Assembly (NCBI RefSeq): GCF_947500255.1
Contig: NZ_CANMRL010000003.1
Span: 310,001 to 374,000, forward strand
DNA: 64,000 nt
Reading direction: 5' to 3'
Source: an uncultured Psychroserpens sp.
Lineage (GTDB): Bacteria; Bacteroidota; Bacteroidia; Flavobacteriales; Flavobacteriaceae
The notes under the pieces: model-generated
Told to the model about the DNA's origin: nothing
Database searches by the model: none
What the model saw: only the letters and a program-made list of their open reading frames with translations
Program-made: the position numbers and the translations under genes
Part shown: piece by piece, positions 1 to 64,000 of the stretch
How positions within the stretch are numbered: the stretch's first letter is position 1
Layout of the letters: the number at the start of each line of letters is the position of its first letter

Positions 1-1
1 A

Positions 2-1087
2 CGCATCTCTAAGCATGGTCGTGACGAGTTCTATAAAGGTGAAACTGCAAAGCAACTTGTGACATTTCTTAATGAGAAAGGCGGCATTATTACCTCCGAA
101 GACCTTGCTCTATACGAAGCTCAATGGCGCGATCCTATTCGATTTGCCTATGACGATCTTACTATCATTTCGATGTCACCACCTTCGAGTGGAGGACTTT
201 GTCTTGCACAAATTATGAAAATGACAGAGCCTTTTGATGTAAGCCAATATGATCAAAATAGCTTAGAAGCCATTCAAGTTATGGTTGAAGCCGAAAAACA
301 AGCCTATGCTGATCGCAGCTATTATTTAGGCGATCCAGATTTTGTAAACATACCAATAGATAAGCTTCTTGACCACTCCTATCTCAATAATCGAATGCAG
401 CATTTTTCGTTTGACAAGCCAACACCTTCAGACTCGATTTCCTATGGAACACTGCCTAACTATACCATGGAAATAAGAGACAACATCTCGTATCAAGAAC
501 ACGACGAAACGACGCATTATTCTATTGTTGACCAGTTTGGAAATGCAGTGGCAGTTACCACAACACTCAATGGTGCCTATGGCTCAAAACTCTATGCTGA
601 AAATCTAGGCTTTTTCCTAAATAACGAAATGGATGATTTTAGTAGTAAACCTGGTGTTCCAAATGTTTACGGACTCCTAGGTGGAAAAGCCAATGCCATT
701 GCGCCACAAAAACGAATGCTAAGTGCGATGACACCAACTATTGTAGAAAAGAACGACCAACTCTATATGGTTGTAGGAACACCTGGTGGCTCAACAATCA
801 TTACCTCTGTATTTCAAACCATACTCAACGTACATGAATTTGGAATGACTATGCATGACGCTGTAAATTCACCACGTTTTCATCACCAATGGCTACCCGA
901 AGAAATACGAATGGAACCTAATCGCTTTGATGATTCACTTTTAGAACAACTAGAGAACTTAGGCTATACCATAAATGAAACACGTACACCTGTAATAGGA
1001 AAAGTAGATGCCATTCTTATCTTAAATGATGGAACTTTAGAAGGTGGTGCAGACTCTAGAGGTGATGATACTGCTGTAGGGTTTTGA
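2..1087 (+). CDS. ggt: Gamma-glutamyltransferase, C-terminal part (5' end outside window)
   Basis: The reading frame is open from base 2 (RISKHGRDEFYKGETAKQL...), so the GTG at 59 in the ORF track is not the start; the gene is cut by the window edge. The product belongs to the Ntn-hydrolase gamma-glutamyltransferase family, which hydrolyses or transfers the gamma-glutamyl group of glutathione and similar peptides, usually in the periplasm. The visible part covers the end of the large subunit and the whole small subunit. The self-cleavage site and catalytic threonine lie in DETTHYSIVD, and the substrate loop is seen in MLSAMTPTIV and GTPGGSTIITSV. The C-terminal GGADSRGDDTAVG is typical of the family. 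The family call is firm; substrate preference cannot be read. Confidence 0.93.
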   Translation, partial: RISKHGRDEFYKGETAKQLVTFLNEKGGIITSEDLALYEAQWRDPIRFAYDDLTIISMSPPSSGGLCLAQIMKMTEPFDVSQYDQNSLEAIQVMVEAEKQAYADRSYYLGDPDFVNIPIDKLLDHSYLNNRMQHFSFDKPTPSDSISYGTLPNYTMEIRDNISYQEHDETTHYSIVDQFGNAVAVTTTLNGAYGSKLYAENLGFFLNNEMDDFSSKPGVPNVYGLLGGKANAIAPQKRMLSAMTPTIVEKNDQLYMVVGTPGGSTIITSVFQTILNVHEFGMTMHDAVNSPRFHHQWLPEEIRMEPNRFDDSLLEQLENLGYTINETRTPVIGKVDAILILNDGTLEGGADSRGDDTAVGF

Positions 1088-1097
1088 TTTATAGGTT

Positions 1098-1110
1098 ATA
1101 TAACTAGTTA
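1098..1110. repeat. ATATAACTAGTTA motif, copy 1
   Basis: This 13-base sequence is found again, identical, at 36980-36992, where it forms the left boundary of a cassette-like unit (GTTAGCTGC...). It contains the palindrome AACTAGTT. Here it lies between the ggt gene and the ABM-domain gene. It may mark an old cassette boundary, but no matching closing sequence was found after the ABM gene. Confidence 0.4.
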
Positions 1111-1139
1111 TCGTAAGTAGACAATAAAACTCAAAACAA

Positions 1140-1442
1140 ATGATTGCAAGAATCTGGAAAGGAAAAACGAAAATTGAGCATTTGGAAGAATATACTGATT
1201 TTATGAAAGTCAGAGCAATACCTGATTATTCTAAGGTTGATGGATTTATTAAATTAATTTTTTTAAAACGAACAGATCATAATTTTGCATATTTTGACTT
1301 AATCACTTTTTGGAAAAATATGGATGTAATTAAGGGGTTTGCTGGTAATGATTTTGAAAAAGCCAAATACTACCCTGAAGATAAAAATTATTTAATCGAT
1401 TTTCCCGAAAACGTTATTCATTATGAAGTATTCGCTGAATAA
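1140..1442 (+). CDS. Small ABM-like (dimeric alpha/beta barrel) protein
   Basis: A 100-residue protein with the layout of antibiotic-biosynthesis-monooxygenase-like domains: MIARIWKGKT at the start, a central helix (HLEEYTDFM), then IKLIFLKRT, FDLITFWKNMDVIKGFAG and a final strand VIHYEVF. Proteins of this fold are small dimers; some are haem-degrading or quinone monooxygenases and many have no known activity. No catalytic residue can be assigned here. It stands alone between ggt and a degenerate intergenic repeat. Confidence 0.6.
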   Translation: MIARIWKGKTKIEHLEEYTDFMKVRAIPDYSKVDGFIKLIFLKRTDHNFAYFDLITFWKNMDVIKGFAGNDFEKAKYYPEDKNYLIDFPENVIHYEVFAE

Positions 1443-1522
1443 ACAATAATAAACTTCAGAATGAAATTAATCAAAAGTGTATTTAAAATTACTTGTGGCT
1501 GGGATAATCTTGATCACCAAAT

Positions 1523-1602
1523 ATAGTGTTTAATATAACTCGTTGAATTCTACTAAATTTCAATGCTCCTCGTTCTTTTTTACTAACTTGCCTTCAAACA
1601 AT
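1523..1602 (+). repeat. Degenerate cassette-type intergenic element
   Basis: This stretch has the same blocks as the elements at 50656 and 52441: TAGTGTTTAAT, a GAATTCTACTAAATTTC hairpin, CTCGTTCTTTTTTACTAACTT, then ATATTAGCCAT in place of the usual ACGTTAGCCAT. The start codon of the next gene (1614) follows 12 bases after the TTAGCC boundary. It is an eroded copy outside the main array. Confidence 0.5.
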
Positions 1603-1613
1603 ATTAGCCATAT

Positions 1614-2333
1614 ATGTACAGACTTATATTTTTAATACTTATACTTTCTGTTTCGGCTGATGCACAGACGTTTAAAGAAAAATTTGTTACCGATTTTTGT
1701 CAATGCTTTGATAACAACATAAAAAAAGTATCTGAAGACACCAATCTATCCCTTCTTAAAAAATGTATTACCAATACGCTAGAGGCAAACAAAAAAGAAT
1801 TTACCGACTATATCATCAAAGATATAGATACCACTATTATAGAGAGTGAATTATATGAAGATGGCTATGCTTATGGTTACGCCTATGGTCAAAAGTTTTA
1901 TGGCGACATACAAGAACAATTGGTTAATGATTGTGATTCTTATTATCAATATACTTCGGAATTAAGCTCGTTCATGAAAAAAAATATGGAGAAAGGCGTT
2001 ACTCAAAAGAACGTAGATTCCTTAACGCGTTTAATCAATAAAGATTCATTAAATATTGCCTTAATATGGGAAAGAGGAGCAAATAAAATTGGTTTAAAGA
2101 AGTACAAATCGGCCCAGTCTGATTTTAAATACTGCTTATCAAAGGATGTAAATTATATTCCAGCAATGTTTTTTCTCGCGTGGTCTTATCACTTACAAGG
2201 GGATTTTAAAAATGCAATACTCACCTATCAAAATGTTCTAAATCAAAAATCAGAATTAGGATCAATTGGAGATATTACAAAAATATATTTAGCAACTTTG
2301 AAAAGAAAATTAAGAGATAAAAAAAACAACTAA
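1614..2333 (+). CDS. Secreted TPR-containing protein of unknown function
   Basis: The 239-residue protein starts with a Sec signal peptide (MYRLIFLILILSVSADAQ) and is therefore probably periplasmic or surface-attached. The N-terminal half has regularly placed cysteines (DFCQCFDNN, KKCITN, NDCDSYY), a pattern seen in uncharacterised flavobacterial exported proteins. The last 100 residues read as tetratricopeptide repeats (ALIWERGANKIGLKKYKSAQSDF; PAMFFLAWSYHLQGDFKNAI), which usually mediate protein contacts. It lies directly after a degenerate cassette element and is followed by CTAACAACGTC, which resembles the start of one, so it may be an old cassette gene. Confidence 0.6.
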   Translation: MYRLIFLILILSVSADAQTFKEKFVTDFCQCFDNNIKKVSEDTNLSLLKKCITNTLEANKKEFTDYIIKDIDTTIIESELYEDGYAYGYAYGQKFYGDIQEQLVNDCDSYYQYTSELSSFMKKNMEKGVTQKNVDSLTRLINKDSLNIALIWERGANKIGLKKYKSAQSDFKYCLSKDVNYIPAMFFLAWSYHLQGDFKNAILTYQNVLNQKSELGSIGDITKIYLATLKRKLRDKKNN

Positions 2334-2340
2334 CAACGTC
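2330..2340 (+). repeat. Possible truncated 5' end of a cassette-type element
   Basis: The sequence CTAACAACGTC matches the CTAAC-AACGTG opening of the elements in the 38-53 kb array, but the rest of the element is missing. The CTAAC can pair with the TTAG at the boundary before gene 1614. It is short, so chance is possible. Confidence 0.3.
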
Positions 2341-2355
2341 GAAGTTAATTTAAGA

Positions 2356-2805
2356 ATGAACAAACTTCAAATCAAAGTTCTGGTAACTAAAAAAGATGGC
2401 TTAAATAAATCAGTAGCGAAAATTATAATCGATGGAACTGATTTGATCGAGTTATTAGTCGAATTCGAAAAGCCCTTAGCAAAAAAAGAAGGCAGCCCAG
2501 ATATAGCTGGACAATATGAAGGGCTTAGCCCATCAACTCTTTATAAAAATTTACTCAATGCTCCTGATAACTCTAACTCTCAAGACAATAAATCTGACAT
2601 TCTTGATTGTGAATGTGGTGTTTGGGGATGCTGGTCTTTCATGACCAGAATTGAAACTATTAATAACAAAATTATTTGGACTGACTTTGAGCAATTACAT
2701 AGAGGCAAGAAAAGTTATAATCACTGGGATTATTCCAAATTTGGACCATTCGAATTTAACCTATCTGAATATAATTATCAACTTGATAAATTAAAAACGC
2801 AATGA
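2356..2805 (+). CDS. Conserved hypothetical protein with CECGVWGCW motif
   Basis: A 149-residue protein with no signal peptide, so probably cytoplasmic. I do not recognise a named family. The most distinctive part is a cysteine cluster CECGVWGCW near residue 84, followed by WTDFEQLHRGKKSYNHWDY, which is typical of small uncharacterised bacterial proteins found among immunity-like or cassette genes. It ends in an ATGA overlap with the first possible start of the downstream DinB gene, suggesting translational coupling. Confidence 0.5.
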   Translation: MNKLQIKVLVTKKDGLNKSVAKIIIDGTDLIELLVEFEKPLAKKEGSPDIAGQYEGLSPSTLYKNLLNAPDNSNSQDNKSDILDCECGVWGCWSFMTRIETINNKIIWTDFEQLHRGKKSYNHWDYSKFGPFEFNLSEYNYQLDKLKTQ

Positions 2806-2816
2806 AACTAAATACA

Positions 2817-3359
2817 ATGAAACACCTATTGACCTTAACTTCAATAATTTTATATTCTTCATTTATATCACCACTGTTTGCCCAACAAAATGAGTTTATC
2901 ACAGACTATTTAGAACGATTGGAAAACTCCCGAAAATATTTAATTCTTGTCGCAGAGACTATGCCCGAAGACAAATATAATTTTAAAGCAACACCAGAAT
3001 CAATGAGTTTTGCTGAAAATTTAATGCATATAGGCTGGGCTATGGATTGGCATTGCCAATCGCTGTTGGGTGGACGCGAGGCAAGAGATTGGAATACTGA
3101 CACCGAACTTAAGGTAGCCAAAAAATCTAAAAAAGAGATGATTGCCACAATTGACAAAACATTTAATAAAACTATTGAGTTTATTACAAAATTTGACATC
3201 ACTAAACTTAAAGACAGGTTAGACTATTTAGGCTTAAATAGAACAAAAAGGCAAATTTTACTATTACTAACTGATCATATAACGCATCACAGAGGTCAAA
3301 TGCTAGTTTATATGCGGCTTAATGGATTAAAACCACCCAGATATATCCTCTACCAGTAG
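2817..3359 (+). CDS. Exported DinB-like domain protein
   Basis: The ORF opens at 2802, but the ATG at 2817 gives a standard signal peptide (MKHLLTLTSIILYSSFISPLFAQ) and is preferred. The mature protein is a DinB-type four-helix bundle. The three histidines expected for a metal site are visible: H in LMHIGWAMDWH, then DHITHHRGQM near the end, and the ending MRLNGLKPPRY is typical of the family. DinB-like proteins bind a divalent metal, and several act as thiol-dependent S-transferases; the reaction here is unknown. Export of a DinB domain is common in Bacteroidota. Confidence 0.8.
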   Translation: MKHLLTLTSIILYSSFISPLFAQQNEFITDYLERLENSRKYLILVAETMPEDKYNFKATPESMSFAENLMHIGWAMDWHCQSLLGGREARDWNTDTELKVAKKSKKEMIATIDKTFNKTIEFITKFDITKLKDRLDYLGLNRTKRQILLLLTDHITHHRGQMLVYMRLNGLKPPRYILYQ

Positions 3360-3468
3360 TGTTATGATGAGATAGAAATAAAATTATACTCATATATACA
3401 TTGTAATTTACAGTTAGTAAAAATTAACAACACTCCTAGTCACTACATACATTTCTTAATAAAAAAAT

Positions 3469-3499
3469 TGCGCAAGTAAATACTTTCGTATATATTTGC
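3469..3499 (+). promoter_or_regulatory. Promoter of the ArsR/SRPBCC pair
   Basis: A Bacteroidota-type promoter is visible: TTG at 3469-3471, a 19-base spacer, and TATATTTG at 3491-3498 matching TAnnTTTG. It lies about 30 bases before the ATG of the ArsR-type gene and overlaps the palindrome listed separately. Confidence 0.7.
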
Positions 3500-3513
3500 A
3501 AGTAATCACTTGC
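3473..3513. promoter_or_regulatory. Probable ArsR-type operator (GCAAGT-N4-ACTTGC)
   Basis: A perfect inverted repeat GCAAGTAATCACTTGC spans 3498-3513 and overlaps the end of the -7 box. A further GCAAGTAA lies at 3473-3480 just after the -33 TTG, 25 bases upstream of the first. The placement would let the ArsR-type protein made from 3530 block its own promoter. The palindrome is seen directly; its role is inferred. Confidence 0.6.
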
Positions 3514-3529
3514 TTATTAAATAAAAATT

Positions 3530-3859
3530 ATGAAAAGAGATGTCTTCAATGCTATAGCAGATCCTACAAGAAGAAGCATACTTATGTCGCTTACAAATGA
3601 ATCACAAAATGTCAACGCACTGGCAAATAAGTTTGATATGACCAGACAAGCAGTATCATTACATATTAAATATCTTCAAGAATGTGGTGTCATCACTATA
3701 AAAAAAGAAGGTCGGGAACGTCACTGTAACCTCGACGTTCAAAAACTAACAGAAATCGCCGATTGGCTTGAACCTTTTAGAAAAATGTGGACAGCGAAGT
3801 TTAATCAACTTAACATCGTATTGGACGAATTACAATCTAAACCTAATGACAAATTATAA
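3530..3859 (+). CDS. ArsR-family winged-helix repressor
   Basis: A 109-residue protein with the ArsR winged-helix layout: RDVFNAIADPTRRSILMSL, recognition helix NKFDMTRQAVSLHIKYLQECGVI, and wing KKEGRERHCNLD. It lacks the cysteine motif of metal sensors and matches the subgroup that is paired with SRPBCC (AHSA1) proteins, as here (11-base gap to 3871). Such proteins usually repress their own operon. The upstream palindrome is the obvious target. Confidence 0.88.
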   Translation: MKRDVFNAIADPTRRSILMSLTNESQNVNALANKFDMTRQAVSLHIKYLQECGVITIKKEGRERHCNLDVQKLTEIADWLEPFRKMWTAKFNQLNIVLDELQSKPNDKL

Positions 3860-3870
3860 ACACAACAATC

Positions 3871-4311
3871 ATGGATAATAAACCATTAATAATTGAACAA
3901 GAATTCAATGCGCCATTAGAACTTGTTTGGCGTGCCATCACCGAAAAGGAATTAATGAAAAAATGGTATTTTGATATCTCCGATTTCAAACCAGAAGTGG
4001 GCTGTAAGTTTCATTTTGAAGGTGGCGAAGAAGACAAGCGATATATGCATTTATGTGAAGTATTGGAAGTCATTCCAAATAAAAAGCTCAAGTTCTCATG
4101 GGCATATGAAGGCTATACCGGAATATCTTTTGTGACCTTCAAATTATCATCTGATGGCAAAAAAACCAAAGTAAAGCTCATACACGAAGGGATTGAAACA
4201 TTCACAAACCCTGACTTTAAAAGAGACAATTTTGTTGGAGGATGGAAATACCTTATTCACGAATCCCTAAAAGAATATTTAGAAAATGGTAAAGCACTTA
4301 GATATTGGTAA
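3871..4311 (+). CDS. SRPBCC (AHSA1-like) domain protein
   Basis: A 146-residue protein of the START/AHSA1 helix-grip fold: IEQEFNAPLELVWRAITEKELMKKWYF at the N terminus, FHFEGGEEDKRYMH, KLKFSWAYEGYTG and the C-terminal helix GGWKYLIHESLKEYLENG. The fold forms a hydrophobic pocket for lipids or aromatic molecules; the ligand is unknown. It is the second gene of an ArsR-AHSA1 operon, a frequent pairing in which the ArsR-type gene controls both. Confidence 0.85.
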   Translation: MDNKPLIIEQEFNAPLELVWRAITEKELMKKWYFDISDFKPEVGCKFHFEGGEEDKRYMHLCEVLEVIPNKKLKFSWAYEGYTGISFVTFKLSSDGKKTKVKLIHEGIETFTNPDFKRDNFVGGWKYLIHESLKEYLENGKALRYW

Positions 4312-4345
4312 CCTAAAAGTAGAACACATAAAGTTTAATATTAAA

Positions 4346-4366
4346 GTTTGCTAAATTAGTTCCTTA
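4346..4366 (+). repeat. Remnant of the cassette-type element core
   Basis: GTTTGCTAAATTAGTTCCTTA closely matches the core of the element at 45075 (GTATTTGCTAAATTAGTTACTTA). The rest of the 285-base gap between 4312 and 4596 holds only a CATCACG/CGTGATG stem (4406-4412 with 4425-4431) and no gene. Confidence 0.35.
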
Positions 4367-4405
4367 GCAATACTAACAATTACGTGCTATATATAATAAG
4401 CGGAG

Positions 4406-4431
4406 CATCACGGTCTTTCCCGATCGTGATG
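4406..4431. other. Short hairpin in intergenic gap
   Basis: CATCACG (4406-4412) pairs with CGTGATG (4425-4431) around a 12-base loop, and three further bases can pair with one mismatch. The following bases are GTGAAAAAAT, not a T-run, so it is a poor + strand terminator. Role unknown. Confidence 0.35.
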
Positions 4432-4596
4432 GTGAAAAAATATTAGTAAAAAAGAAATACCATATCTATCTCTTGTCATAACAAAAAAATGTAGCAGAGT
4501 TGATCATGAGGATTGTGTACTCTTAAAATTCTGTGAATTTAACGTATTGCCGTTTTCTTTTTTCTAAATTAGTACGTCAGCTTTTATTAAACGACC

Positions 4597-5793
4597 ATGC
4601 ACTCTAAATTTTTCTTTTTCATTTTAATATCTATGTTGGTACAAACAACATATAGTCAAATCATAAAAACAAATACTAACGTTGGTGAAACTATAACTCT
4701 CAAATCAGAAATACTCAAAGAAAACCGAGAAATTCAAATTTTTCTACCAGACTCCTATCAAGAAACCGATAACACCTATCCTGTTCTTTATGTATTAGAT
4801 GGACAACGCTATTTTTTACATGCTGTAAGTTTGCATAAAACCTTTGTCGGATTTAGGCAAACTCCCGAATTTATTATTGTCGGAATTACTAAAAAGCAAT
4901 CTGAAAGAAATAGAAATTTCAGTTCCAATGCTAAAACCTTTTTAAATGCTATAGAACAAGACATCATTCAATACGTAGATACTAACTATCGAACGTCTGA
5001 GGATCGTCTTCTTTTTGGATGGGCTTATGCAGGTGGCTTTACCATAGAAGCCTTGATCAATAAACCAAACTTGTTTAATGCATACATTGCAGCTAGTCCG
5101 TTTCCTGCAAGCGAAAAAATAAATGCAGTCGATAGTTTGATTTCTCACAACACAAATTTTGATAAGCTATTGTACTTCACATCCGATATAAATGAAGGTG
5201 TTGTTAGAGATGGAACTATTGCATTAAATGAGCTCTTAATAAACAAGGCTCCAGAATCTATGAGATGGAATTTTAGAGAATTCATAGGTGAAGAACATAT
5301 ATCAACTCCCTTTTCTACACTCTATCATGGTATGATTACATATTTTGAGTATTACCCCGAATTACAATTCAATACACTTAAAGAGTTTTTGAATGCTGGC
5401 GGACTGGAGAGCGTATACAGTTATTATCAAAAACGCGCTTCGAGATATGGGTTTCCAGCCGAACTATCAGATTGGACGATGTTTAGCATTACAAGAAATG
5501 CAATGAGAGCTGATGATTTTGAACAATTTGATAAATTAGTCAATACATTTCAACCTACAGATTTTATGTCCAGATTGAGAGTAAGTAGGGCTTGCTCAAT
5601 TGCTGAATTTTATTTAAAACACAAACAGTATGATAGAGCCATTGACCTCTTCAACCTCTTGGCAGAAAAGCATCCTAACGCTGTACAACCTCTCTATGGT
5701 TTAGGTGACACCTACAAAGCTTTAAAAAAGGAAAGAAAATCCTCTTTATATTATAAAAAAGCTGAAAAATTATCTAAAACGAATTCTAATTAA
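4597..5793 (+). CDS. Exported esterase-fold alpha/beta hydrolase with C-terminal TPR, nucleophile serine absent
   Basis: The 398-residue protein has a signal peptide (MHSKFFFFILISMLVQTTYSQ) followed by a putative-esterase (esterase D / enterochelin esterase type) domain: REIQIFLPDSYQETDNTYPVLYVLDGQRYF is the usual opening. The nucleophile elbow, normally GxSxGG, reads FGWAYAGG, so alanine stands where serine is expected. The domain is followed by TPR-like helices (YDRAIDLFNLLAEKHPNAVQPLYGLGDTYKAL). The family call is good; esterase activity is doubtful because of the missing serine, and a binding role is possible. It stands alone between the SRPBCC gene and the PNPOx-like gene. Confidence 0.8.
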   Translation: MHSKFFFFILISMLVQTTYSQIIKTNTNVGETITLKSEILKENREIQIFLPDSYQETDNTYPVLYVLDGQRYFLHAVSLHKTFVGFRQTPEFIIVGITKKQSERNRNFSSNAKTFLNAIEQDIIQYVDTNYRTSEDRLLFGWAYAGGFTIEALINKPNLFNAYIAASPFPASEKINAVDSLISHNTNFDKLLYFTSDINEGVVRDGTIALNELLINKAPESMRWNFREFIGEEHISTPFSTLYHGMITYFEYYPELQFNTLKEFLNAGGLESVYSYYQKRASRYGFPAELSDWTMFSITRNAMRADDFEQFDKLVNTFQPTDFMSRLRVSRACSIAEFYLKHKQYDRAIDLFNLLAEKHPNAVQPLYGLGDTYKALKKERKSSLYYKKAEKLSKTNSN

Positions 5794-5822
5794 TAACTAG
5801 AAAATAAAAATATCGACCATAA

Positions 5823-6404
5823 ATGGATATGAACCCACTAGAAAAATTTAAGCAATGGCATACGGCATATACAAAAATGTCTACTAACAAACTCCCCTCA
5901 GCTTGCTGCTTAACCTCAATGAGTAGTGATGGCTATCCCAACTCGAGATTTGTTTCCCTTAAAGAAATCATTGAGAATATGTTTGTGATAACTGGATCAC
6001 TCGCCTCTAGAAAAGGAATAGAATTATTAGCTAACCCAAAGGCATCCCTTACATTTTGGTGGCCAGAGACTCAACAGCAAATAAGAATTCAAGGTGATGC
6101 TTCTCAAATTGATCACACACTTGCCGATACTTATTTTAAAGGAAGACATAAAGAAGCCCAAATAGTGAGTCACATCTGTCAGCAAGGTATTGAAATTGAT
6201 AATATAACTGACTTGACCTCTTTATTTGAAAAGAAAAAAAAAGAATACAAAAATGCCGACGTCCCCAAACCAAATGATTGGTCTGGGTTTTATATAGACC
6301 CAAAGCGTATTGAATTTATGGAATTCAAAAGCAATCGATTTCATTACAGAGAATTATATACAAAAGAACAGAACGGCTGGAGCAAAATGATTTTACAGCC
6401 TTAA
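5823..6404 (+). CDS. Pyridoxamine 5'-phosphate oxidase family flavoprotein
   Basis: The 193-residue cytoplasmic protein follows the PNPOx split-barrel pattern: ACCLTSMSSDGYPNSRFVSLKEI, then SRKGIELLANPKASLTFWWPETQQQIRIQGDA (FMN and phosphate contacts), then DWSGFYIDPKRIEFMEFKSNRFHYRELY and a W...L.P ending. PNPOx enzymes oxidise pyridoxamine/pyridoxine phosphate to PLP with FMN and oxygen. The spacing is near that of PdxH, but the protein is shorter at the N terminus and diverged in the middle, so it may act on something else. ATG at 5823 and at 5829 (MD-MNPLEKF) are both possible starts. Confidence 0.78.
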   Translation: MDMNPLEKFKQWHTAYTKMSTNKLPSACCLTSMSSDGYPNSRFVSLKEIIENMFVITGSLASRKGIELLANPKASLTFWWPETQQQIRIQGDASQIDHTLADTYFKGRHKEAQIVSHICQQGIEIDNITDLTSLFEKKKKEYKNADVPKPNDWSGFYIDPKRIEFMEFKSNRFHYRELYTKEQNGWSKMILQP

Positions 6405-6493
6405 TTTGCTTTTTAACAATTCCCAGCTAAAACCCTCTTTTCATTTTCGTATCTTTAGGTTTATAATTAACATCCGTTAAAACCAACCACAAC

Positions 6494-9400
6494 ATGAAAC
6501 GATTACTCATCGCCTTTTTAGGCATGTGCACTATTGTAGCTTCTGCACAAACCAAACTATTACGCCAACCCACATTACATGGAAACGATGTGGTCTTTAT
6601 TTATGCTAATGACCTATGGAAAGCATCAACTTCTGGAGGAACAGCCATAAGACTCACAAGTGATGATGGTTATGAATTGAGTCCGCACTTCTCCAACGAT
6701 GGAAAATGGATTGCGTTCTCTGCACAGTACGACGGAAATTTCGATGTCTTTATTATTCCGAGCCAAGGTGGAGAACCTAAACGACTTACTTATCACTCTG
6801 CTGGTGATTTTGTTGAAGGCTGGACACCAGATGGCGATATTCTATTTCGTTCTAATCGTGAAGGTCGCCCTACACAAACCAATAAATTTTTCACAGTATC
6901 TACCAAAGGTGGATTGCCAAAAGCCATGGATATTCCTCGAGCAGCTTTTGGTGAAATTTCAGCAGATGGAAAACATATAGCATATACACCAATCACGTCT
7001 TGGGATGCAGAATGGCGTAATTATCGCGGTGGTCAAGCCATGCCAATCTGGATTGTCAACCTAAAGACCAAAGATCTCATTACAACACCTCAGTTAGATA
7101 AAGAACGTCACTTGTATCCTGTTTGGTTAAATGGTATCGTTTACTACTTGTCTGAACGCGATTATACCAGTAATATTTGGTCATTTGATCCAAAAACAAA
7201 AACCGAAAAACAACTAACGTTTCATAAAAAATTCGATGTTAAAAGCTTAGATGCTAGTTCCAGTATGATCGTTTATGAACAAGGTGGAATGCTGCATATA
7301 CTCAACCCTTCAAATGGGACAACACAAACATTAAACATTGATGTTAAAGCCGATTTAAACTTCTCACGTACGCGATGGGAAAATGTATCTGGCAGACAAT
7401 TGACAAATCCTAATGTTTCTCCTAAAGGAAAGCGTGCTGTCTTTGAGCATCGTGGTGATATTTTTACAGTACCAAAAGAAAATGGTACATGGCGCAACTT
7501 AACGAACTCTTCAGGAGTTGCCGATCGTGCTCCAATATGGTCACCTAAAGGGGATAAAATCGCTTGGTTTTCTGATAAAAGTGGAGAATATCAAATGATT
7601 ATTGCTGATCAAGATGGTCAAAACCAATCGAGCATCAAACTCCCAAATAATACGTTTTACTTTCAACCAGATTGGTCTCCAGATGGTAAATACATTGCTT
7701 ATACAGATACCGATTTCAATATTTGGGTCATGAATTTAGACTCTAAGAAAGCTGTTAAGGCCGATACTGAAGGTTATGCTCACCCAAACCGTTCAATGAA
7801 CCCTGTTTGGTCTCCAGATAGTAAATGGATTGCTTATGCCAAACAAAATAACAGCAATTTTAAATCTATATATGCCTATAACGTCGACACAAAAACGGTA
7901 ATTCCTATTACCGATCCTATTGCAGACGCCATTAGTCCTGTTTGGGATGCTTCTGGAAAGTATTTGTATACATTGGCAAGTACTAATTACGGTTTGGCAA
8001 CAGGTTGGTTAGACATGAGTTCGTACGACCCAGAAACAACACGTAGTTTATATGCTGTAGTATTAAGTGCTTCTGATAAAGCACCTAATCATATCAAAAC
8101 AGATGAAGAAGAAGTAAAAAAAGAAACGAAAAAGGATGATAAAGCTTCCGAAGATAAAAAAGAAGATAAAGCCACTGGTGTAACTGTGACTATTGATACT
8201 AATGGTTTATTTGATAGAGCTGTTGCACTAAGTCTGCCTAATGGCAATTATGTTGCTTTGGCTAAAGCACCAAAAGGTCATGTCTTTGTTGCCGAAGCTG
8301 TTGATGGTGGAAACGGTGTGAAAATTCATAATTATGATACTGAAAAAGATAAAGCTGAAGATTTTGCAGATGGTATTCAGCAAATGATTGTTTCTGAAGA
8401 TCGAAATTCTATACTCATAAATAAAGGCGGACAATGGGCTATTTCTGGGACAAAAGGAAAACCAAATGTTTCAAAAGATAAGATCGCTACCAACCTTAAA
8501 ATTAAGGTTAATCCTAAAGAGGAATACAAACAAATCTTTAAAGAAGGATGGCGTTATATGCGTGACTTTCTCTATGTAGATAATGTACATGGTGCACCTT
8601 GGGACGATGTGTATAAATGGTATTCGCCATGGATTGATCATGTTCGTCATAGAACCGATTTGAATTATGTTGTCGATATCATGAGTGGTGAAGTTGCTAT
8701 CGGACATTCGTATGTGTCTGGTGGTGATATGCCAAATGTAGGTTTTGTTCCTGTTGGTTTAATTGGTGCAGATATAAAAGCAGCCAATGGTTATTATCAA
8801 ATCACAAAAATTTATTCTGGCGAACGTTGGAATCCTGGTACCGATGCGCCTCTCGCTCAACCTGGAATGAATATCAATGAAGGTGATTATATTTTAGCAA
8901 TCAATGGTACTAATGTATCTGCAAATGTCAATCCGTATCAACTACTTGAACAAACTGCTGGTCGCGAAATCAATATCACAATAAATAATAAACCTTCTAT
9001 GGATGGCGCAAAAACCCATCTCATTAAACCGGTAAGAAGTGAGCGTAACCTTCGTTACGTCGATTGGGTTGAAGGCAATCGTCGTAAGGTTGATGAACTT
9101 TCTAACGGCAAATTAGCCTATATCTATGTGCCTAATACAGGTGGTGGTGGTTTCACATCATTTAATCGCTATTACTTCTCACAACAAGATAAAAAGGGAG
9201 CTATTATTGATGAACGTAACAATGGCGGTGGTTCTGCTGCCGACTATATGATTGATATTATGAATCGTAAACTCTTCGGATATTTTAATAGTAAGACCGA
9301 AAGTAACAGACCATGGACGACTCCTATGGCAGGAATTTGGGGACCAAAAGTAATGATCATCAATGAGCGTGCTGGTTCTGGAGGTGATTTATTGCCTTAC

Positions 9401-9745
9401 ATGTTCAAAATGGCAGATATAGGACCCTTAGTTGGCACAAGAACTTGGGGAGGACTTGTTGGAACTTGGGATACACCTCGTTTTATTGATGGTGGACGTA
9501 TGGTGGCTCCTCGTGGCGGATTTTATGATGTCGACGGAAATTGGGCTGTTGAAGGTGAAGGGATTGCTCCAGATATTGAAGTGATTCAGCATCCAAAATT
9601 AGTACTTCAAGGTAAAGACCCACAATTAGAACGTGCCGTCGAAGAAGCCATGAAAGCATTGAAAAATAATGAGTTTGAATTAAAGCCTGAACCTGCACCA
9701 CCTATAAGATCTATGCGTCCTAAAGGTTATAAAAACGACAACTAA
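6494..9745 (+). CDS. Secreted tricorn-like S41 protease with beta-propeller and PDZ domain
   Basis: A 1083-residue protein with signal peptide MKRLLIAFLGMCTIVASAQ. Residues about 30-520 are WD40-like/TolB propeller repeats (GKWIAFSAQYDGNFDVF, DGKYIAYTDTDFNIWVMN). A lysine/aspartate-rich linker (KKETKKDDKASEDKK) near 540 joins the C-terminal half, which has a core domain, a PDZ domain (about 755-835) and the S41 catalytic domain. His in VAIGHSYVSGGD (about 738) and Ser in NERAGSGGDLLPYMF (about 961) fall close to the tricorn catalytic positions. Tricorn-type proteases trim peptides; in Bacteroidota this form is exported. The next gene starts two bases after the stop. Confidence 0.93.
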   Translation: MKRLLIAFLGMCTIVASAQTKLLRQPTLHGNDVVFIYANDLWKASTSGGTAIRLTSDDGYELSPHFSNDGKWIAFSAQYDGNFDVFIIPSQGGEPKRLTYHSAGDFVEGWTPDGDILFRSNREGRPTQTNKFFTVSTKGGLPKAMDIPRAAFGEISADGKHIAYTPITSWDAEWRNYRGGQAMPIWIVNLKTKDLITTPQLDKERHLYPVWLNGIVYYLSERDYTSNIWSFDPKTKTEKQLTFHKKFDVKSLDASSSMIVYEQGGMLHILNPSNGTTQTLNIDVKADLNFSRTRWENVSGRQLTNPNVSPKGKRAVFEHRGDIFTVPKENGTWRNLTNSSGVADRAPIWSPKGDKIAWFSDKSGEYQMIIADQDGQNQSSIKLPNNTFYFQPDWSPDGKYIAYTDTDFNIWVMNLDSKKAVKADTEGYAHPNRSMNPVWSPDSKWIAYAKQNNSNFKSIYAYNVDTKTVIPITDPIADAISPVWDASGKYLYTLASTNYGLATGWLDMSSYDPETTRSLYAVVLSASDKAPNHIKTDEEEVKKETKKDDKASEDKKEDKATGVTVTIDTNGLFDRAVALSLPNGNYVALAKAPKGHVFVAEAVDGGNGVKIHNYDTEKDKAEDFADGIQQMIVSEDRNSILINKGGQWAISGTKGKPNVSKDKIATNLKIKVNPKEEYKQIFKEGWRYMRDFLYVDNVHGAPWDDVYKWYSPWIDHVRHRTDLNYVVDIMSGEVAIGHSYVSGGDMPNVGFVPVGLIGADIKAANGYYQITKIYSGERWNPGTDAPLAQPGMNINEGDYILAINGTNVSANVNPYQLLEQTAGREINITINNKPSMDGAKTHLIKPVRSERNLRYVDWVEGNRRKVDELSNGKLAYIYVPNTGGGGFTSFNRYYFSQQDKKGAIIDERNNGGGSAADYMIDIMNRKLFGYFNSKTESNRPWTTPMAGIWGPKVMIINERAGSGGDLLPYMFKMADIGPLVGTRTWGGLVGTWDTPRFIDGGRMVAPRGGFYDVDGNWAVEGEGIAPDIEVIQHPKLVLQGKDPQLERAVEEAMKALKNNEFELKPEPAPPIRSMRPKGYKNDN

Positions 9746-9746
9746 T

Positions 9747-10649
9747 TTGAAGACAATTTTTGATGTGGTTATACTCACTGATAGCCGCTACCTCAACGAT
9801 TCAAAAACTGATGACTATAAACACAATGTTTATTATGAAGATCGTTTGGTTTATCACGCTTTGGAGCAAGTAGGATTGAAAACTTTGCGCCTCGCTTGGG
9901 ATGATATGTTTTTTGATTGGTCCACAACCAAATCGGTATTGTTTCGTACGACATGGGATTATTTTGATCGTTTTGATGAGTTTTCAAAATGGCTGGAAAT
10001 TGTCTCCAAACAAACAACATTATTAAATTCTGAAGCAATCATTCGCTGGAACATTGATAAGCATTACCTCTTAGATTTACAAAGTAATGGTGTTCATATT
10101 GCCGAAAGCCATTTCATAGAAAGAGGTGCTCAAGTAACACTAATGCAGCTTCATGATATTCTTAATTGGAAAGAAACAGTACTCAAACCCTGTGTTTCTG
10201 GTGCTGCCAGACACACTTATAAATTAAATCCTGATAATTTACATGAGTACGAAACTGTTTTTCAAGAATTGATTGCTAATGAAGCAATGATGTTGCAACC
10301 TTTTCAATATAATATTGTAAGTAAAGGAGAGATTTCTATGATGGTTTTCAATGGTACGTTTACTCATGCCATTCTGAAAAAGGCAAAAGCTGGTGATTTT
10401 AGAGTTCAGGATGATTTTGGCGGAAGTATTGAAGATTATAAACCTACTGATGAAGAAATTGCTTTTGCTGAGGCATCAGTAAAAGCCTGTGCCGAATTAC
10501 CTATCTATGCCAGAGTTGATATTTTTGAGGACAATGAAGGCAAGATTGCACTTTCAGAATTGGAACTTATTGAACCAGAATTGTGGTTTAGACATCATAA
10601 ACCTGCAGCGCTTATGTTGGCAAAAGGCATTAAAGAGAAATTAAGCTAA
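9747..10649 (+). CDS. ATP-grasp domain protein
   Basis: A 300-residue cytoplasmic protein using a TTG start one base after the tricorn gene stop, so the two are probably cotranscribed. An ATP-grasp ligase layout is visible: N-terminal FRTTWDYFDRFDEF, a nucleotide-binding strand ETVLKPCVSGAARHTY, GDFRVQDDFGGSIEDY, and the metal-binding end ELELIEPELWFRHH. The pattern resembles the cycloserine-biosynthesis DcsG-like group, whose members join or modify small amino-acid-like compounds; the substrate here is unknown. An upstream start is excluded by the end of the preceding gene. Confidence 0.78.
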   Translation: MKTIFDVVILTDSRYLNDSKTDDYKHNVYYEDRLVYHALEQVGLKTLRLAWDDMFFDWSTTKSVLFRTTWDYFDRFDEFSKWLEIVSKQTTLLNSEAIIRWNIDKHYLLDLQSNGVHIAESHFIERGAQVTLMQLHDILNWKETVLKPCVSGAARHTYKLNPDNLHEYETVFQELIANEAMMLQPFQYNIVSKGEISMMVFNGTFTHAILKKAKAGDFRVQDDFGGSIEDYKPTDEEIAFAEASVKACAELPIYARVDIFEDNEGKIALSELELIEPELWFRHHKPAALMLAKGIKEKLS

Positions 10650-10676
10650 TTACCTACATTTGTAAAAAAATATAAA

Positions 10677-11774
10677 GTGCCAAAACCAAAAAAAATCCTT
10701 AAGATTATAGGAGGTGTGATCATTTTTTTCACACTGCCTTCCCTCCTATTCTTTGCCTTTATGTATTTTAAATACAATGAAGACCTACCCACTGGTGAGA
10801 AAGGCCTAGCAGCAGATAAATTAGCCATACGAATGCTCGATGCGCTTAATCATGATGCGTATAAAGCAACCGATTATATTGAATTTACGTTTAAAAAGCG
10901 TCATCATTTTAAATGGAATAAAGCTGAAAACACTTGTGAGGTCTACTGGAAAAATATTAGAGTTGACCTCAATCTTAGTAACCATGATAATTCTGAGGTT
11001 TATGTTTCTGAAGAACTCTATACAGGTGAGAAAGTTCATGATTATATTCATAAGGCTGAAGGTCTTTTTAATAATGACACGTTTTGGTTGGTAGCGCCAT
11101 ATAAAGTGTTTGATGAAGGTGTCGAACGCCGACTGGTAAAAACCGAAGATGATAAAGATGCCCTTTTAGTGACCTATACGAATGGTGGTTCCACTCCGGG
11201 AGATTCTTATTTATGGCATTTTGATGATAATGGAAAACCAACAAGCTATCAAATGTGGGTAGACATTTTACCTATTGACGGACTCGAAGCCTCATGGAGC
11301 GATTGGACCACAACTGAAACTGGTGTGCAGTTACCTACATTTCATAAACTATTGGTTTTAGGACTGGATATTGAAGGAATTAAAACCGAACAATTAGAAC
11401 TAAAGGATGGAGACATCACCAACATGGATGTTGTATTTATGAGTGCTGGAGTATCTATCCATAGGTCTATTCAAGATATGGAATTAAGATATATGTATGC
11501 CAAACATGATGGACATGTGTTTCAAAAGACAATTAAAAATAGATTCTTTTTAAATACCTTCAAAAAGAAGTTTTCAGAGTTAAAATCAACTAAAGAAGAT
11601 GGACGTTTCATGGACGCAAGGTTTTCAATTTTGATAAACTATAAATCAAAACCAACAGATACGCTTGCTCTTGGTGAACATGGCACTATAGCTTTAAATG
11701 ATGTTAAGCATGAATTTTCTGAAGAATTGGTAAACATGTTAAAAGACGAGTTAATGTACTATGTAAAGTATTAA
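10677..11774 (+). CDS. Membrane-anchored protein of unknown function, two-part
   Basis: A 365-residue protein with a GTG start; no ATG lies close. One N-terminal membrane segment (KIIGGVIIFFTLPSLLFFAFMYF) anchors a soluble body. Residues about 45-240 look like an uncharacterised flavobacterial domain with many beta strands (EFTFKKRHHFKWNKAE, DALLVTYTNGGSTPGDSYLWHFDD). The last 120 residues (MDVVFMSAGVSIHRSIQDMELRYMYAKHDG...) seem to be a separate segment and may be a fusion. I do not recognise a named family. Confidence 0.55.
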   Translation: MPKPKKILKIIGGVIIFFTLPSLLFFAFMYFKYNEDLPTGEKGLAADKLAIRMLDALNHDAYKATDYIEFTFKKRHHFKWNKAENTCEVYWKNIRVDLNLSNHDNSEVYVSEELYTGEKVHDYIHKAEGLFNNDTFWLVAPYKVFDEGVERRLVKTEDDKDALLVTYTNGGSTPGDSYLWHFDDNGKPTSYQMWVDILPIDGLEASWSDWTTTETGVQLPTFHKLLVLGLDIEGIKTEQLELKDGDITNMDVVFMSAGVSIHRSIQDMELRYMYAKHDGHVFQKTIKNRFFLNTFKKKFSELKSTKEDGRFMDARFSILINYKSKPTDTLALGEHGTIALNDVKHEFSEELVNMLKDELMYYVKY

Positions 11775-11822
11775 AATCATTGCCTTTTCAAACTAAAATG
11801 ATAATCAAAAAATTAAGAGTTT

Positions 11823-12194
11823 ATGAAAGAGATATTTGATCTTACATATAAACTCCTTATGTTTCTATCAAGAATTACAGGCTTTAGCTATAAAGAGATA
11901 AATATCATCATCTGGTTTATTGTTATTCCATTGTCATGGGCTTTTCTTATTGATAAAATTAGAGGCAAACATTTTTTTAAGATAGGCTTCATAGCAATTA
12001 TAATACTAGCATTATTATTCATAAAAGATTTTTCAGAATTCTCTAATATGGCATTCGATGCTTCTGCTGAGTTCTTGAGAGGCTTTGATAGTATTGGAAG
12101 TAATTATACAACCACTTCTGTAGTAATCTGTGTATTAGCTCCTTTAATTATATATATCATTTTAATTAGAAAGGCTTATTTTAGAAAAATGTAA
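11823..12194 (+). CDS. Small membrane protein, three to four TM segments
   Basis: A 123-residue hydrophobic protein with predicted membrane spans at about 20-45 (INIIIWFIVIPLSWAFLI), 50-68 (FFKIGFIAIIILALLFI) and 95-118 (SVVICVLAPLIIYIILI). No family motif is recognised. It sits alone between the two-part membrane-anchored protein and the AraC regulator. Confidence 0.5.
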   Translation: MKEIFDLTYKLLMFLSRITGFSYKEINIIIWFIVIPLSWAFLIDKIRGKHFFKIGFIAIIILALLFIKDFSEFSNMAFDASAEFLRGFDSIGSNYTTTSVVICVLAPLIIYIILIRKAYFRKM

Positions 12195-12286
12195 ATAGAA
12201 ATTGTTTTCTGAAGCTCATTCTCAAACATCGATTTTTTAACATTTGATTTGGTCAAACATGCTTTATGAATTATTAAATTCAACAC

Positions 12287-13111
12287 ATGGAAATTTGCCA
12301 CATTAAGCCTTCAAAATACTTAAGCAACTATATTGCTGGCTACGCTACTGTTACAATAAATAATAGAACTGATTTTCCTTTTAATGGTTCTGCTCTACCA
12401 GATGGTTTTGTTGAAATTTATTTTTCTAAGTACGGTTCATTATCTTTAAAATCATCTGGACAATATGAATCAAATAATTTACATACAGGTTTTTTAATTG
12501 GTCAAAGCAATAAAAAAATTCAAATGTTGCCAAATGAGGCCTTAGAATTTTTTCAAGTAAAAGTTTTTCCGTGGGCAACAAAGTATTTCATATATGATAG
12601 CGCAAATATATATAGCAATAAAGTTACTTTGATTTCAGATTTGAATAATAAAAATCTATCAAATTTAGAACAGCGTATGCTAAATTGCAATTCAACAAAA
12701 GAGCGTATTAATATCATTGAATCGTACTTAGTTGAAAGTATTAAACAGAAAAAAGATTACTCTAAACGTTTATATCTTGCTTGTGATTTTATTTTCCGAA
12801 CTAAGGGAACTATGCAAATCAAAACATTGGCTGATAAGCTTAGCATTAGTACGCAATATTTAGAAAGAATTTTTAAAGAACATGTTGGGTTAAGTCCTAA
12901 ACAATTTTCATCAGTAATTAGAATGCGAAGTTTAGTGCATGTTCAGAAAAAACAACCGCATATATCTTTAACTCAATTAGCGCTTCAATTCAATTATTTT
13001 GATCAATCTCATTTCATACATGACTTTAATAGTTTTATGGAGGAAACCCCAGCATCATTTTTTAAAAAAGATGATAATTTCATACTAGAATATTTTCCGT
13101 TTACTACTTAG
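12287..13111 (+). CDS. AraC-family transcriptional regulator
   Basis: A 274-residue protein. The C-terminal 100 residues are an AraC/XylS double helix-turn-helix (IKTLADKLSISTQYLERIFKEHVGLSPKQFSSVIRM, then ISLTQLALQFNYFDQSHFIHDFNSFMEETPASF). The N-terminal part (HIKPSKYLSNYIAGYATVT, LPDGFVEIYF, FFQVKVFPWATKYF) matches the sensor half of the DUF6597-containing AraC group. It stands just before the serine hydrolase gene at 13205 and may control it; that is inferred from position only. Confidence 0.85.
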   Translation: MEICHIKPSKYLSNYIAGYATVTINNRTDFPFNGSALPDGFVEIYFSKYGSLSLKSSGQYESNNLHTGFLIGQSNKKIQMLPNEALEFFQVKVFPWATKYFIYDSANIYSNKVTLISDLNNKNLSNLEQRMLNCNSTKERINIIESYLVESIKQKKDYSKRLYLACDFIFRTKGTMQIKTLADKLSISTQYLERIFKEHVGLSPKQFSSVIRMRSLVHVQKKQPHISLTQLALQFNYFDQSHFIHDFNSFMEETPASFFKKDDNFILEYFPFTT

Positions 13112-13204
13112 TTCTACAAATGCCAATCTGTTGTTTGCTTTTTTACAATTATTGTATAAATCTTCCTATTACATTTGATGTTTTAATTCACTATCAATCA
13201 AATT

Positions 13205-14602
13205 ATGAAGAACCTAGTACCATTTTTATTATCTTTTTTTTTAACCTGCAACTATAGTCAAAGTCAACAATTTGAAAAAGCTATTTCAGCAAATTCAAGA
13301 CTAATTCAACAGCTAGTAAAACAAAGCAATATTCCTGGTCTTTCAATAGCTGTCTCACATAAAAATGAAATCATTTGGAATCAGTCATTTGGTAAAATCA
13401 GTCTAGAACATCAAATTCCAACAAATGATTCAAGCAAATTTAGAATTGCAAGTGTTTCAAAGCTCTTTACAGGCACTGCAATTTTTAAACTCCATAAAGA
13501 AGGTAAAATACACTTAGATGATTACATCTCTAAATACTTAGATTCAGTTCCTAACCATTGGAAAACTATAACTATTAGACAAATAGCCCAACATACTAGC
13601 GGAATTGGTCATTACATTGATGTACAAGATGCTCTTGATACTCATCACTATAATTCAACAAAGGAAGCATTAAAAAAATTTGAGAATCGTTCATTAAAAC
13701 ATAAACCAGACGATAATGTCACCTATTCAAGTTATGCCTACACAGTCCTTGCCGCTGTGATTGAAAAGGCAACAAATAAAGAATTTCCTTTAGCTATGAA
13801 CGATATCATATTTAAGCCATTGAAAATGACACATACCGAAGTTGACAATCATAAAAAGATTATTGAAGGTAGAACCGCTTTTTATCAATATAATACTAAC
13901 AGAAAACCAGAACACGCCCCTCATATTAATTTAAGCGGAAGATGGGCTGGGAGTGGTTATTTATCAACAGCAAAAGATCTTGTTAAGTTTGGTATGGCAC
14001 ATACATATTCTTCTAAGCTCTTTTCTAAAAAAGATTTAACCGAACTCACAAGTCCACGAAAAATCAACGACTCATTATACACCAAAGAAGGCATAGGTTG
14101 GGGTTTACGTAATGATTGGGAGGACAGAATAGTCTTTTGGGGAGACGGAAAGACACCTGGAAGTACTTGTGGTCTAATGGTTTTTCCTAAAGAAGAACTA
14201 TCTATTGCTATTGTTTCTAATATGAGGAATGCGCCTATTGAGCGTGGAGAATTTCAGACAATAGCGAGGCGTTTTCTTGCAGAAATAGATGGAAAATCAA
14301 TTAAAGAATTTAAGCCAAAAACTACATATAATTACAATTTAGACATTAAAATTGGAAAAAATGACCTCAAAGCTAAGTTAATATTAAATAATGAGACTAA
14401 TCTTTCAGGAACTTTTGACCTTATTGGCATTCAGAAATTTAATATTTATGATTCCTTCTGGATTGAAGATGATTTATGGATTTTTGCATCAGCTGGAGGT
14501 CAACCACCTATCAGTCTTGGCTTTCTACCGATAAAGCTAAATATAGAGTCAAAAAAAATATCTGGTCAAATATTCAGGATTAATGCAGAAATCAAAAATT
14601 GA
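13205..14602 (+). CDS. Exported beta-lactamase-fold serine hydrolase
   Basis: A 465-residue protein with a signal peptide (MKNLVPFLLSFFLTCNYSQSQ). The class C beta-lactamase/PBP fold is shown by RIASVSKLFTGTAIF (SxxK motif), QHTSGIGHYID, and VTYSSYAYTVLAAVIE, where YSS takes the place of the usual YxN. The C-terminal 90 residues are a beta-rich extension. Members of this group act on esters, D-amino-acid peptides or beta-lactams; the substrate cannot be read. Two more family members occur in the window (42927, 47755). Confidence 0.85.
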   Translation: MKNLVPFLLSFFLTCNYSQSQQFEKAISANSRLIQQLVKQSNIPGLSIAVSHKNEIIWNQSFGKISLEHQIPTNDSSKFRIASVSKLFTGTAIFKLHKEGKIHLDDYISKYLDSVPNHWKTITIRQIAQHTSGIGHYIDVQDALDTHHYNSTKEALKKFENRSLKHKPDDNVTYSSYAYTVLAAVIEKATNKEFPLAMNDIIFKPLKMTHTEVDNHKKIIEGRTAFYQYNTNRKPEHAPHINLSGRWAGSGYLSTAKDLVKFGMAHTYSSKLFSKKDLTELTSPRKINDSLYTKEGIGWGLRNDWEDRIVFWGDGKTPGSTCGLMVFPKEELSIAIVSNMRNAPIERGEFQTIARRFLAEIDGKSIKEFKPKTTYNYNLDIKIGKNDLKAKLILNNETNLSGTFDLIGIQKFNIYDSFWIEDDLWIFASAGGQPPISLGFLPIKLNIESKKISGQIFRINAEIKN

Positions 14603-14604
14603 AA

Positions 14605-15132
14605 CTATTTAGATTTCTGCCCTACAAATTGTTGAGATTTCAGTTTAAACAATACATTAAACGTCGTTAGACTTCCATAACTACGTGTGATATATTGCTG
14701 TAAATCTATCTTTTCTTGTTCATCTAAATTCTTACTAGAATTGATCTTTTGTTCCATCACACGCAAACGGTCTCTAACCATTGTAATCTTATGAAAGAAT
14801 TGATTGATTGGTAGCTCCTTTCCTTGTAAACTTGTATCACCTGGTTCCATGACCAATTTTCCACCTTTCCATTTATCTGCAATTGGTATCACTTCGGAAA
14901 CATCACTCCAACGCTTTAAAATATGAACAAGGCTACTTTCTACTTCAGCAAAACTTACTGTATCCACATCATCTTCACAAGCTTCAATCACTTCAAAATC
15001 GCTATCAATATCTATGGTCTCTAATCCTTTATCAATAAAAGTTACCCAATAATGCTTTGAAGTCACGTTAGTCACAACGCCTTTTCCAAATTCGCTGTGG
15101 TTAATTCTGGAACCTATTCCTAATAATTGCAT
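14605..15132 (-). CDS. Conserved flavobacterial protein with N-terminal tudor/KOW-like segment
   Basis: A 175-residue cytoplasmic protein. The first 50 residues (IGSRINHSEFGKGVVTNVTSKHYWVTFIDKGLETI) resemble the small barrel segments with a FGxGxV motif found at the C terminus of UvrD/PcrA helicases and in CarD-like proteins, which contact nucleic acid or RNA polymerase. The rest is alpha-helical (HKITMVRDRLRVMEQKINSSKNLDEQEKIDLQQYITRSYGSL). The function is unknown. It is convergent with the serine hydrolase gene (2-base gap). Confidence 0.6.
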   Translation of the reverse strand: MQLLGIGSRINHSEFGKGVVTNVTSKHYWVTFIDKGLETIDIDSDFEVIEACEDDVDTVSFAEVESSLVHILKRWSDVSEVIPIADKWKGGKLVMEPGDTSLQGKELPINQFFHKITMVRDRLRVMEQKINSSKNLDEQEKIDLQQYITRSYGSLTTFNVLFKLKSQQFVGQKSK

Positions 15133-15251
15133 ATGTTGTCTATTGTTTTGATGTTAATTTTTGCATAACAATGATACTAATAAAGCTTAAGATTTACTAA
15201 TTTTATAACATCACCAACTCAAAAACTAAAGGTTTTTTAATCCTAACAACT

Positions 15252-16673
15252 ATGCAACTCAAACATTTATTTTTTACACTATTTGGCTTTATCGCACTTA
15301 ACTGTCAGTCTCAAGAAAAACAACATGTATGTCCTTTTGAAAAACAAATCACTATAACGCATGATCGTTGTGGTTATGTTGATGTTCCAAATAATTGGGA
15401 CGCTAAAAAGGTTGGCACAACAAAAATCGCCTACATCGTCATTGCATCAAAATCTGAAAACCGCAAAGATGATCCCCTCGTTTTTATTCAAGGTGGTCCA
15501 GGAGGTAGTGTATTGCCTTATGCCAATGTGTTTAGTGGATTGGCGCTTGATCCAGATCGTGATTTTATAATGTATGATCAAAGAGGTATAGGATTTTCAA
15601 ATGAGATCTGCCCTAATTTAAGTGCTTCATTTCTAGAAGTAATGACTGCAGACCTGTCTTTAGATAACGAAGATGAAACGCTTTTAAGTATTAGTTCTGA
15701 GTGTATGAAATCCTTAAACGATCCAAACTTCAAAACAGCATTTGGCACAGCACAAAGCGCTAAAGATCTTGAAGCTTTACGACAGCATTTGGGCTATAAG
15801 CAACTTAATTTATTTGGTGGTTCTTATGGTACGCGTTTGGGTTTAAAATACATGGAATTATATCCTAATAGTATCAGAGCATCAATTCTCTCTGGCCTAT
15901 TTCCTTTGGAAATAAGACTCTATGAAAATATTTACACCAATTTGAATCGTTCATTAGAAAAACTATTTGATACTTGTGAAAATGATGAAAATTGCTCAAA
16001 TAAATACCCAAACTTAAAAAAGGATTTTGAAGCCATTTGCAAGCAATTAGATAGTAAAGGGCAATCGTTTATGATTGATGGAGACGAGCTTGTGATAAAC
16101 AAGCAAGACTTTCTATTATTGATTCAACAACTATTATACGATAGACAAACTATAGCTCAAGTACCATCATTTATAATGGCTTTTAAAACAAACGACTCAC
16201 AGTCTGTAATTCAGTCTATTCAAGCTTTTGCATCGCGCTTAGGTGTGATAAATGTTGCAACATATTGGTCTGTAAACGTTAAAGACGAAGGCACGTTTAA
16301 AAATAAACGATTCATAGCTAAGGATGAAAAAAAACATCCAAGCTTGGCTAAAGGTATAAGTTTATTTGCTTCAGATCCAGAGGTTATAAAGCTATGGCCT
16401 TCTGAAAACAATTCAAATACTAAAATGAGTGTTGTAGTTTCCGATATTCCAACATTATTAGTAAGTGGTGCATGGGATCCTATCACACCACCTTCAAATG
16501 CAGAAAAAGCAGCAAAGTCATTAAAAAATTCAAGTCACGTGATTTTTCCAACAGATGGTCATTGTCCGATGAATTCTTGTTTCTTTCAAATGGCCGTCAG
16601 CTTTTTAAACAATCCAATGGCACAAGTCGATGATTCTTGTACAAAATCATCAAGTCCAATCGTGTTTAATTAA
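15252..16673 (+). CDS. Lipoprotein alpha/beta hydrolase, TAP-like peptidase (S33)
   Basis: A 473-residue protein with a lipobox-like sequence at its N terminus (FGFIALNCQSQ), so it is probably lipid-anchored. The S33 layout is clear: oxyanion region DPLVFIQGGPGGSVLPY, YDQRGIGFSN, nucleophile elbow NLFGGSYGTRLGLKYM, Asp in SGAWDPITPPSNA, and His in FPTDGHCPMNSC near the end. Relatives release N-terminal proline or tripeptides. It is transcribed towards the minus-strand gene at 16677 with only 3 bases between stops. Confidence 0.87.
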   Translation: MQLKHLFFTLFGFIALNCQSQEKQHVCPFEKQITITHDRCGYVDVPNNWDAKKVGTTKIAYIVIASKSENRKDDPLVFIQGGPGGSVLPYANVFSGLALDPDRDFIMYDQRGIGFSNEICPNLSASFLEVMTADLSLDNEDETLLSISSECMKSLNDPNFKTAFGTAQSAKDLEALRQHLGYKQLNLFGGSYGTRLGLKYMELYPNSIRASILSGLFPLEIRLYENIYTNLNRSLEKLFDTCENDENCSNKYPNLKKDFEAICKQLDSKGQSFMIDGDELVINKQDFLLLIQQLLYDRQTIAQVPSFIMAFKTNDSQSVIQSIQAFASRLGVINVATYWSVNVKDEGTFKNKRFIAKDEKKHPSLAKGISLFASDPEVIKLWPSENNSNTKMSVVVSDIPTLLVSGAWDPITPPSNAEKAAKSLKNSSHVIFPTDGHCPMNSCFFQMAVSFLNNPMAQVDDSCTKSSSPIVFN

Positions 16674-16676
16674 CTA

Positions 16677-18032
16677 TCAATTAGCAATACAGCCTTGCAT
16701 TTGGAACATTCCTGTAACTTTTAAACCTTTAGTTAAGGTTTCAAATCGCATGTTCTCTGGTGTCACGTAGATATCTATTGTAAAGAAATCTTTTACCTCT
16801 TCATTGGTAATTAATCTTACACTCATGATAAAGCCTTTTAAACTATCATCATCTAATACACTGGTTTCTCTGAAATCTTCCACTTCTCCTATAAAATCAA
16901 AGCAACCAAAATTAGGCACATCCTTACTAGGGAAATAGGCTGTAAACTCATCACTATAAGGCACCTCACTAGACTCATCTTTGGTGTGGATATCTAAAAC
17001 AAATGCAATACCACTAATATGCATATTCAAGTTTTTCTCGGTGAGATAACGCTGTCTGTTTTTTGCATAATCTGTGGCATAATACCAAATACCAAACGTA
17101 TCTCTTGCTTTACCCGAAACAATGGCTTCTAGATTGTCAACATTTTCCCATTCTTGAATGTCACGATGTTCAACATCAATCACATAGTCGGTTTTAACAA
17201 TAGGTAATAAGGTCATTGGTTCTCCACGCTGCAAAACACCTTTGAAATCAATATCTTTAAATTCTATACTAGATGTAACAATACCTTTATCTAGATCACC
17301 TTCTGCTTTTGTCATAGCCAATGCAAAATATTCTTTAAGAATTTGACTTCCATCTTTGTTATTAAATCTGTTAAACCCAAAAATTCCACTCCATGTATTA
17401 TTTAAACCATGAATGTTCGATTTGGTTATAGTGAGTCCAATATCATTTGTAGTTGTTGGAATTTCCATAGTTGCTCTATCTTGGAAATAATCCTTTTGCT
17501 CTAATTGCGTTTTAAAAACTGCATTATTCTCCTCATTGGTGTAGCCAGCTAATCCGTGATAATTAACTCCTTCTTCATCAAAAGCATATGCCATAGCAAT
17601 ATGTCCTTTCTCTAAATTAGTAAAATTATAAGCAATTGAAATGGCTTTAAATTCATCATCCTGAAGCGCTACTTTATGGCTATTATTAGTATCATCAAAT
17701 TCTGAATGATATAATATCGCATAAGATTTGATCTCATTAGCTGCAAGCTCTTTTTCAAAACGTGCTTCCATAAGTTCCACAACAGCATCAGAATTTAATG
17801 AATAAGCACCACTTTCATCAAAAACATATAAGAAGCCAATAATATCGCCATTTGGTTTTTCATAAGCAGAGATAGGCGCATAATTACCTTGTTGTTGCAT
17901 TCCTGTATAGCACATTAGATAAGCATAGTAAGGTTGTAGTTTTTTGAAAAGTTCATTTTCTGAAGTTTCCAACGGCTGTTCTTTTGATGTGTTCTTATTA
18001 GTTTTCTTATTAAAAAAATCGAATAATCCCAT
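16677..18032 (-). CDS. Conserved hypothetical protein (starts MGLFDFFNKK)
   Basis: The ORF track starts at 18098, but the ATG at 18030-18032 gives MGLFDFFNKKT, a very common start for cytoplasmic proteins of this kind, and is preferred (451 residues). The protein is acidic, without a signal peptide, and has no motif I can name. It has two recognisable halves: about 20-180 (YAYLMCYTGMQQQGNYAP...) and about 190-451 (TKSNIHGLNNTWSGIFGF...). It is divergent from uvrA, with 182 bases between the two refined starts. Confidence 0.55.
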   Translation of the reverse strand: MGLFDFFNKKTNKNTSKEQPLETSENELFKKLQPYYAYLMCYTGMQQQGNYAPISAYEKPNGDIIGFLYVFDESGAYSLNSDAVVELMEARFEKELAANEIKSYAILYHSEFDDTNNSHKVALQDDEFKAISIAYNFTNLEKGHIAMAYAFDEEGVNYHGLAGYTNEENNAVFKTQLEQKDYFQDRATMEIPTTTNDIGLTITKSNIHGLNNTWSGIFGFNRFNNKDGSQILKEYFALAMTKAEGDLDKGIVTSSIEFKDIDFKGVLQRGEPMTLLPIVKTDYVIDVEHRDIQEWENVDNLEAIVSGKARDTFGIWYYATDYAKNRQRYLTEKNLNMHISGIAFVLDIHTKDESSEVPYSDEFTAYFPSKDVPNFGCFDFIGEVEDFRETSVLDDDSLKGFIMSVRLITNEEVKDFFTIDIYVTPENMRFETLTKGLKVTGMFQMQGCIAN

Positions 18033-18168
18033 AGTTGTTTTTAATGAAAATTTTGGGAAACAAGGTAAGGAAAACGAATAAGCTTTAACGACAAACACGA
18101 TGGAAATTAGAACAAACTTTTAACATACCCCTAAATGAATCAAGCTTACATTTTAAGCTTAAAATCAG

Positions 18169-18176
18169 TACCTTTG
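18169..18176 (+). promoter_or_regulatory. Probable -7 box of the uvrA promoter
   Basis: TACCTTTG fits the TAnnTTTG consensus and is 39 bases before the preferred uvrA ATG. At the -33 position a TTA is seen (18146-18148) instead of TTG, so the match is partial. Confidence 0.5.
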
Positions 18177-18214
18177 CAACTTTGCTATTTAACCACACAA
18201 TTTCAATACCATAT

Positions 18215-21046
18215 ATGAGCACATTTGACGACGCTATTGAGGTAAAAGGTGCCAGAGTGCATAACCTGAAAAACATTGATGTTACTATACCACGTGAACA
18301 ATTGGTAGTGATTACTGGTTTGTCTGGAAGCGGTAAATCATCATTAGCGTTTGATACCATTTATGCAGAAGGACAACGTCGTTATATCGAGACGTTTTCT
18401 GCCTATGCACGTCAGTTTCTTGGTGGATTAGAACGTCCAGATGTAGACAAAATTGATGGACTCTCTCCTGTGATTGCCATCGAACAAAAAACAACGAGTA
18501 AATCACCTCGATCTACTGTTGGTACTATTACAGAAATTTACGATTTCTTGCGTTTACTTTATGCACGTGCTAGTGATGCTTATAGTTACAATTCTGGTGA
18601 AAAAATGGTGAGTTATAGTGATGATCAAATTAAAGAACTCATTAAAGAAAGTTATAAAGGAAAGCGCATCAATGTACTATCACCTGTTGTACGTTCTCGT
18701 AAAGGTCATTATCGCGAGTTATTTGAACAAATTGCGAAGCAAGGATTTGTAAAAGTAAGAACAGATGGAGAGGTTCGTGACCTTGAAAAAGGCATGAAGC
18801 TAGACCGTTATAAAACACATGATATAGAAATTGTTATTGATCGTTTAAAAATTGATGACTCAGATGATAACGATAAACGTCTCACAGAAACCATTAATAC
18901 AGCCATGTATCATGGTGATGACGTGCTTATGGTACTTGATCATGACACAGAAGAAACACGTTATTTTAGTAGAAATTTGATGTGTCCATCTTCTGGGATT
19001 TCATATCCAAACCCTGAACCAAATAATTTCTCATTTAACTCACCAAAAGGTGCTTGTCCTACTTGTAATGGTATTGGTACGCTATATCAAGTGAACGAAA
19101 ATAAAATAGTTCCTGATGATACAATTTCTATAAAAACAGGAGCGTTAGCGCCTCATGGACCACAAAAGAATAGTTGGATCTTCAAACAGTTTGAAACCAT
19201 TGCACAGCGTTTTGATTTTAGTTTAACAGACCCCTTCAAAGATATCCCAGAAGAAGCTAAGCAAATGATCATGTATGGTGGTAATGATAAATTTTCGGTG
19301 GAAAGCAAAACACTTGGTGTTACTCGCGAATACAAAATAGATTTTGAAGGTGTTGCTAACTTTATTGAAAATCAGTACAAAAATGCCGAAACCACATCCT
19401 TAAAACGATGGGCAAAAGATTATATGGACAAAGTGAAATGTCCAACGTGTGAAGGGTCTCGCTTAAGAAAAGAATCGTTATACTTTAAGGTTAATGGTTT
19501 AAATATTGCTGAGCTTGCACATAAAGATATTGTTGATCTTGCGGAATGGTTTGATGCTATCAATGAAAATCTTAGTGAGAAGCAATTTAAAATTGCCGAA
19601 GAAATTATAAAAGAAATCAAAGCCCGATTACAATTTTTATTAGATGTTGGACTCAACTACTTATCACTCAATCGTAGTTCAAAATCATTGTCTGGTGGCG
19701 AGGCACAACGTATTAGACTGGCTACTCAAATTGGATCACAATTGGTTGGTGTGCTCTATATTTTAGACGAACCAAGTATTGGATTACACCAACGTGACAA
19801 TGAAAAACTAATCAACTCTTTGATTTCACTTAGAGATATTGGAAACTCGGTTATTGTTGTAGAGCACGATAAAGATATGATTGAGCGTGCCGATTATGTA
19901 ATCGATATTGGACCTAAAGCGGGTAAATATGGTGGTGAAATCATAAGCATTGGAAATCCGGCTGAACTTCTAACACATGACACATTAACAGCAGATTATC
20001 TTAATGGCAAGAAAGAGATTCCTGTTCCGAAGAAACGTCGAAAAGGAAATGGTAAAAAAATAGAGCTTAAAGGTTGTACAGGTAATAACTTAAAGAACGT
20101 TTCGGTTGAATTCCCATTAGGAAAAATGATAGGGGTTACTGGTGTTTCAGGAAGTGGAAAATCAACACTTATCAATGAAACGCTGTATCCAATTATGAAT
20201 GCTTATTACTTTAATGGTGTGAAGAAACCAATGCCATATAAGAGCATTAAAGGCTTAGAGCATTGTGACAAAGTAATTGACATCAATCAATCTCCTATTG
20301 GTAGGACACCGCGAAGCAATCCCGCGACTTATACTGGAACATTTAGCGAAATAAGAAGTTTGTTTGCGAAAATCCCTGAAGCCATGATACGTGGTTACAA
20401 ACCAGGACGTTTTAGTTTTAATGTCAAAGGAGGTCGCTGTGAAACTTGTCAAGGAGGAGGTTTAAGAGTGATAGAAATGAATTTTCTTCCAGATGTTTAT
20501 GTCGAATGTGAAACCTGTCAAGGCAAGCGTTTTAACAGAGAGACCTTAGAAATTCGTTACAAAGGTAAATCGATAAGCGATGTTTTGGATATGACCATTT
20601 CCGAAGCTGTAGACTTTTTTGAACATATTCCTAAAATTTATAAAAAACTTAAAACTATAAAAGATGTTGGTTTAGGTTATATTACTCTTGGGCAACAAAG
20701 CACAACACTTTCTGGTGGTGAAGCGCAACGCATTAAACTTGCAACCGAATTGAGCAAACGCGATACTGGAAATACGTTTTATATTCTTGACGAACCCACT
20801 ACAGGTTTACATTTTGAGGATATTAGAGTCTTAATGTTAGTATTAAATAAACTCGTAGATAAAGGTAATACTGTTCTAATTATTGAACATAACCTTGATG
20901 TTATTAAAATGGCAGATTATATTATTGACATTGGATATGAAGGTGGTCAAGGTGGTGGAAACGTAGTGGCTAAAGGCTCTCCCGAAGATATTATAAAAGA
21001 TAAAAAGAGTTACACTGCGAAGTTTCTTAAAAAAGAACTAAATTAG
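18215..21046 (+). CDS. uvrA: Excinuclease ABC subunit A (UvrA)
   Basis: UvrA finds DNA damage in nucleotide excision repair and loads UvrB. The ATG at 18215 (MSTFDDAIEVKGARVHNLKNIDV) is preferred over the track start at 18182 and gives 943 residues, the usual UvrA length. Two ABC modules are complete: Walker A GLSGSGKSSLAFDTI and GVSGSGKSTLINETL, signature motifs SLSGGEAQRIRLATQIGS and TLSGGEAQRIKLATELSK, Walker B LYILDEPSIGLH and FYILDEPTTGLH. The zinc-binding CxxC pairs are present (CPTCNGIG, CPTCEGSR, CETCQGGG). The gene looks intact and is followed 37 bases later by a LOG-family gene. Confidence 0.98.
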   Translation: MSTFDDAIEVKGARVHNLKNIDVTIPREQLVVITGLSGSGKSSLAFDTIYAEGQRRYIETFSAYARQFLGGLERPDVDKIDGLSPVIAIEQKTTSKSPRSTVGTITEIYDFLRLLYARASDAYSYNSGEKMVSYSDDQIKELIKESYKGKRINVLSPVVRSRKGHYRELFEQIAKQGFVKVRTDGEVRDLEKGMKLDRYKTHDIEIVIDRLKIDDSDDNDKRLTETINTAMYHGDDVLMVLDHDTEETRYFSRNLMCPSSGISYPNPEPNNFSFNSPKGACPTCNGIGTLYQVNENKIVPDDTISIKTGALAPHGPQKNSWIFKQFETIAQRFDFSLTDPFKDIPEEAKQMIMYGGNDKFSVESKTLGVTREYKIDFEGVANFIENQYKNAETTSLKRWAKDYMDKVKCPTCEGSRLRKESLYFKVNGLNIAELAHKDIVDLAEWFDAINENLSEKQFKIAEEIIKEIKARLQFLLDVGLNYLSLNRSSKSLSGGEAQRIRLATQIGSQLVGVLYILDEPSIGLHQRDNEKLINSLISLRDIGNSVIVVEHDKDMIERADYVIDIGPKAGKYGGEIISIGNPAELLTHDTLTADYLNGKKEIPVPKKRRKGNGKKIELKGCTGNNLKNVSVEFPLGKMIGVTGVSGSGKSTLINETLYPIMNAYYFNGVKKPMPYKSIKGLEHCDKVIDINQSPIGRTPRSNPATYTGTFSEIRSLFAKIPEAMIRGYKPGRFSFNVKGGRCETCQGGGLRVIEMNFLPDVYVECETCQGKRFNRETLEIRYKGKSISDVLDMTISEAVDFFEHIPKIYKKLKTIKDVGLGYITLGQQSTTLSGGEAQRIKLATELSKRDTGNTFYILDEPTTGLHFEDIRVLMLVLNKLVDKGNTVLIIEHNLDVIKMADYIIDIGYEGGQGGGNVVAKGSPEDIIKDKKSYTAKFLKKELN

Positions 21047-21083
21047 CAGGTTGATATAAATTTAAAATAAAGACAAAACATAT

Positions 21084-21773
21084 ATGAGAAAAGAACAACA
21101 TCACAAAGGTTGGAATGAGATAAAAACAAACGACTCTTGGGCAATTTTTAAAATCATGGGCGAATTCGTAAATGGATACGAAAAGCTAAGTAAAATTGGG
21201 CCATGCGTCTCTATTTTTGGTTCGGCAAGAACAAAGCCTGATCATAAGTATTATAAACTAGCTGAAGAAGTTGCTACTAAAATAGTAGAGCATGGATATG
21301 GTGTGATTACTGGTGGTGGACCAGGTATCATGGAAGCTGGTAACAAAGGAGCTCATATTGCTGGAGGAACATCGGTTGGACTTAATATCGAATTACCGTT
21401 TGAGCAACATGACAACCCTTATATTGATAATGATAAAAGTTTAGATTTTGATTATTTCTTCGTAAGAAAGGTCATGTTTGTGAAATACTCGCAAGGTTTT
21501 GTTGTGATGCCAGGAGGTTTTGGAACACTTGATGAGCTTTTTGAAGCGATTACACTAATTCAAACCAATAAAATAGAAAAATTTCCAATTATCCTTGTTG
21601 GAACAGAATTCTGGGACGGTTTAATGGATTGGGTTAAACAAACTCTACTTGACGCTCACAGTAATATTAGTGCTAAAGATTTAGATTTAATTCACGTTGT
21701 AGATACTGGTGAAGAAGTGATTAATATACTTGATAAATTCTATAAAGAATATGGACTAAGTCCGAATTTCTAA
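21084..21773 (+). CDS. LOG-family / TIGR00730 Rossmann-fold protein
   Basis: A 229-residue protein with the family motif PGGFGTLDELFEAITLIQ and the nucleotide-binding glycines GYGVITGGGPGIMEAGNKGA. Characterised relatives are cytokinin-riboside 5'-monophosphate phosphoribohydrolases that remove the base from AMP-like nucleotides; in most bacteria the physiological role is unclear. The gene follows uvrA on the same strand after 37 bases and may be cotranscribed. Confidence 0.88.
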   Translation: MRKEQHHKGWNEIKTNDSWAIFKIMGEFVNGYEKLSKIGPCVSIFGSARTKPDHKYYKLAEEVATKIVEHGYGVITGGGPGIMEAGNKGAHIAGGTSVGLNIELPFEQHDNPYIDNDKSLDFDYFFVRKVMFVKYSQGFVVMPGGFGTLDELFEAITLIQTNKIEKFPIILVGTEFWDGLMDWVKQTLLDAHSNISAKDLDLIHVVDTGEEVINILDKFYKEYGLSPNF

Positions 21774-21807
21774 ACAAAAAATAATAACAAATTTCAAGAT
21801 TACCGCT

Positions 21808-23076
21808 ATGATTAAGAAATTATGTCTTACAGTTTTTGCGTGCGCATTAACGTTTCAATCCCTTTCTGCGCAAGAAAACTTTAAACTTATGTTTTATAAC
21901 TTACTTAATTTTCCATTAGAAGATGCAGTTCCTAATCGTCTACAATACCTTGAATTGGTATTGGATGATTATAGACCAGATTTATTTATGGTGTGCGAAT
22001 TAAATAATGTTAATGGAGCTAATACCATTTTGAGTTCACTCCAATTCATAAATCCAGACTATCAAGGAGCTACATTTGAACTTAACACCTCTGACGATAG
22101 TGGAAGTAATCAAAATGATCTACAGCAACTCTTATATTATGATAGTTCTAAATTTATTCTAGAAAGTCAAAACATTGTTACAACCATTTTTAGAGATTTT
22201 AATCACTATAGGCTAAGACTTAACTCTGTAAATCAAAATACTAACCCAGTTATATTAGATGTGATTGTTTGCCATTTAAAAGCCTCACAAGGTAGCACCA
22301 ACCAAAATTTACGTCTGCAAATGGTTAATGATTTAACAACTTATCTTGATACATTTCCTGTGAATAGTAATATTGTCTTAGCTGGAGATTTTAATGTCTA
22401 TACGAGTTCTGAGCCTGCATTTCAAGAGCTTATAGATACAGCTAACAACAATGTTATCAAATTTGAGGATCCAGCAGATCGTATTGGAAGTTGGCATACC
22501 AATTCAAATTTTATCGATGTGATGACCCAGTCTACACGTACTCAAACTGGACTTGGTGGTAGTACTGGAGGTTTTGATGATCGTTTTGATTTTATAATGA
22601 CATCAGCATTTATGAATTCAAATCCCGAATTGACATTTGTTCCAGATAGCTATGATGTGTACGGAAATAATGAAAATTTTCAGTGTTATAATCAAGAAAT
22701 CAATTCATCAGACTGTGCTGGAGCCGACTTTTCCTTTGCCATCAGAGACGCATTATACAATTTTAGCGACCATCTTCCCGTTACATTAGAACTCCAAACC
22801 AATCAATCATTAAGTGTTAATGAAATCTTGGTTGAAGATGCAATCACTATTATTGGCACAAACGTTGTTGATGAAACTCTAAAACTTAAAGTGAAACCTA
22901 GTTTAGAAAACAATATATCGCTTTCGATATATAATAGTTTAGGACAACTTGTAAAAACTGTTAACGCTAAAAATTCGTTAATAACAGTAGATGCTGCCTC
23001 ATTTGCAAATGGTATCTATTATATTACTAACTCTAAATTTCAGTTTGAACCCTTAAAATTTGTAGTTGCGCATTGA
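21808..23076 (+). CDS. T9SS-exported endonuclease/exonuclease/phosphatase-fold protein
   Basis: A 422-residue protein with signal peptide MIKKLCLTVFACALTFQSLSAQ. The EEP fold is seen in FKLMFYNLLNFP, ELNNVNGANTILSSL, VIVCHLKASQGSTNQNLRLQM, LAGDFNVYTSSEPAF, and the catalytic NFSDHLPVTLEL at about 320. After a linker comes a type A C-terminal sorting domain (ISLSIYNSLGQLVKTV ... FANGIYYITN), so the protein is carried across the outer membrane by the type IX system. The target may be DNA, RNA or a phospho-compound. It overlaps the next gene by four bases. Confidence 0.88.
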   Translation: MIKKLCLTVFACALTFQSLSAQENFKLMFYNLLNFPLEDAVPNRLQYLELVLDDYRPDLFMVCELNNVNGANTILSSLQFINPDYQGATFELNTSDDSGSNQNDLQQLLYYDSSKFILESQNIVTTIFRDFNHYRLRLNSVNQNTNPVILDVIVCHLKASQGSTNQNLRLQMVNDLTTYLDTFPVNSNIVLAGDFNVYTSSEPAFQELIDTANNNVIKFEDPADRIGSWHTNSNFIDVMTQSTRTQTGLGGSTGGFDDRFDFIMTSAFMNSNPELTFVPDSYDVYGNNENFQCYNQEINSSDCAGADFSFAIRDALYNFSDHLPVTLELQTNQSLSVNEILVEDAITIIGTNVVDETLKLKVKPSLENNISLSIYNSLGQLVKTVNAKNSLITVDAASFANGIYYITNSKFQFEPLKFVVAH

Positions 23077-25910
23077 AACTAAATTATGTCTTACTTATTA
23101 ATCTCTTTTTATGGAGTACATTAGTTTTTGGTCAAAATAGTATTGACCTAAGTGCTTCTGTAGATGTGTATACTAAGACCATAAAAATTAATCAACGTAT
23201 CGTTTATCAAAATGAAAGTAATGATACCTTAACTACAATTTATCTAAGCAACTGGAATAACGCCTACTCTACCAAAAAAACACCTTTAGCCAAACGCTTT
23301 ACTGAAGAGTTTAACGATAAATTCCATTTTGCTAAAAGCGAACAGCGTGGTTTTACTTTGATTACCAAGATGCATGATGATGCGAACAATGAACTTGAGC
23401 ATTCTGCTTTAAAAGAGCATCCAGATATCATAAAAGTAAATCTTAAAAAACCATTGCTCCCTAACGAATCTTATGATATTACGCTAAGCTATAACCTTGT
23501 GCTGCCAGACGATAGTTTTACGGGTTACGGCATCACTCCCGAAAAAGATTTCGACCTCAAATATTGGTATATTACGCCTTCTGTTTATAACGGAAAATGG
23601 CAATACTATAGCAATAAGAACTTAGATGATTTGTACATACCAGAAGCCGATTTAACTTTTCAAATTGAATTTCCTCTCAATTACCAATTGATATCAGAGC
23701 TTAATACTATTGATATCAAACAAACAAAGGAGAATCAAACATTCTATTTACACGGAAAAAATCGTGTGAATACCCATTTGATATTGACTAAGTTTTCAAA
23801 TTTCAAATTTGTACAAACTGATAATTTTACCATTTTTTCCGATCTTTCAAATGAAGGTGTAACCGCTGAAGAAAAAGCTATAATTACTGATAAGATTACG
23901 CGTTTTATTACTGAACACTTAGGAGAATACCCTCACGAACGCTTGTTAATTACTAAGAATGATTACAAGAAAGATCCATTATACGGTTTAAATCAGTTAC
24001 CAAATTTCATAAGACCTTTTCCTGATAATTTTCAATATGAGTTAAAACTTTTAAAGACGGCTTTAAACAATTATTTAGAAAACATCTTATTGATTAATCC
24101 AAGAAAAGACTATTGGTTGAGAGATGGTATTCAAATCTATTTCTTAATGAAATATGTTGAGATCTATTATCCAGACACAAAACTACTGGGTACATTAGCT
24201 AATGTTTGGGGTGTGCGTTCATTTCATGCAGCAGATTTAGGCTATAACGATCAGTTTACTCTATTTTTCATGCAAATGGCGAGGACAAATCGTGATCAGC
24301 CATTAACTATGTCTAAAGATTCTCTATTGAAATTTAATGCCAATATCGCAGGAAAATACAAGGCTGGTATTGGTTTACGATATCTTGACGATTTCATAAA
24401 TGAAGATATTATGGAAAATAGTATCTCTGAATATCTTAAAACGAATCAGTTAAAGATCACTAGCTCTAATCGTTTTGAAAATCTTATAAAATCAAAAACA
24501 TCGAAAGACATTAACTGGTTTTTTAAAGATTATGTTGATTCGAGAACTAAAATTGATTTTAAGATAAAAGATATCGAACAAACCGAAGATTCGGTTACCA
24601 TTACGATTAAGAATAAGCGAAAAAACAACATGCCTATTTCGCTATTTTCTTTAAGTAATGACTCAATCACATCAAAATCGTGGATTGAAAATGTAAGTGG
24701 CTTAAAGACTTTTACTATTCCTAAAGACAGCACAGATAAATTTGTACTTAACTACGATAATACAATACCAGAATTTAACTTAAGAGATAATTATAGATCG
24801 CTAAATGGTTTCTTTTTGAATAACAAACCATTTCAATTTAGGCTCATTAAAGATGTAGAAGACCCAAACTACAATCAAGTGTTTATAATGCCTCAGGTGG
24901 AGTTTAGAAATATTTACGATGGCTTGACCTTAGGTGCTAAGTTTTACAATAAAACTGTTTTAAGAAAAAAGCTGAATTATAAAATATCACCAGTATATGC
25001 TACAAAGTCAAGATCCATAACAGGAAGTAGTAATATTTTTTACACGCATTTTATTGAAAATACAGACCTCTTTAACATCACTTATGGTCTCTTTGCCAAA
25101 TACAATTCATTTGCCGAAGATTCCTTTGTAACTATTCTAACGCCAAGTTTATCATTGTTCTTTAGAGATAAGGACGATTATAGATCTGATAAGTCTAAGT
25201 TTTTAAACCTTCGTTTTCTCAGTATCTCAAGGGAAGTTGGTGAAAATGCAATTATTGATGATTTACTAGAGCCAGATTACAGTGTGTTTAACATTAGGTA
25301 CATTAGCTCAAATCCAGGGTTGGTTAACTTCAACAAATGGTATTATGATGTTCAATTTGCAAAGAAATTTGGAAAAATTTCTTTGAACTACGAATATCGT
25401 AAACTTTCAGAATCTAATAGGCAGTTCAACTTGCGTTTGTTCGCTGGAACCTTTTTATATAATAGAACCGAAGCAGACTCAGACTATTTCAGTTTTGCAC
25501 TAGATAGACCAACAGATTATCTTTTCGATTACAATTATTTAGGACGTTCAGAATCCTCAGGAATTTTTAGTCAGCAAATTATCATTGCTGAAGGTGGTTT
25601 TAAATCGAAATTAGAAACACCATTTGCAAACCAATGGATGACCACAGCTAATGTAAGTACCACCATTTGGAAATATATCGAAGCTTATGGTGATATTGGT
25701 TTAGTCAAAAATAAAGGTCTCAATCCTGCATTTGTTTATGACTCTGGACTTAAATTAGATCTGGTTACCGATTATTTTGAGTTGTATTTTCCAATATATT
25801 CCAATTTAGGTTGGGAAATCGGACAGCCTAATTACGATCAAAAAATAAGGATAAAATTCACCGTAGACCCTCAAGCTTTACTGGGTCTTTTTAGAAGAAA
25901 ATGGTATTAG
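23073..25910 (+). CDS. M1-like (gluzincin-type) protein without HExxH, with C-terminal outer-membrane barrel
   Basis: A 945-residue exported protein with signal peptide MKLNYVLLINLFLWSTLVFG and a TTG start overlapping the previous stop (TTGA). The N-terminal 550 residues follow the M1 aminopeptidase plan: N-terminal beta domain, GYGITPEKDFDLKYWYITPS, and the helix WLRDGIQIYFLMKYVE that normally follows the zinc site. The place of HExxH reads LKTALNNYLEN, so the zinc ligands are missing. Residues about 600-945 have many alternating strands ending in aromatic residues and look like an outer-membrane barrel (YDVQFAKKFGKISLNYEYRKL ... ALLGLFRRKWY). It probably acts with or as an outer-membrane assembly or binding protein; peptidase activity is unlikely. 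Confidence 0.7.
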   Translation: MKLNYVLLINLFLWSTLVFGQNSIDLSASVDVYTKTIKINQRIVYQNESNDTLTTIYLSNWNNAYSTKKTPLAKRFTEEFNDKFHFAKSEQRGFTLITKMHDDANNELEHSALKEHPDIIKVNLKKPLLPNESYDITLSYNLVLPDDSFTGYGITPEKDFDLKYWYITPSVYNGKWQYYSNKNLDDLYIPEADLTFQIEFPLNYQLISELNTIDIKQTKENQTFYLHGKNRVNTHLILTKFSNFKFVQTDNFTIFSDLSNEGVTAEEKAIITDKITRFITEHLGEYPHERLLITKNDYKKDPLYGLNQLPNFIRPFPDNFQYELKLLKTALNNYLENILLINPRKDYWLRDGIQIYFLMKYVEIYYPDTKLLGTLANVWGVRSFHAADLGYNDQFTLFFMQMARTNRDQPLTMSKDSLLKFNANIAGKYKAGIGLRYLDDFINEDIMENSISEYLKTNQLKITSSNRFENLIKSKTSKDINWFFKDYVDSRTKIDFKIKDIEQTEDSVTITIKNKRKNNMPISLFSLSNDSITSKSWIENVSGLKTFTIPKDSTDKFVLNYDNTIPEFNLRDNYRSLNGFFLNNKPFQFRLIKDVEDPNYNQVFIMPQVEFRNIYDGLTLGAKFYNKTVLRKKLNYKISPVYATKSRSITGSSNIFYTHFIENTDLFNITYGLFAKYNSFAEDSFVTILTPSLSLFFRDKDDYRSDKSKFLNLRFLSISREVGENAIIDDLLEPDYSVFNIRYISSNPGLVNFNKWYYDVQFAKKFGKISLNYEYRKLSESNRQFNLRLFAGTFLYNRTEADSDYFSFALDRPTDYLFDYNYLGRSESSGIFSQQIIIAEGGFKSKLETPFANQWMTTANVSTTIWKYIEAYGDIGLVKNKGLNPAFVYDSGLKLDLVTDYFELYFPIYSNLGWEIGQPNYDQKIRIKFTVDPQALLGLFRRKWY

Positions 25911-26012
25911 CATATTCTTAATCAAAATGTCTTTTTTTTGACTTTTTTGATAATTTCTCTAAAAAAACCTTCTTTTTTTGATGAATTCTTAATAATATAA
26001 CGATATTCAACG

Positions 26013-26043
26013 TTGTAACATAACTAAAAAATGGTTAAATTTG
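26013..26043 (+). promoter_or_regulatory. Promoter of the E1 dehydrogenase gene
   Basis: TTG at 26013-26015, a 20-base spacer and TAAATTTG at 26036-26043 match the Bacteroidota promoter. The expected start of transcription lies about 12 bases before the ATG at 26063. Confidence 0.65.
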
Positions 26044-26062
26044 CAGCATATAATTCACAGCT

Positions 26063-28474
26063 ATGTCCACAAAAACCAAAGCCACTACCGATATGACCTT
26101 TGAAGACTTTAAAAACGAAGTCTTAAATGATTATAAAATTGCAACTACAAGTAGAGAGTGCAGTTTATTAGGTCGTCGTGAGGTGCTTACAGGTAAGGCA
26201 AAGTTTGGAATTTTTGGTGATGGTAAAGAGGTTCCTCAATTAGCATGGGCTAAAGTATTCAAAAATGGTGACTTCCGTTCTGGATACTATCGTGACCAAA
26301 CTTTGATGATGGCCATAGATAAGCTAAACATTCAACAGTTTTTTGCTGGTTTGTATGCACACACCTCTATTGAAGCCGATCCAATGAGTGCTGGTCGACA
26401 AATGGGTGGTCATTTTGGAACACATAGTCTTGATGACAATGGTGAATGGAAAAACCTTACAGAGCAAAAAAATTCTAGCGCAGACATCTCTCCTACTGCT
26501 GGTCAAATGCCTAGACTTTTAGGTTTAGCACAAGCTTCAAAGATTTATAGACATGTCAACGGCATAGATACCACAAAATTTTCGGTTAAAGGCAATGAAA
26601 TTGCATGGGGAACTATTGGTAATGCTAGTACAAGTGAAGGTTTATTCTTTGAAACGATTAATGCTGCAGGTGTTTTACAGGTACCAATGGTAATTAGTAT
26701 TTGGGATGATGAATATGGCATTTCTGTGCACGCAAAACACCAAACAACCAAAGAAAATATCTCTGAAATCTTAAAAGGATTACAAAGAGACGATGATAAT
26801 AAAGGTTATGAAATTCTTAAGGTTAATGGTTGGGATTATTCTGCATTAATAGACACTTATCAAAAAGCCGAAAAAATAGCACGTGAAGAACATGTACCTG
26901 TAATGATTCATGTGGTAGAATTAACACAACCACAAGGACATTCTACTTCAGGTTCTCATGAACGCTATAAAAGCAAAGAACGTTTGGAGTGGGAAGCTCA
27001 ATACGATTGTATAGTGCAAATGCGTCAATGGATGGTTAATAACAATATTGCTACCGAAGACGAATTAGATACCATAGACAAAGACATAAAGAAAAGTGTA
27101 AGAGATGGTAAAAAGGCGGCATGGAACGCGTATTTACAGCCTATTTTAGAAGAGCAAACTCAAGCAATAAATTTGATAGAAGCTGTTGCTGAGTCTAGTG
27201 CCAATAAAGTATTCATCTCAAAAATCTGCAACGGTCTTAAAGAGGTTAAAGAACCTGGCAGAAAAGACGTTCTGTCTGCCGCTCGTAAAACATTACGCTA
27301 TCTCGTTGGCGAAGATTCAAACGAAAAAGAAGCACTTCAAAATTGGATCAATAATTATATTAATGAGGTACAACCTAAATACAGTTCGCATTTACACAGT
27401 GAATCTGATTCATCTGTTTTAAATGCTTCAGAAGTAGAACCAGCCTATGATAGCGATGCCGAAATGGTGGACGCGCGATTAATTTTGAGAAATAACTTTG
27501 ATGCCATTTTTAATACCTATCCTGAAGCCTTGATATTTGGTGAGGATTCGGGTAATATTGGAGATGTAAATCAAGGACTTGAGGGTTTGCAGGAGAAATA
27601 TGGTGAGTTAAGAGTTGCAGATGCTGGCATTAGAGAAGCAACTATTCTCGGACAAGGGATTGGTATGGCGATGAGAGGCTTGAGACCTATTGCCGAAATT
27701 CAGTATTTAGATTACATCCTATACGCACTTCAGATCATGAGTGATGATCTTGCGACCTTACAATACAGAACAAAAGGAAAGCAAAAGGCACCTTTAATTG
27801 TTAGAACTCGTGGTCATAGATTAGAAGGTATTTGGCATTCTGGCTCACAACTAGGTGGTATTATAAACCTAGTAAGAGGTATTCATGTTCTTGTACCAAG
27901 AAATATGACCAAAGCTGCTGGTTTTTATAATACACTTTTAGAATGTGATGAACCAGCATTGATTATAGAATGTCTAAACGGTTATCGCTTAAAAGAAAAA
28001 ATGCCAAATAATATTGGTGAGTTCAAAACACCAATTGGTGTTGTAGAGACTGTAAAGGAAGGTACAGATATCACTTTAGTATCTTATGGGTCAACGCTTA
28101 GAATTGTTGAACAAACTGCCAAAGAATTACTGGAAGTTGGTATTGATGCAGAAGTAATTGATGTGCAGTCATTACTACCATTTGACATCAACCACGACAT
28201 TGTAAAAAGTGTTGCGAAAACAAATCGTTTAATGGTAATTGATGAAGATGTTCCTGGTGGTGCTTCAGCTTATATATTAAATGAAATTGTAAACACCCAA
28301 AATGCATTTCAGTATTTAGATAGTCAGCCAAAAACCTTAGCAGCGCAACCACATCGTCCTGCTTATGGAACCGATGGTGATTACTTCTCAAAACCTTCTG
28401 CAGAAGATATCTTTGAGGCCGTTTATGAGGTGATGCACGAAGTGAACCCTTCCGATTTTCCAAAATTACGATAG
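26063..28474 (+). CDS. Branched-chain 2-oxoacid dehydrogenase E1 component, alpha-beta fusion
   Basis: An 803-residue thiamine-diphosphate enzyme in which the E1 alpha domain (about 20-400) and E1 beta domain (about 470-803) are joined, as is usual in this phylum. E1 decarboxylates 2-oxoacids from valine, leucine and isoleucine and passes the acyl group to the lipoyl E2. Alpha-domain marks are GYYRDQTLMMAI, QMGGHFGTHS, and a ThDP motif region written GNASTSEGLFFETINAAG ... WDDEYGIS, which differs from the standard GDG...NN. Beta-domain marks are FGEDSGNIGDVNQGLEGLQ, EIQYLDYILYA and the end VPGGASAYILNEIV. E2 and E3 genes are not adjacent. The family is firm; exact substrate less so. Confidence 0.88.
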   Translation: MSTKTKATTDMTFEDFKNEVLNDYKIATTSRECSLLGRREVLTGKAKFGIFGDGKEVPQLAWAKVFKNGDFRSGYYRDQTLMMAIDKLNIQQFFAGLYAHTSIEADPMSAGRQMGGHFGTHSLDDNGEWKNLTEQKNSSADISPTAGQMPRLLGLAQASKIYRHVNGIDTTKFSVKGNEIAWGTIGNASTSEGLFFETINAAGVLQVPMVISIWDDEYGISVHAKHQTTKENISEILKGLQRDDDNKGYEILKVNGWDYSALIDTYQKAEKIAREEHVPVMIHVVELTQPQGHSTSGSHERYKSKERLEWEAQYDCIVQMRQWMVNNNIATEDELDTIDKDIKKSVRDGKKAAWNAYLQPILEEQTQAINLIEAVAESSANKVFISKICNGLKEVKEPGRKDVLSAARKTLRYLVGEDSNEKEALQNWINNYINEVQPKYSSHLHSESDSSVLNASEVEPAYDSDAEMVDARLILRNNFDAIFNTYPEALIFGEDSGNIGDVNQGLEGLQEKYGELRVADAGIREATILGQGIGMAMRGLRPIAEIQYLDYILYALQIMSDDLATLQYRTKGKQKAPLIVRTRGHRLEGIWHSGSQLGGIINLVRGIHVLVPRNMTKAAGFYNTLLECDEPALIIECLNGYRLKEKMPNNIGEFKTPIGVVETVKEGTDITLVSYGSTLRIVEQTAKELLEVGIDAEVIDVQSLLPFDINHDIVKSVAKTNRLMVIDEDVPGGASAYILNEIVNTQNAFQYLDSQPKTLAAQPHRPAYGTDGDYFSKPSAEDIFEAVYEVMHEVNPSDFPKLR

Positions 28475-28546
28475 AATACTTCCATAAACTATGGTGCTCA
28501 TTAAACCTTTTGATGATATAAAGGTCTAAGAAAAAAGCCTATATCT

Positions 28547-29722
28547 ATGAGAATCTTATTTCTAGCACTTATGTGCTTAACTATATTGTCATGCGATAGT
28601 AATGATGATTTAGTGCCAATTACAAATGATGACGTATTAAACTTTTCTGATATTTTGTCTGTAGACTTTGGCAACCTACCACAATATAGTAATCAAGCTA
28701 TTCCTCCTTATATTACTCGAGATAATACAACACCTGGTAGTAGCATTACTGATGAAGGCGCTATTTTGGGTCGTGTCTTATTTTATGACAAACAGTTATC
28801 TTCCAATAATACTATTGCATGTGCAAGCTGTCATAAACAAAACTTAGCATTTGGGGATGATATTCAGGTGAGTAATGGCGTAAATGGTGTCACAGGAAGA
28901 CATTCTATGCGTTTGGTCAATTCGAGGTTTTCAGATGAAAGTCGTTTTTTTTGGGATGAGCGCGCTGAAACTTTAGAAACACAAACAACAATGCCAATCA
29001 AAGACCATGTAGAAATGGGGTTTAGTGGTGAAAATGGCGATTTAAATTTCAATGATCTCATTGATAGATTAGAAGACACAGCCTATTATCCTGCTCTATT
29101 TAATCTAGCTTTTGGTGACTCAACGATTACTGAAGATAAAATTCAAATAGCCTTAGCACAATTTATAAGAAGTATTCAATCATTTGATAGTAAATTTGAC
29201 GAAGGTCGAGCAATGGCTAATACTGATGGAGAACCATTTAATAATTTTACTCAGCAAGAAAATTTAGGTAAGCAGTTGTTTTTACAACCTGCAGTTTTTA
29301 ATAACCAAGGCATGAGAATTGATGGAGGTCTTGGATGTGCAGGCTGTCATCAAGCTCCAGAATTTAGCATTGTCCCAAATTCTCTTAATAACGGAAATAT
29401 AGGAACTATTGACAACTCCGGTTCTGATCTAACTGTGACAAGATCTCCAAGTCTTAGAGATGTCGTTAAAGCTGATGGAACTGCTAACGGACAGTTTATG
29501 CATATTGGAGTGAGTAGTAATTTAATAACGGTTCTAAACCATTACAATACTATTAATTTGGCCGGAAATAATAATCTTGATCCTAGATTAAGACCAAATG
29601 GTTTTGGGCAACAATTAAATTTAACTCAAGAAGAACGTGATGCTGTTATAGCCTTTATTCAAACTTTAGCAGGTGACGACGTTTATACTAACGAAAAATG
29701 GAGTAATCCATTTATTGAATAG
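28547..29722 (+). CDS. Di-haem cytochrome c peroxidase (MauG/CcpA-like) lipoprotein
   Basis: A 391-residue protein with a lipobox (MCLTILSCDSND), so probably attached to a membrane facing the periplasm. Two haem c sites are visible, CASCHKQN (about 90) and CAGCHQAP (about 267), in the order and spacing of bacterial di-haem peroxidases that reduce hydrogen peroxide with electrons from small cytochromes or quinols. Other family marks are ILGRVLFYDKQLSSNNTIACASCH and FMHIGVSSNLITVLNHYN. Start ATG at 28547 is well supported by the signal sequence. Confidence 0.9.
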   Translation: MRILFLALMCLTILSCDSNDDLVPITNDDVLNFSDILSVDFGNLPQYSNQAIPPYITRDNTTPGSSITDEGAILGRVLFYDKQLSSNNTIACASCHKQNLAFGDDIQVSNGVNGVTGRHSMRLVNSRFSDESRFFWDERAETLETQTTMPIKDHVEMGFSGENGDLNFNDLIDRLEDTAYYPALFNLAFGDSTITEDKIQIALAQFIRSIQSFDSKFDEGRAMANTDGEPFNNFTQQENLGKQLFLQPAVFNNQGMRIDGGLGCAGCHQAPEFSIVPNSLNNGNIGTIDNSGSDLTVTRSPSLRDVVKADGTANGQFMHIGVSSNLITVLNHYNTINLAGNNNLDPRLRPNGFGQQLNLTQEERDAVIAFIQTLAGDDVYTNEKWSNPFIE

Positions 29723-29801
29723 GTCATTGACGAAATGAGCCTAATTGATTTTCCAAAACTGCAATAATAATACTATTTTAGTTTTCTAAATTAGTATATC
29801 A

Positions 29802-30971
29802 GTGTTTCCAGATTTTAATCGTTGGAGTTTGCCTTTATTAATTCTTGTCTTGCAAGGATTGCTATTTGCTATTCTATTACTTTCAAAATATAAGCGTAAA
29901 GGAAATATTTCAGATCTATTTCTTGGCCTTATCTTATTATTAACCTGTTACAGTCAAACCTGTTATACTGTTGGTTTTATGGGATGGTATAATGAGTTTA
30001 GAACTACTAAGATCAATTACTTTTTATTAGAGACTACGTTTGCACTTGGTCCTTTAATTTTCTTTTATGTCAAATCGATAACGACGTCAAAATTTAAATT
30101 CAGTAAAAAAGATTGGTGGCACTTCGCTCCTGCTTTTGCATTCATTATATATCGATTATCAATCTATACCTACGATGCTTTACAACCTGGTTTTGACACC
30201 GTACAAAATGGTATTCTTAAATTGAGCCTAGACGAACCTATTGTACTCACGGCTATTGGGTATATTAGTCCGCCTTACATGCTACTCTACCTAGCATTCA
30301 CATTTCAGTTGTTTTATAATTATCGAAAAAAGATCATGCAGTTCTTCTCAAACACGTATAAACTAGAGCTGAATTGGATCTTAAGTTTCCTCGTACTATT
30401 TTCATTGGCTTTCTTATACAGTACGATTCAATCGGTTGTTGGTAGATATATCGATTTGGGATATGATGATCGCTGGTGGCTCAATCTATTTGTAGCAATC
30501 ATCACGTTGTACGTTGGAATAAAAGGCTATTTCACAGACACCACTAAACTTAAAAAATTAAGCTTTAGCTTTTCACCTAATCGTGATGCCATTCCGCAAA
30601 ACACAGAAGCAAATGAGCAAAAAACGATTTCTCAAGCAGATGTAGATACTGTAAAAGCCTTAATGGAAATTGATAAAGCCTATCTCAATCCAGAATTAAA
30701 TCTTTCTGATCTGGCCGAACAAGCACATATGTCACGTGCACAATTATCTGAAATCGTAAATTCTGGATTTCATAAAAACTTTAATGATTTTGTAAATGGC
30801 TATCGTGTAGAAGCATTTAAATCGATGCTTAAAGAAAATAAACACGAACAGTTATCATTACTTGGAATAGCACAAGAATGTGGTTTTAATAGTAAGGCGA
30901 CCTTTAATCGTGTATTTAAAAAACTAACCAACTACTCTCCTACCGAATATTTAAAATCCTCACTCAATTAA
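29802..30971 (+). CDS. Membrane-bound AraC-family regulator
   Basis: A 389-residue protein. The N-terminal 250 residues hold about seven membrane segments (LPLLILVLQGLLFAILLLSKY, FLGLILLLTCYSQTCYTVGFM, LNWILSFLVLFSLAFLYS and others). The C-terminal 110 residues are an AraC double HTH (LNLSDLAEQAHMSRAQLSEIVNSGFHKNFNDFVNGYRV, LSLLGIAQECGFNSKATFNRVFKKLTNYSPTEYL). Such proteins sense an outside or membrane signal and regulate nearby genes; the DoxX-to-DUF202 run downstream is the likely target by position. The start is GTG; TAAATTAG just upstream (29787-29794) could be a -7 box, which would make the message nearly leaderless. Confidence 0.85.
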   Translation: MFPDFNRWSLPLLILVLQGLLFAILLLSKYKRKGNISDLFLGLILLLTCYSQTCYTVGFMGWYNEFRTTKINYFLLETTFALGPLIFFYVKSITTSKFKFSKKDWWHFAPAFAFIIYRLSIYTYDALQPGFDTVQNGILKLSLDEPIVLTAIGYISPPYMLLYLAFTFQLFYNYRKKIMQFFSNTYKLELNWILSFLVLFSLAFLYSTIQSVVGRYIDLGYDDRWWLNLFVAIITLYVGIKGYFTDTTKLKKLSFSFSPNRDAIPQNTEANEQKTISQADVDTVKALMEIDKAYLNPELNLSDLAEQAHMSRAQLSEIVNSGFHKNFNDFVNGYRVEAFKSMLKENKHEQLSLLGIAQECGFNSKATFNRVFKKLTNYSPTEYLKSSLN

Positions 30972-31070
30972 GACGTCTCAAATCGTATTTAAGACCTGAG
31001 AATACCATATAAGTCGCCCAACGACGCATAATGCTGCACATTTGTATCAACAAACAAAACAAGTTGCATT

Positions 31071-31562
31071 ATGAAAATCATTACTCTATTAACAACACCT
31101 TTTACGCAAAAGCATTGGTTCGCAGATCTACTATTTGCTATCATTCGTTTTATCTGCGGAATCCTTTTAGCGCTCGACTTTGGAGCTTCAAAATTTGGAA
31201 TGCCTTGGACAGACGAATCACAACACTTAGACCTCTTTGAAGTCGCTGCATGGTTCCCTGAAGATGTTGCGAGCTACGGTGGGATTTTTGCTGTAGCACC
31301 AATATTTTTTGCTTGGATGGGTGCTTTTAGTGAAGCTGTTGGAGGCTTACTTTTAGCCTTTGGCTTGCAAACCAGATTGGCCTCATTCCTTATCATGTGT
31401 ACTATGCTCGTAGCCATCTTTATGCAAAAATGGGGACAAAGCACATGGGCAATGCTTCCAGCCATGGGATTCCTTTGGGTTAGTATCTACCACTTGTATT
31501 TGGGCTCAGGACGTTTTGGGCTGGACTATCTCATCAGTAAAACATTAAAACACAAAAATTAA
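31071..31562 (+). CDS. DoxX-family membrane protein
   Basis: A 163-residue protein with four membrane segments typical of DoxX: LLFAIIRFICGILLALDFGASKFGMPW, FAWMGAFSEAVGGLLLAFGLQTR, LASFLIMCTMLVAIFM, and AMLPAMGFLWVSIYHLYLG. The family is linked to oxidative-stress and thiosulfate-quinone oxidation functions in some species, but most members have no known role. First gene of a same-strand run from 31071 to 34808; a second DoxX occurs at 34168. Confidence 0.82.
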   Translation: MKIITLLTTPFTQKHWFADLLFAIIRFICGILLALDFGASKFGMPWTDESQHLDLFEVAAWFPEDVASYGGIFAVAPIFFAWMGAFSEAVGGLLLAFGLQTRLASFLIMCTMLVAIFMQKWGQSTWAMLPAMGFLWVSIYHLYLGSGRFGLDYLISKTLKHKN

Positions 31563-31581
31563 TATTAAAAAACAACACATC

Positions 31582-32085
31582 ATGACACATTTACACAAAC
31601 ACATCATCACCATTGCCATTACAGTAATCACATTAACAGTTGGCGCACAATCTAAGACTTCAATAACTATGGATGAGTTAAGCGTATTAGATAACACACA
31701 ATGGACAGGCGAGCTCATGTATGTCAACTATAGTGACAGTCGCGAGGTAACCTTAAAGACGACAATGCAGATTCAGATCAAAGGTCATAAGATTTTGATG
31801 AGTACCCAATACGACAATGAGCCTTCAGCTAATTCAAAAAGTACCATCAAACTAAAAAAGAATGGCACTTACTTTGGAAATGAAAAGATTATAAAGAAGC
31901 ATATTTCCGAAGATGGAAAAACAACACTCACAACCTTTTATGAAGGACGTGATGCTAACAAACCTGCTAAAATCTACAAAACTTATGTATATGACAGCAA
32001 TAATTTCTCTGTAACTAAAGAGGTACAATTTAACGACGATTCAGAAAAATTTGTACGTAATCGCTATACATATACTAAACTCTAA
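31582..32085 (+). CDS. Exported protein of unknown function
   Basis: A 167-residue protein with a signal peptide (LHKHIITIAITVITLTVGAQ). The mature part is beta-rich and begins with NTQWTGELMYVNYSDSREVTLKTTMQIQI, a pattern reminiscent of small lipocalin-like or calycin sandwiches. No named family recognised. The gene lies 19 bases after the DoxX gene and four bases before the refined start of the next one. Confidence 0.55.
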   Translation: MTHLHKHIITIAITVITLTVGAQSKTSITMDELSVLDNTQWTGELMYVNYSDSREVTLKTTMQIQIKGHKILMSTQYDNEPSANSKSTIKLKKNGTYFGNEKIIKKHISEDGKTTLTTFYEGRDANKPAKIYKTYVYDSNNFSVTKEVQFNDDSEKFVRNRYTYTKL

Positions 32086-32089
32086 GATT

Positions 32090-32470
32090 ATGAAATATAT
32101 AACGCTTTTAATTATTGGACTTCTACTGTTTGGTTGTGTTCAAGACACACATCTAAAAACAGTACATTTCAAAGTAGATATGACAGCCATTGATGAGGTC
32201 TATAAAGTGGGCATTAGAGGGCCTTTTACCAAGAACCCTTGGCAAGACACCATTTATTTTACAGATACCGACAACGATGGTATTTATGAAGGAACAATTA
32301 CAAAACAAACAGCCCAAAGTAGTGTGAGTTTCAAATTCGTTAATCGGGATTCTATTTTCGAATTAGAACATCAGAACAACCGACAAATAAACTTTAAATA
32401 TCAACCAGAAACCATACAATACGAGGCCGTTTTTGATAAACCATTAGGAAAACAGTCTCAAATGAATTAG
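32090..32470 (+). CDS. Lipoprotein with starch-binding-like beta-sandwich
   Basis: The start is moved from 32051 to the ATG at 32090, which gives a lipoprotein signal (MKYITLLIIGLLLFGCVQ) with Cys at 16. The mature 110 residues have a carbohydrate-binding (CBM20/CBM48-like) sandwich pattern: VHFKVDMTAIDEVYKVGIRGPFTKNPW, then DTIYFTDTDNDGIYEGTI and SVSFKFVNRDS. Such domains in Bacteroidota occur in exported proteins and may bind glycans or just serve as a scaffold. Ligand unknown. Confidence 0.6.
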   Translation: MKYITLLIIGLLLFGCVQDTHLKTVHFKVDMTAIDEVYKVGIRGPFTKNPWQDTIYFTDTDNDGIYEGTITKQTAQSSVSFKFVNRDSIFELEHQNNRQINFKYQPETIQYEAVFDKPLGKQSQMN

Positions 32471-32546
32471 AAACCAGAACAATTCGTCTTAAAAATCCGT
32501 CACACTAGTGATGGATTTTTTATATTTATACGAAACAGATCAGCCC

Positions 32547-34151
32547 ATGCTTTCAAAACAAGATAAAGAACAATTAAGAGGTACAATCTTTAGGCATCTT
32601 GATGGTATTGCAACTGCAACTTCGGCTTTTGCCTTACACAAAAAAGGAGTGCTTGATTATATATTAGAGCACAAGAAGGTAGAACTAGCAACATTAACCT
32701 CAAATTTTAATGCGAATGAAGGCTATTTAAATGTAGCTTTACGAGTTTTAGCATCTCAAGGCTGGTTAACACAACACATCGACAATAAAAGTGATGTGAT
32801 CTTTTATGAAACAAATGCATTGAGTACAGAAGCATTTCAATTGGTTTCACATTATGAAGAGGCTGTCAATTTGTTACGGTATTCTGTGCGATTTCCGGAG
32901 GAACGTATAGGCGCTGATGCCTTTAGTGCCTTAGAAAAAGTGTTTCAATCCTATGAGCGCAAATTCGATATAGATATTTCCGATGACACTTCCGTAGCTT
33001 ACCAAATAGTAAAGCATATTGAAGGCTGTATCGTTGGACCAATTATTGTGCTATTAGGTGTAAATGGCCTATTTCACAAATATTTTATGGAGGCTTCGTT
33101 TACTGCTGAAGAATATCATAAAGATCCCGAGAGTTTTAAAAAAATACTCGATTTCTTTGCGCATTTAGGCTGGTTTAATAAAAAGAAAAACACCTATCAA
33201 TTCACAGATGAGGGCTTATTTTATGCCAAACGTGCTAGCGCTTATGGTGTGACTGTGTCTTATTTACCAACACTTATACATTTGGATGAGTTGATCTTCG
33301 GAAATGCAAACATCCTGAAAACCGAGTCGCCAGATGATACCGAAAAGCATGTGCATCGTGAGATGAATGTTTGGGGAAGTGGTGGCGCGCATTCGACCTA
33401 TTTTAAAGTCATAGATGACGTCATTATCAAACTCTTTAACAAACCGATAGACGAACAGCCTAAAGGAATTTTGGATATGGGTTGTGGTAATGGTGCGTTT
33501 ATTCAGCATATTTTTGATGTTATAGAATATCAGACGATAAGAGGCAAAATGCTTGATGAACATCCTCTGCTTTTGGTTGGAGCCGATTTTAACCAAGCTG
33601 CCTTAAAGGTGACTCGTGCCAATTTGATAAAAGCAGATATTTGGGCAAAAGTAATTTGGGGAGATATTGGTCGACCAGATGTATTGGCTCGCGATTTAAA
33701 AGAAGATTACAATATTGATCTAAAAGATTTACTCAATGTGCGTACATTTTTAGATCACAATCGTATATGGGAAACACCAAAGTCTGCAACAGAACACATA
33801 AGTAAGTCTACTGGAGCTTATGCGACTTTAGGGCAACGCATTAATAACAACCAAGTGGAATATTCACTTTTAGAACATCTTACCAAATGGAAACCGTATG
33901 TGGAGCGCTTTGGTTTATTAATGATTGAACTACATACAGTCAAACCAAGTTTGGTCGCTAAGCATATTGGTAAAACAGCAGCAACAGCGTATGACGCTAC
34001 ACATGGTTATAGTGATCAATACATCTTAGAAGTTGATGTATTTAATGCGATTGCAGAAGAAGCCGGATTACATCCAGATCCGAATTATTTTTCTAAATTT
34101 CCAAATAATGAATTGGCAACAGTAAGTGTCAATCTTTTAAAAGGTAACTAA
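32547..34151 (+). CDS. SAM-dependent methyltransferase with long N-terminal helical/winged-helix region
   Basis: The ATG at 32547 (MLSKQDKEQLRG) is preferred to 32508 because the upstream codons look like non-coding DNA; 534 residues. A class I methyltransferase core is marked by GILDMGCGNGAFIQHI (motif I, SAM binding), followed by LLVGADFNQAALKVTRANLIKADIWAKVIWGDI. The N-terminal 300 residues contain two winged-helix-like units (GIATATSAFALHKKGVLDYILEHK...; EGCIVGPIIVLLGVNGLFHKYF...FFAHLGWF), like the dimerisation parts of O-methyltransferases, in tandem. The plan resembles AprA-type methyltransferases of polyketide pathways, though no such pathway is near. Substrate unknown. Confidence 0.7.
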   Translation: MLSKQDKEQLRGTIFRHLDGIATATSAFALHKKGVLDYILEHKKVELATLTSNFNANEGYLNVALRVLASQGWLTQHIDNKSDVIFYETNALSTEAFQLVSHYEEAVNLLRYSVRFPEERIGADAFSALEKVFQSYERKFDIDISDDTSVAYQIVKHIEGCIVGPIIVLLGVNGLFHKYFMEASFTAEEYHKDPESFKKILDFFAHLGWFNKKKNTYQFTDEGLFYAKRASAYGVTVSYLPTLIHLDELIFGNANILKTESPDDTEKHVHREMNVWGSGGAHSTYFKVIDDVIIKLFNKPIDEQPKGILDMGCGNGAFIQHIFDVIEYQTIRGKMLDEHPLLLVGADFNQAALKVTRANLIKADIWAKVIWGDIGRPDVLARDLKEDYNIDLKDLLNVRTFLDHNRIWETPKSATEHISKSTGAYATLGQRINNNQVEYSLLEHLTKWKPYVERFGLLMIELHTVKPSLVAKHIGKTAATAYDATHGYSDQYILEVDVFNAIAEEAGLHPDPNYFSKFPNNELATVSVNLLKGN

Positions 34152-34167
34152 CTTAACTCTATCTGAC

Positions 34168-34545
34168 ATGAAAAAAAACTTTACAGATTTAGCATTATTG
34201 GTATTACGATTGGGGTTTGGCGGATTTATGCTCACCCATGGTATTCCGAAATTTAATTATTTGTCAAATCCTGCAGAATTTCCAGATCCCATTCACCTTG
34301 GACCAACACTATCACTACTGTTATGTTTAATTGGTGAGGTTATAGCACCTATACTATTGATTGTTGGTTTTAAAACCAAATGGGCAGCCATTCCAGCAGC
34401 ACTCACTATGATGATTGCGGCTTTTGTGGTACACGCCAAAGATGATCTGGCAACAAAAGAGCATGCATTACTATACTTGTTTGCGTTTATCGCGCTATTT
34501 TTGGCTGGAGCAGGTAAATACTCATTAGACGGATTAAAAAAATAA
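34168..34545 (+). CDS. DoxX-family membrane protein, second copy
   Basis: A 125-residue DoxX protein: LALLVLRLGFGGFMLTHGIPKF, LLLCLIGEVIAPILLIVGFKTKWAAIPAALTMMIAAFVVHAKDD and a final span LLYLFAFIALFLAGAGKYSLD. It is a shorter and more typical DoxX than the copy at 31071. It overlaps the DUF202 gene by one base (TAATG), so the two are cotranslated. Confidence 0.85.
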   Translation: MKKNFTDLALLVLRLGFGGFMLTHGIPKFNYLSNPAEFPDPIHLGPTLSLLLCLIGEVIAPILLIVGFKTKWAAIPAALTMMIAAFVVHAKDDLATKEHALLYLFAFIALFLAGAGKYSLDGLKK

Positions 34546-34808
34546 TGGAAAAAGAAAACACGCTTGTGACGAGAGATTGGTTGGCCATAGAGCGAACCAA
34601 ACTTGCCAACGAACGCACCTTTTTGGCGTATTTTAGAACATTCCTAGTCTTTTTAGGAACAGGAGTTACAATTTTGAAACTTGAGTTTTTTGCAGATTTA
34701 AAATCTTACGGCATCATACTTATTATAGTGTCTGCCGTTTTATTATTTATAGGTATCTATAGGCTGTTTAGAGTGAGAAAAGCGATACGACAACATTATA
34801 ATTTGTAA
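34545..34808 (+). CDS. DUF202 (YidH-type) small membrane protein
   Basis: An 87-residue protein with the DUF202 signature LAIERTKLANERTFLAYFRTFLVFLGTGVTI and a second membrane span IILIIVSAVLLFIGIYRLFR. The family has no established role. Its start overlaps the stop of the DoxX gene, and it ends the 31-34.8 kb run. Confidence 0.85.
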   Translation: MEKENTLVTRDWLAIERTKLANERTFLAYFRTFLVFLGTGVTILKLEFFADLKSYGIILIIVSAVLLFIGIYRLFRVRKAIRQHYNL

Positions 34809-34912
34809 TTAATAGTCTATAAATCTTAGTGTGGCGTAATTATTGTATTTTCGTCTGCTGTGTTTTCTAAACTATTGAAAACAACTGTACTAAATTCAAT
34901 GTATCTTAAATT

Positions 34913-36346
34913 ATGAAAAAAATTATTCTATTAGCTTTGATGGTCATTCCAATGCTAAGCTTTGCTCAAAAGATCAAAGTAAAAAAAGGCACTGTAACTT
35001 TTGATGGTAAAGCTGTTGCTAAAGTAAATACAGAACTTCGCGACAACTACTTATTCTCAACATTGTCTGGAGAAAAAGCCTTTGATGTTGTGTTTAAAGG
35101 TTTATCAGCTTCAAATACTGAAGGCTTTCAATGGCTGGAATTAACTTCTGCTAGCGGACAAAAAACTGAAATTCCTTATGAGGTATTGATGACGAGTTTT
35201 AGTCCGACAAAACTCATCATCAAACTCTTAAGTGCTAAATATGGTTTAATCACTTCCGATGGTATTGATATGGCACAGGTAGATGAGTTTTTTGCTCAAG
35301 AACGTGAAGTGCTTAGTGACAAATACATGAAGAATGTCGTATCTGCCAAAGCAGATCAAGAAGAACGAAAAGCCAAAATTGGTCGTTACAATGCGTTTGT
35401 AAAAGATGATGGGACTATCGTTTTTGGAGGTTCTACCGGAACGAGAATTATGGGTCGTGTGGCCTACGGAAATAATGCCTATAGTGTGATTGATCTTGAT
35501 GGTATAACCGTTGGAACAGCAACAGGATGTTCGACCTGCACAACCGTTAAAGCAAAAACCTTTACCGACGAAGAATTTGAATTTGACTATGGCTCAAGAA
35601 CCATGATGACTGGACGCTTTTCGAGATCGTTCGGACAAATATTTGTGGAGGAACTTTTAGGACGCGACTATAAATTAGGTCGTGAAGCCAAAGCGTATAA
35701 AGCACGATTACACAAAGAAAAGGTGAAAGTCGCTAAAGAAAATAGTGTCAACCTTTATGGTGTTCCAGGTTCTGTAACCGATAAAGACGGAAAGACCTAT
35801 TCTGGGATCGTTTATGTGATCTTCGAAAAACTACAACTTGATCCTGCTCAGCAGGAAAGTGATCTCTACGATATGAACTCTATTGATAAGTTTGGAAAGT
35901 TTGTAAGTGTGAAGTACAAAAATGATAAAGGACGACCGCGTACTAAGAAATTTGCGGCTAGAAATAATATCAAATTTTGTGCTACAGACGAAGGTGAAGA
36001 GAAATGTTTTTATGGTATGAAAACCAAAGGGAATGCGCTTAAAAAATTATCAAATGCTGGAAGTTTAGGCTTTGATAACTCGTATTTCTATGAAGTGGTT
36101 TATGAGTATAAAGGGAATATGGTCTTATCAAAACCAGGCGAACCTGATACTTACGTTTTAAAGTTTGCCGATAAAAAAGTAGGTTTTATGATTGATGAGC
36201 GTAAAAATGAAAAGATCTCTGCAGCATTAGCGAAGTTTATAGACAACTGTGCAGTACTAGGTGACGATTTAAAGAACAATGAGTTTGATTTGAGTAATCT
36301 AAGCAACTTAAAAACCATTGTTGACGAATATGGAGATTGCAAATAG
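34913..36346 (+). CDS. Exported conserved flavobacterial protein of unknown function
   Basis: A 477-residue protein with signal peptide MKKIILLALMVIPMLSFAQ. No named family recognised. The body begins with a repeated flavobacterial pattern (KKGTVTFDGKAVAKVN), has a lysine-rich middle with a GCSTCTTVKAKTF cysteine pair, and later KSKPGEPDTYVLKFADKKVGFMI-like beta strands near the C terminus. It is a single gene followed by a strong terminator. Confidence 0.6.
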   Translation: MKKIILLALMVIPMLSFAQKIKVKKGTVTFDGKAVAKVNTELRDNYLFSTLSGEKAFDVVFKGLSASNTEGFQWLELTSASGQKTEIPYEVLMTSFSPTKLIIKLLSAKYGLITSDGIDMAQVDEFFAQEREVLSDKYMKNVVSAKADQEERKAKIGRYNAFVKDDGTIVFGGSTGTRIMGRVAYGNNAYSVIDLDGITVGTATGCSTCTTVKAKTFTDEEFEFDYGSRTMMTGRFSRSFGQIFVEELLGRDYKLGREAKAYKARLHKEKVKVAKENSVNLYGVPGSVTDKDGKTYSGIVYVIFEKLQLDPAQQESDLYDMNSIDKFGKFVSVKYKNDKGRPRTKKFAARNNIKFCATDEGEEKCFYGMKTKGNALKKLSNAGSLGFDNSYFYEVVYEYKGNMVLSKPGEPDTYVLKFADKKVGFMIDERKNEKISAALAKFIDNCAVLGDDLKNNEFDLSNLSNLKTIVDEYGDCK

Positions 36347-36366
36347 ATGCATCTCACAGATAAAGT

Positions 36367-36397
36367 AAAAAAGGCTACCAGTTTGGTAGCCTTTTTT
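36367..36397 (+). terminator. Strong intrinsic terminator
   Basis: A 13-base perfect stem, AAAAAAGGCTACC (36367-36379) with GGTAGCCTTTTTT (36385-36397), around the loop AGTTT. The A- and T-runs flank the stem on both sides, so it may work in both directions. It separates the backbone gene 34913-36346 from 36439. Confidence 0.88.
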
Positions 36398-36438
36398 AGT
36401 ATCTTGACCAAAGAAACCAACAACCCAAAACTCACATC

Positions 36439-36918
36439 ATGAAAGCTGTTTCTGTAGTAACAATACGAAAAGAACTCAAGCACAAATCCAATGAAGAATT
36501 AGCCGAGCTGTGTTTGCGTTTGTCACGCTTTAAAAAAGAGAATAAGGAGCTCCTCACCTATTTGTTATTTGAAGCCGATAGTGAAGCTGGTTATATTGAC
36601 ACCGTTAAAGCTGAAATAGATGAGCAATTTGAACTCATCAATACTGACAGTTATTTCTACATTAAAAAAAGTGTTCGTAAGATCTTACGTAATACCAAAA
36701 AGTACATTAGGTATTCGCTTAATAAGGAAACCGAAGTAGAGCTCCTCCTCTATTTTTGTAAGACACTAAAAACCATGCGACCTTCGATAAAACGCAATAC
36801 AACCTTAACCAATATTTATGAGCGTAATATAGAAGCGATAAAGAAAAAGATTGTCAATCTACATGAAGACCTACAATACGACTATAGGATTGTATTAGAG
36901 GAGATAGAAGATTTGTAA
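36439..36918 (+). CDS. Conserved helical protein of unknown function
   Basis: A 159-residue, strongly alpha-helical, charged cytoplasmic protein (TIRKELKHKSNEELAELCLRLSRFKKENKELLTYLLFEA; KKSVRKILRNTKKYIRYSLNKETEVELLLYFCKTLKTM). I recognise it only as a common Bacteroidota hypothetical. It is the last gene before the cassette-like array. Confidence 0.6.
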   Translation: MKAVSVVTIRKELKHKSNEELAELCLRLSRFKKENKELLTYLLFEADSEAGYIDTVKAEIDEQFELINTDSYFYIKKSVRKILRNTKKYIRYSLNKETEVELLLYFCKTLKTMRPSIKRNTTLTNIYERNIEAIKKKIVNLHEDLQYDYRIVLEEIEDL

Positions 36919-36926
36919 TGAGGAAC

Positions 36927-36992
36927 AAAAGGTCACGTTTACGGGAGTATAGACCCCAAAAACGCGTATATTTATCTCCATATAACTAGTTA
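36927..36992 (+). repeat. Degenerate element at the left edge of the cassette array
   Basis: The stretch ends in CCATATAACTAGTTAGCTGC; the GTTAGCTGC (36989-36997) is the opening boundary of cassette unit A. It includes the ATATAACTAGTTA motif also seen at 1098-1110. The rest (AGTATAGACCCCAAAAACGCGTATATTT) differs from the other elements and may be a second subtype. Confidence 0.5.
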
Positions 36993-38347
36993 GCTGCAAT
37001 ATGACAAAATGAACAATAGAGAGTCGTTATTAAACTTCATTTTAAGTGTCGTCAAAATTTCAAAAGATGATGCTCACCAAATTGCAAACACATTTCATTC
37101 TATTGAAATAAAGGAAAAAGACTATTTACTTAGAGAAAAGGAAGTAAGTGATGATTACTTCTACTTGGAAAGTGGATTAATGCGGACTTTTCTCTACAAC
37201 TTGGAAGGTGAAGAAATTACGATTGATTTCTTTACAGAAGACAACATTGTATTTGAGATTACTTCATTCTTTAATCGAATTCATTCAGAAGCATATATTC
37301 AGGCTATCACAAAATGTAAAGGATTTAGAATTTCATACGAAGAATTAAATACTCTATTTCATAATAAACCTGCATTCAGAGATTTTGGAAGAGCCATTTT
37401 GGTAAAAAAATTTATTGCTTCTCAAAACAGAAATTATGGGATGATAAATCGAACAGCAAAAGAGAGATATCAGAACCTTTTGAGCACAAAACCCCAAATA
37501 CTACAATATGCACCATTAAAGTACGTTGCTTCTTATTTAGGTGTTACTGATAGCACTTTGAGTAGGTTGCGAAAAAAAATGTAAATTTTTATTTCTTGCC
37601 TTTTGTCAAGTAGATATAAATTTCACTTACTGAACTTTGCATTAAAGTTTAATAAATATGGGCGAAATTTCTACTTCAATTGTAATATTTTTCATTTTCA
37701 CAACCATACTTACTTTGTTTTGTTTTTATCAAACCAATAAAAGTAAGAAGCAACTTTTAAGTATCTCCATTTGGATGGTTGTAGTCGGAATCTTGGGATA
37801 TTTAGGGTTTTACCAAATTCAAAATACTATACCACCAAGATTTGTTTTTCTCTTGGTTCCTAGCATCCTTTTCGTTATTATCCATTTTTTCCTTACAAGA
37901 AACAATACTATTAGCAATGAACAGAATTTAAAATGGTTGACTTTATTACATACGATAAGAGTTCCTGTTGAAATAGTATTGTACTATGTTTTCATAGCAG
38001 GATTAATACCTGATTTAATGACTTTTGAGGGCTATAACTATGATATTCTATGTGGTATTTCAGCACCAATAATTTACTATACTGTGTTTGTCAAAAAATG
38101 GATTGGAAAAAAGGGACTTCTAATATGGAATTTCATTTGTTTAGGATTGTTAGTTAATATTTTGACTATAGCTATTTTGAGTGCTCAAACCCCAATTCAG
38201 CAATTAGCATTTGACCAACCCAATATTGGTGTAACTTACTTTCCTTTTGTTTGGCTACCAGCAGTAATTGTACCTATTGTTCTTTATTCGCATTTAGTGA
38301 GTATAAAAATATTGCTGGAATTTAGAAATAATAATACTGCAGCTAAC
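36989..38347 (+). mobile_element. Cassette-like unit A (two genes)
   Basis: Opens with GTTAGCTGCAATATG (36989) and closes with AATACTGCAGCTAAC (38347). The closing sequence is the reverse complement of the opening one at 13 of 15 positions, with the nine inner bases perfect. The same relation defines integron gene cassettes. Content: Crp-like regulator and multi-span membrane protein. Mobility is inferred. Confidence 0.6.
37009..37584 (+). CDS. Crp/Fnr-family regulator
   Basis: A 191-residue protein with an N-terminal cyclic-nucleotide-binding fold (IEIKEKDYLLREKEVSDDYFYLESGLMRTFLYNLEGEEITIDFFTEDNIVFE) and a short C-terminal HTH (LKYVASYLGVTDSTLSRLRKKM). It matches the flavobacterial Crp/Fnr subgroup in which the effector is unknown. 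The start codon lies 17 bases after the cassette boundary at 36992. It is the first gene of unit A and may control the membrane-protein gene downstream. Confidence 0.85.
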   Translation: MNNRESLLNFILSVVKISKDDAHQIANTFHSIEIKEKDYLLREKEVSDDYFYLESGLMRTFLYNLEGEEITIDFFTEDNIVFEITSFFNRIHSEAYIQAITKCKGFRISYEELNTLFHNKPAFRDFGRAILVKKFIASQNRNYGMINRTAKERYQNLLSTKPQILQYAPLKYVASYLGVTDSTLSRLRKKM

Positions 38348-38368
38348 AACGTGTATAATCAATGCTAA
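37658..38368 (+). CDS. Multi-span membrane protein of unknown function
   Basis: A 236-residue protein with about seven membrane segments (IVIFFIFTTILTLFCFYQ, ISIWMVVVGILGYLGFY, FVFLLVPSILFVIIHFFLT, LIWNFICLGLLVNILTIAIL and others), of a type common in Bacteroidota next to Crp-like regulators. Family not recognised. The last codons (AANNVYNQC) are read from the 5' end of the following element, and the stop TAA lies inside it. Confidence 0.65.
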   Translation: MGEISTSIVIFFIFTTILTLFCFYQTNKSKKQLLSISIWMVVVGILGYLGFYQIQNTIPPRFVFLLVPSILFVIIHFFLTRNNTISNEQNLKWLTLLHTIRVPVEIVLYYVFIAGLIPDLMTFEGYNYDILCGISAPIIYYTVFVKKWIGKKGLLIWNFICLGLLVNILTIAILSAQTPIQQLAFDQPNIGVTYFPFVWLPAVIVPIVLYSHLVSIKILLEFRNNNTAANNVYNQC

Positions 38369-38468
38369 CCTTTTTATTCATAGAAAAAATACTATCTTTA
38401 ACTAACTGATTTGCTACGACTGATTATCCTGCGGATTCTCTGCCGCACAAATCATACACGAACACGTT
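38348..38468 (+). repeat. attC-like element E2
   Basis: Begins AACGTGTATAATCAATGCT and ends ATCATACACGAACACGTT, the shared termini of the array. A short inner stem ATCC-TGC-GGAT lies near 38425. It separates unit A from the TetR/hydrolase unit. The outer AACGTG pairs with CACGTT, and GTGTAT with ATACAC. Confidence 0.7.
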
Positions 38469-38496
38469 GTGAACCATTTGTCTGCCTTCGGAAAGA

Positions 38497-39105
38497 TCAC
38501 TCTAAATGGGATCTGTATTGTTTCATTCCTTCAGCTGACAAATATGGAAAAATTAAATTGTTTACATAAACTACATATTTGGTTTTTAAACCTTTATAAA
38601 AAAAATCATTAGGATTAAGGTTAATAAAGAAAAACGTTCGCATTGCACCACTTAAATCCATTAAATAATCTAAATCGTTATCGGTTAACTCGTCCCTCAA
38701 TACCCCTTGAATTTTTAATTGTTTTAAAATTTGTAAATATCTTTTTTTTCTAGAACTATTATCTTGTTCTATCATTAATGACAAATCAGAATAACTTCTC
38801 TTAATTTCAATAAAATCAACATAAAAAAATAAATATTTTATTGAGATTTCAAAAGTGATTTTTGGCGCATCTAATATGCCTATTAATAAATTATTATAAT
38901 CAAACGTATTTATAATTTCCCCAGTTTCTTTCAGCATATCTTCATATAAACAAAGAATTAATTGATTCTTTGTTTTAAAGTGATATGTAACATTACCATA
39001 ACTAATTGAAAGTTCTTTAGCAACCTCTCTTAAAGTAACATTTTTAAAGCCTTTACTATTAAAAAGCTCTCTTGATGTATTTTTAATCTTGTCTTTAGTT
39101 TTCAT
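38497..39105 (-). CDS. TetR-family regulator
   Basis: A 202-residue protein with a TetR N-terminal HTH (TKDKIKNTSRELFNSKGFKNVTLREVAKELSISYGNVTYHFKTKNQLI) and a helical ligand-binding part. It is divergent from the alpha/beta hydrolase gene, with 71 bases between them, and probably represses both; a 13-base palindrome lies in the gap. It is one of only three minus-strand genes in the array. Confidence 0.85.
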   Translation of the reverse strand: MKTKDKIKNTSRELFNSKGFKNVTLREVAKELSISYGNVTYHFKTKNQLILCLYEDMLKETGEIINTFDYNNLLIGILDAPKITFEISIKYLFFYVDFIEIKRSYSDLSLMIEQDNSSRKKRYLQILKQLKIQGVLRDELTDNDLDYLMDLSGAMRTFFFINLNPNDFFYKGLKTKYVVYVNNLIFPYLSAEGMKQYRSHLE

Positions 39106-39114
39106 TATTTTACA

Positions 39115-39127
39115 AAATAGGCTATTT
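39115..39127. promoter_or_regulatory. Palindrome AAATAG-G-CTATTT, candidate TetR operator
   Basis: A perfect 13-base palindrome in the divergent gap between the TetR gene and the hydrolase gene. A candidate hydrolase -7 box TACCTTTG lies at 39152-39159, and TTG at 39126-39128 overlaps the palindrome (spacer 23, longer than usual). Operator role is inferred from position. Confidence 0.45.
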
Positions 39128-39176
39128 GGACTAATTTTAATATATTTTAAATACCTTTGTATTAAATTATATTAAT

Positions 39177-40040
39177 ATGGCATCAATATACAAGAATAGT
39201 AAAGCAAAAACAGATTTAATGGATCTGTACGATGAAAAATTAAAAGCTTTACAAATAGATTATACAAACATAGATGTTAACACAAAATTTGGAAAAACTA
39301 GAATTGTCAAAACAGGAAAGACTAATGGTAAAAAAATTGTAATATTTCACGGTTACAATGCTGGTGCACCAATTACATTAGAAGCTATTAAAGATATATT
39401 AGATAAGTATTGTTTTTATGTTATTGAAACAATAGGACAAGCTACTAAAAGTGAAGAAACAATAATCAATATTAAAGATGACTCTTTTGCGCTTTGGGCG
39501 AATGAGGTATTGGAAAAATTAGAAATACAAAAAGTAAATGTAATTGGTATATCTTATGGAGCATTTATAGTTGAAAAACTTATGGTCTACAATCCAGAAC
39601 GTATTGATAAATGTGTTTTGGTAGTACCAAGCGGTATTGTAAATGGAAATATTTGGGAATCTACAAAAAAACTGACTTTTCCATTAATCAGATGGAATAT
39701 CACTAAAAAGGAAAAACATTTAAAATCCTTTTTAAGTGCATTTGCTCATATTGAAGATGAGTTTTTATATAAAATGTTGAGTTTAATAATGAAAGGTGTA
39801 AAATTAGATACAAGAATACCTAAATTATTAAAATCTAAAGAAGTTGAAAATTTTACAGCTCCTGTATATGTGATTGCTGCTAAAGATGATGTCTATTTTC
39901 CTGGAGAAAAAATTGCTGCAAGAAGTAAAGAATTGTTTTTAAATTTAAAAGAAGTTCATCTTTTAGAAAACTCAAAACATATGCCCTCTAAAAATACATA
40001 CCCAATTATTCAACAAAAGTTAATGGAATGGATTAACTAA
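39177..40040 (+). CDS. Alpha/beta hydrolase
   Basis: A 287-residue cytoplasmic protein with the alpha/beta hydrolase fold: VIFHGYNAGAPITLEAI, nucleophile elbow VIGISYGAFIVEKLM (Ser in GxSxG), Asp in VIAAKDDVYFPGEKI and His in LENSKHMPSKNTYPII. The triad looks complete. Substrate unknown. It is divergent from a TetR gene that probably controls it. Confidence 0.85.
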   Translation: MASIYKNSKAKTDLMDLYDEKLKALQIDYTNIDVNTKFGKTRIVKTGKTNGKKIVIFHGYNAGAPITLEAIKDILDKYCFYVIETIGQATKSEETIINIKDDSFALWANEVLEKLEIQKVNVIGISYGAFIVEKLMVYNPERIDKCVLVVPSGIVNGNIWESTKKLTFPLIRWNITKKEKHLKSFLSAFAHIEDEFLYKMLSLIMKGVKLDTRIPKLLKSKEVENFTAPVYVIAAKDDVYFPGEKIAARSKELFLNLKEVHLLENSKHMPSKNTYPIIQQKLMEWIN

Positions 40041-40076
40041 ACATATTGAATTGGACACATAAAATCGATTTGCAAC

Positions 40077-40283
40077 AACGTGTATAATTCATTGCTAGTC
40101 CTCACCTACTTAGAAATTCCTGCGGATTTTCCTACTGGTTAGTTTTCTTTTATTAACTTAGTTCCAACCAACGCTACAACTATTAAAGCTAGTAGATTTT
40201 TGTTTGGCATTTAAGTAAAATGACATTAACAAAAACGAACTAGGGAAAGTAATTACTAAAGATAAACCATACACGAACACGTT
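40077..40283 (+). repeat. attC-like element E3 (long, hybrid form)
   Basis: Starts AACGTGTATAATTCATTGCTAG and ends AACCATACACGAACACGTT, but at 207 bases it is the longest copy. The middle has the usual TTCCTGCGGATTTTCC stem and TATTAACTTAG core, then a second 3' portion (GAACTAGGGAAAGTAATTACTAAAGATAAACC) like that in the elements at 42184 and 47518. It looks like two element types joined. No gene in the 257-base gap. Confidence 0.7.
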
Positions 40284-41328
40284 AAGTGCAATAAAACATG
40301 AAACAAATCATTATTTTCATATTGACTTTAGCATCCCTAAATTGTTTCTCTCAAAATTCGCTAAGTGATACAATAAGTATTGTTAATGATTTTAATAATG
40401 ATAATATTTCTGATTCATTAACGATTTATACTTTTAGAAAAACAACAAAATCAATAAAAGTTTATAATAGTTTAACGAAACAATCCTTCACTATTGGTGG
40501 TAGAGGCAGCTATAATTGGTCTAAAGCAAACTTTCTTGAAATCATACCACTGCCAGAAGAACTTGTAATTCCGGCAAATGAAATTTTACTAGATACTATT
40601 ATTCAATACCTATTGCCTAATTTCTCAGAACCCGACCCTTCATTAGATTGGTTAATTGCTGGATACCAAAATAAAGTTATTGATACAACAGATAATCTTT
40701 TTTCTATGACTTTAACCTGTCCCATTTCTAAACACGATACTTTTAGTTATCCTGAAGCATCATTCAAGATAATTTCTAAAGATACCTTACCTGTTTTTTG
40801 GGATAGAGTTTGTAGTGAAAACTACATTAAGTATAAACACGGAATTCTTGTCTATTATGGGCAAAATCATCGCTCAAGAGACTTTGAGTTTCAAACTGAT
40901 ACAATATCAAATAATTATGAAATATTTTCTACTTCTCACGGAATACTTGCTAAGAAAGAGCAAAAATATTCTTGGCTATTTATTACCGACGGTACCTTGA
41001 CAGGAGGTCCAGAAAAATTGAGATGGAAATCAATAATTAAAATCAAGTATTTTAATAATCACATCATACTACATCAGGTTAGTGGCATAGGAAATTATAA
41101 TAAAATTTTTATTATTAACCCTGAAAATGGAAAAATTGGTCTGCTTAGAATTGAAGATGAATACTTTTGCTTTAACTCGCCTAAATGTTTTGACTTTGAG
41201 GTTAAAGAGTCTAAACTTATAATTAATTCAAGGAGAACTCAAGAGTGTTACTATGATAAAGGAGATATTGAAACATTATCATTTGACATGAAACTAATAA
41301 TAGAGAAATTAAAATAACAACACTTAAC
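40281..41328 (+). mobile_element. Cassette-like unit B (one gene)
   Basis: Opens GTTAAGTG and closes CACTTAAC, an exact 8-base reverse complement, with a single gene between. The gene starts 17 bases after the opening G and ends 11 bases before the closing C. Confidence 0.6.
40298..41317 (+). CDS. Exported protein of unknown function (cassette gene)
   Basis: A 339-residue protein with signal peptide MKQIIIFILTLASLNCFSQ. An early segment DTISIVNDFNNDNISDSLTIYTF resembles an FG-GAP/EF-hand-like Asp/Asn-rich loop. The rest is beta-rich (KYSWLFITDGTLTGGPEKLRWKS) with no family I can name. It is the only gene of unit B. Confidence 0.55.
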   Translation: MKQIIIFILTLASLNCFSQNSLSDTISIVNDFNNDNISDSLTIYTFRKTTKSIKVYNSLTKQSFTIGGRGSYNWSKANFLEIIPLPEELVIPANEILLDTIIQYLLPNFSEPDPSLDWLIAGYQNKVIDTTDNLFSMTLTCPISKHDTFSYPEASFKIISKDTLPVFWDRVCSENYIKYKHGILVYYGQNHRSRDFEFQTDTISNNYEIFSTSHGILAKKEQKYSWLFITDGTLTGGPEKLRWKSIIKIKYFNNHIILHQVSGIGNYNKIFIINPENGKIGLLRIEDEYFCFNSPKCFDFEVKESKLIINSRRTQECYYDKGDIETLSFDMKLIIEKLK

Positions 41329-41451
41329 AACCTATATAATTAATTACTTGTTCTCGTCTACTTACGAAAATCCTACAGATTTTCCTCTGGTTCGTTTTCT
41401 TTTGCTAATTTAGTTGCTAGCCAACGTAACGAAACCATACACGTATACGTT
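41329..41451 (+). repeat. attC-like element E4
   Basis: Begins AACCTATATAATTAATTACTTG and ends AACCATACACGTATACGTT. Internal blocks: inner stem AAAATC-CTACA-GATTTT, then CCTCTGGTTCGTTTTCTTTTGCTAATTTAG, then GCTAGCCAACGTAACG. The following boundary is GTTGTGTGTC. The 239-base gap before 41557 holds only this and about 100 bases without a feature. Confidence 0.7.
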
Positions 41452-41556
41452 GTGTGTCATTTAAGACAGTGTAACTCGACGAAAATTATAGTTCACTCAT
41501 TTTGACTTTTTTGATTACTAATATTAAAAAACATTTGAGAAACTAAAGCGATAAAA

Positions 41557-42183
41557 ATGAAATTACTTGTAGCAATATTACTTCTGACTTTTTCAATTGA
41601 TTGCAAACCTCAAAGCAACACTGAAAAAATTAAAACTGAAAAAAGTGCTGAATTAAAACCACCTTTTAAAAATCAAGGAGAACAAGAAAATTATTGGGCT
41701 CAAGAACTATTCAAAAAAGAGTATAAAAAACTCTCTTATGAGTTGTATCAGAATGAAATCAAAGAAAAAGTAGGTACTGAATTTATTTATGGCAATAAAT
41801 CTTTCAACATTTATGGAGTAAATGAAACTTTAAAACTGATATTTAAAAAAGGGATTTTATATCCTCAACTAATTAGCGGATTTACAACTGAAAAACGCAA
41901 ATCGGAAAAGGAACTTGATTCTCTATCTCCTACCGAAAGATACTTCTACGAAATGAATAGAGGAGATAATCTAACTATAACGAATTTAGAAGAACTTAAT
42001 TTTCTTTCTGACTCACCGAAAATTAAACGATTTCGATTTTGGTTAGGTAGGCCAAAGTCAGCTAATCCACAAGTTTATATATTTGAATTGTCTAATGAAA
42101 CTGCTGATAAAAATACTGAACTGAAAGATTTTATTAAGAATTGTAAATTGACCTTTTTAAAAGAAGGTTGGTTAATAATCTAA
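41557..42183 (+). CDS. Lipoprotein of unknown function (cassette gene)
   Basis: A 208-residue protein with a lipobox (LLLTFSIDCKPQ). The mature part is lysine/glutamate-rich and mixed alpha/beta (NKSFNIYGVNETLKLIFKKGILYPQLISGF; IKRFRFWLGRPKSANPQVYIFEL). Not recognised. The stop is immediately followed by the 3' half of an element whose 5' half is missing, so the end of the gene or of its unit may have been altered. Confidence 0.55.
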   Translation: MKLLVAILLLTFSIDCKPQSNTEKIKTEKSAELKPPFKNQGEQENYWAQELFKKEYKKLSYELYQNEIKEKVGTEFIYGNKSFNIYGVNETLKLIFKKGILYPQLISGFTTEKRKSEKELDSLSPTERYFYEMNRGDNLTITNLEELNFLSDSPKIKRFRFWLGRPKSANPQVYIFELSNETADKNTELKDFIKNCKLTFLKEGWLII

Positions 42184-42238
42184 GTAAAAACGACCTAGGT
42201 AAAATAATCACCGAAGGTAAACCATTCACAAACACGTT
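42184..42238 (+). repeat. attC-like element E5, 3' half only
   Basis: AAAAACGACCTAGGTAAAATAATCACCGAAGGTAAACC then ATTCACAAACACGTT. It lacks the AACGTGTATA opening. The same 3' half occurs in E11 (47518) and inside E3. The boundary GTTGGCAATAA opens unit C. Confidence 0.6.
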
Positions 42239-42277
42239 GGCAATAATTTCACAGAATTGGCGCCAAATCAAGTACAG

Positions 42278-42814
42278 ATGAATATTAAAACCATAAGAGA
42301 GAAAAAACATTTAACTCAAGAAGAACTTGCTGAACAATCTGGGCTTTCTATACGAACCATACAACGTATAGAAGCTGGTCAAAAGCCAAAAGGACATACA
42401 GCAAAAGTACTTGCTAAAACCCTTGGTTTAGATTTGTCTTCTTTAAACAAACCAGAAAAACTAACAGAGACTGTTAATTATTCACTGGTTAAACGCATAA
42501 ATCTCTCTACTGCATTTGTCTGCTTCATTCCATTGTTGAACATCATTTTACCATTAGCTCTAACCTATCATTACAAACAAAACAATAACTTAACAAAAGG
42601 CATTGTTACCCTACAAATTTTATGGAGTATTGTTTCTACTTTAATATTCTTCATCTCAGGATTTCTCAAATTAACCTTTGATTTGCATCATCAAACGACA
42701 CTTTGGGTCGCCATTATTTTGATAGTAATAAACCTTGTAATGATACTTATCAATTCGGCAAATATTGATAAGCATAAAGAGCTGTACTTCAAGTTAAGAT
42801 ACAACCTTATCTAA
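42278..42814 (+). CDS. XRE-family HTH protein with membrane domain (DUF4870-like)
   Basis: The ATG at 42278 (MNIKTIREKKHLTQEELAEQSGLS) is preferred to the TTG at 42257 given in the track; 178 residues. The first 60 residues are an XRE helix-turn-helix. The rest has three to four membrane spans (FVCFIPLLNIILPLALTYHYK, LWSIVSTLIFFISGFL, LWVAIILIVINLVMILI), so it is a membrane-tethered regulator. A paralogue lies at 59568. In unit C it precedes a serine hydrolase gene. Confidence 0.8.
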   Translation: MNIKTIREKKHLTQEELAEQSGLSIRTIQRIEAGQKPKGHTAKVLAKTLGLDLSSLNKPEKLTETVNYSLVKRINLSTAFVCFIPLLNIILPLALTYHYKQNNNLTKGIVTLQILWSIVSTLIFFISGFLKLTFDLHHQTTLWVAIILIVINLVMILINSANIDKHKELYFKLRYNLI

Positions 42815-42926
42815 CTGTTTTTTAATGACTTACTACTACTGTCGTGTTATTGTCAGGAGATTGACGGGATAGTTCTCTAGATATAACTTTTGTCTTTTTA
42901 GAATTTTGCCTAAAATAATTTAGACA

Positions 42927-44381
42927 ATGAAACTAACACAAATTTTTACTATCCTCTTCTTCATTTCAATAAGTAGTATTGCAATTACTCAAAATCAGAA
43001 TCAATCATCAACACTTTATTCTAGAATAGACAATTATTTGGAGTCTGCAGTTAAGAACGGGTTTACAGGAGCTATAACCGTTATAAAAAATGAAAGCATT
43101 GTTATTAATAAAGGATATGGGATAGCCAACAAAAATACCCAAACACAAAATAATCCTAATACTATTTTTGATATTGGTTCAAATACAAAACAGTTTACGG
43201 CAACAGCTATTTTAAAGTTGATTGAAATGGGTAAAATAAATGAAAACAACCCATTATCACTGTTTTTCAAAAACCTTCCAGTAGATAAGCAAAATATCAC
43301 TATTCACCAGTTATTAACTCATACATCTGGCTTTGTTGATACCATAGGAAATGATTTTGACGAAATCACTTCAAAACAATTTTTCGACACCCTTTTTGCA
43401 AGTAAATTACTGTTTAGTCCTGGAGAAAAGTATGAATATTCTAATGTAGGCTATAGTGTCTTAGGTAAGATTATCGAATTAGCTTCTGGACTTGAATATG
43501 AAGTCTTTTTATCCCAGAACTTGTTTATTCCAGCAGGAATGAAACAAACGGGCTACTTATTACCAAAATGGAATACTAAAGAAATCTCACGAAGTTACAA
43601 TCGGGGAATTCTAGAAAGTGAATCACCTATTTTAAAGTATAAAAAAAATGGTACTATTAGTTGGCATTTAAAAGCTAATGGAGGCATTAATTCTACACAA
43701 AATGATATGATTCTCTGGTACAATGCCCTAAAATCTAATACAATTATATCAATAGAGTCGTTTGAAAAAATGACTACAGCTTATGCCGATTATCCCAACG
43801 GCACATTAAGCTACGGCTATGGTTGGACAATAAGGTTTCTAGAGGGTGATGTTAAACGAATAGCTCATAATGGGTCTAATGGTGCATATTCACACTCGTT
43901 AATTTGGTTCCCAAAAAAGGATATCTATATTGTCTATGCTACAAATGCAAATAGTGAAAAGGTAGAATATATTGCATATGCAATTGCAAAAATGTTATTG
44001 GATGAGACTTATATTCCAAAACCAGTTGAGAACAATGTTTATGCCTATGCGGTTAACTATATGGTAAAAAACGATATTAGCAAAACAGAAGAACTCATTA
44101 CTTTACTAAAAGAAAAATATCCTGACAATTTTACAAGTTCCAGGCTTTTAAATTCAATTGGAAATATTTTATTAATGATTGATAAACATAAAGATTGGGT
44201 TATAGCATTGTTTAAAAAAAATGTTCAACTTTATCCTAATGACGGAAACCTATGGGATTCTTTGGGTGATGGTTATAAAGCAAATAACCAAAAAGAAGAT
44301 GCTATAAAAAGTTATCAAAAAGCTATTGAATTAGGATACGAAGGTTCTCAAAAAAAAATAAATGAACTAATAAAGAACTAA
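42927..44381 (+). CDS. Exported serine hydrolase (beta-lactamase fold) with C-terminal TPR
   Basis: A 484-residue protein with a signal peptide (MKLTQIFTILFFISISSIAIT). Class C beta-lactamase/PBP motifs are SNTKQF (SxxK), YEYSNVGYSVLG (YxN) and RIAHNGSNGAYS (the third motif). The last 100 residues contain a TPR pair ending in GDGYKANNQKEDAIKSYQKAIELGY. Domain order is that of flavobacterial serine hydrolases of unknown substrate. Second gene of unit C. Confidence 0.88.
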   Translation: MKLTQIFTILFFISISSIAITQNQNQSSTLYSRIDNYLESAVKNGFTGAITVIKNESIVINKGYGIANKNTQTQNNPNTIFDIGSNTKQFTATAILKLIEMGKINENNPLSLFFKNLPVDKQNITIHQLLTHTSGFVDTIGNDFDEITSKQFFDTLFASKLLFSPGEKYEYSNVGYSVLGKIIELASGLEYEVFLSQNLFIPAGMKQTGYLLPKWNTKEISRSYNRGILESESPILKYKKNGTISWHLKANGGINSTQNDMILWYNALKSNTIISIESFEKMTTAYADYPNGTLSYGYGWTIRFLEGDVKRIAHNGSNGAYSHSLIWFPKKDIYIVYATNANSEKVEYIAYAIAKMLLDETYIPKPVENNVYAYAVNYMVKNDISKTEELITLLKEKYPDNFTSSRLLNSIGNILLMIDKHKDWVIALFKKNVQLYPNDGNLWDSLGDGYKANNQKEDAIKSYQKAIELGYEGSQKKINELIKN

Positions 44382-44394
44382 AACTATTACCAAC

Positions 44395-44542
44395 AACTCG
44401 TATAGTTAATGGCTTATTTTGTGTTTACTCGAACACGAGCGTAACGAACTGGCGCTAGCAAAATCCTACGGATACTCCTCTGGTTCGTTTTCTTTTACTA
44501 ATTTAGTGCTAACCAACACAAAAAGCCATACACAAACACGTT
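44395..44542 (+). repeat. attC-like element E6
   Basis: Begins AACTCGTATAGTTAATGGCTTA and ends AGCCATACACAAACACGTT. Internal: CGAACACGAGCGTAACGAACTGGCGCTAGC, inner stem ATCC-TAC-GGAT, and CTCTGGTTCGTTTTCTTTTACTAATTTAG. One of the fullest copies (148 bases). Confidence 0.72.
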
Positions 44543-45074
44543 AGCTACAAGCGAAGAAAAAAATGAGCGAAAATCAAAATCCGAAAAAATTTTTACTAAT
44601 CAAGCTGATTCTTTTGGTTGTTCTGATTTGGGGACTGTCTGCAGTCTTGATTATAGTATTTCTATCTGAATGGTCTGATAGAGGAACTTTTGGAGATCTA
44701 TTTGGAGCTGTAAACGCTTTATTTTCCGCTCTTGCATTTGCTGTTTTAATTTATACAATAGTCCTTCAACGAGAAGAAATAAAACAAAATCGTGAAGAAA
44801 TTGTTTTGAATAGGAAAGAACTTGAAAAAAGCGGAAAATTACAACGGAAAGCTCAAGAAGTCTTAATACGTCAGGTAGAACAAACCCAATTGAGTGCTAA
44901 AATGAATGCTATGAGAACTCTTGTTGATTATTATAACAACCAGATATCCAATCCAAAAAGCACGGAAGAAATTGTAGAAAAAGCAAAGCAAAAAAGAAAA
45001 CAAATCATTTTACAAATTGACCAATTGATTGACGGATTAAATGACTCTGATGTGGAATAAAACCAGCAACTAAC
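44540..45074 (+). mobile_element. Cassette-like unit D (one gene)
   Basis: Opens GTTAGCTAC and closes GCAACTAAC, which pair at 7 of 9 positions. One gene inside. Confidence 0.45.
44563..45060 (+). CDS. Membrane protein with two TM segments and coiled coil (cassette gene)
   Basis: A 165-residue protein. Two membrane spans (KLILLVVLIWGLSAVLIIVFL; LFGAVNALFSALAFAVLIYTIVL) are followed by a long charged coiled coil (REEIKQNREEIVLNRKELEKSGKLQRKAQEVLIRQVEQ). The plan is common for small proteins found beside defence or cassette genes in Bacteroidota, function unknown. Confidence 0.65.
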   Translation: MSENQNPKKFLLIKLILLVVLIWGLSAVLIIVFLSEWSDRGTFGDLFGAVNALFSALAFAVLIYTIVLQREEIKQNREEIVLNRKELEKSGKLQRKAQEVLIRQVEQTQLSAKMNAMRTLVDYYNNQISNPKSTEEIVEKAKQKRKQIILQIDQLIDGLNDSDVE

Positions 45075-45195
45075 TACGTGTATAGTTCATTGCTAGTACT
45101 TGCCTACATAAGAAAATCCTCACGGAGTTTCTTTTCGGTTTGTATTTGCTAAATTAGTTACTTAAAACATGTAACAAACCATATATAAATACGTT
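45075..45195 (+). repeat. attC-like element E7
   Basis: Begins TACGTGTATAGTTCATTGCTAG and ends AACCATATATAAATACGTT. Internal: AAAATCC-TCAC-GGAGTTT stem and TATTTGCTAAATTAGTTACTTA core. The next start codon (45199) comes only three bases after the GTT, so the whole leader of gene 45199 is element DNA. Confidence 0.7.
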
Positions 45196-45198
45196 GTT

Positions 45199-45552
45199 AT
45201 GAATATTCTAAAAATCATTACTGCTATATGCAGTCTGCTTTTTTTCATGGTTGGATTCGATAAGTTTATTCCATTTATAGAACCACCTTGCTCTTTGATA
45301 GATAATATCTCTGCAACTCTTTGGAAAGTGCTTGGAACCTTACAAATAGCAGCTGGTATTCTTATTTGGTTTTCTAAGCTAAGAAGATATGTAGCAGGAT
45401 TCTTAGTAATTATTTTATTATTCTTTACAATTTATCATCTCAAAGAGAACACTTACGACATTGGTGGTTCTACTTTTATGGCAGTTTTGTTAGGAATATT
45501 AGTATGGAATCCAGCGTTTTTACAAGGAAAAAAAGGAATAGACTTTGAATGA
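45199..45552 (+). CDS. DoxX-like small membrane protein (cassette gene)
   Basis: A 117-residue protein with four membrane segments (ILKIITAICSLLFFMVGFDKFIPF, LWKVLGTLQIAAGILIWF, YVAGFLVIILLFFTIYHL, FMAVLLGILVWNPAFL), resembling the DoxX fold. The start ATG is the third codon-equivalent after the element boundary, so ribosome binding signals must lie in the element. Role unknown. Confidence 0.65.
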   Translation: MNILKIITAICSLLFFMVGFDKFIPFIEPPCSLIDNISATLWKVLGTLQIAAGILIWFSKLRRYVAGFLVIILLFFTIYHLKENTYDIGGSTFMAVLLGILVWNPAFLQGKKGIDFE

Positions 45553-45600
45553 TTGCATTTAAATTTCACAATATTAGATTGAATATAGCCAGCAACTAAC

Positions 45601-45620
45601 AACGTGTATAATTAATTATT
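45601..45620 (+). repeat. attC-like element E8, 5' end only
   Basis: CTAAC then AACGTGTATAATTAATTA, after which the minus-strand gene 45616-45882 begins directly. The 3' two thirds are missing. The stop codon of the minus-strand gene is formed by element bases. Confidence 0.55.
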
Positions 45621-45882
45621 CTCTTTCTCTACTTCTTTTAAAAGCTTTAGGCGCTTCCCTAGCCGCATCTTTTGCCAATCTAGTTAAAGGGTCAAAATCT
45701 GGATCTATGTCACAATCTTCATCTCCTTCAGAATTATCCTCTGAAGAACTTGTAACGGCTCCCCATAATCCAAAAGTTAAAGCGTTTAAAGCTTTATCAG
45801 TACCACGTCTAATAGATCTTCCAAGCATATCATCGTTAGTTCTATAAGCATTCTCTTCGTCTTCTTTTGATGCAAAACCCAT
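45616..45882 (-). CDS. Small acidic protein of unknown function
   Basis: An 88-residue minus-strand protein (MGFASKEDEENAYRTNDDMLGRSIRRGTDKALNAL...). It has a helical N-terminal part, an acidic stretch (SSSEDNSEGDEDCDIDPDFDP) and a basic tail. No family recognised. Its stop codon lies in the truncated element E8, so its C terminus may have been formed by a deletion. Confidence 0.5.
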   Translation of the reverse strand: MGFASKEDEENAYRTNDDMLGRSIRRGTDKALNALTFGLWGAVTSSSEDNSEGDEDCDIDPDFDPLTRLAKDAAREAPKAFKRSRERE

Positions 45883-45994
45883 AATAAAATGATTTAAATT
45901 AATACCTCTTAAAAATACAAAATATATTTAACTTATGCAACTGATTATCAGTACTATACATCTGTATTATAATTATTTAAAAACGGCACCCAAC

Positions 45995-46146
45995 AACGCG
46001 TATAGTCAATTGCTTGTTCCGTGTATATTCGAACACTAGCGTAGCGAACTGACATTAGCAAAATCCTTATCCTTCTTTTTTTTCTCTGGTTCATTTTCTA
46101 TTTACTAACTTAGTGATATCGCAACGGCATCATACACAAATACGTT
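45995..46146 (+). repeat. attC-like element E9
   Basis: Begins AACGCGTATAGTCAATTGCTTG and ends CATACACAAATACGTT. Contains CGAACACTAGCGTAGCGAACTGACATTAGC, like E6, then TTTCTCTGGTTCATTTTCTATTTACTAACTTAG. About 110 bases between gene 45882 and this element show nothing recognisable. Confidence 0.72.
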
Positions 46147-46932
46147 AGCCATAATTATTACGAATGAAAAATTACGATGAATTTTCTAATATTGAATTTG
46201 AAAAATTGTGCGAATCTCAAGACGCTTTTAAATCAGAATATGATTTGGACTCATATTCCAACTGGTTTTATGATCAAGAATCTGAGCTGTTAAGACTATA
46301 CAATAGTGATGAAGATGAAATATTCTTTAAATATGTACCAGTTGGGACTTATTCGCTGAAATCCAATACTTGGATGTGGAGCTGGGAAAATGAGCATTCA
46401 ATTGAAAAAAGTAAAAACGAAACTTTACAGGTAAAGTCATTTGGAGAAATCCATAAGTATCAAAAACTCACAAAAGGATTAATAGAATGTGATAAAGACG
46501 AGTGCTGGGAATTCGTTGCAATTGCTAAAAAATTTATAAATAGCTTGGGAGTATACTGTACTAATTCAAAGGATTTATTGACCTATAAATTGTTGACCCA
46601 TGAATATTCAGAAACAGATTCAACCGCAGTAAAAAAAATGAAACAAAGAACTGTGGATTGTGGAAATCATGGCTTTAAAAGGCCTGCTTTTGTATGTCAA
46701 CATTTAAATTTAAAAAAAGCTAATGGCTTTGAAGAATCTTTTACAACCTATAGAGGAATGGAATTGGATGAAGAAGATGATTTCGCGGCTTGGTGTAATG
46801 AATGTGAAAAAGTAAGAGTTGAAAAAGATGGTTGGAATGAAGAATCTGAAAAATTCGCAAAAATTAAATTAGTGTGTGAAGAGTGCTACTTTGAATTAAA
46901 GGAATTTAATGAAAAATAAAACTATGGCTAAC
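46144..46932 (+). mobile_element. Cassette-like unit E (one gene), clearest example
   Basis: Opens GTTAGCCATAATT (46144-46156) and closes AACTATGGCTAAC (46920-46932): reverse complements at 12 of 13 positions. The single gene starts 20 bases after the opening G and ends 13 bases before the closing C. This is the strongest single piece of evidence for a circular intermediate. Confidence 0.65.
46164..46919 (+). CDS. DUF6882-like protein with C-terminal cysteine-rich segment (cassette gene)
   Basis: A 251-residue cytoplasmic protein. Residues 1-140 (VGTYSLKSNTWMWSWENEHSIE; FGEIHKYQKLTKGLIECDKDECWEFVAIAKKFINSLGVYCTNSKD) match the DUF6882 pattern. The C-terminal 100 residues have paired cysteines and histidines (VDCGNHGFKRPAFVCQHL, CNECEKVR, LVCEECYFEL) that could bind zinc. 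Domain function unknown; such proteins are common in cassette and immunity neighbourhoods. Confidence 0.6.
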   Translation: MKNYDEFSNIEFEKLCESQDAFKSEYDLDSYSNWFYDQESELLRLYNSDEDEIFFKYVPVGTYSLKSNTWMWSWENEHSIEKSKNETLQVKSFGEIHKYQKLTKGLIECDKDECWEFVAIAKKFINSLGVYCTNSKDLLTYKLLTHEYSETDSTAVKKMKQRTVDCGNHGFKRPAFVCQHLNLKKANGFEESFTTYRGMELDEEDDFAAWCNECEKVRVEKDGWNEESEKFAKIKLVCEECYFELKEFNEK

Positions 46933-46988
46933 AACGTGTATAATTAATTGCTCCTGAATTTCCTCAACTAATCATACACAAATACGTT
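46933..46988 (+). repeat. attC-like element E10, shortest full copy (56 bases)
   Basis: AACGTGTATAATTAATTGCT ... CTAATCATACACAAATACGTT. GTGTATAATTA pairs with TAATCATACAC at 10 of 11 positions, and AAC with the final GTT, leaving AAATAC unpaired on the 3' side. This minimal copy shows which parts are essential: the two termini, not the central core. Confidence 0.75.
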
Positions 46989-47517
46989 GGTATTAATTAA
47001 ATTAAAAGTCATGAAAAAATTAGCTTTTACACTTTGTATGTTGTTTTCCATTTGGAGCTGTGATTCAAATAAAACTGAATTAACAATCGATCATAGTTCA
47101 GACTTAAAAAAAATAAATAAAACTATTAAGGATTGGGATATTGCCTGGGAAACCAAGGATTTGAATTTAGCCATTAAACATTATACAGATGAAACAGATT
47201 GGACTAATGCATTTGGAGCAAGGGTTCAATCTAAGGAAAAATTGAAAGATTTACTTAATAGAATTTTCAACATGGATTTTGTTATGTCTGGTGAAAATAA
47301 TTATGGAGAAAACGAAATTACCTTTGTAAATGATAGTATTGCAACAGTAAGGTCTCAAAACATAAGGAAAAATCAAAAGTGGCCTGATGGGTCTATAATG
47401 GAAGACAGAATAATTAATCATTTACGAGTATATCAAAAGTTAAATGATAATTGGTTCATTACTGATCATATGATAAGCCAAGCTTGGCCTAGAGAATCAA
47501 ATTAACGAAACACCAAT
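46986..47517 (+). mobile_element. Cassette-like unit F (one gene)
   Basis: Opens GTTGGT and closes ACCAAT; six pairs including one G-T. One lipoprotein gene inside. Confidence 0.45.
47011..47505 (+). CDS. Lipoprotein with SnoaL/NTF2-like domain (cassette gene)
   Basis: The ATG at 47011 (MKKLAFTLCMLFSIWSCDSN) is preferred over 46987 because it gives a lipoprotein signal; 164 residues. The mature part reads as a DUF4440/SnoaL-like fold: LKKINKTIKDWDIAWETKDLNLAIKHYTDETDWTNAFGARVQSKEKLKDLL, ending in NHLRVYQKLNDNWFITDHM. These domains may be isomerases or just ligand binders. Confidence 0.72.
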   Translation: MKKLAFTLCMLFSIWSCDSNKTELTIDHSSDLKKINKTIKDWDIAWETKDLNLAIKHYTDETDWTNAFGARVQSKEKLKDLLNRIFNMDFVMSGENNYGENEITFVNDSIATVRSQNIRKNQKWPDGSIMEDRIINHLRVYQKLNDNWFITDHMISQAWPRESN

Positions 47518-47593
47518 AACGTGTATATCCAATCGCTGGTTTTGTGTGCATTAGGAATATAATCACCGAAACTAAACCATACTCGAACACGTT
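47518..47593 (+). repeat. attC-like element E11 (short, second subtype)
   Basis: Begins AACGTGTATATCCAATCGCTGG and ends AACCATACTCGAACACGTT, with ATATAATCACCGAAACTAAACC in the middle. It joins a standard 5' end to the 3' portion found in E5 and E3. Confidence 0.7.
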
Positions 47594-47754
47594 GTAACCA
47601 ATTTTGAGTAAATCTTTAACTATTAAACAAAATGAACAACTCATCAAGAATATTCAACAATTCAGAAGTTTATAATTTCTATCCTTAATATATAAATGGA
47701 ATTTTGCGTGTGGCATTTACAGAAACTCTACTGTACTTAAAAGCAAATAACATT

Positions 47755-48774
47755 ATGAAAAAAAAGATACTTAGAATAGTATTACTTGTAGGAACTTTAA
47801 TTTCCTTATTCTTCGTACCATGGATTTTGGTATGGGCATGGATTTTACCACTGCCAAACACTATTCAAGAACAAGTAGATGAAGCTATTGGTCATGGGTT
47901 TGATGGAATGATTGTCTATGTGGACGAAGCAGGAAAACCGCCAGCATTTTACACAGGTGGTTGGAAAGACCGAGAAAACAAAATACCTGCAGATCCAAAA
48001 TCACTATTCAAAATCGCAAGCATTAGTAAGTTATATACAGCTGTTTCAATTACAAAACTGGCTAAAGACAATCATTTATCTTTAGATAAAACACTAGCCT
48101 ATTACCTTCCAGAACTTGTAGGCAGAATTGAAAATGTAGAAAAAATCACCTTAAAATTAATGGTACAGCATCGTAGTGGTATTCCAAATTTTACAGATAA
48201 TCCTGCGTATTGGGAGAATGAACAGGAAAATGGAAAAAACGCACTTGAATTTGCTCTCGATTTATCAGCAAGTTTTGAGCCTGATAAAAGCTATGAATAT
48301 TCAAACACCAATTATTTGTTGCTTCGCAAAATTATAGATAAGGTTCTAGGCTATAGTCATGAACAGTACATCAAGGAAAACATATTACGTCCTCTCCAAC
48401 TGAACAATACGTTTTTTTCTCTCAAAGAAGTAAACATAGACGATGTTATGAGTGGGTATTATGTTGGAATTGAGCAAGATTTTAAGACCAATGAAAATGG
48501 AATGTTAGCTACAGCAGAAGATGTTGGACTATTCTTGCGCGCACTAAACGATGGCTCTGTATTTAATGAAGGTGAAAAGGAAATATATTCGTCTATTTAC
48601 GAATACGAACACGGTGGTCTGGTTCCTGGATATCAGAGTCTTGCAGAGTACCACGAAGATATTGATGCCGTTGTTGTACAATTTATAAACACAACAGATT
48701 TTAATGGATACGAATGGAATTTATCAGAGATAACTATTAATCGTATTGTAAAGATAATTAAGAGAAAAAAATAA
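47755..48774 (+). CDS. Membrane-anchored serine hydrolase (beta-lactamase fold)
   Basis: The ATG at 47755 (MKKKILRIVLLVGTLISLFFVPWILVWAW) is chosen instead of GTG 47704, since it opens a clear N-terminal membrane anchor; 339 residues. Class C beta-lactamase/PBP motifs: KIASISKLYTA (SxxK) and YEYSNTNYLLL (YxN). The third motif is seen as HGGLVPGYQS. It is shorter than the copies at 13205 and 42927 and lacks their C-terminal parts. Confidence 0.83.
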   Translation: MKKKILRIVLLVGTLISLFFVPWILVWAWILPLPNTIQEQVDEAIGHGFDGMIVYVDEAGKPPAFYTGGWKDRENKIPADPKSLFKIASISKLYTAVSITKLAKDNHLSLDKTLAYYLPELVGRIENVEKITLKLMVQHRSGIPNFTDNPAYWENEQENGKNALEFALDLSASFEPDKSYEYSNTNYLLLRKIIDKVLGYSHEQYIKENILRPLQLNNTFFSLKEVNIDDVMSGYYVGIEQDFKTNENGMLATAEDVGLFLRALNDGSVFNEGEKEIYSSIYEYEHGGLVPGYQSLAEYHEDIDAVVVQFINTTDFNGYEWNLSEITINRIVKIIKRKK

Positions 48775-48781
48775 ACATTAT

Positions 48782-48826
48782 ATGAAAGTTTTAGTAGTAG
48801 GTGCAAGTAGTGCAACCGGAAATTAG
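48782..48826 (+). pseudogene. Fragment of an NAD(P)-binding Rossmann gene
   Basis: Codons MKVLVVGASSATGN then TAG. The first 13 residues match the start of NmrA/SDR-type atypical dehydrogenases (KVLVVGASxATG), where the dinucleotide-binding glycines occur. The rest of the gene is absent: a cassette-type closing site follows 30 bases later. Eight bases separate it from the serine hydrolase stop, so it was once the second gene of an operon. Confidence 0.6.
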
Positions 48827-48864
48827 ATTAATTCTAATAGTTATCAAAAAAGCAGACTACAATA

Positions 48865-48905
48865 AACGTGTATAGATCATTGCTTAGTTTGTGTGTATTT
48901 AGTCT
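48865..48905 (+). repeat. attC-like element E12, 5' half only
   Basis: AACGTGTATAGATCATTGCTTAG then GTTTGTGTGTATTTAGTC. The 3' half with CATACAC...CACGTT is missing; the minus-strand Fur-family gene begins at once. Confidence 0.6.
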
Positions 48906-48908
48906 TAG

Positions 48909-49289
48909 CTAAGAATTAACACAGTCTTTACATATTCCTGTAAGAACACAATTAACCTTTTCTACTTTGTAATCATTTGATATCGAAAAATGGACAGGCT
49001 CGGGTAAACATTCTATAGTTTCACATTTCTCACAACGAAAATGAAAGTGGTGTAAAGGTTTTTGCTTCTTGTCACATTCTACACAAAGAGCGAAATATTG
49101 TCTTCCATCGTCAGCAACAATTCTATGTAAAACACCATCTTCACAATAACGATTTAAAACTCTATAAATAGTAGCTCTATTAATGTCAACACCAATTTCC
49201 TTTTCAATAGCACCTTGACTCATTGCCTTACCTGTTGAATGTAAAACAGACAGTACTGCATCTTTTGTAGCTGTATTTCTTCTTCTCAT
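48909..49289 (-). CDS. Fur-family transcriptional regulator
   Basis: The ATG at 49289 (MRRRNTATKDAVLSVL) is chosen; the track start at 49373 would add 28 residues translated from the promoter region. 126 residues. Winged-helix part: STGKAMSQGAIEKEIGVDINRATIYRVLNRYCEDGVLHRI. Metal-binding part: PLHHFHFRCEKCETIECLPEPVHF and CKDC, giving the structural zinc cysteines. Fur-family proteins sense iron, zinc, manganese or peroxide; the set of ligands here suggests a Zur/PerR-like sensor but does not fix the metal. Divergent from the flavoprotein gene at 49386. Confidence 0.85.
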   Translation of the reverse strand: MRRRNTATKDAVLSVLHSTGKAMSQGAIEKEIGVDINRATIYRVLNRYCEDGVLHRIVADDGRQYFALCVECDKKQKPLHHFHFRCEKCETIECLPEPVHFSISNDYKVEKVNCVLTGICKDCVNS

Positions 49290-49304
49290 TACAAAAATCA
49301 TTAT

Positions 49305-49319
49305 TGCGATATTGTTGCA
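49305..49319. promoter_or_regulatory. Fur-family operator candidate, box 1
   Basis: TGCGATATTGTTGCA, an imperfect inverted repeat (TGCGA-N5-TTGCA). It overlaps the -33 TTG (49315-49317) of the promoter of gene 49386. The same pattern occurs again at 49358. Confidence 0.6.
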
Positions 49320-49344
49320 ATAATACAAAATATTTATATATTTG
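49315..49344 (+). promoter_or_regulatory. Promoter of the flavoprotein gene
   Basis: TTG 49315-49317, a 19-base spacer, TATATTTG 49337-49344: an excellent match to the Bacteroidota promoter. It lies between two operator-like boxes. Confidence 0.7.
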
Positions 49345-49357
49345 CAAAAAATATTAA

Positions 49358-49372
49358 TGCGACCAAGTTGCA
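49358..49372. promoter_or_regulatory. Fur-family operator candidate, box 2
   Basis: TGCGACCAAGTTGCA, same TGCGA-N5-TTGCA pattern as box 1, 53 bases downstream of it (about five helical turns). It lies in the transcribed leader just before the ATG at 49386. Confidence 0.6.
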
Positions 49373-49385
49373 TTAATTTAAAATT

Positions 49386-50387
49386 ATGACAAGAAGAGAA
49401 TTAATAAAAAAAGGAAGCATGACTGCATTAGCAATTACTCTTCCTATTTCAATAACAAGTTTTAATAAATACACTCACATGAATACATCTAAAAATTTTG
49501 AAGTAATTATTATAGGAGGAAGTTATTCGGGTTTATCAGCTGCCATGGCACTTGGACGTTCATTAAGAAAAGTTCTGATCATAGATAGTAGCTTACCTTG
49601 TAACAGACAAACACCACAATCACATAACTTTATCACTCAAGATGGCGCTACACCCATCGAAATTTCACAAAAAGCAAAATCACAAACTTTAAAATATGAT
49701 ACTATAAGTTTTATTGAAGATACGGCTGTTAAAGGAAAAAAAATAAATGATACTTTTCAAATTATCACTGCATCTGGAAAAGAATTTATTACCAAAAAAT
49801 TAATTTTTGCAACCGGAATTAAAGACATAATGCCAGCAATTAAAGGATTCTCAGATTGTTGGGGTATTTCCGTTGTACATTGCCCATATTGTCATGGTTA
49901 CGAAATAAAAAATAAGAAAACAGGAATTATTGCGAACGGAGATACTGCTTTTCACTTAGCCCCTTTGGTAAAAAACCTCACTTCTAATCTTAGCATATTA
50001 ACTAGAGGGAAAGCTGAATTTAATACAGAACAAATTGCAAAACTGAATAAGAACAAGATTAAGATTATTGAAAAAGAAATAACAGAAATAGAACATGAGA
50101 ATGGACATATTAAGAACGTAATTTTTAAAGACAATAGTAAAGAATCTTTTGAAGCTACTTATGCTTCCGTCCCTTTTAAACAGCATTCTGACATTCCCAA
50201 ATTACTAGGCTGTGAGCTTGACGAACAAGGATACATTCAAGTAGACATGACATACAAAACTACTATTGAAGGTGTATATGCTTGTGGAGACAATTGCTCA
50301 AAAATACGTTCAGTATCTAATGCAGTTGCATCTGGAAATATGGCAGGAGCTATAATAAACATGGAACTTACTAAAGAACAATTTTAG
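49386..50387 (+). CDS. Tat-signal thioredoxin-reductase-like flavoprotein
   Basis: A 333-residue FAD/NAD(P)-dependent oxidoreductase: FEVIIIGGSYSGLSAAMALGRSL (FAD-binding glycines), a redox pair in VVHCPYCHGYEIKNKKTGII, and TIEGVYACGDNCSKIRSVSNAVASG at the end. The N terminus MTRRELIKKGSMTALAITL has a twin-arginine motif followed by a hydrophobic stretch, so the protein may be exported folded with its cofactor. An internal ATG (MNTSKNFEVIII) could give a cytoplasmic form. Its promoter is flanked by boxes likely bound by the Fur-type protein made from 48909-49289. Confidence 0.85.
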   Translation: MTRRELIKKGSMTALAITLPISITSFNKYTHMNTSKNFEVIIIGGSYSGLSAAMALGRSLRKVLIIDSSLPCNRQTPQSHNFITQDGATPIEISQKAKSQTLKYDTISFIEDTAVKGKKINDTFQIITASGKEFITKKLIFATGIKDIMPAIKGFSDCWGISVVHCPYCHGYEIKNKKTGIIANGDTAFHLAPLVKNLTSNLSILTRGKAEFNTEQIAKLNKNKIKIIEKEITEIEHENGHIKNVIFKDNSKESFEATYASVPFKQHSDIPKLLGCELDEQGYIQVDMTYKTTIEGVYACGDNCSKIRSVSNAVASGNMAGAIINMELTKEQF

Positions 50388-50397
50388 ACAAAAAATT

Positions 50398-50670
50398 ATG
50401 ATTGAAGTATTCATTACAAATGTTAAAACCCAAATTCAAGTAGAAAAAGTGTCAAAAAAGATTGGGGAAAGATTTCCAGATTTGAATATTGATTTTGATA
50501 TGGATGAAACTAATTTGCCTTATCCAATAGGACATACAGTATTGCGAATAGAAGGAGAAAGTTTTGATCCAAACAAAATTATATTGATAGCCATAAAATT
50601 AAAACTCCTATGTGAAATCATGGAAGATAGTATATCGATAAAAACTACACACAACAAGGTGTGTAATTAA
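50398..50670 (+). CDS. Small HMA-like protein without CxxC
   Basis: A 90-residue protein whose layout (MIEVFITNVKTQIQVEKVSKKIGERFPDLNIDFDMDE ... LRIEGESFDPNKIILIAIKLKLLCEIME) is like small ferredoxin-fold/HMA-like proteins common in Bacteroidota; the metal-binding CxxC is absent. It follows the flavoprotein gene after 10 bases and probably belongs to the same operon. The last codons (VCN, TAA) lie in the following element. Confidence 0.6.
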   Translation: MIEVFITNVKTQIQVEKVSKKIGERFPDLNIDFDMDETNLPYPIGHTVLRIEGESFDPNKIILIAIKLKLLCEIMEDSISIKTTHNKVCN

Positions 50671-50773
50671 TAGTGTTTAATGAAGATTCGGGGAATTCTG
50701 GCAAATTTCCGCACTCTTCGTTCTTTTTTACTAACTTAATGCTTCAACACTACTAATCATACAAAAACACGTC
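50656..50773 (+). repeat. attC-like element E13
   Basis: Begins AAGGTGTGTAATTAATAGTG and ends AATCATACAAAAACACGTC. Middle: GGGGAATTCTGGCAAATTTCC hairpin and CTCTTCGTTCTTTTTTACTAACTTA, a subtype shared with the degenerate copy at 1523. The next boundary is GTCTTACTAC. Confidence 0.65.
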
Positions 50774-50845
50774 TTACTACATTTTCGAAAACGGTATAAT
50801 TCTTGATAAATTCTACAATATTTTAATTATACAAAACAAAGCCAG

Positions 50846-51409
50846 ATGAAAAGAATTTTACTCACTTTAACTTTTTGCGGACTAACTTTAATCGCAAAAT
50901 CACAAAATGCAAGTGTCGAACAATCAACATATGGGATACAAACTGGATTTTTAGGAATTTGGGCTCATAACGAAACGAAATTATCAAATTCAATTGCATT
51001 ACGTTCTGAAATTGGTTTAGACAGCGGAATTTGGGGAGGTGATTTCTATGACGGAACGGGATTTTTAATGACACCTGTAATTACTCTCGAACCTAGGCTA
51101 TATTATAATTTGAATAAAAGAGTTAACAAATCAAGGAGAATTGATGGAAACAGCGGGAATTTCATTTCATTAAAAACAAGTTATCATCCAGATTGGTTTG
51201 TGATTTCAAATACTGATAATGTTAATGTAATAAGTGATATTTCTATAATTCCCACTTGGGGAATAAGAAGAAATATTGGAAAACATTTCACCTATGAAAC
51301 TGGAATTGGAATTGGGTACAGATATATCTTTGCAAAACAAGCCGGATTTCTTGAAAATGAAAGTGAAACAACTGTGAACCTACATTTGCGAATTGGATAT
51401 CGATTTTAA
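50846..51409 (+). CDS. Outer-membrane beta-barrel protein (cassette gene)
   Basis: A 187-residue protein with signal peptide MKRILLTLTFCGLTLIAKSQ. The mature part has about eight amphipathic strands (NSIALRSEIGLDSGIWGG; VITLEPRLYYNLNKR; SIIPTWGIRRNIGKHFTYETGIGIGYRYIF) and ends VNLHLRIGYRF, the terminal aromatic typical of outer-membrane barrels. Likely an eight-strand barrel of unknown role. Confidence 0.75.
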   Translation: MKRILLTLTFCGLTLIAKSQNASVEQSTYGIQTGFLGIWAHNETKLSNSIALRSEIGLDSGIWGGDFYDGTGFLMTPVITLEPRLYYNLNKRVNKSRRIDGNSGNFISLKTSYHPDWFVISNTDNVNVISDISIIPTWGIRRNIGKHFTYETGIGIGYRYIFAKQAGFLENESETTVNLHLRIGYRF

Positions 51410-51816
51410 CGAAAATACGTTTACTATAAAAATGCAGAATCTAACATTGTATCTAACTCATTGCTTAGTATGCTTTTACTCAGTTACATCGACTGCCATT
51501 GTATAAAAGCAATTAAAATCAGGATATTTCCTACTAAATAGAAAAATAGTATTTTTGTTATTGTATTCAACATATAACATTTTGAGAAACACTCTTAAAT
51601 TTATATTAGCTTAAAATTAACCTTAGAAACCACAGGTTAATAACTTTTTTATTCGAGTAATCTTCTACTCGAATCGGTTTTCCATTTAATTATTCTTTGT
51701 CGTCTTGCTATAAAAAGCAATCACGCATACTTTTTGGTTTTGACAATTCAATTTCGAAAAAGCAATGATTAAATGGTCTATAAAATCAAAAAAAATGTTA
51801 GGCAGATTTATAAATT
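51410..51816. other. 407-base gap with a degenerate element and no gene
   Basis: The left part (51441-51490) is a degenerate element start, CTAACATTGTATCTAACTCATTGCTTAG. The right end (51797-51803) is GTTAGGC, a plausible unit boundary just before the GTG start of gene 51817. The sequence between is AT-rich, without an ORF of note, and includes TAATCTTCTACTCGAATCGG near 51660, which I cannot assign. Confidence 0.45.
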
Positions 51817-52440
51817 GTGAGAAACGAATATACCTGGGAAATAAAAGCGACAAGCACTCCCCTATTAATAAAAAAATGCAGTCATTGTCATAATGATAGA
51901 TTTTATTGCAGCGAAAAATTTAGATTAAATGCTCAAAAGAAAAATATAGATGTATGGTTGATTTACAGATGTAAAAAATGTGATAATACAATTAATATGA
52001 CAATATTTTCTAGAATCAAAACAAGTTCAATAAATAAAAAGTTACACAAACAACTTTCTGAAAACCAGATCCAAGCAGCTTGGAAATATGCATTTTCTTA
52101 TGACATAAAACAAAAAAATAATATAGAACTAGATTTTAAAAGTGTTGAATATAAAATACTCCACGATAACATAACCTTGGAGAATATATTAAGTTCAGAC
52201 ATCGAAATCATCACTTTTAAGATTAAATATCCTTTTGATTTTAATCTTAAACTATCATCCGTTATTCGGGCTTGTTTAAACATATCATCAAAACAATTGG
52301 AAAGATTAATTGAGTTGGAAGTCATTTCAATTCAAGAAAAATATTTACAGAAAAAACATAAAGTAAAAAATGAAAGTATTATAAAAATAGAAGTAAGAAA
52401 ACTGAAACATAATATGGAATCTAAAAAACTAAATAATTAA
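51817..52440 (+). CDS. DUF1062 domain protein (cassette gene)
   Basis: A 207-residue protein with a GTG start. The DUF1062 pattern is clear: IKKCSHCHNDRFYCSEKFRLNAQKKNIDVWLIYRCKKCDNTINMTIFSR, where CSHC and CKKC form a likely zinc ribbon. The rest is helical with DFNLKLSSVIRACLNISSKQLERLIELEVISI, like an S4-type RNA-binding segment. Function of the family unknown. The GTTAGGC boundary lies 14 bases upstream. Confidence 0.78.
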   Translation: MRNEYTWEIKATSTPLLIKKCSHCHNDRFYCSEKFRLNAQKKNIDVWLIYRCKKCDNTINMTIFSRIKTSSINKKLHKQLSENQIQAAWKYAFSYDIKQKNNIELDFKSVEYKILHDNITLENILSSDIEIITFKIKYPFDFNLKLSSVIRACLNISSKQLERLIELEVISIQEKYLQKKHKVKNESIIKIEVRKLKHNMESKKLNN

Positions 52441-52545
52441 TAGTGTTTATTGATGGTACACAGATTTCTATCAAAATCCAATCACTCTTCATTCCATTTT
52501 TGCTAACTTAGTTCTCGAACATCATAAACCATGTACGAACACGTT
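52441..52545 (+). repeat. attC-like element E15
   Basis: TAGTGTTTATTGATGG ... TTTTTGCTAACTTAGTTCTCG ... AACCATGTACGAACACGTT. The 5' terminus is diverged; the 3' terminus is standard. The boundary GTTAGGTAC is followed by the ATG of 52556 after four bases. Confidence 0.62.
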
Positions 52546-52555
52546 AGGTACAATC

Positions 52556-53167
52556 ATGAATATCTTCCATAAATACGTAGCACTAATTTCACTGACCTTA
52601 TTAGTTTCGTGTAATGATTTTAATGAGATTCCTTTAAAATCTAATATTGATATTCAGATAGATGGTCTTTTGAAAGAAAAAGATTGGGAGGATTCCAAAA
52701 TTATTACTGTGACGCCTTCAACTACATTATTTTATATTGAAGATGAAGTCAATCTATTTATAGGAATTAGAAACACTGATAGCATTAATAGATATATTGA
52801 CTTGTATATAAATAACGATTCAATTGGAACAATTAATTTACACGCATCAATGCAACTTGGCGAAAGGGTATTAGGTGATCACTGGAATGATACCATTCCA
52901 ACTTGGGATTGGGGCAATAACAAAGATTGGATTTCAAATAATGTTGAAATAGTAAATCACAATGAAAATATGTCTTTCAAAGAAAGCATAGTGCCTTATG
53001 AAGGGTTTGAATTCAAAATTTCAAAACGAAAAATTAAGAGTAAAAAAAATCGAATTCGAATTGAAATTAAAGATTTTTTAGGAGAGGCACAGGATATTGT
53101 GTATCCTTCAGATTCTGAAAGGAATACTAAAGAGAATTGGAACCCTATACTATTAAAAATCAAATGA
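52556..53167 (+). CDS. Lipoprotein with CBM9-like domain (cassette gene)
   Basis: A 203-residue lipoprotein (ISLTLLVSCNDF). The mature part starts IDIQIDGLLKEKDWEDSKII, the usual opening of CBM9/DOMON-like domains (IDGxLxExxW), and contains VNLFIGIRNTDSINRYIDLYIN. Such domains bind sugars or haem in other proteins. Ligand unknown. It precedes a GNAT gene by 13 bases. Confidence 0.65.
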   Translation: MNIFHKYVALISLTLLVSCNDFNEIPLKSNIDIQIDGLLKEKDWEDSKIITVTPSTTLFYIEDEVNLFIGIRNTDSINRYIDLYINNDSIGTINLHASMQLGERVLGDHWNDTIPTWDWGNNKDWISNNVEIVNHNENMSFKESIVPYEGFEFKISKRKIKSKKNRIRIEIKDFLGEAQDIVYPSDSERNTKENWNPILLKIK

Positions 53168-53180
53168 TCAATGAAAAGTA

Positions 53181-53630
53181 ATGAATGATATCAATATTGT
53201 AAATAGAGAATTGACCTCTGAAGAAATTGAACTTGTCAATTCTGGGTTTGATGACCTTTCAATAGAAGAAGGTATAGACATAGAAAGTACTGAAAGAATA
53301 AGCTTTGTGGCATTGAAAGACAACAGACTTATTGGTTGTTCTTCTGGTTTAGCGCATAAAAATGGAGAGACCTATTCTGGTTGGTTCTACCTGACCGATC
53401 TGTTTGTTGAGAAGGAATATCGCGATCAAGGCTTAGGGTCTAACCTTCTAAAAGAATTAGAAAAGAAAATAAGAGCATTAGGAGCTCAAAACATTTGGCT
53501 CTGGACCTCAGGAGCATCTACATTAAGATTCTACGACAGACATGGTTACAAGCCATTCACAGAAATGGAAAATTGGTATTCTGACGGAAGCAGTCGAATT
53601 GGTCTCAGAAAAAAAATAATAGAATTATAA
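53181..53630 (+). CDS. GNAT N-acetyltransferase
   Basis: A 149-residue protein with the GNAT acetyl-CoA loop FYLTDLFVEKEYRDQGLGSNLLKELEKKI and the later strand IWLWTSGASTLRFYDRHGYKPF. It transfers an acetyl group from acetyl-CoA to an unknown amine. GNAT genes are common in integron cassettes. Second gene of the unit opening at 52543; an eroded element follows. Confidence 0.85.
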   Translation: MNDINIVNRELTSEEIELVNSGFDDLSIEEGIDIESTERISFVALKDNRLIGCSSGLAHKNGETYSGWFYLTDLFVEKEYRDQGLGSNLLKELEKKIRALGAQNIWLWTSGASTLRFYDRHGYKPFTEMENWYSDGSSRIGLRKKIIEL

Positions 53631-53653
53631 TACAACCATTACTCGAACGCATT
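53631..53653 (+). repeat. attC-like element E16, 3' end only
   Basis: AACCATTACTCGAACGCATTGG matches the common end AACCATACTCGAACACGTTGG of E11 at most positions. The 5' part is missing; the GNAT stop lies just upstream. It marks the right edge of the dense array. Confidence 0.5.
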
Positions 53654-53699
53654 GGCACTAATTTTGTAACAGACACCACAAATTCAATAACCAACATAA

Positions 53700-55025
53700 A
53701 TGAAATATATACTATCATTTCTAATCGCTTTCTCAAGCATTACAATTCACGCTCAAGAAAGTAGATATTTCAAATCAATTGATGAAGCCTTAGAAAACCC
53801 AGAACAAGTTTATAATTTAACAATCAGTTGGAAAAAATTAACCGAATTCCCTGATGAGATTATTAAGTTCAAAAACCTAACGTTTTTAAATCTTTCAAGA
53901 AATAAGATTGCTACTATTCCTGATTGGATTGGACAATTAGAAAACTTAGAAGTTTTGATTTTAAAGAATAATGAGATCTATGAGATTCCTGAAACTATTG
54001 GCAATTTATCTAAGTTAAAAGACCTAAATATAAGTGACAATGATTTAGATTATTTGCCTCAAAATCTAAAAAAGCTTAGTAATCTTACGTCATTATATGC
54101 TAGTAATAATAATTTAGATAGGTTCCCACAATCCATACTAGAGCTAGTTAATTTAGAATACTTATCCTTAGATGGGAATTCAATAAGTGAGATGCCTTCT
54201 CAAATAGAAAACTTAAATAGATTGCATGAATTAAGGTTAGAAAAAAACGAACTTCTTGCTTTGCCTAAAGAAATTGGCCTCCTAAATAATCTAAAACAAT
54301 TATGGCTAGGATCTAATAAATTGGAACAACTTCCAATGGAAATTGGAACCCTTTCAGAACTTGAAGAATTGTATTTAGGCTCAAACAAGCTAGCAACAAT
54401 TCCTGAGAATTTAGGTGAACTTACTAAGCTTCAAATGCTAGATTTATACGACAATAGTTTAACCACCTTACCGGAGTCTATTGGCAAGCTGGATAATTTA
54501 GTTTTTTTAAATCTTGTTAGAAATTATGAGTTCTCTCATTTTCCAAATAGTATAGGTGATTTGAAATCAATTAAAGATTTAAGACTAACCAACAGTAAAA
54601 AAATCACCTCCATTCCTAATTCATTTTCTAAACTTCAAACCTTAGAAAGTTTAGCTCTTGGATGGTGTGAAAATTTAGGATTTCCAGAAATCATTTTAAG
54701 CTTAGAATCTCTTGAATTTTTGGAATTAAGTAGTAATAACATACTTGAAATTCCTAAAAAAATTGAGAATTTAAAGCGATTAAAGCAGCTGTTATTAAAT
54801 AACAATAACATAGCCTCAATTGATATTGTTTGTGAGCTCAAGACTCTTAAAACACTTGAATTAGAGGGGAATTCATTAAAGTCAATCCCAAATTGTATAG
54901 TTAGTCTTGAACGATTAAGAAGACTAAACTTAGCATGGAATAACATTCGTAAAAAAGATATCAAAACATACAAATCTTTATTGCAGGAATCTATCAATGA
55001 ATTAAGTATTGATTCTCAAAATTAA
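53700..55025 (+). CDS. Exported leucine-rich repeat protein
   Basis: A 441-residue protein with signal peptide MKYILSFLIAFSSITIHAQ. About 15 leucine-rich repeats of 23 residues fill the rest, with the bacterial type LxxLxxLxLxxNxLxxLPxxIxxL (for example LSKLKDLNISDNDLDYLPQNLKKL). One repeat (LVRNYEFSHFPNSIGDLKSIKDL) is irregular. LRR proteins form curved scaffolds for protein binding; the target is unknown. There is no T9SS sorting domain, so it is probably periplasmic. Confidence 0.85.
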   Translation: MKYILSFLIAFSSITIHAQESRYFKSIDEALENPEQVYNLTISWKKLTEFPDEIIKFKNLTFLNLSRNKIATIPDWIGQLENLEVLILKNNEIYEIPETIGNLSKLKDLNISDNDLDYLPQNLKKLSNLTSLYASNNNLDRFPQSILELVNLEYLSLDGNSISEMPSQIENLNRLHELRLEKNELLALPKEIGLLNNLKQLWLGSNKLEQLPMEIGTLSELEELYLGSNKLATIPENLGELTKLQMLDLYDNSLTTLPESIGKLDNLVFLNLVRNYEFSHFPNSIGDLKSIKDLRLTNSKKITSIPNSFSKLQTLESLALGWCENLGFPEIILSLESLEFLELSSNNILEIPKKIENLKRLKQLLLNNNNIASIDIVCELKTLKTLELEGNSLKSIPNCIVSLERLRRLNLAWNNIRKKDIKTYKSLLQESINELSIDSQN

Positions 55026-55030
55026 ACTAA

Positions 55031-55330
55031 TGTTTAGAATGGCTAAAAGCTGTACCAAAAGGACTAGTTGGAACTGAATTATAGTACAATAGAAAGGAAT
55101 TAAATCAATGGGCTTTAGAATTACTAGAGGAAGATGATGCCGAAATATTCCTAACCGAAAAAGATGTTGTTTTTATGATGCATCAAGGTTATATGTTTTG
55201 GTATTTTAAAGCAGATGGAACTAAAAATCCAAATGTGTATTGTTACAGAGAAAGGAGTTTAAAACCAAACCTAGTGACCGATTTAAAAACTTTTCTATCT
55301 GAATATCCAAACGAGAAAAAAGATAATTAA
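55031..55330 (+). pseudogene. SMI1/KNR4 (SUKH) family gene, 5'-truncated with in-frame stop
   Basis: The frame reads CLEWLKAVPKGLVGTEL, a TAG stop, then YNRKELNQWALELLEEDDAEIFLTEKDV and MMHQGYMFWYFKADG to a TAA at 55330. This is the C-terminal part of a SUKH-type protein (typical EIFLTEKDVVFMMHQGYMFWYF). The upstream half is missing, and the stop breaks the rest. SUKH proteins are often toxin-immunity proteins, so this may be the remains of an immunity gene. It explains the 338-base gap between 55026 and 55363. Confidence 0.75.
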
Positions 55331-55363
55331 ATTTGTAGCTCAAAAAGACAAAATAAATAGAAC

Positions 55364-56635
55364 GTGATAATAAATAGTAATCCTGTCAAGGGAATGAGAG
55401 ATTTATCTCCTAAAGAAGTTGAATTAAGAAGCTATGTGATACATCAAATCCTAAAGGTGTATAAAAAATATGGATTTAATCAAATTGAAACACCTTGTAC
55501 CGAAAACATCGAATTATTAAGTAGTGGTGATGGAGGTGATAACGAAAAAATGCTTTTTAAGATTCTTAAGAGAGGTGAAAAACTAAAAATTTCAAACGAT
55601 CAATCAGAAAATGATTTGGTCGATCTTGGTTTGAGATATGACTTGACAGTTCCGCTTTGTAGGTTTTTTGCAAATAAGAGATCAAAGTTACCTAAAGAAT
55701 TTAAAGTCATACAAACTGGAAGTGTTTGGAGAGCAGAACGCCCTCAAAAAGGAAGATATCGACAGTTCACGCAATGTGATATTGATGTAATTGGTCTTAA
55801 TAGTATACTTGCCGAAATCGAATTAATTTTAGCAACTTCAGAAGCTTTATTGGAAATTGGATTCTCTAATTTTAAAGTTCGTATCAATGATAGACGAATT
55901 TTAGAATCTCTTGCAAAACAATCTGGATTTGAAAGTGCAGACTTTACTAAAGTATTTATCATCTTAGATAAAATAGACAAAATTGGTCTTGAAGGTGTAA
56001 GACTAGAATTAGAAAAATCAAATTTTTCTAATAATTGTATCAATTCTTTTATGGCTATCGTAACCGAAGCTACAAAATCAGGTATAACAGTAGATAGTTT
56101 AAAAACTATGCTACCTAACATATCACAAGAGGTATTAGATGATTTATCTAAGGTCATTGACACTGTAAAATTACAAGCTGATGATAAGTACAAAATAGTT
56201 TTAGACTTGTCACTTGTTCGAGGAATGGGTTATTATACAGGTCAAATTTTCGAGATTGAAGCCGATGGCTTTGGGTCTTCTATCGCTGGTGGTGGTAGAT
56301 ATGATAGGATGATTGGAAAATTTCTTAAAGGAAATGAAGATATACCTGCTTGCGGATTTTCAATTGGTTTTGAAAGAGTAATCGCTATTTTAGAAGACCA
56401 AAACTTTAAAGTACCAAGTACAAAAAATAAGACTGCAATTCTATATAATCGCAACGATGATTATAATCTGCTTTGCTCTTCTGCTCAACAATTAAGAACA
56501 CAAGGTAATCATGTGTCATTAGAACTGAAAAATAAAAATCTGAAAAAACAGCTTGACAATCTTAAAGAACATGGTTTTAATAGCTTTGCGTTTTTTGAGA
56601 ATCAAATTGAATTAGTTGTAAAGGAGTTAAACTAA
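55364..56635 (+). CDS. hisS: Histidyl-tRNA synthetase-like protein
   Basis: A 423-residue class II synthetase with a GTG start; the usual beginning P-KG-RD is present as NPVKGMRDLSPKEV, which rules out a later start. Motif 2 is SVWRAERPQKGRYRQFTQCDIDVIG, the HisRS-specific region is LVRGMGYYTGQIFEI, and motif 3 is CGFSIGFERVIAI. The last 90 residues form the anticodon-binding domain. HisRS attaches histidine to tRNA-His. FTQCDIDVIG differs from the bacterial FHQ form and is closer to HisRS paralogues. Because it is placed among accessory genes, it may be a second, possibly resistant copy. Confidence 0.85.
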   Translation: MIINSNPVKGMRDLSPKEVELRSYVIHQILKVYKKYGFNQIETPCTENIELLSSGDGGDNEKMLFKILKRGEKLKISNDQSENDLVDLGLRYDLTVPLCRFFANKRSKLPKEFKVIQTGSVWRAERPQKGRYRQFTQCDIDVIGLNSILAEIELILATSEALLEIGFSNFKVRINDRRILESLAKQSGFESADFTKVFIILDKIDKIGLEGVRLELEKSNFSNNCINSFMAIVTEATKSGITVDSLKTMLPNISQEVLDDLSKVIDTVKLQADDKYKIVLDLSLVRGMGYYTGQIFEIEADGFGSSIAGGGRYDRMIGKFLKGNEDIPACGFSIGFERVIAILEDQNFKVPSTKNKTAILYNRNDDYNLLCSSAQQLRTQGNHVSLELKNKNLKKQLDNLKEHGFNSFAFFENQIELVVKELN

Positions 56636-56661
56636 ATAAGAGCCATTTACCATTAGAAAAA

Positions 56662-57087
56662 ATGAACACCGTTTCCATTCCAAGAATTTATGTTTACAGA
56701 CAAATTATAGAAGCGAAGTTGTTTATAGATGCTAATTTTCATGAAAAAATTAATCTTGAGCTAATAGCAAATCAGGCCTGTTTTTCTAAATTTCATTTTC
56801 ACAGGTTATTTAAAGAATGTTACAATAAAACACCTCTTGAATACCTAACTTATTTAAGACTTAATAAAGCAAAAACGCTTTTATCTAAAGAAATTTCTAT
56901 ACAAGAAGTTTGCAGTTCTGTTGGTTTTGAAAGTACAAGTTCATTTATTAAATTATTCAAGAAAAATGAACTCATGACACCATTGGAGTTTTCGAAAATA
57001 AGAACAATTAAAAGAAAACAGATAGAACAAAACCCTTTAAACTTCATTCCAACCGATTATGCTCAATATTTGGGATGGAAAATCTGA
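56662..57087 (+). CDS. Short AraC-type regulator, module 1
   Basis: A 141-residue protein consisting almost only of the AraC double HTH (INLELIANQACFSKFHFHRLFKECYNKTPLEYLTYLRLNKAKTLL; ISIQEVCSSVGFESTSSFIKLFKKNELMTPLEF). There is no sensor domain, as in SoxS/MarA-size regulators. It heads the run AraC, VOC, 57563, SRPBCC. A similar AraC-VOC pair lies at 61948-62781. Confidence 0.82.
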   Translation: MNTVSIPRIYVYRQIIEAKLFIDANFHEKINLELIANQACFSKFHFHRLFKECYNKTPLEYLTYLRLNKAKTLLSKEISIQEVCSSVGFESTSSFIKLFKKNELMTPLEFSKIRTIKRKQIEQNPLNFIPTDYAQYLGWKI

Positions 57088-57149
57088 AAAGCAAGATTCG
57101 ACAATTCAAAACCAAGTAAAGTCATTTACTTTGATTTAAATAAGTACAT

Positions 57150-57566
57150 ATGATTAGCAAACTTTCCCATAGTAGTATTTTTGTCCTTGATCAAAAAAGA
57201 GCACGTGATTTTTATGTCAACAAATTAGGTTTTAATGTTGTAATGGACGTGTCTGTTGGTGATAAAGGAAGTTGGTTAACGGTTCGACCTCAAAATCAAA
57301 AAGAGCTAGAAATAACCTTAATTCCTATTAATACAGGTTTAATGTTTGTAGGAGAAATTGCCTCCCAACTCACACAATTGGTTGAAAAAGGAGCATTTGG
57401 ATTTGGGATTTTCGAATGCACAGATATTTATGCGACTTACACAGAATTAAAACAGAAAGGAGTTGAGTTTATAAAAGAACCAAAACCTGGAGTATCTGGT
57501 ATAGAAGCAATGTTTAAAGATGACTCAGGAAATTGGTTTTCACTAGTACAAAAAATTAAAGAATGA
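57150..57566 (+). CDS. VOC-family (glyoxalase-like) protein, module 1
   Basis: A 138-residue protein of the VOC fold: SHSSIFVLDQKRARDFYVNKLGFNVVMDVSVG at the first half and TYTELKQKGVEFIKEPKPGVSGIEAMFKDDSGNWFSLVQ at the second. His in SHSSIF and Glu in ELEITL could be metal ligands. VOC proteins include glyoxalases, dioxygenases and antibiotic-binding proteins. Substrate unknown. It overlaps gene 57563 by four bases (ATGA). Confidence 0.85.
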   Translation: MISKLSHSSIFVLDQKRARDFYVNKLGFNVVMDVSVGDKGSWLTVRPQNQKELEITLIPINTGLMFVGEIASQLTQLVEKGAFGFGIFECTDIYATYTELKQKGVEFIKEPKPGVSGIEAMFKDDSGNWFSLVQKIKE

Positions 57567-57898
57567 AAGACGCTCAAAAGCAATATGATTCATTAATTGA
57601 GTCCAATCCAAAAATTGAAAGAAAAGGAAAAACAATGCCTTATACCTCTGTAAATGGGCATATGTTCTCTTTTTTATCCAAAGAGGGTAAAATGGGATTA
57701 AGACTTTCTACAAATGACAGAGAGGATTTTATTCAAACATTTGATACCGAACTAATGGTACAACACGGAAGAGTAATGAAAGAATATGTTGCGGTTCCTA
57801 GCTCCTTGCTTAATGATCTTGAAAACTTATCAAAATACTTAGAGAAAAGCTTCAATTATACGTCTAGTCTAAAACCAAAACCAACAAAAAAGAAATAG
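57563..57898 (+). CDS. Small conserved protein, possibly TfoX-like fold
   Basis: A 111-residue protein (MKDAQKQYDSLIESNPKIERKGKTMPYTSVNGHMFSFLSKEGKMGLRL...). The segment around MPYTSVNGHMFSFLSKEGKMGLRLS is like the TfoX N-terminal or MmcQ/YjbR-type pocket, and the end KPKPTKKK is basic. It overlaps the VOC gene and is followed by an SRPBCC gene six bases later. Role unknown. Confidence 0.6.
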   Translation: MKDAQKQYDSLIESNPKIERKGKTMPYTSVNGHMFSFLSKEGKMGLRLSTNDREDFIQTFDTELMVQHGRVMKEYVAVPSSLLNDLENLSKYLEKSFNYTSSLKPKPTKKK

Positions 57899-57903
57899 TA
57901 CTT

Positions 57904-58350
57904 ATGAAATATACTTGTCGTATAGAAATAGACTTACCTATTGATAAAGTTGTTGAACTTTGGAGTGATGAGCACTATTTCAAAGAATGGCAAGATGGCT
58001 TTCAGAGCATTAAACATTTAAGTGGAACACCAAATACTAATGGGGCTAAATCTAAAATTACGATTAATGCAAAACAAAAAATAGAACTTATTGAAACCAT
58101 TATTTCATCCAATCTACCAAAGGAAAAAATTGCATTGTATGAGCATATCCATATGACAAATACTCAAACATCTCGTTTTAAGGACATAGGAAATAACAAA
58201 ACAATATACACTTCAGATGTCGAGTACATAAAGTTCAACGGGTTTATGATTAAGCTAATGGCTAAGTTATTTCCAAATAAATTCAAACAACAAAGTCAAA
58301 AGTGGATGAACCAATTCAAAGAATTCGCTGAAGGGACTAAAACTCAATAA
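57904..58350 (+). CDS. SRPBCC-family protein
   Basis: A 148-residue polyketide-cyclase-like START protein: KYTCRIEIDLPIDKVVELWSDEHYFKEWQDGF at the N terminus and the closing helix LFPNKFKQQSQKWMNQFKEFAEG. It probably binds a small hydrophobic ligand. Last gene of the run starting with AraC 56662. Confidence 0.78.
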   Translation: MKYTCRIEIDLPIDKVVELWSDEHYFKEWQDGFQSIKHLSGTPNTNGAKSKITINAKQKIELIETIISSNLPKEKIALYEHIHMTNTQTSRFKDIGNNKTIYTSDVEYIKFNGFMIKLMAKLFPNKFKQQSQKWMNQFKEFAEGTKTQ

Positions 58351-58400
58351 AGCATATAATAGTACCAATTACCTGTTTTATTTGTATGCAAAATCACAAT

Positions 58401-58454
58401 AGGTTTTCCTCTGGGTCGTTTTCTTTTACTACCTTAGACATGGCCAATGCAACT
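58401..58454 (+). repeat. Degenerate cassette-type element core
   Basis: AGGTTTTCCTCTGGGTCGTTTTCTTTTACTACCTTAGACATGGCCAATGCAAC matches the centre of E4/E6 (TTTTCCTCTGGTTCGTTTTCTTTTACTAATTTAG...CCAACG). The termini are not recognisable. Confidence 0.55.
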
Positions 58455-58497
58455 TCGCATCTAGACCATTATTATGTCTTAAAAAAACCATGATTTT

Positions 58498-58959
58498 ATG
58501 ATAAAAGGACTCTATGAAACACATTTATTTGTTGAGGATCTTGAACGCTCGATTGAGTTTTATTCAAAAACACTCGGATTGAAACAATGCCGTTATGGAG
58601 CAGAACGAAGAACAGCCTTTTTTTGGATTGGAGAAGATAAGCAGTTTATGCTCGGCTTATGGGAAAAACCAAAAGAAGACATTGATATTCGTCATTTTGC
58701 TTTCGAATGTGAGCCAGAATGGATTTTAAATGAATCGGTCGTGTTTTTAAAATCTCGGAATTTAAAATGTTGGAATTTTTTAGACAATGAAAAAGAAAAA
58801 CCAATGGTGTTTTGTTGGATGCCAGCAATATCTATATATTTTAGCGACCCAGACGGCCATGAGCTCGAATTTATTGGAATTTTACCTGGAACACCTAAAT
58901 CTGATGAAGAAAAAAGAGTGGTCACTTATGAGCAATGGCTTAAAATAAAGGATGAATAA
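58498..58959 (+). CDS. VOC-family protein (glyoxalase/fosfomycin-resistance fold)
   Basis: A 153-residue protein: IKGLYETHLFVEDLERSIEFYSKTLGLKQCR, WIGEDKQFMLGLW, RHFAFECEPE, and SIYFSDPDGHELEFIGILPGTP with the metal ligand Glu in HELEFIG and His in THLFV and RHFAF. This is a usual metal-binding set. Substrate unknown; related proteins act on glyoxal adducts or antibiotics. Confidence 0.88.
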   Translation: MIKGLYETHLFVEDLERSIEFYSKTLGLKQCRYGAERRTAFFWIGEDKQFMLGLWEKPKEDIDIRHFAFECEPEWILNESVVFLKSRNLKCWNFLDNEKEKPMVFCWMPAISIYFSDPDGHELEFIGILPGTPKSDEEKRVVTYEQWLKIKDE

Positions 58960-59006
58960 AAAACACCATTAAATAGGTAAATGCTACGTTGCGCATAGAT
59001 GACGCA

Positions 59007-59030
59007 ATGATGTCATAACCATGACGTCAT
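59007..59030. other. Hairpin ATGATGTCAT-AACC-ATGACGTCAT
   Basis: A ten-base stem with one G-T pair around a four-base loop, in a 127-base gap after the VOC gene. It has no T-run on the + strand, so a simple terminator is not likely. GATGACG repeats around it add further pairing options. Confidence 0.5.
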
Positions 59031-59086
59031 CAATGTCGGAGTAACCGAATTACTTTTGCTTTATATAATTAAACATTTAGGTATTG

Positions 59087-59575
59087 ATGATAAAGCAAAA
59101 AAAAATCACAACTCAAAAAACATTATTTCAAGAAGTGCTTTACCTGGTGAAAACACCAATTATAATTGCTCTTTTCTTGACACCAATTCGCTATACTCTT
59201 GAACTAATGGGTATTCCTGAAAATTACATTTTCATTATTGGCTTACTATGGCTAACGATTGGAGTTTCCATATATTGGTCTATGAAATTTCATAATAAAA
59301 AGCGATTCTTATTACTACTGTTATTAAGCTTAATTGTGTATTCTCCAATATCAAGATTTCCTGTTGCATTAGCTTGGTGGATTGATACGAAATGGGAATT
59401 AGGAACCCATTACGGACTATATTTCGACAATTTCGGACAAGTAGCATTGAATCAAATAATCTACGGCTCACTCATTCAAATAATACCTGGGTTTTTGGTG
59501 GGTTCTATTACCTTTGCTATAATGAGACAAAAACAGGTTTTAAAACTGAAAAACAATACTATAAAAAATGGATAA
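59087..59575 (+). CDS. Membrane protein of unknown function, about four TM
   Basis: The ATG at 59087 is preferred over the TTG one codon before. A 162-residue protein with spans ILYLVKTPIIIALFLTPIRY-like, YIFIIGLLWLTIGVSIYW, FLLLLLLSLIVYSPIS, and LIQIIPGFLVGSITFAIM. It overlaps the XRE gene by eight bases, so they are likely an operon. Confidence 0.62.
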   Translation: MIKQKKITTQKTLFQEVLYLVKTPIIIALFLTPIRYTLELMGIPENYIFIIGLLWLTIGVSIYWSMKFHNKKRFLLLLLLSLIVYSPISRFPVALAWWIDTKWELGTHYGLYFDNFGQVALNQIIYGSLIQIIPGFLVGSITFAIMRQKQVLKLKNNTIKNG

Positions 59576-60143
59576 GAACCAATTAGCCAAAAGAATAAAA
59601 GAATTAAGAAGCCAAAAAGGAATGTCTCAAGAGTTTCTTGCAGAAGAATCAGGCTTAAGCTTAAGAACTGTTCAGAGGATTGAAAATGGCGAATCAAATC
59701 CAACTGGTGAGTCTCTTAAAAGATTATCAGACGCATTAAACGTAAACCTTGATGAGTTGATTGATTGGGCGATAATTGAAGACAATAAATATTTAAACTA
59801 CCTCAATCTCTCTGCCTTAACTTTTCTGTTCTTTCCATTGCTAGGAATTTTAGTTCCTTTTATTCTTTGGACATCGAAAAAAGGTAAGATTAAAAACATC
59901 AACACATTAGGGAAAGATTTAATCAATTTTGAAATTACATGGACAATACTTCTATTTTTCATTCCCTTAGTAGTGTTTATCATATCAAAAATCGGACTTG
60001 TAGAACATATTACTCTAAGCACATTTTTTATTATTATTAGCCTTTTATATGTTATTAATTTGATTTCAATAGTGCTAAACACGATTCGAATTAGTAATGA
60101 AAAGGACGTGATTTATAGGCCTCAAATTAGATTCTTAAAATAA
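59568..60143 (+). CDS. XRE-family HTH protein with membrane domain, second copy
   Basis: A 191-residue protein: HTH KRIKELRSQKGMSQEFLAEESGLSLRTVQRIENGESNPTGESLKRLSDAL, then spans LTFLFFPLLGILVPFILW, WTILLFFIPLVVFIISKIG and FFIIISLLYVINLISIVL. Same plan as 42278-42814. It overlaps the upstream membrane-protein gene and probably regulates that operon. Confidence 0.8.
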   Translation: MDKNQLAKRIKELRSQKGMSQEFLAEESGLSLRTVQRIENGESNPTGESLKRLSDALNVNLDELIDWAIIEDNKYLNYLNLSALTFLFFPLLGILVPFILWTSKKGKIKNINTLGKDLINFEITWTILLFFIPLVVFIISKIGLVEHITLSTFFIIISLLYVINLISIVLNTIRISNEKDVIYRPQIRFLK

Positions 60144-60230
60144 ATGCCTGTCTCCACCATATTTAAAATTTATACTTACCTCCTACCAAATTTTAAATTT
60201 ATATCTTTAAACAACTGATTTTCTTTGAAT

Positions 60231-60277
60231 GAAAATTCTACGGATTTTAATTCGTACAAACCATACATAAACACGTC
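60231..60277 (+). repeat. attC-like element E18, 3' half
   Basis: GAAAATTCTACGGATTTTAATTCG with the AAAATTC-TAC-GGATTTT stem, then AAACCATACATAAACACGTC. It directly precedes gene 60302, whose unit would open GTCGACAATAAC. Confidence 0.6.
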
Positions 60278-60301
60278 GACAATAACTGAAACCGAAAACT
60301 T

Positions 60302-60715
60302 ATGGCTGGACTCGCAACTAAAGAAACTAATAAAGATGTATCCCTTTTTATTAATAATATAGAAAGTGAACCTAAAAAAGAAGATGCAAAAAAGTTATTA
60401 TCCATAATGGAAGACATAACAGGTAGTAAACCAAAAATTTGGGGAGATAACTTTATTATCGGATTTGGTAACTATAAGTATAGAAGAAAGAATGGTAAAG
60501 AAGAATTCGAATGGTTTAATGTAGGCTTTGCACCTAGAAAAACTAAATTCACAGTGTATCTAACTCTTGACATTAACGATCATGAGGATTTGTTAAAAAA
60601 ACTAGGTAAATGTAAATGGGGAAAAGGATGTTTGTATATCAACAAGTTAAAGGATGTAAACCTAGAGGTTTTGAAACAACTAATAACCAGAAGTAAAGAT
60701 GCAAAGTGGCATTAA
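60302..60715 (+). CDS. DUF1801 domain protein
   Basis: A 137-residue protein with the DUF1801 pattern: DVSLFINNIESEPKKEDAKKLLSIMEDITGSKPKIWGDNFIIGFGNYKYRRKNGKEEFEWFNVGFAPRK, ending in CLYINKLKDVNLEVLKQLI. Function of the family unknown. It is probably a cassette gene, with a partial element upstream. Confidence 0.85.
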   Translation: MAGLATKETNKDVSLFINNIESEPKKEDAKKLLSIMEDITGSKPKIWGDNFIIGFGNYKYRRKNGKEEFEWFNVGFAPRKTKFTVYLTLDINDHEDLLKKLGKCKWGKGCLYINKLKDVNLEVLKQLITRSKDAKWH

Positions 60716-60784
60716 TTAGTAAAACAAAATAACACCTACCAACTACATGTATGAATACATTTACAACAATTAAAACATAAACTC

Positions 60785-61921
60785 ATGACGCATAAAAGCA
60801 TAATTTATCTGGTTCTATCACTACTATTATTTAACTGTAAAACACATGACGTAGTTAAAAAAGAAATACCATCTAAGGCAAAAAATGTGATTCTGTTAAT
60901 TGGTGATGGCACAGGATTGTCGCAAATATCCTCGGCATTTTATTTTAAGGAAACCAGTCCAAATTATGCACGTTTTAAAACGATCGGACTTATTAAAACC
61001 TCGTCGTCGAGGCAAGATATAACCGACTCTGCTGCAGGTGCTACAGCTTTTGCTTCTGGAGTAAAGACCTACAATGGTGCTATTGGTGTAGCCGATGACT
61101 CTACCGAAGTAGAGACTTTGGTAGAAATTGTATCACCTCAAAATATTAAAACAGGAGTTATTTCTACCTCATCTATACAACATGCAACGCCTGCAAGTTT
61201 CTATGCTCATGCTATAAATAGAGGACTTTATGAAGATATTGCGGCAGACATGGTCGCATCTGATATTGATTTTTTTGCTGGAGGTGGTACGAGGTTTTTT
61301 AATCAACGAAAAGATGGTAAAAATTTATTGGAGGATTTGAAAACAAAAGGGTTTGGTATAAACACAACAGCTTTGGATGACTTTGCAAGAATTAAAGATT
61401 ATTCGAAAATGGCGTATTTATTAGCAACAACTCACATGGATTCTATAGGTGGCAATGGACGTGGTGATTTCTTACCTAAAGCCACCGAATTAGGGATACA
61501 ATTTCTTAGTAAGGATGCAGATCATCCTAACTTTTTTATTATGATAGAAGGGTCTCAAATAGATTGGGGAGGTCATGCTAATGATGCAAACTATCTTATC
61601 GCAGAGCTTATTGATTTCGACAATGCTATTGGTAAGGCTCTCGATTTTGCTGAGAAAGATGGTAATACCTTGGTAATAGTAACAGCCGATCATGAAACTG
61701 GAGGCTTTACCTTATCGGCCTCTACTAAAACAAGAGAAGATGGCAGCACCTATAGTGATTACAGCGAGGTGGCTGGGACGTTTTCTACAAAAGGGCATTC
61801 AGCCGCATTAATTCCGGTATTTGCTTATGGTCCTGGTGCTGAGGAATTCGCTGGTATTTATGAAAACACAGAAATTTTTCATAAGATTTTGGAAGCCACT
61901 AATTGGAGTAATAAGAATTAA
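60785..61921 (+). CDS. Alkaline phosphatase lipoprotein
   Basis: A 378-residue protein with a lipobox (LSLLLFNCKTHD). The alkaline phosphatase fold is marked by NVILLIGDGTGLSQISSA (first metal site), DITDSAAGATAFASGVKTYNGAIGV with the nucleophile Ser in TDSAAGA, MIEGSQIDWGGHANDANY, VTADHETGGFTL and STKGHSAALIPVFAYGPGAEEF. It hydrolyses phosphate monoesters outside the cytoplasm. All metal-binding motifs are intact. Possible PhoB-type regulation was not seen. Confidence 0.92.
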   Translation: MTHKSIIYLVLSLLLFNCKTHDVVKKEIPSKAKNVILLIGDGTGLSQISSAFYFKETSPNYARFKTIGLIKTSSSRQDITDSAAGATAFASGVKTYNGAIGVADDSTEVETLVEIVSPQNIKTGVISTSSIQHATPASFYAHAINRGLYEDIAADMVASDIDFFAGGGTRFFNQRKDGKNLLEDLKTKGFGINTTALDDFARIKDYSKMAYLLATTHMDSIGGNGRGDFLPKATELGIQFLSKDADHPNFFIMIEGSQIDWGGHANDANYLIAELIDFDNAIGKALDFAEKDGNTLVIVTADHETGGFTLSASTKTREDGSTYSDYSEVAGTFSTKGHSAALIPVFAYGPGAEEFAGIYENTEIFHKILEATNWSNKN

Positions 61922-61947
61922 TTTTCAGTTTGCGATATACTTGTAAA

Positions 61948-62352
61948 ATGACATTTTACCAAACAGAAATAGAGCGAATAAGAAAGATCTGTTATTCTAA
62001 CGATAGCCAGATAGAGACTGTAATCGCAACACGTAATTATATTGACAATAATTATGATAAAGATCTGAAATTGGATTTTTTATCACACATCCGATTTACA
62101 TCAAAATATCATTTACTAAGACTTTTCAAGAGGTACTACGGACAAACACCTAGACAATACTTAACAGACAAACGCATTGAGAAGTCAAAAGAAAATCTAA
62201 TAAACGGAATGACGGTAACCGAAACCTGTTTCGCCGTTGGGTTTGAAAGTTTAGGTTCCTTTAGTAAATTATTCAAAACTAAAACGGGAAAATCACCAAG
62301 CGTATTTCAAAAAGAGCAACTTTCGAGAAGCAAATTAGATTTAGAGTTCTGA
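61948..62352 (+). CDS. Short AraC-type regulator, module 2
   Basis: The ATG at 61948 is chosen; the track uses TTG at 61930, nine bases after the phosphatase stop. 134 residues with little more than the double HTH (LKLDFLSHIRFTSKYHLLRLFKRYYGQTPRQYLTDKRIEKSKENL; MTVTETCFAVGFESLGSFSKLFKTKTGKSPSVF). It has the same size and plan as the regulator at 56662 and is also followed by a VOC gene. Confidence 0.8.
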   Translation: MTFYQTEIERIRKICYSNDSQIETVIATRNYIDNNYDKDLKLDFLSHIRFTSKYHLLRLFKRYYGQTPRQYLTDKRIEKSKENLINGMTVTETCFAVGFESLGSFSKLFKTKTGKSPSVFQKEQLSRSKLDLEF

Positions 62353-62385
62353 ACTTTGGTGAATAACTAAAACAAATCAAAAACG

Positions 62386-62781
62386 ATGAAAGTAACACTA
62401 ATTAGCATTCCGGTTAGAGACCAAGAAAAAGCCTTAAAATTTTATACTGAAAAATTAGGTTTCCTGAAAAAGAAGGACGTACCATTAGAAGGTGGCAATC
62501 GATGGCTCACTCTAGTTTCAGCAGAATGGCAGGATGGACCAGAACTTTTACTAGAACCAGCTCCTAACCATTTTGAGCCTTGTAAAGTTTTTCAAGATGC
62601 ATTGATGGAAGCAGGGTTTCCGTATACGCAATTTGATGTTGATAATGTCGATGCCGACTATGACAGATTGATAGAACTTGGGGTTGAGTTTAGCGTAAAG
62701 CCAACTAAAATGGGAACTGTGAAATTTGCTGTTTTCAATGACACTTGTGGAAATAACATTCAAATTGTAGAAACACTTTAA
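62386..62781 (+). CDS. VOC-family protein, module 2
   Basis: A 131-residue protein: LISIPVRDQEKALKFYTEKLGFLKKKDVPLEGGNRWLTLVSAEWQDGPELLLEP, then DYDRLIELGVEFSVKPTKMGTVKFAVFNDTCGNNIQIVET. Typical VOC repeat pair. It stands 33 bases after the AraC gene, in the same order as in module 1. Confidence 0.86.
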   Translation: MKVTLISIPVRDQEKALKFYTEKLGFLKKKDVPLEGGNRWLTLVSAEWQDGPELLLEPAPNHFEPCKVFQDALMEAGFPYTQFDVDNVDADYDRLIELGVEFSVKPTKMGTVKFAVFNDTCGNNIQIVETL

Positions 62782-62793
62782 AAAACTAATAAA

Positions 62794-63342
62794 ATGAACC
62801 GAATTACAACTTTACTCATCCTTGCACTACTCGTATTTAGTTGTTCTGATTCTAAAGGCAATAAGGATACTAATGAAAAACTAAACGCATTACGTGTTGA
62901 ACTTGATAGCTTAAAAAATTCAAAAGCAGAAGCGTCAAATGCTTCAAACAAACAGATTGCAACATTTTTGACATTTCAAGAGAATAATGCAGAAGAGGCA
63001 ATGAACTTTTATGTAGGACTATTTGAAAATTCAAGAATTATTGATGTTCAGCGCTATGGTAAAGATGGACCAGCCAAAGAAGGAACAATTATGGTTGCTA
63101 CATTTGAGCTAAACGGAAGTAAATTTATGTGCAGTGATAGTTATATAAAACACGAATGGGCATTCACTCCAGGCGTTTCGAATATGGTAGAATGCAAAAC
63201 AAATGATGAAATTGAAATCCTCTTTACAAAACTATCAGAAAACGGTAAAGCTTTGATGCCCTTAGACAACTATGGCTGGAGTACAAAATTTGCTTTTATT
63301 GAAGACCAATTTGGTGTGTCTTGGCAATTGAATTTAAAGTAA
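62794..63342 (+). CDS. PhnB-like VOC domain lipoprotein
   Basis: A 182-residue protein with lipobox LALLVFSCSDS, a short coiled-coil linker (EKLNALRVELDSLKNSKAEA) and a PhnB/3-demethylubiquinone-methyltransferase-like VOC domain (IATFLTFQENNAEEAMNFYVGLFENSRIIDVQRYG ... YGWSTKFAFIEDQFGVSWQLNLK). The domain is normally cytoplasmic, so export as a lipoprotein is unusual. It is 12 bases after the VOC gene and probably in its operon. Confidence 0.8.
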   Translation: MNRITTLLILALLVFSCSDSKGNKDTNEKLNALRVELDSLKNSKAEASNASNKQIATFLTFQENNAEEAMNFYVGLFENSRIIDVQRYGKDGPAKEGTIMVATFELNGSKFMCSDSYIKHEWAFTPGVSNMVECKTNDEIEILFTKLSENGKALMPLDNYGWSTKFAFIEDQFGVSWQLNLK

Positions 63343-63463
63343 CAACTTATCTTTCAACATAAAACTATTAGAAAAAAACTGTATAAACATTCGCAATAAA
63401 CAAATTAACGCAACCTTTTACACAAATAAGCATCTACATATTAAATGATAGATTTAAAAAGAC

Positions 63464-63862
63464 ATGAAAAAACAACTTTTAGTTTTATTGGTTATTACAC
63501 TTATGCTCTCTTGTAATAATGATGATCAGAATAATTCAAATATAGAATTAATAGGAAATTGGAAATTAATTGAGGTTTTAGCCAATCCTGGTGGCGGCAG
63601 CGGAACGTTCATGCCTGTTGAAAGCGATAAGACTATTGAATTCGAAAATAGCGGAACAATAACAACCAATACTTCTTTATGTGATCCATATTCAGATGAA
63701 ATAATCACTACTGGAAGTTTTAGTTTGACCAACAATACCATAACGACGAATTGTCAAAATCCAAATATTACAACAATTTCTTTCGAATTAAATGATCAAC
63801 ACCTAATTTTAAACTTCATATCAAATGAAGGTTATTCGCAAAAGTTTAAAAAAAATAATTAA
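63464..63862 (+). CDS. Lipocalin-like lipoprotein
   Basis: A 132-residue lipoprotein (LLVITLMLSCNNDD). The mature part has the lipocalin-like opening IELIGNWKLIEVLANPGGG and alternating strands (KTIEFENSGTITTN, GSFSLTNNTITTNC), as in the DUF4488/lipocalin-like domain of Bacteroidota. Ligand unknown. Confidence 0.75.
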   Translation: MKKQLLVLLVITLMLSCNNDDQNNSNIELIGNWKLIEVLANPGGGSGTFMPVESDKTIEFENSGTITTNTSLCDPYSDEIITTGSFSLTNNTITTNCQNPNITTISFELNDQHLILNFISNEGYSQKFKKNN

Positions 63863-63921
63863 AACCTATTCGTTATAATTTTACACCATTTTGTGGTAGA
63901 AAAAATTAGAAAGTAATACTA

Positions 63922-64000
63922 ATGCCCAAATTAACAATCCATAGAGTTTCTAGTTACGAAAATCGCGCAAGAAAAATAAAGGTCGAAATCGACGGAAAAG
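63922..64000 (+). CDS. Start of a CDS, cut by the window end
   Basis: The frame reads MPKLTIHRVSSYENRARKIKVEIDGK and continues out of the window. The opening resembles small flavobacterial proteins with a predicted beta-sandwich (IHRVSSYENRARKIKVEIDG). Nothing more can be said from 26 codons. Confidence 0.5.
   Translation, partial: MPKLTIHRVSSYENRARKIKVEIDGK

Follow-up and report, generated by a model that had tools for sequence, protein, structure and literature searches.

The window analyzed here (64,000 nucleotides of contig NZ_CANMRL010000003.1 from an uncultured Psychroserpens sp.) contains a tandem array of gene-bearing units separated by strongly folding elements, of which similar copies recur, and the array is headed by an attI-like module (Table 1). 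Remnants of site ends extend to ∼60.27 kb of the window, and a comparison with Rfam returned no match within it. The DUF6882 protein of unit E has a 53% identical relative at L038:3990-4742, within a cassette of another array in the same genome.

Table 1. Features of the array in the window (positions refer to the 64,000-nt stretch).
Feature	Positions	Strand	Remarks
attI-like module at array head (...acgcgtatatttatctccatataacta|GTT)	36911..36988 (conserved site 36957-36989)	+	promoter-like TATATTTA ∼22 nt before GTT; no integrase gene adjoining
First cassette body: cNMP-binding-domain regulator and second ORF	36989..38347	+	ends GTTAGCTGC / GCAGCTAAC
attC-like site, 124 nt, R''-L''-L'-R' architecture	38345..38468	+	
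Cassette body: TetR-family gene (- strand), alpha/beta hydrolase (+)	38466..40076	+	own ends pair weakly, 6/12
attC-like site, 210 nt	40074..40283	+	
Cassette body, ORF 40298-41317	40281..41328	+	ends GTTAAGTG / CACTTAAC
attC-like site	41326..41451	+	
Cassette body, serine beta-lactamase-fold protein 42927-44381	42236..44394	+	ends GTTGGCAATAA / CTATTACCAAC
attC-like site	44392..44542	+	
Cassette body, ORF 44563-45060	44540..45074	+	
attC-like site	45072..45195	+	
Cassette body, ORF 45199-45552	45193..45600	+	sister genome has an 85% relative, in another array
attC-like site	45992..46146	+	
Unit E cassette body, ORF 46164-46919 (DUF6882)	46144..46932	+	ends GTTAGCCATAATT / AACTATGGCTAAC; kept in sister species, neighbors differ
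Short attC-like site, 59 nt	46930..46988	+	
Cassette body, ORF 46987-47505	46986..47517	+	
attC-like site, 79 nt	47515..47593	+	
attC-like site, partly degenerate	50653..50773	+	
Cassette-like block	50771..51445	+	order with next block swapped in sister genome

The first-pass annotation of the window had claimed that the start and the end of the same unit are reverse complements, and its four examples were all located in the sequence, with complementarity at 12 of 13 positions in unit E (46144/46932), 13 of 15 in 36989/38347 (9 of 9 in the core), 8 of 8 in 40281/41328, and 9 of 11 in 42236/44394. The shuffle comparison that it had called for was carried out by scoring the 12 bases after GTT in 41 units, which come from six arrays in the genome. 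Starts matched their own ends at 6.71 of 12 positions versus 4.09 (SD 0.25) for shuffled assignments, and none of 100,000 shuffles scored as high. The match was also said to lie within a unit and not across an element, and this was borne out by the comparison of the end of each unit with the start of the next (4.52 of 12, near background). When the start of unit E was aligned with all 41 unit ends of the genome, its own end was the best partner (10 of 12), the next best scoring 9 and 8. A stricter element finder, which yielded 268 units at 33 loci, gave 6.19 of 7 for own pairs compared to 3.12 for shuffling inside each locus (z = 27.5; 0 of 20,000 shuffles) and 2.71 of 7 for pairing across elements. 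The 147 units beside close relatives of the recombinase described below scored 6.37 of 7 against a background of 3.07, and the 99 units beside ∼40%-identity relatives scored 6.25 against 3.25, with across-element values of 2.6-2.8 of 7; pairing was stronger in the relatives than in the source genome. Among the relatives, positions 4-9 were paired in 90-95% of units versus 29-54% for background. The grammar of the pairing was fixed: positions 4-10 form unit-specific pairs, position 11 is an A at the start of all units and lies opposite a C at the end of 89%, and positions 12-14 are paired again. Non-pairing units exist in the source genome (e.g., 45193/45600, 2 of 12), as would be expected where elements were missed or have decayed. 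Own-end complementarity is confirmed as real and far above chance. It is not in itself new, being already found in class 1 integron cassettes, for which we observed an own-cassette match over 11-13 bases in 4 of 7 candidate start/end pairs (e.g., GTTAGACGGCAAAG / GTTAGACGGCAAAC); the remaining three were probably paired wrongly. This control was small, being limited to seven candidate pairs from class 1 plasmids, and the IntI loci of Bacteroidota had too few adjacent cassettes.

The elements are usually 120-125 nt in length (∼123 nt) and possess an outer AAC/GTT, a spacer of 3 nt on the 5' side and 5-6 nt on the 3' side, and an inner L stem. The sequence of the L stem differs between sites (GTG, GGC, GTA, and ATA types), and both sides change together: both were changed in 136 cells versus 38 after shuffling, and 92% were paired versus 24-44% when slid. 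Even within one array, the sequences of the elements differ while pairing is kept. The circular form, containing the start of the unit itself, was more stable than the in-array form in 91% of 267 sites, and the bottom strand folded more stably than the top strand in 96%, by a mean of 4.3 kcal/mol, although the p-values of these folding comparisons are only indicative because related sequences are not independent. The greater stability of the bottom strand is explained by the non-Watson-Crick stem positions, where A·C mismatches of the top strand systematically become G·T wobbles on the bottom strand. Wobbles in the L stem numbered 577 on the bottom strand versus 14 on the top, and those in the outer arm numbered 80 versus 25, plus 233 at position 11 (a bottom-strand wobble in 233 of 267 sites). 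The elements meet the attC criterion of an R''-L''-L'-R' hairpin that is conserved in structure rather than in sequence and for which the bottom strand is favored. Two further integron criteria were not met. The canonical R boxes (RYYYAAC / GTTRRRY) are lacking, with GTTRRRY at only 16 of 267 unit starts and only GTT/AAC being kept, and extrahelical bases are missing from the bottom-strand L stem, the first 10 bp of which continued without bulge or mismatch in 200 of 267 sites. Strand choice in integrons has been attributed to extrahelical bases (PMC2727003). In one cassette of the C4 array (L038:4880-5450), the ends pair with each other (GTTAGCC/GGCTAAC) even though its site, GGCTAACAAAAGCTAAAAAATCATAGCC...GCATTTTAGCCAAACCGTT, is short and quite unlike the others.

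Conserved attI-like sequences were observed at the heads of the arrays. At the recombinase loci, such a sequence lies between the recombinase stop codon and the first cassette; it is mostly a near-perfect palindrome plus ∼6 nt in the close group, and in the ∼40% group it mostly reads ...ATATAAC(C/T)A or ...TATAAACAA immediately before GTT. The head of the window array resembles the sequence found beside the ∼40%-identity integrases. Six exact matches to ATATAACNAGTT were identified in the 4-Mb genome, all at array heads; only exact matches are informative, as those with one mismatch are mostly due to chance (55 vs 106 control matches). Array heads at seven places of the genome share a homologous module of up to ∼80 bp, and each of the six orphan heads examined has the promoter-like TATATTTA 22 nt before GTT. 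By sequence count, without activity data, TAnnTTTG, considered as part of a putative attI with Pc promoter, occurred in 10 of 28 cases compared to 1.3 expected. The gene upstream of the window head is found in 25 of 25 genomes of the genus, and the module at that place occurs only in the source genome and in a sister species (G443). Like the window array, most arrays with an attI-like head in this genome have no neighboring integrase, and we infer that one recombinase serves several attI-like platforms in trans. The window array resembles a CALIN (a cluster of attC sites without integron integrase) in having sites with no integrase nearby; however, it retains an attI-like head in common with other arrays of the genome.

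Three proteins of the genome match PF00589. Two are Xer-like (C3:190 kb and C8:22 kb), and the third, a protein of 375 aa (C4:137826-138953), is encoded at the head of an array. Its core-binding domain and its catalytic domain, in which all six catalytic residues are present, are preceded by an extra N-terminal domain of ∼100 aa; the catalytic RKHRHY set was retained in 77 of 81 non-IntI sequences. The closest sequence family is NCBIfam NF040815 (XerA, 226 bits), already titled "site-specific tyrosine recombinase/integron integrase," a hint contained in annotation names, and the top fold hit likewise belongs to XerA/Xer (PDB 4a8e and 5hxy). Xer dimer-resolution recombinases act at a single dif site in chromosome dimer resolution. 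The C4 recombinase has the same core and likewise no insertion, but it differs from those enzymes in its additional domain and its linkage to cassette arrays, and the genome encodes separate Xer proteins. The N-terminal domain had no Pfam match in its own sequence and no sequence match in PDB. A weak resemblance of this domain (L038:1827-2080) to the XPB damage-recognition and SMARCAL1 HARP domains was noted; the fold hits were below significance, a Pfam HARP match (0.001) was obtained for one of 38 members, and the resemblance is a lead only.

In many genomes, arrays were observed directly downstream of the recombinase gene, in the same direction, both in relatives of at least 52% identity and in those of ∼40% identity. 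The element search at recombinase loci detected 332 elements versus 0 in reversed sequence, and a sequence-free chain detector also found downstream arrays, with up to 20 chained units versus mostly 1-3, and at most 6, in the reversed control (the sole control available, as both strands score equally owing to the self-complementarity of GTT...AAC). Relatives in other families and classes of the phylum also adjoin arrays (L150, L152, L160, and L162-L165), although not all of them do: no array was found nearby for L151, L154, L158, L159, or the Persicobacter plasmid L119. This plasmid (CP012862) encodes a full-length 43% relative of the recombinase (L119:12001-13119). A 43% relative of the catalytic part (L118:236-1057) lies on a contig binned as Pacearchaeota, for which transfer versus mis-binning is undecided. 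Many draft contigs (L079, L082, L085, L093, and L094) stop just past the recombinase gene, which would be expected if assembly fails at repeated arrays. The assignment of the recombinase to the sites rests on linkage and association only, and the identity of the enzyme is inferred.

The system could be read as a canonical integron with a divergent IntI as recombinase and ordinary attC sites, which we consider unlikely. Such a reading would account for the same cassette logic and R/L box architecture, the own-end pairing shared with class 1 cassettes, the partial match of the recombinase to TIGR02249 (203 bits), and the presence of VchIntIA among its top fold hits. That match, however, is under the integrase_gron cut-off and skips the IntI insertion (HMM positions 194-238); the insertion is absent from the C4 recombinase, with 41 columns missing and an R-to-H spacing of 89 versus 131. 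All 14 IntI sequences form one clade (support 100) that excludes these recombinases, with the caveat that the deep branching order of the tree is uncertain and several branches are long. The rarity of GTTRRRY among the R' sequences, the unbroken L stems, and the collinearity of the recombinase gene with the array also argue against it. The IntI insertion is regarded as essential for folded-site recombination in integrons. The IntI-specific domain was treated as defining in work on archaeal integrons (PMC9668308). Because this insertion was tested for and found absent, the system falls outside the strict definition of an integron, and it likewise fails the criteria of canonical R boxes and extrahelical bases. 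In the anatomy and evolution that we tested, it does work like one, recombination itself being inferred. The two have in common one-direction tandem single-gene cassettes, the mobility of a gene with its 3' hairpin site, crossover at GTT (here inferred), the site architecture with its own-end pairing and favored bottom strand, attI-like heads with a promoter-like motif, and CALIN-like arrays without integrase. In contrast to integrons, the recombinase here stands outside IntI and has an N-terminal domain, its gene points in the direction of the array, several attI-like heads are dispersed in one genome, and strand bias is achieved by G·T wobbles.

The boundaries of the mobile unit were defined by comparison of recurring copies. 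The units have a median size of 704 nt, and the longest ORF is co-oriented with the array in 251 of 267. BLAST of unit versus unit provided 25 pairs at ≥85% identity, including units with three copies in L089 (6632, 13106, and 17793), two in L076, two in the C4 array, and three in L109. Recurring units and their downstream elements were 96-100% identical between copies, the upstream element was unrelated in most pairs, and homology started and stopped at GTT; therefore, the mobile entity is the unit with its downstream element, as in an integron. The duplicate boundaries and unit statistics meet the criterion of tandem gene cassettes in which a gene plus its 3' site is mobile. They also lend support to the first-pass proposal of integron-type circular cassettes with an R' box made from their own first bases, given that class 1 cassettes are alike and that the units break at GTT. 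A ∼712-bp cassette at L038:5432-6856 is present as an identical tandem duplicate, each copy with its own site. Comparison with G443 revealed turnover of cassettes between species. The left flank of the window array is 93.5% identical over 2.5 kb; the match includes the attI-like sequence and ends at ...CTAGTT, and the sister species carries other cassettes beyond this GTT. Only unit E is common in place over the 37-50 kb stretch of the array, and the relative of cassette 45184-45617 (85%) sits elsewhere in G443. At 50732-52436 of the window, two cassette-like blocks are in reverse order in G443.

Passive hairpins (terminators or REP-like repeats), with genes gathered by homologous recombination between repeats, would fit the strong folding and the recurrence of similar copies, but they would not lead the two ends of a unit, lying ∼700 bp apart, to match each other and not their neighbors, and they do not explain why pairing is kept among differing sequences of one array or why homology breaks at GTT, not inside the repeats. 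The earlier contention that a passive repeat would not give own-end pairing holds, as units travel with the downstream element and break exactly at GTT, and we judge this explanation highly improbable. Equally hard to sustain is the view of the units as an assortment of different transposons or pdif-type modules, in which terminal inverted repeats would likewise pair both unit ends and for which Xer proteins are present, since the downstream element is part of the mobile module, that module is not symmetrically bounded by inverted repeats, no transposase was found among the cassette genes scanned, and the sites are ∼123-nt asymmetric hairpins with strand bias, not short dif-like sites.

We conclude with high confidence that these units belong to an integron-like system as its mobile gene cassettes, inferred to be recombined by a XerA/IntI-like tyrosine recombinase, although recombination has not been shown. 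In the proposed mechanism, a cassette would consist of a unit and its downstream element. In the excised circle, the start of the unit (GTT, ∼7 specific bases, A, and ATT) would lie directly beside the element and pair with the end of that unit, thereby completing the hairpin recombination site. The bottom strand of this site is predicted to fold, with G·T wobbles where the top strand has A·C mismatches, and the C4:137.8 kb recombinase may then recombine the folded site at C^GTT with a double-stranded attI-like site at the array head. The window array would represent one of several attI-headed arrays, mostly without neighboring integrase and presumably served in trans. The circular intermediates, the single-strand recombination, the service in trans, and the role of the C4 recombinase as the enzyme are inferences; against the mechanism stand the lack of a recombination assay and of a sequenced circle, the recombinase relatives with no array nearby, and the genomes that have at least five sites but no recombinase hit, and, with the IntI insertion absent, recognition of the hairpin by the recombinase is unexplained.

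Using a covariance model of the sites (R1, E ≤ 1e-4), we identified attC-like sites in 134 of 151 sampled Flavobacteriaceae genomes, nearly all from different genera; the family members without matches mostly have small genomes. At least five sites were present in 91 of 104 genomes with a recombinase hit versus 23 of 47 without (p = 1e-6), an association for which genome size is a confounder, and the per-genome counts are lower bounds. Among the named hosts are Psychroserpens luteolus, with a recombinase of 93% identity, Flaviramulus multivorans, and Winogradskyella thalassocola. Of 297 genomes sampled across the phylum, 84 carried true IntI; a single one of these belongs to the same class, and none to the same family. 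Complete integrons were near-absent from Bacteroidetes in the RefSeq survey with IntegronFinder 2.0, which reported a single one, in Salinibacter (PMC9024848). Our literature search found no prior description of such a system; bioRxiv preprints were outside its scope, and earlier work may have been missed. On balance, we lean toward a second integron-type system that is widespread in Flavobacteriaceae and also occurs elsewhere in Bacteroidota. Its recombinase, which is I2-less and would have an N-terminal domain of damage-recognition/HARP-like type, would act on folded single-stranded cassettes, with the strand chosen by G·T wobbles and not by extrahelical bases and with several attI platforms per genome served in trans; these enzymes would represent either integron evolution at a pre-I2 stage or a separate invention. 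Confirmation would mean that an entire system of gene capture has escaped recognition. Given the prevalence of the sites across the family, Flavobacteriaceae may harbor a large, overlooked reservoir of cassette genes.
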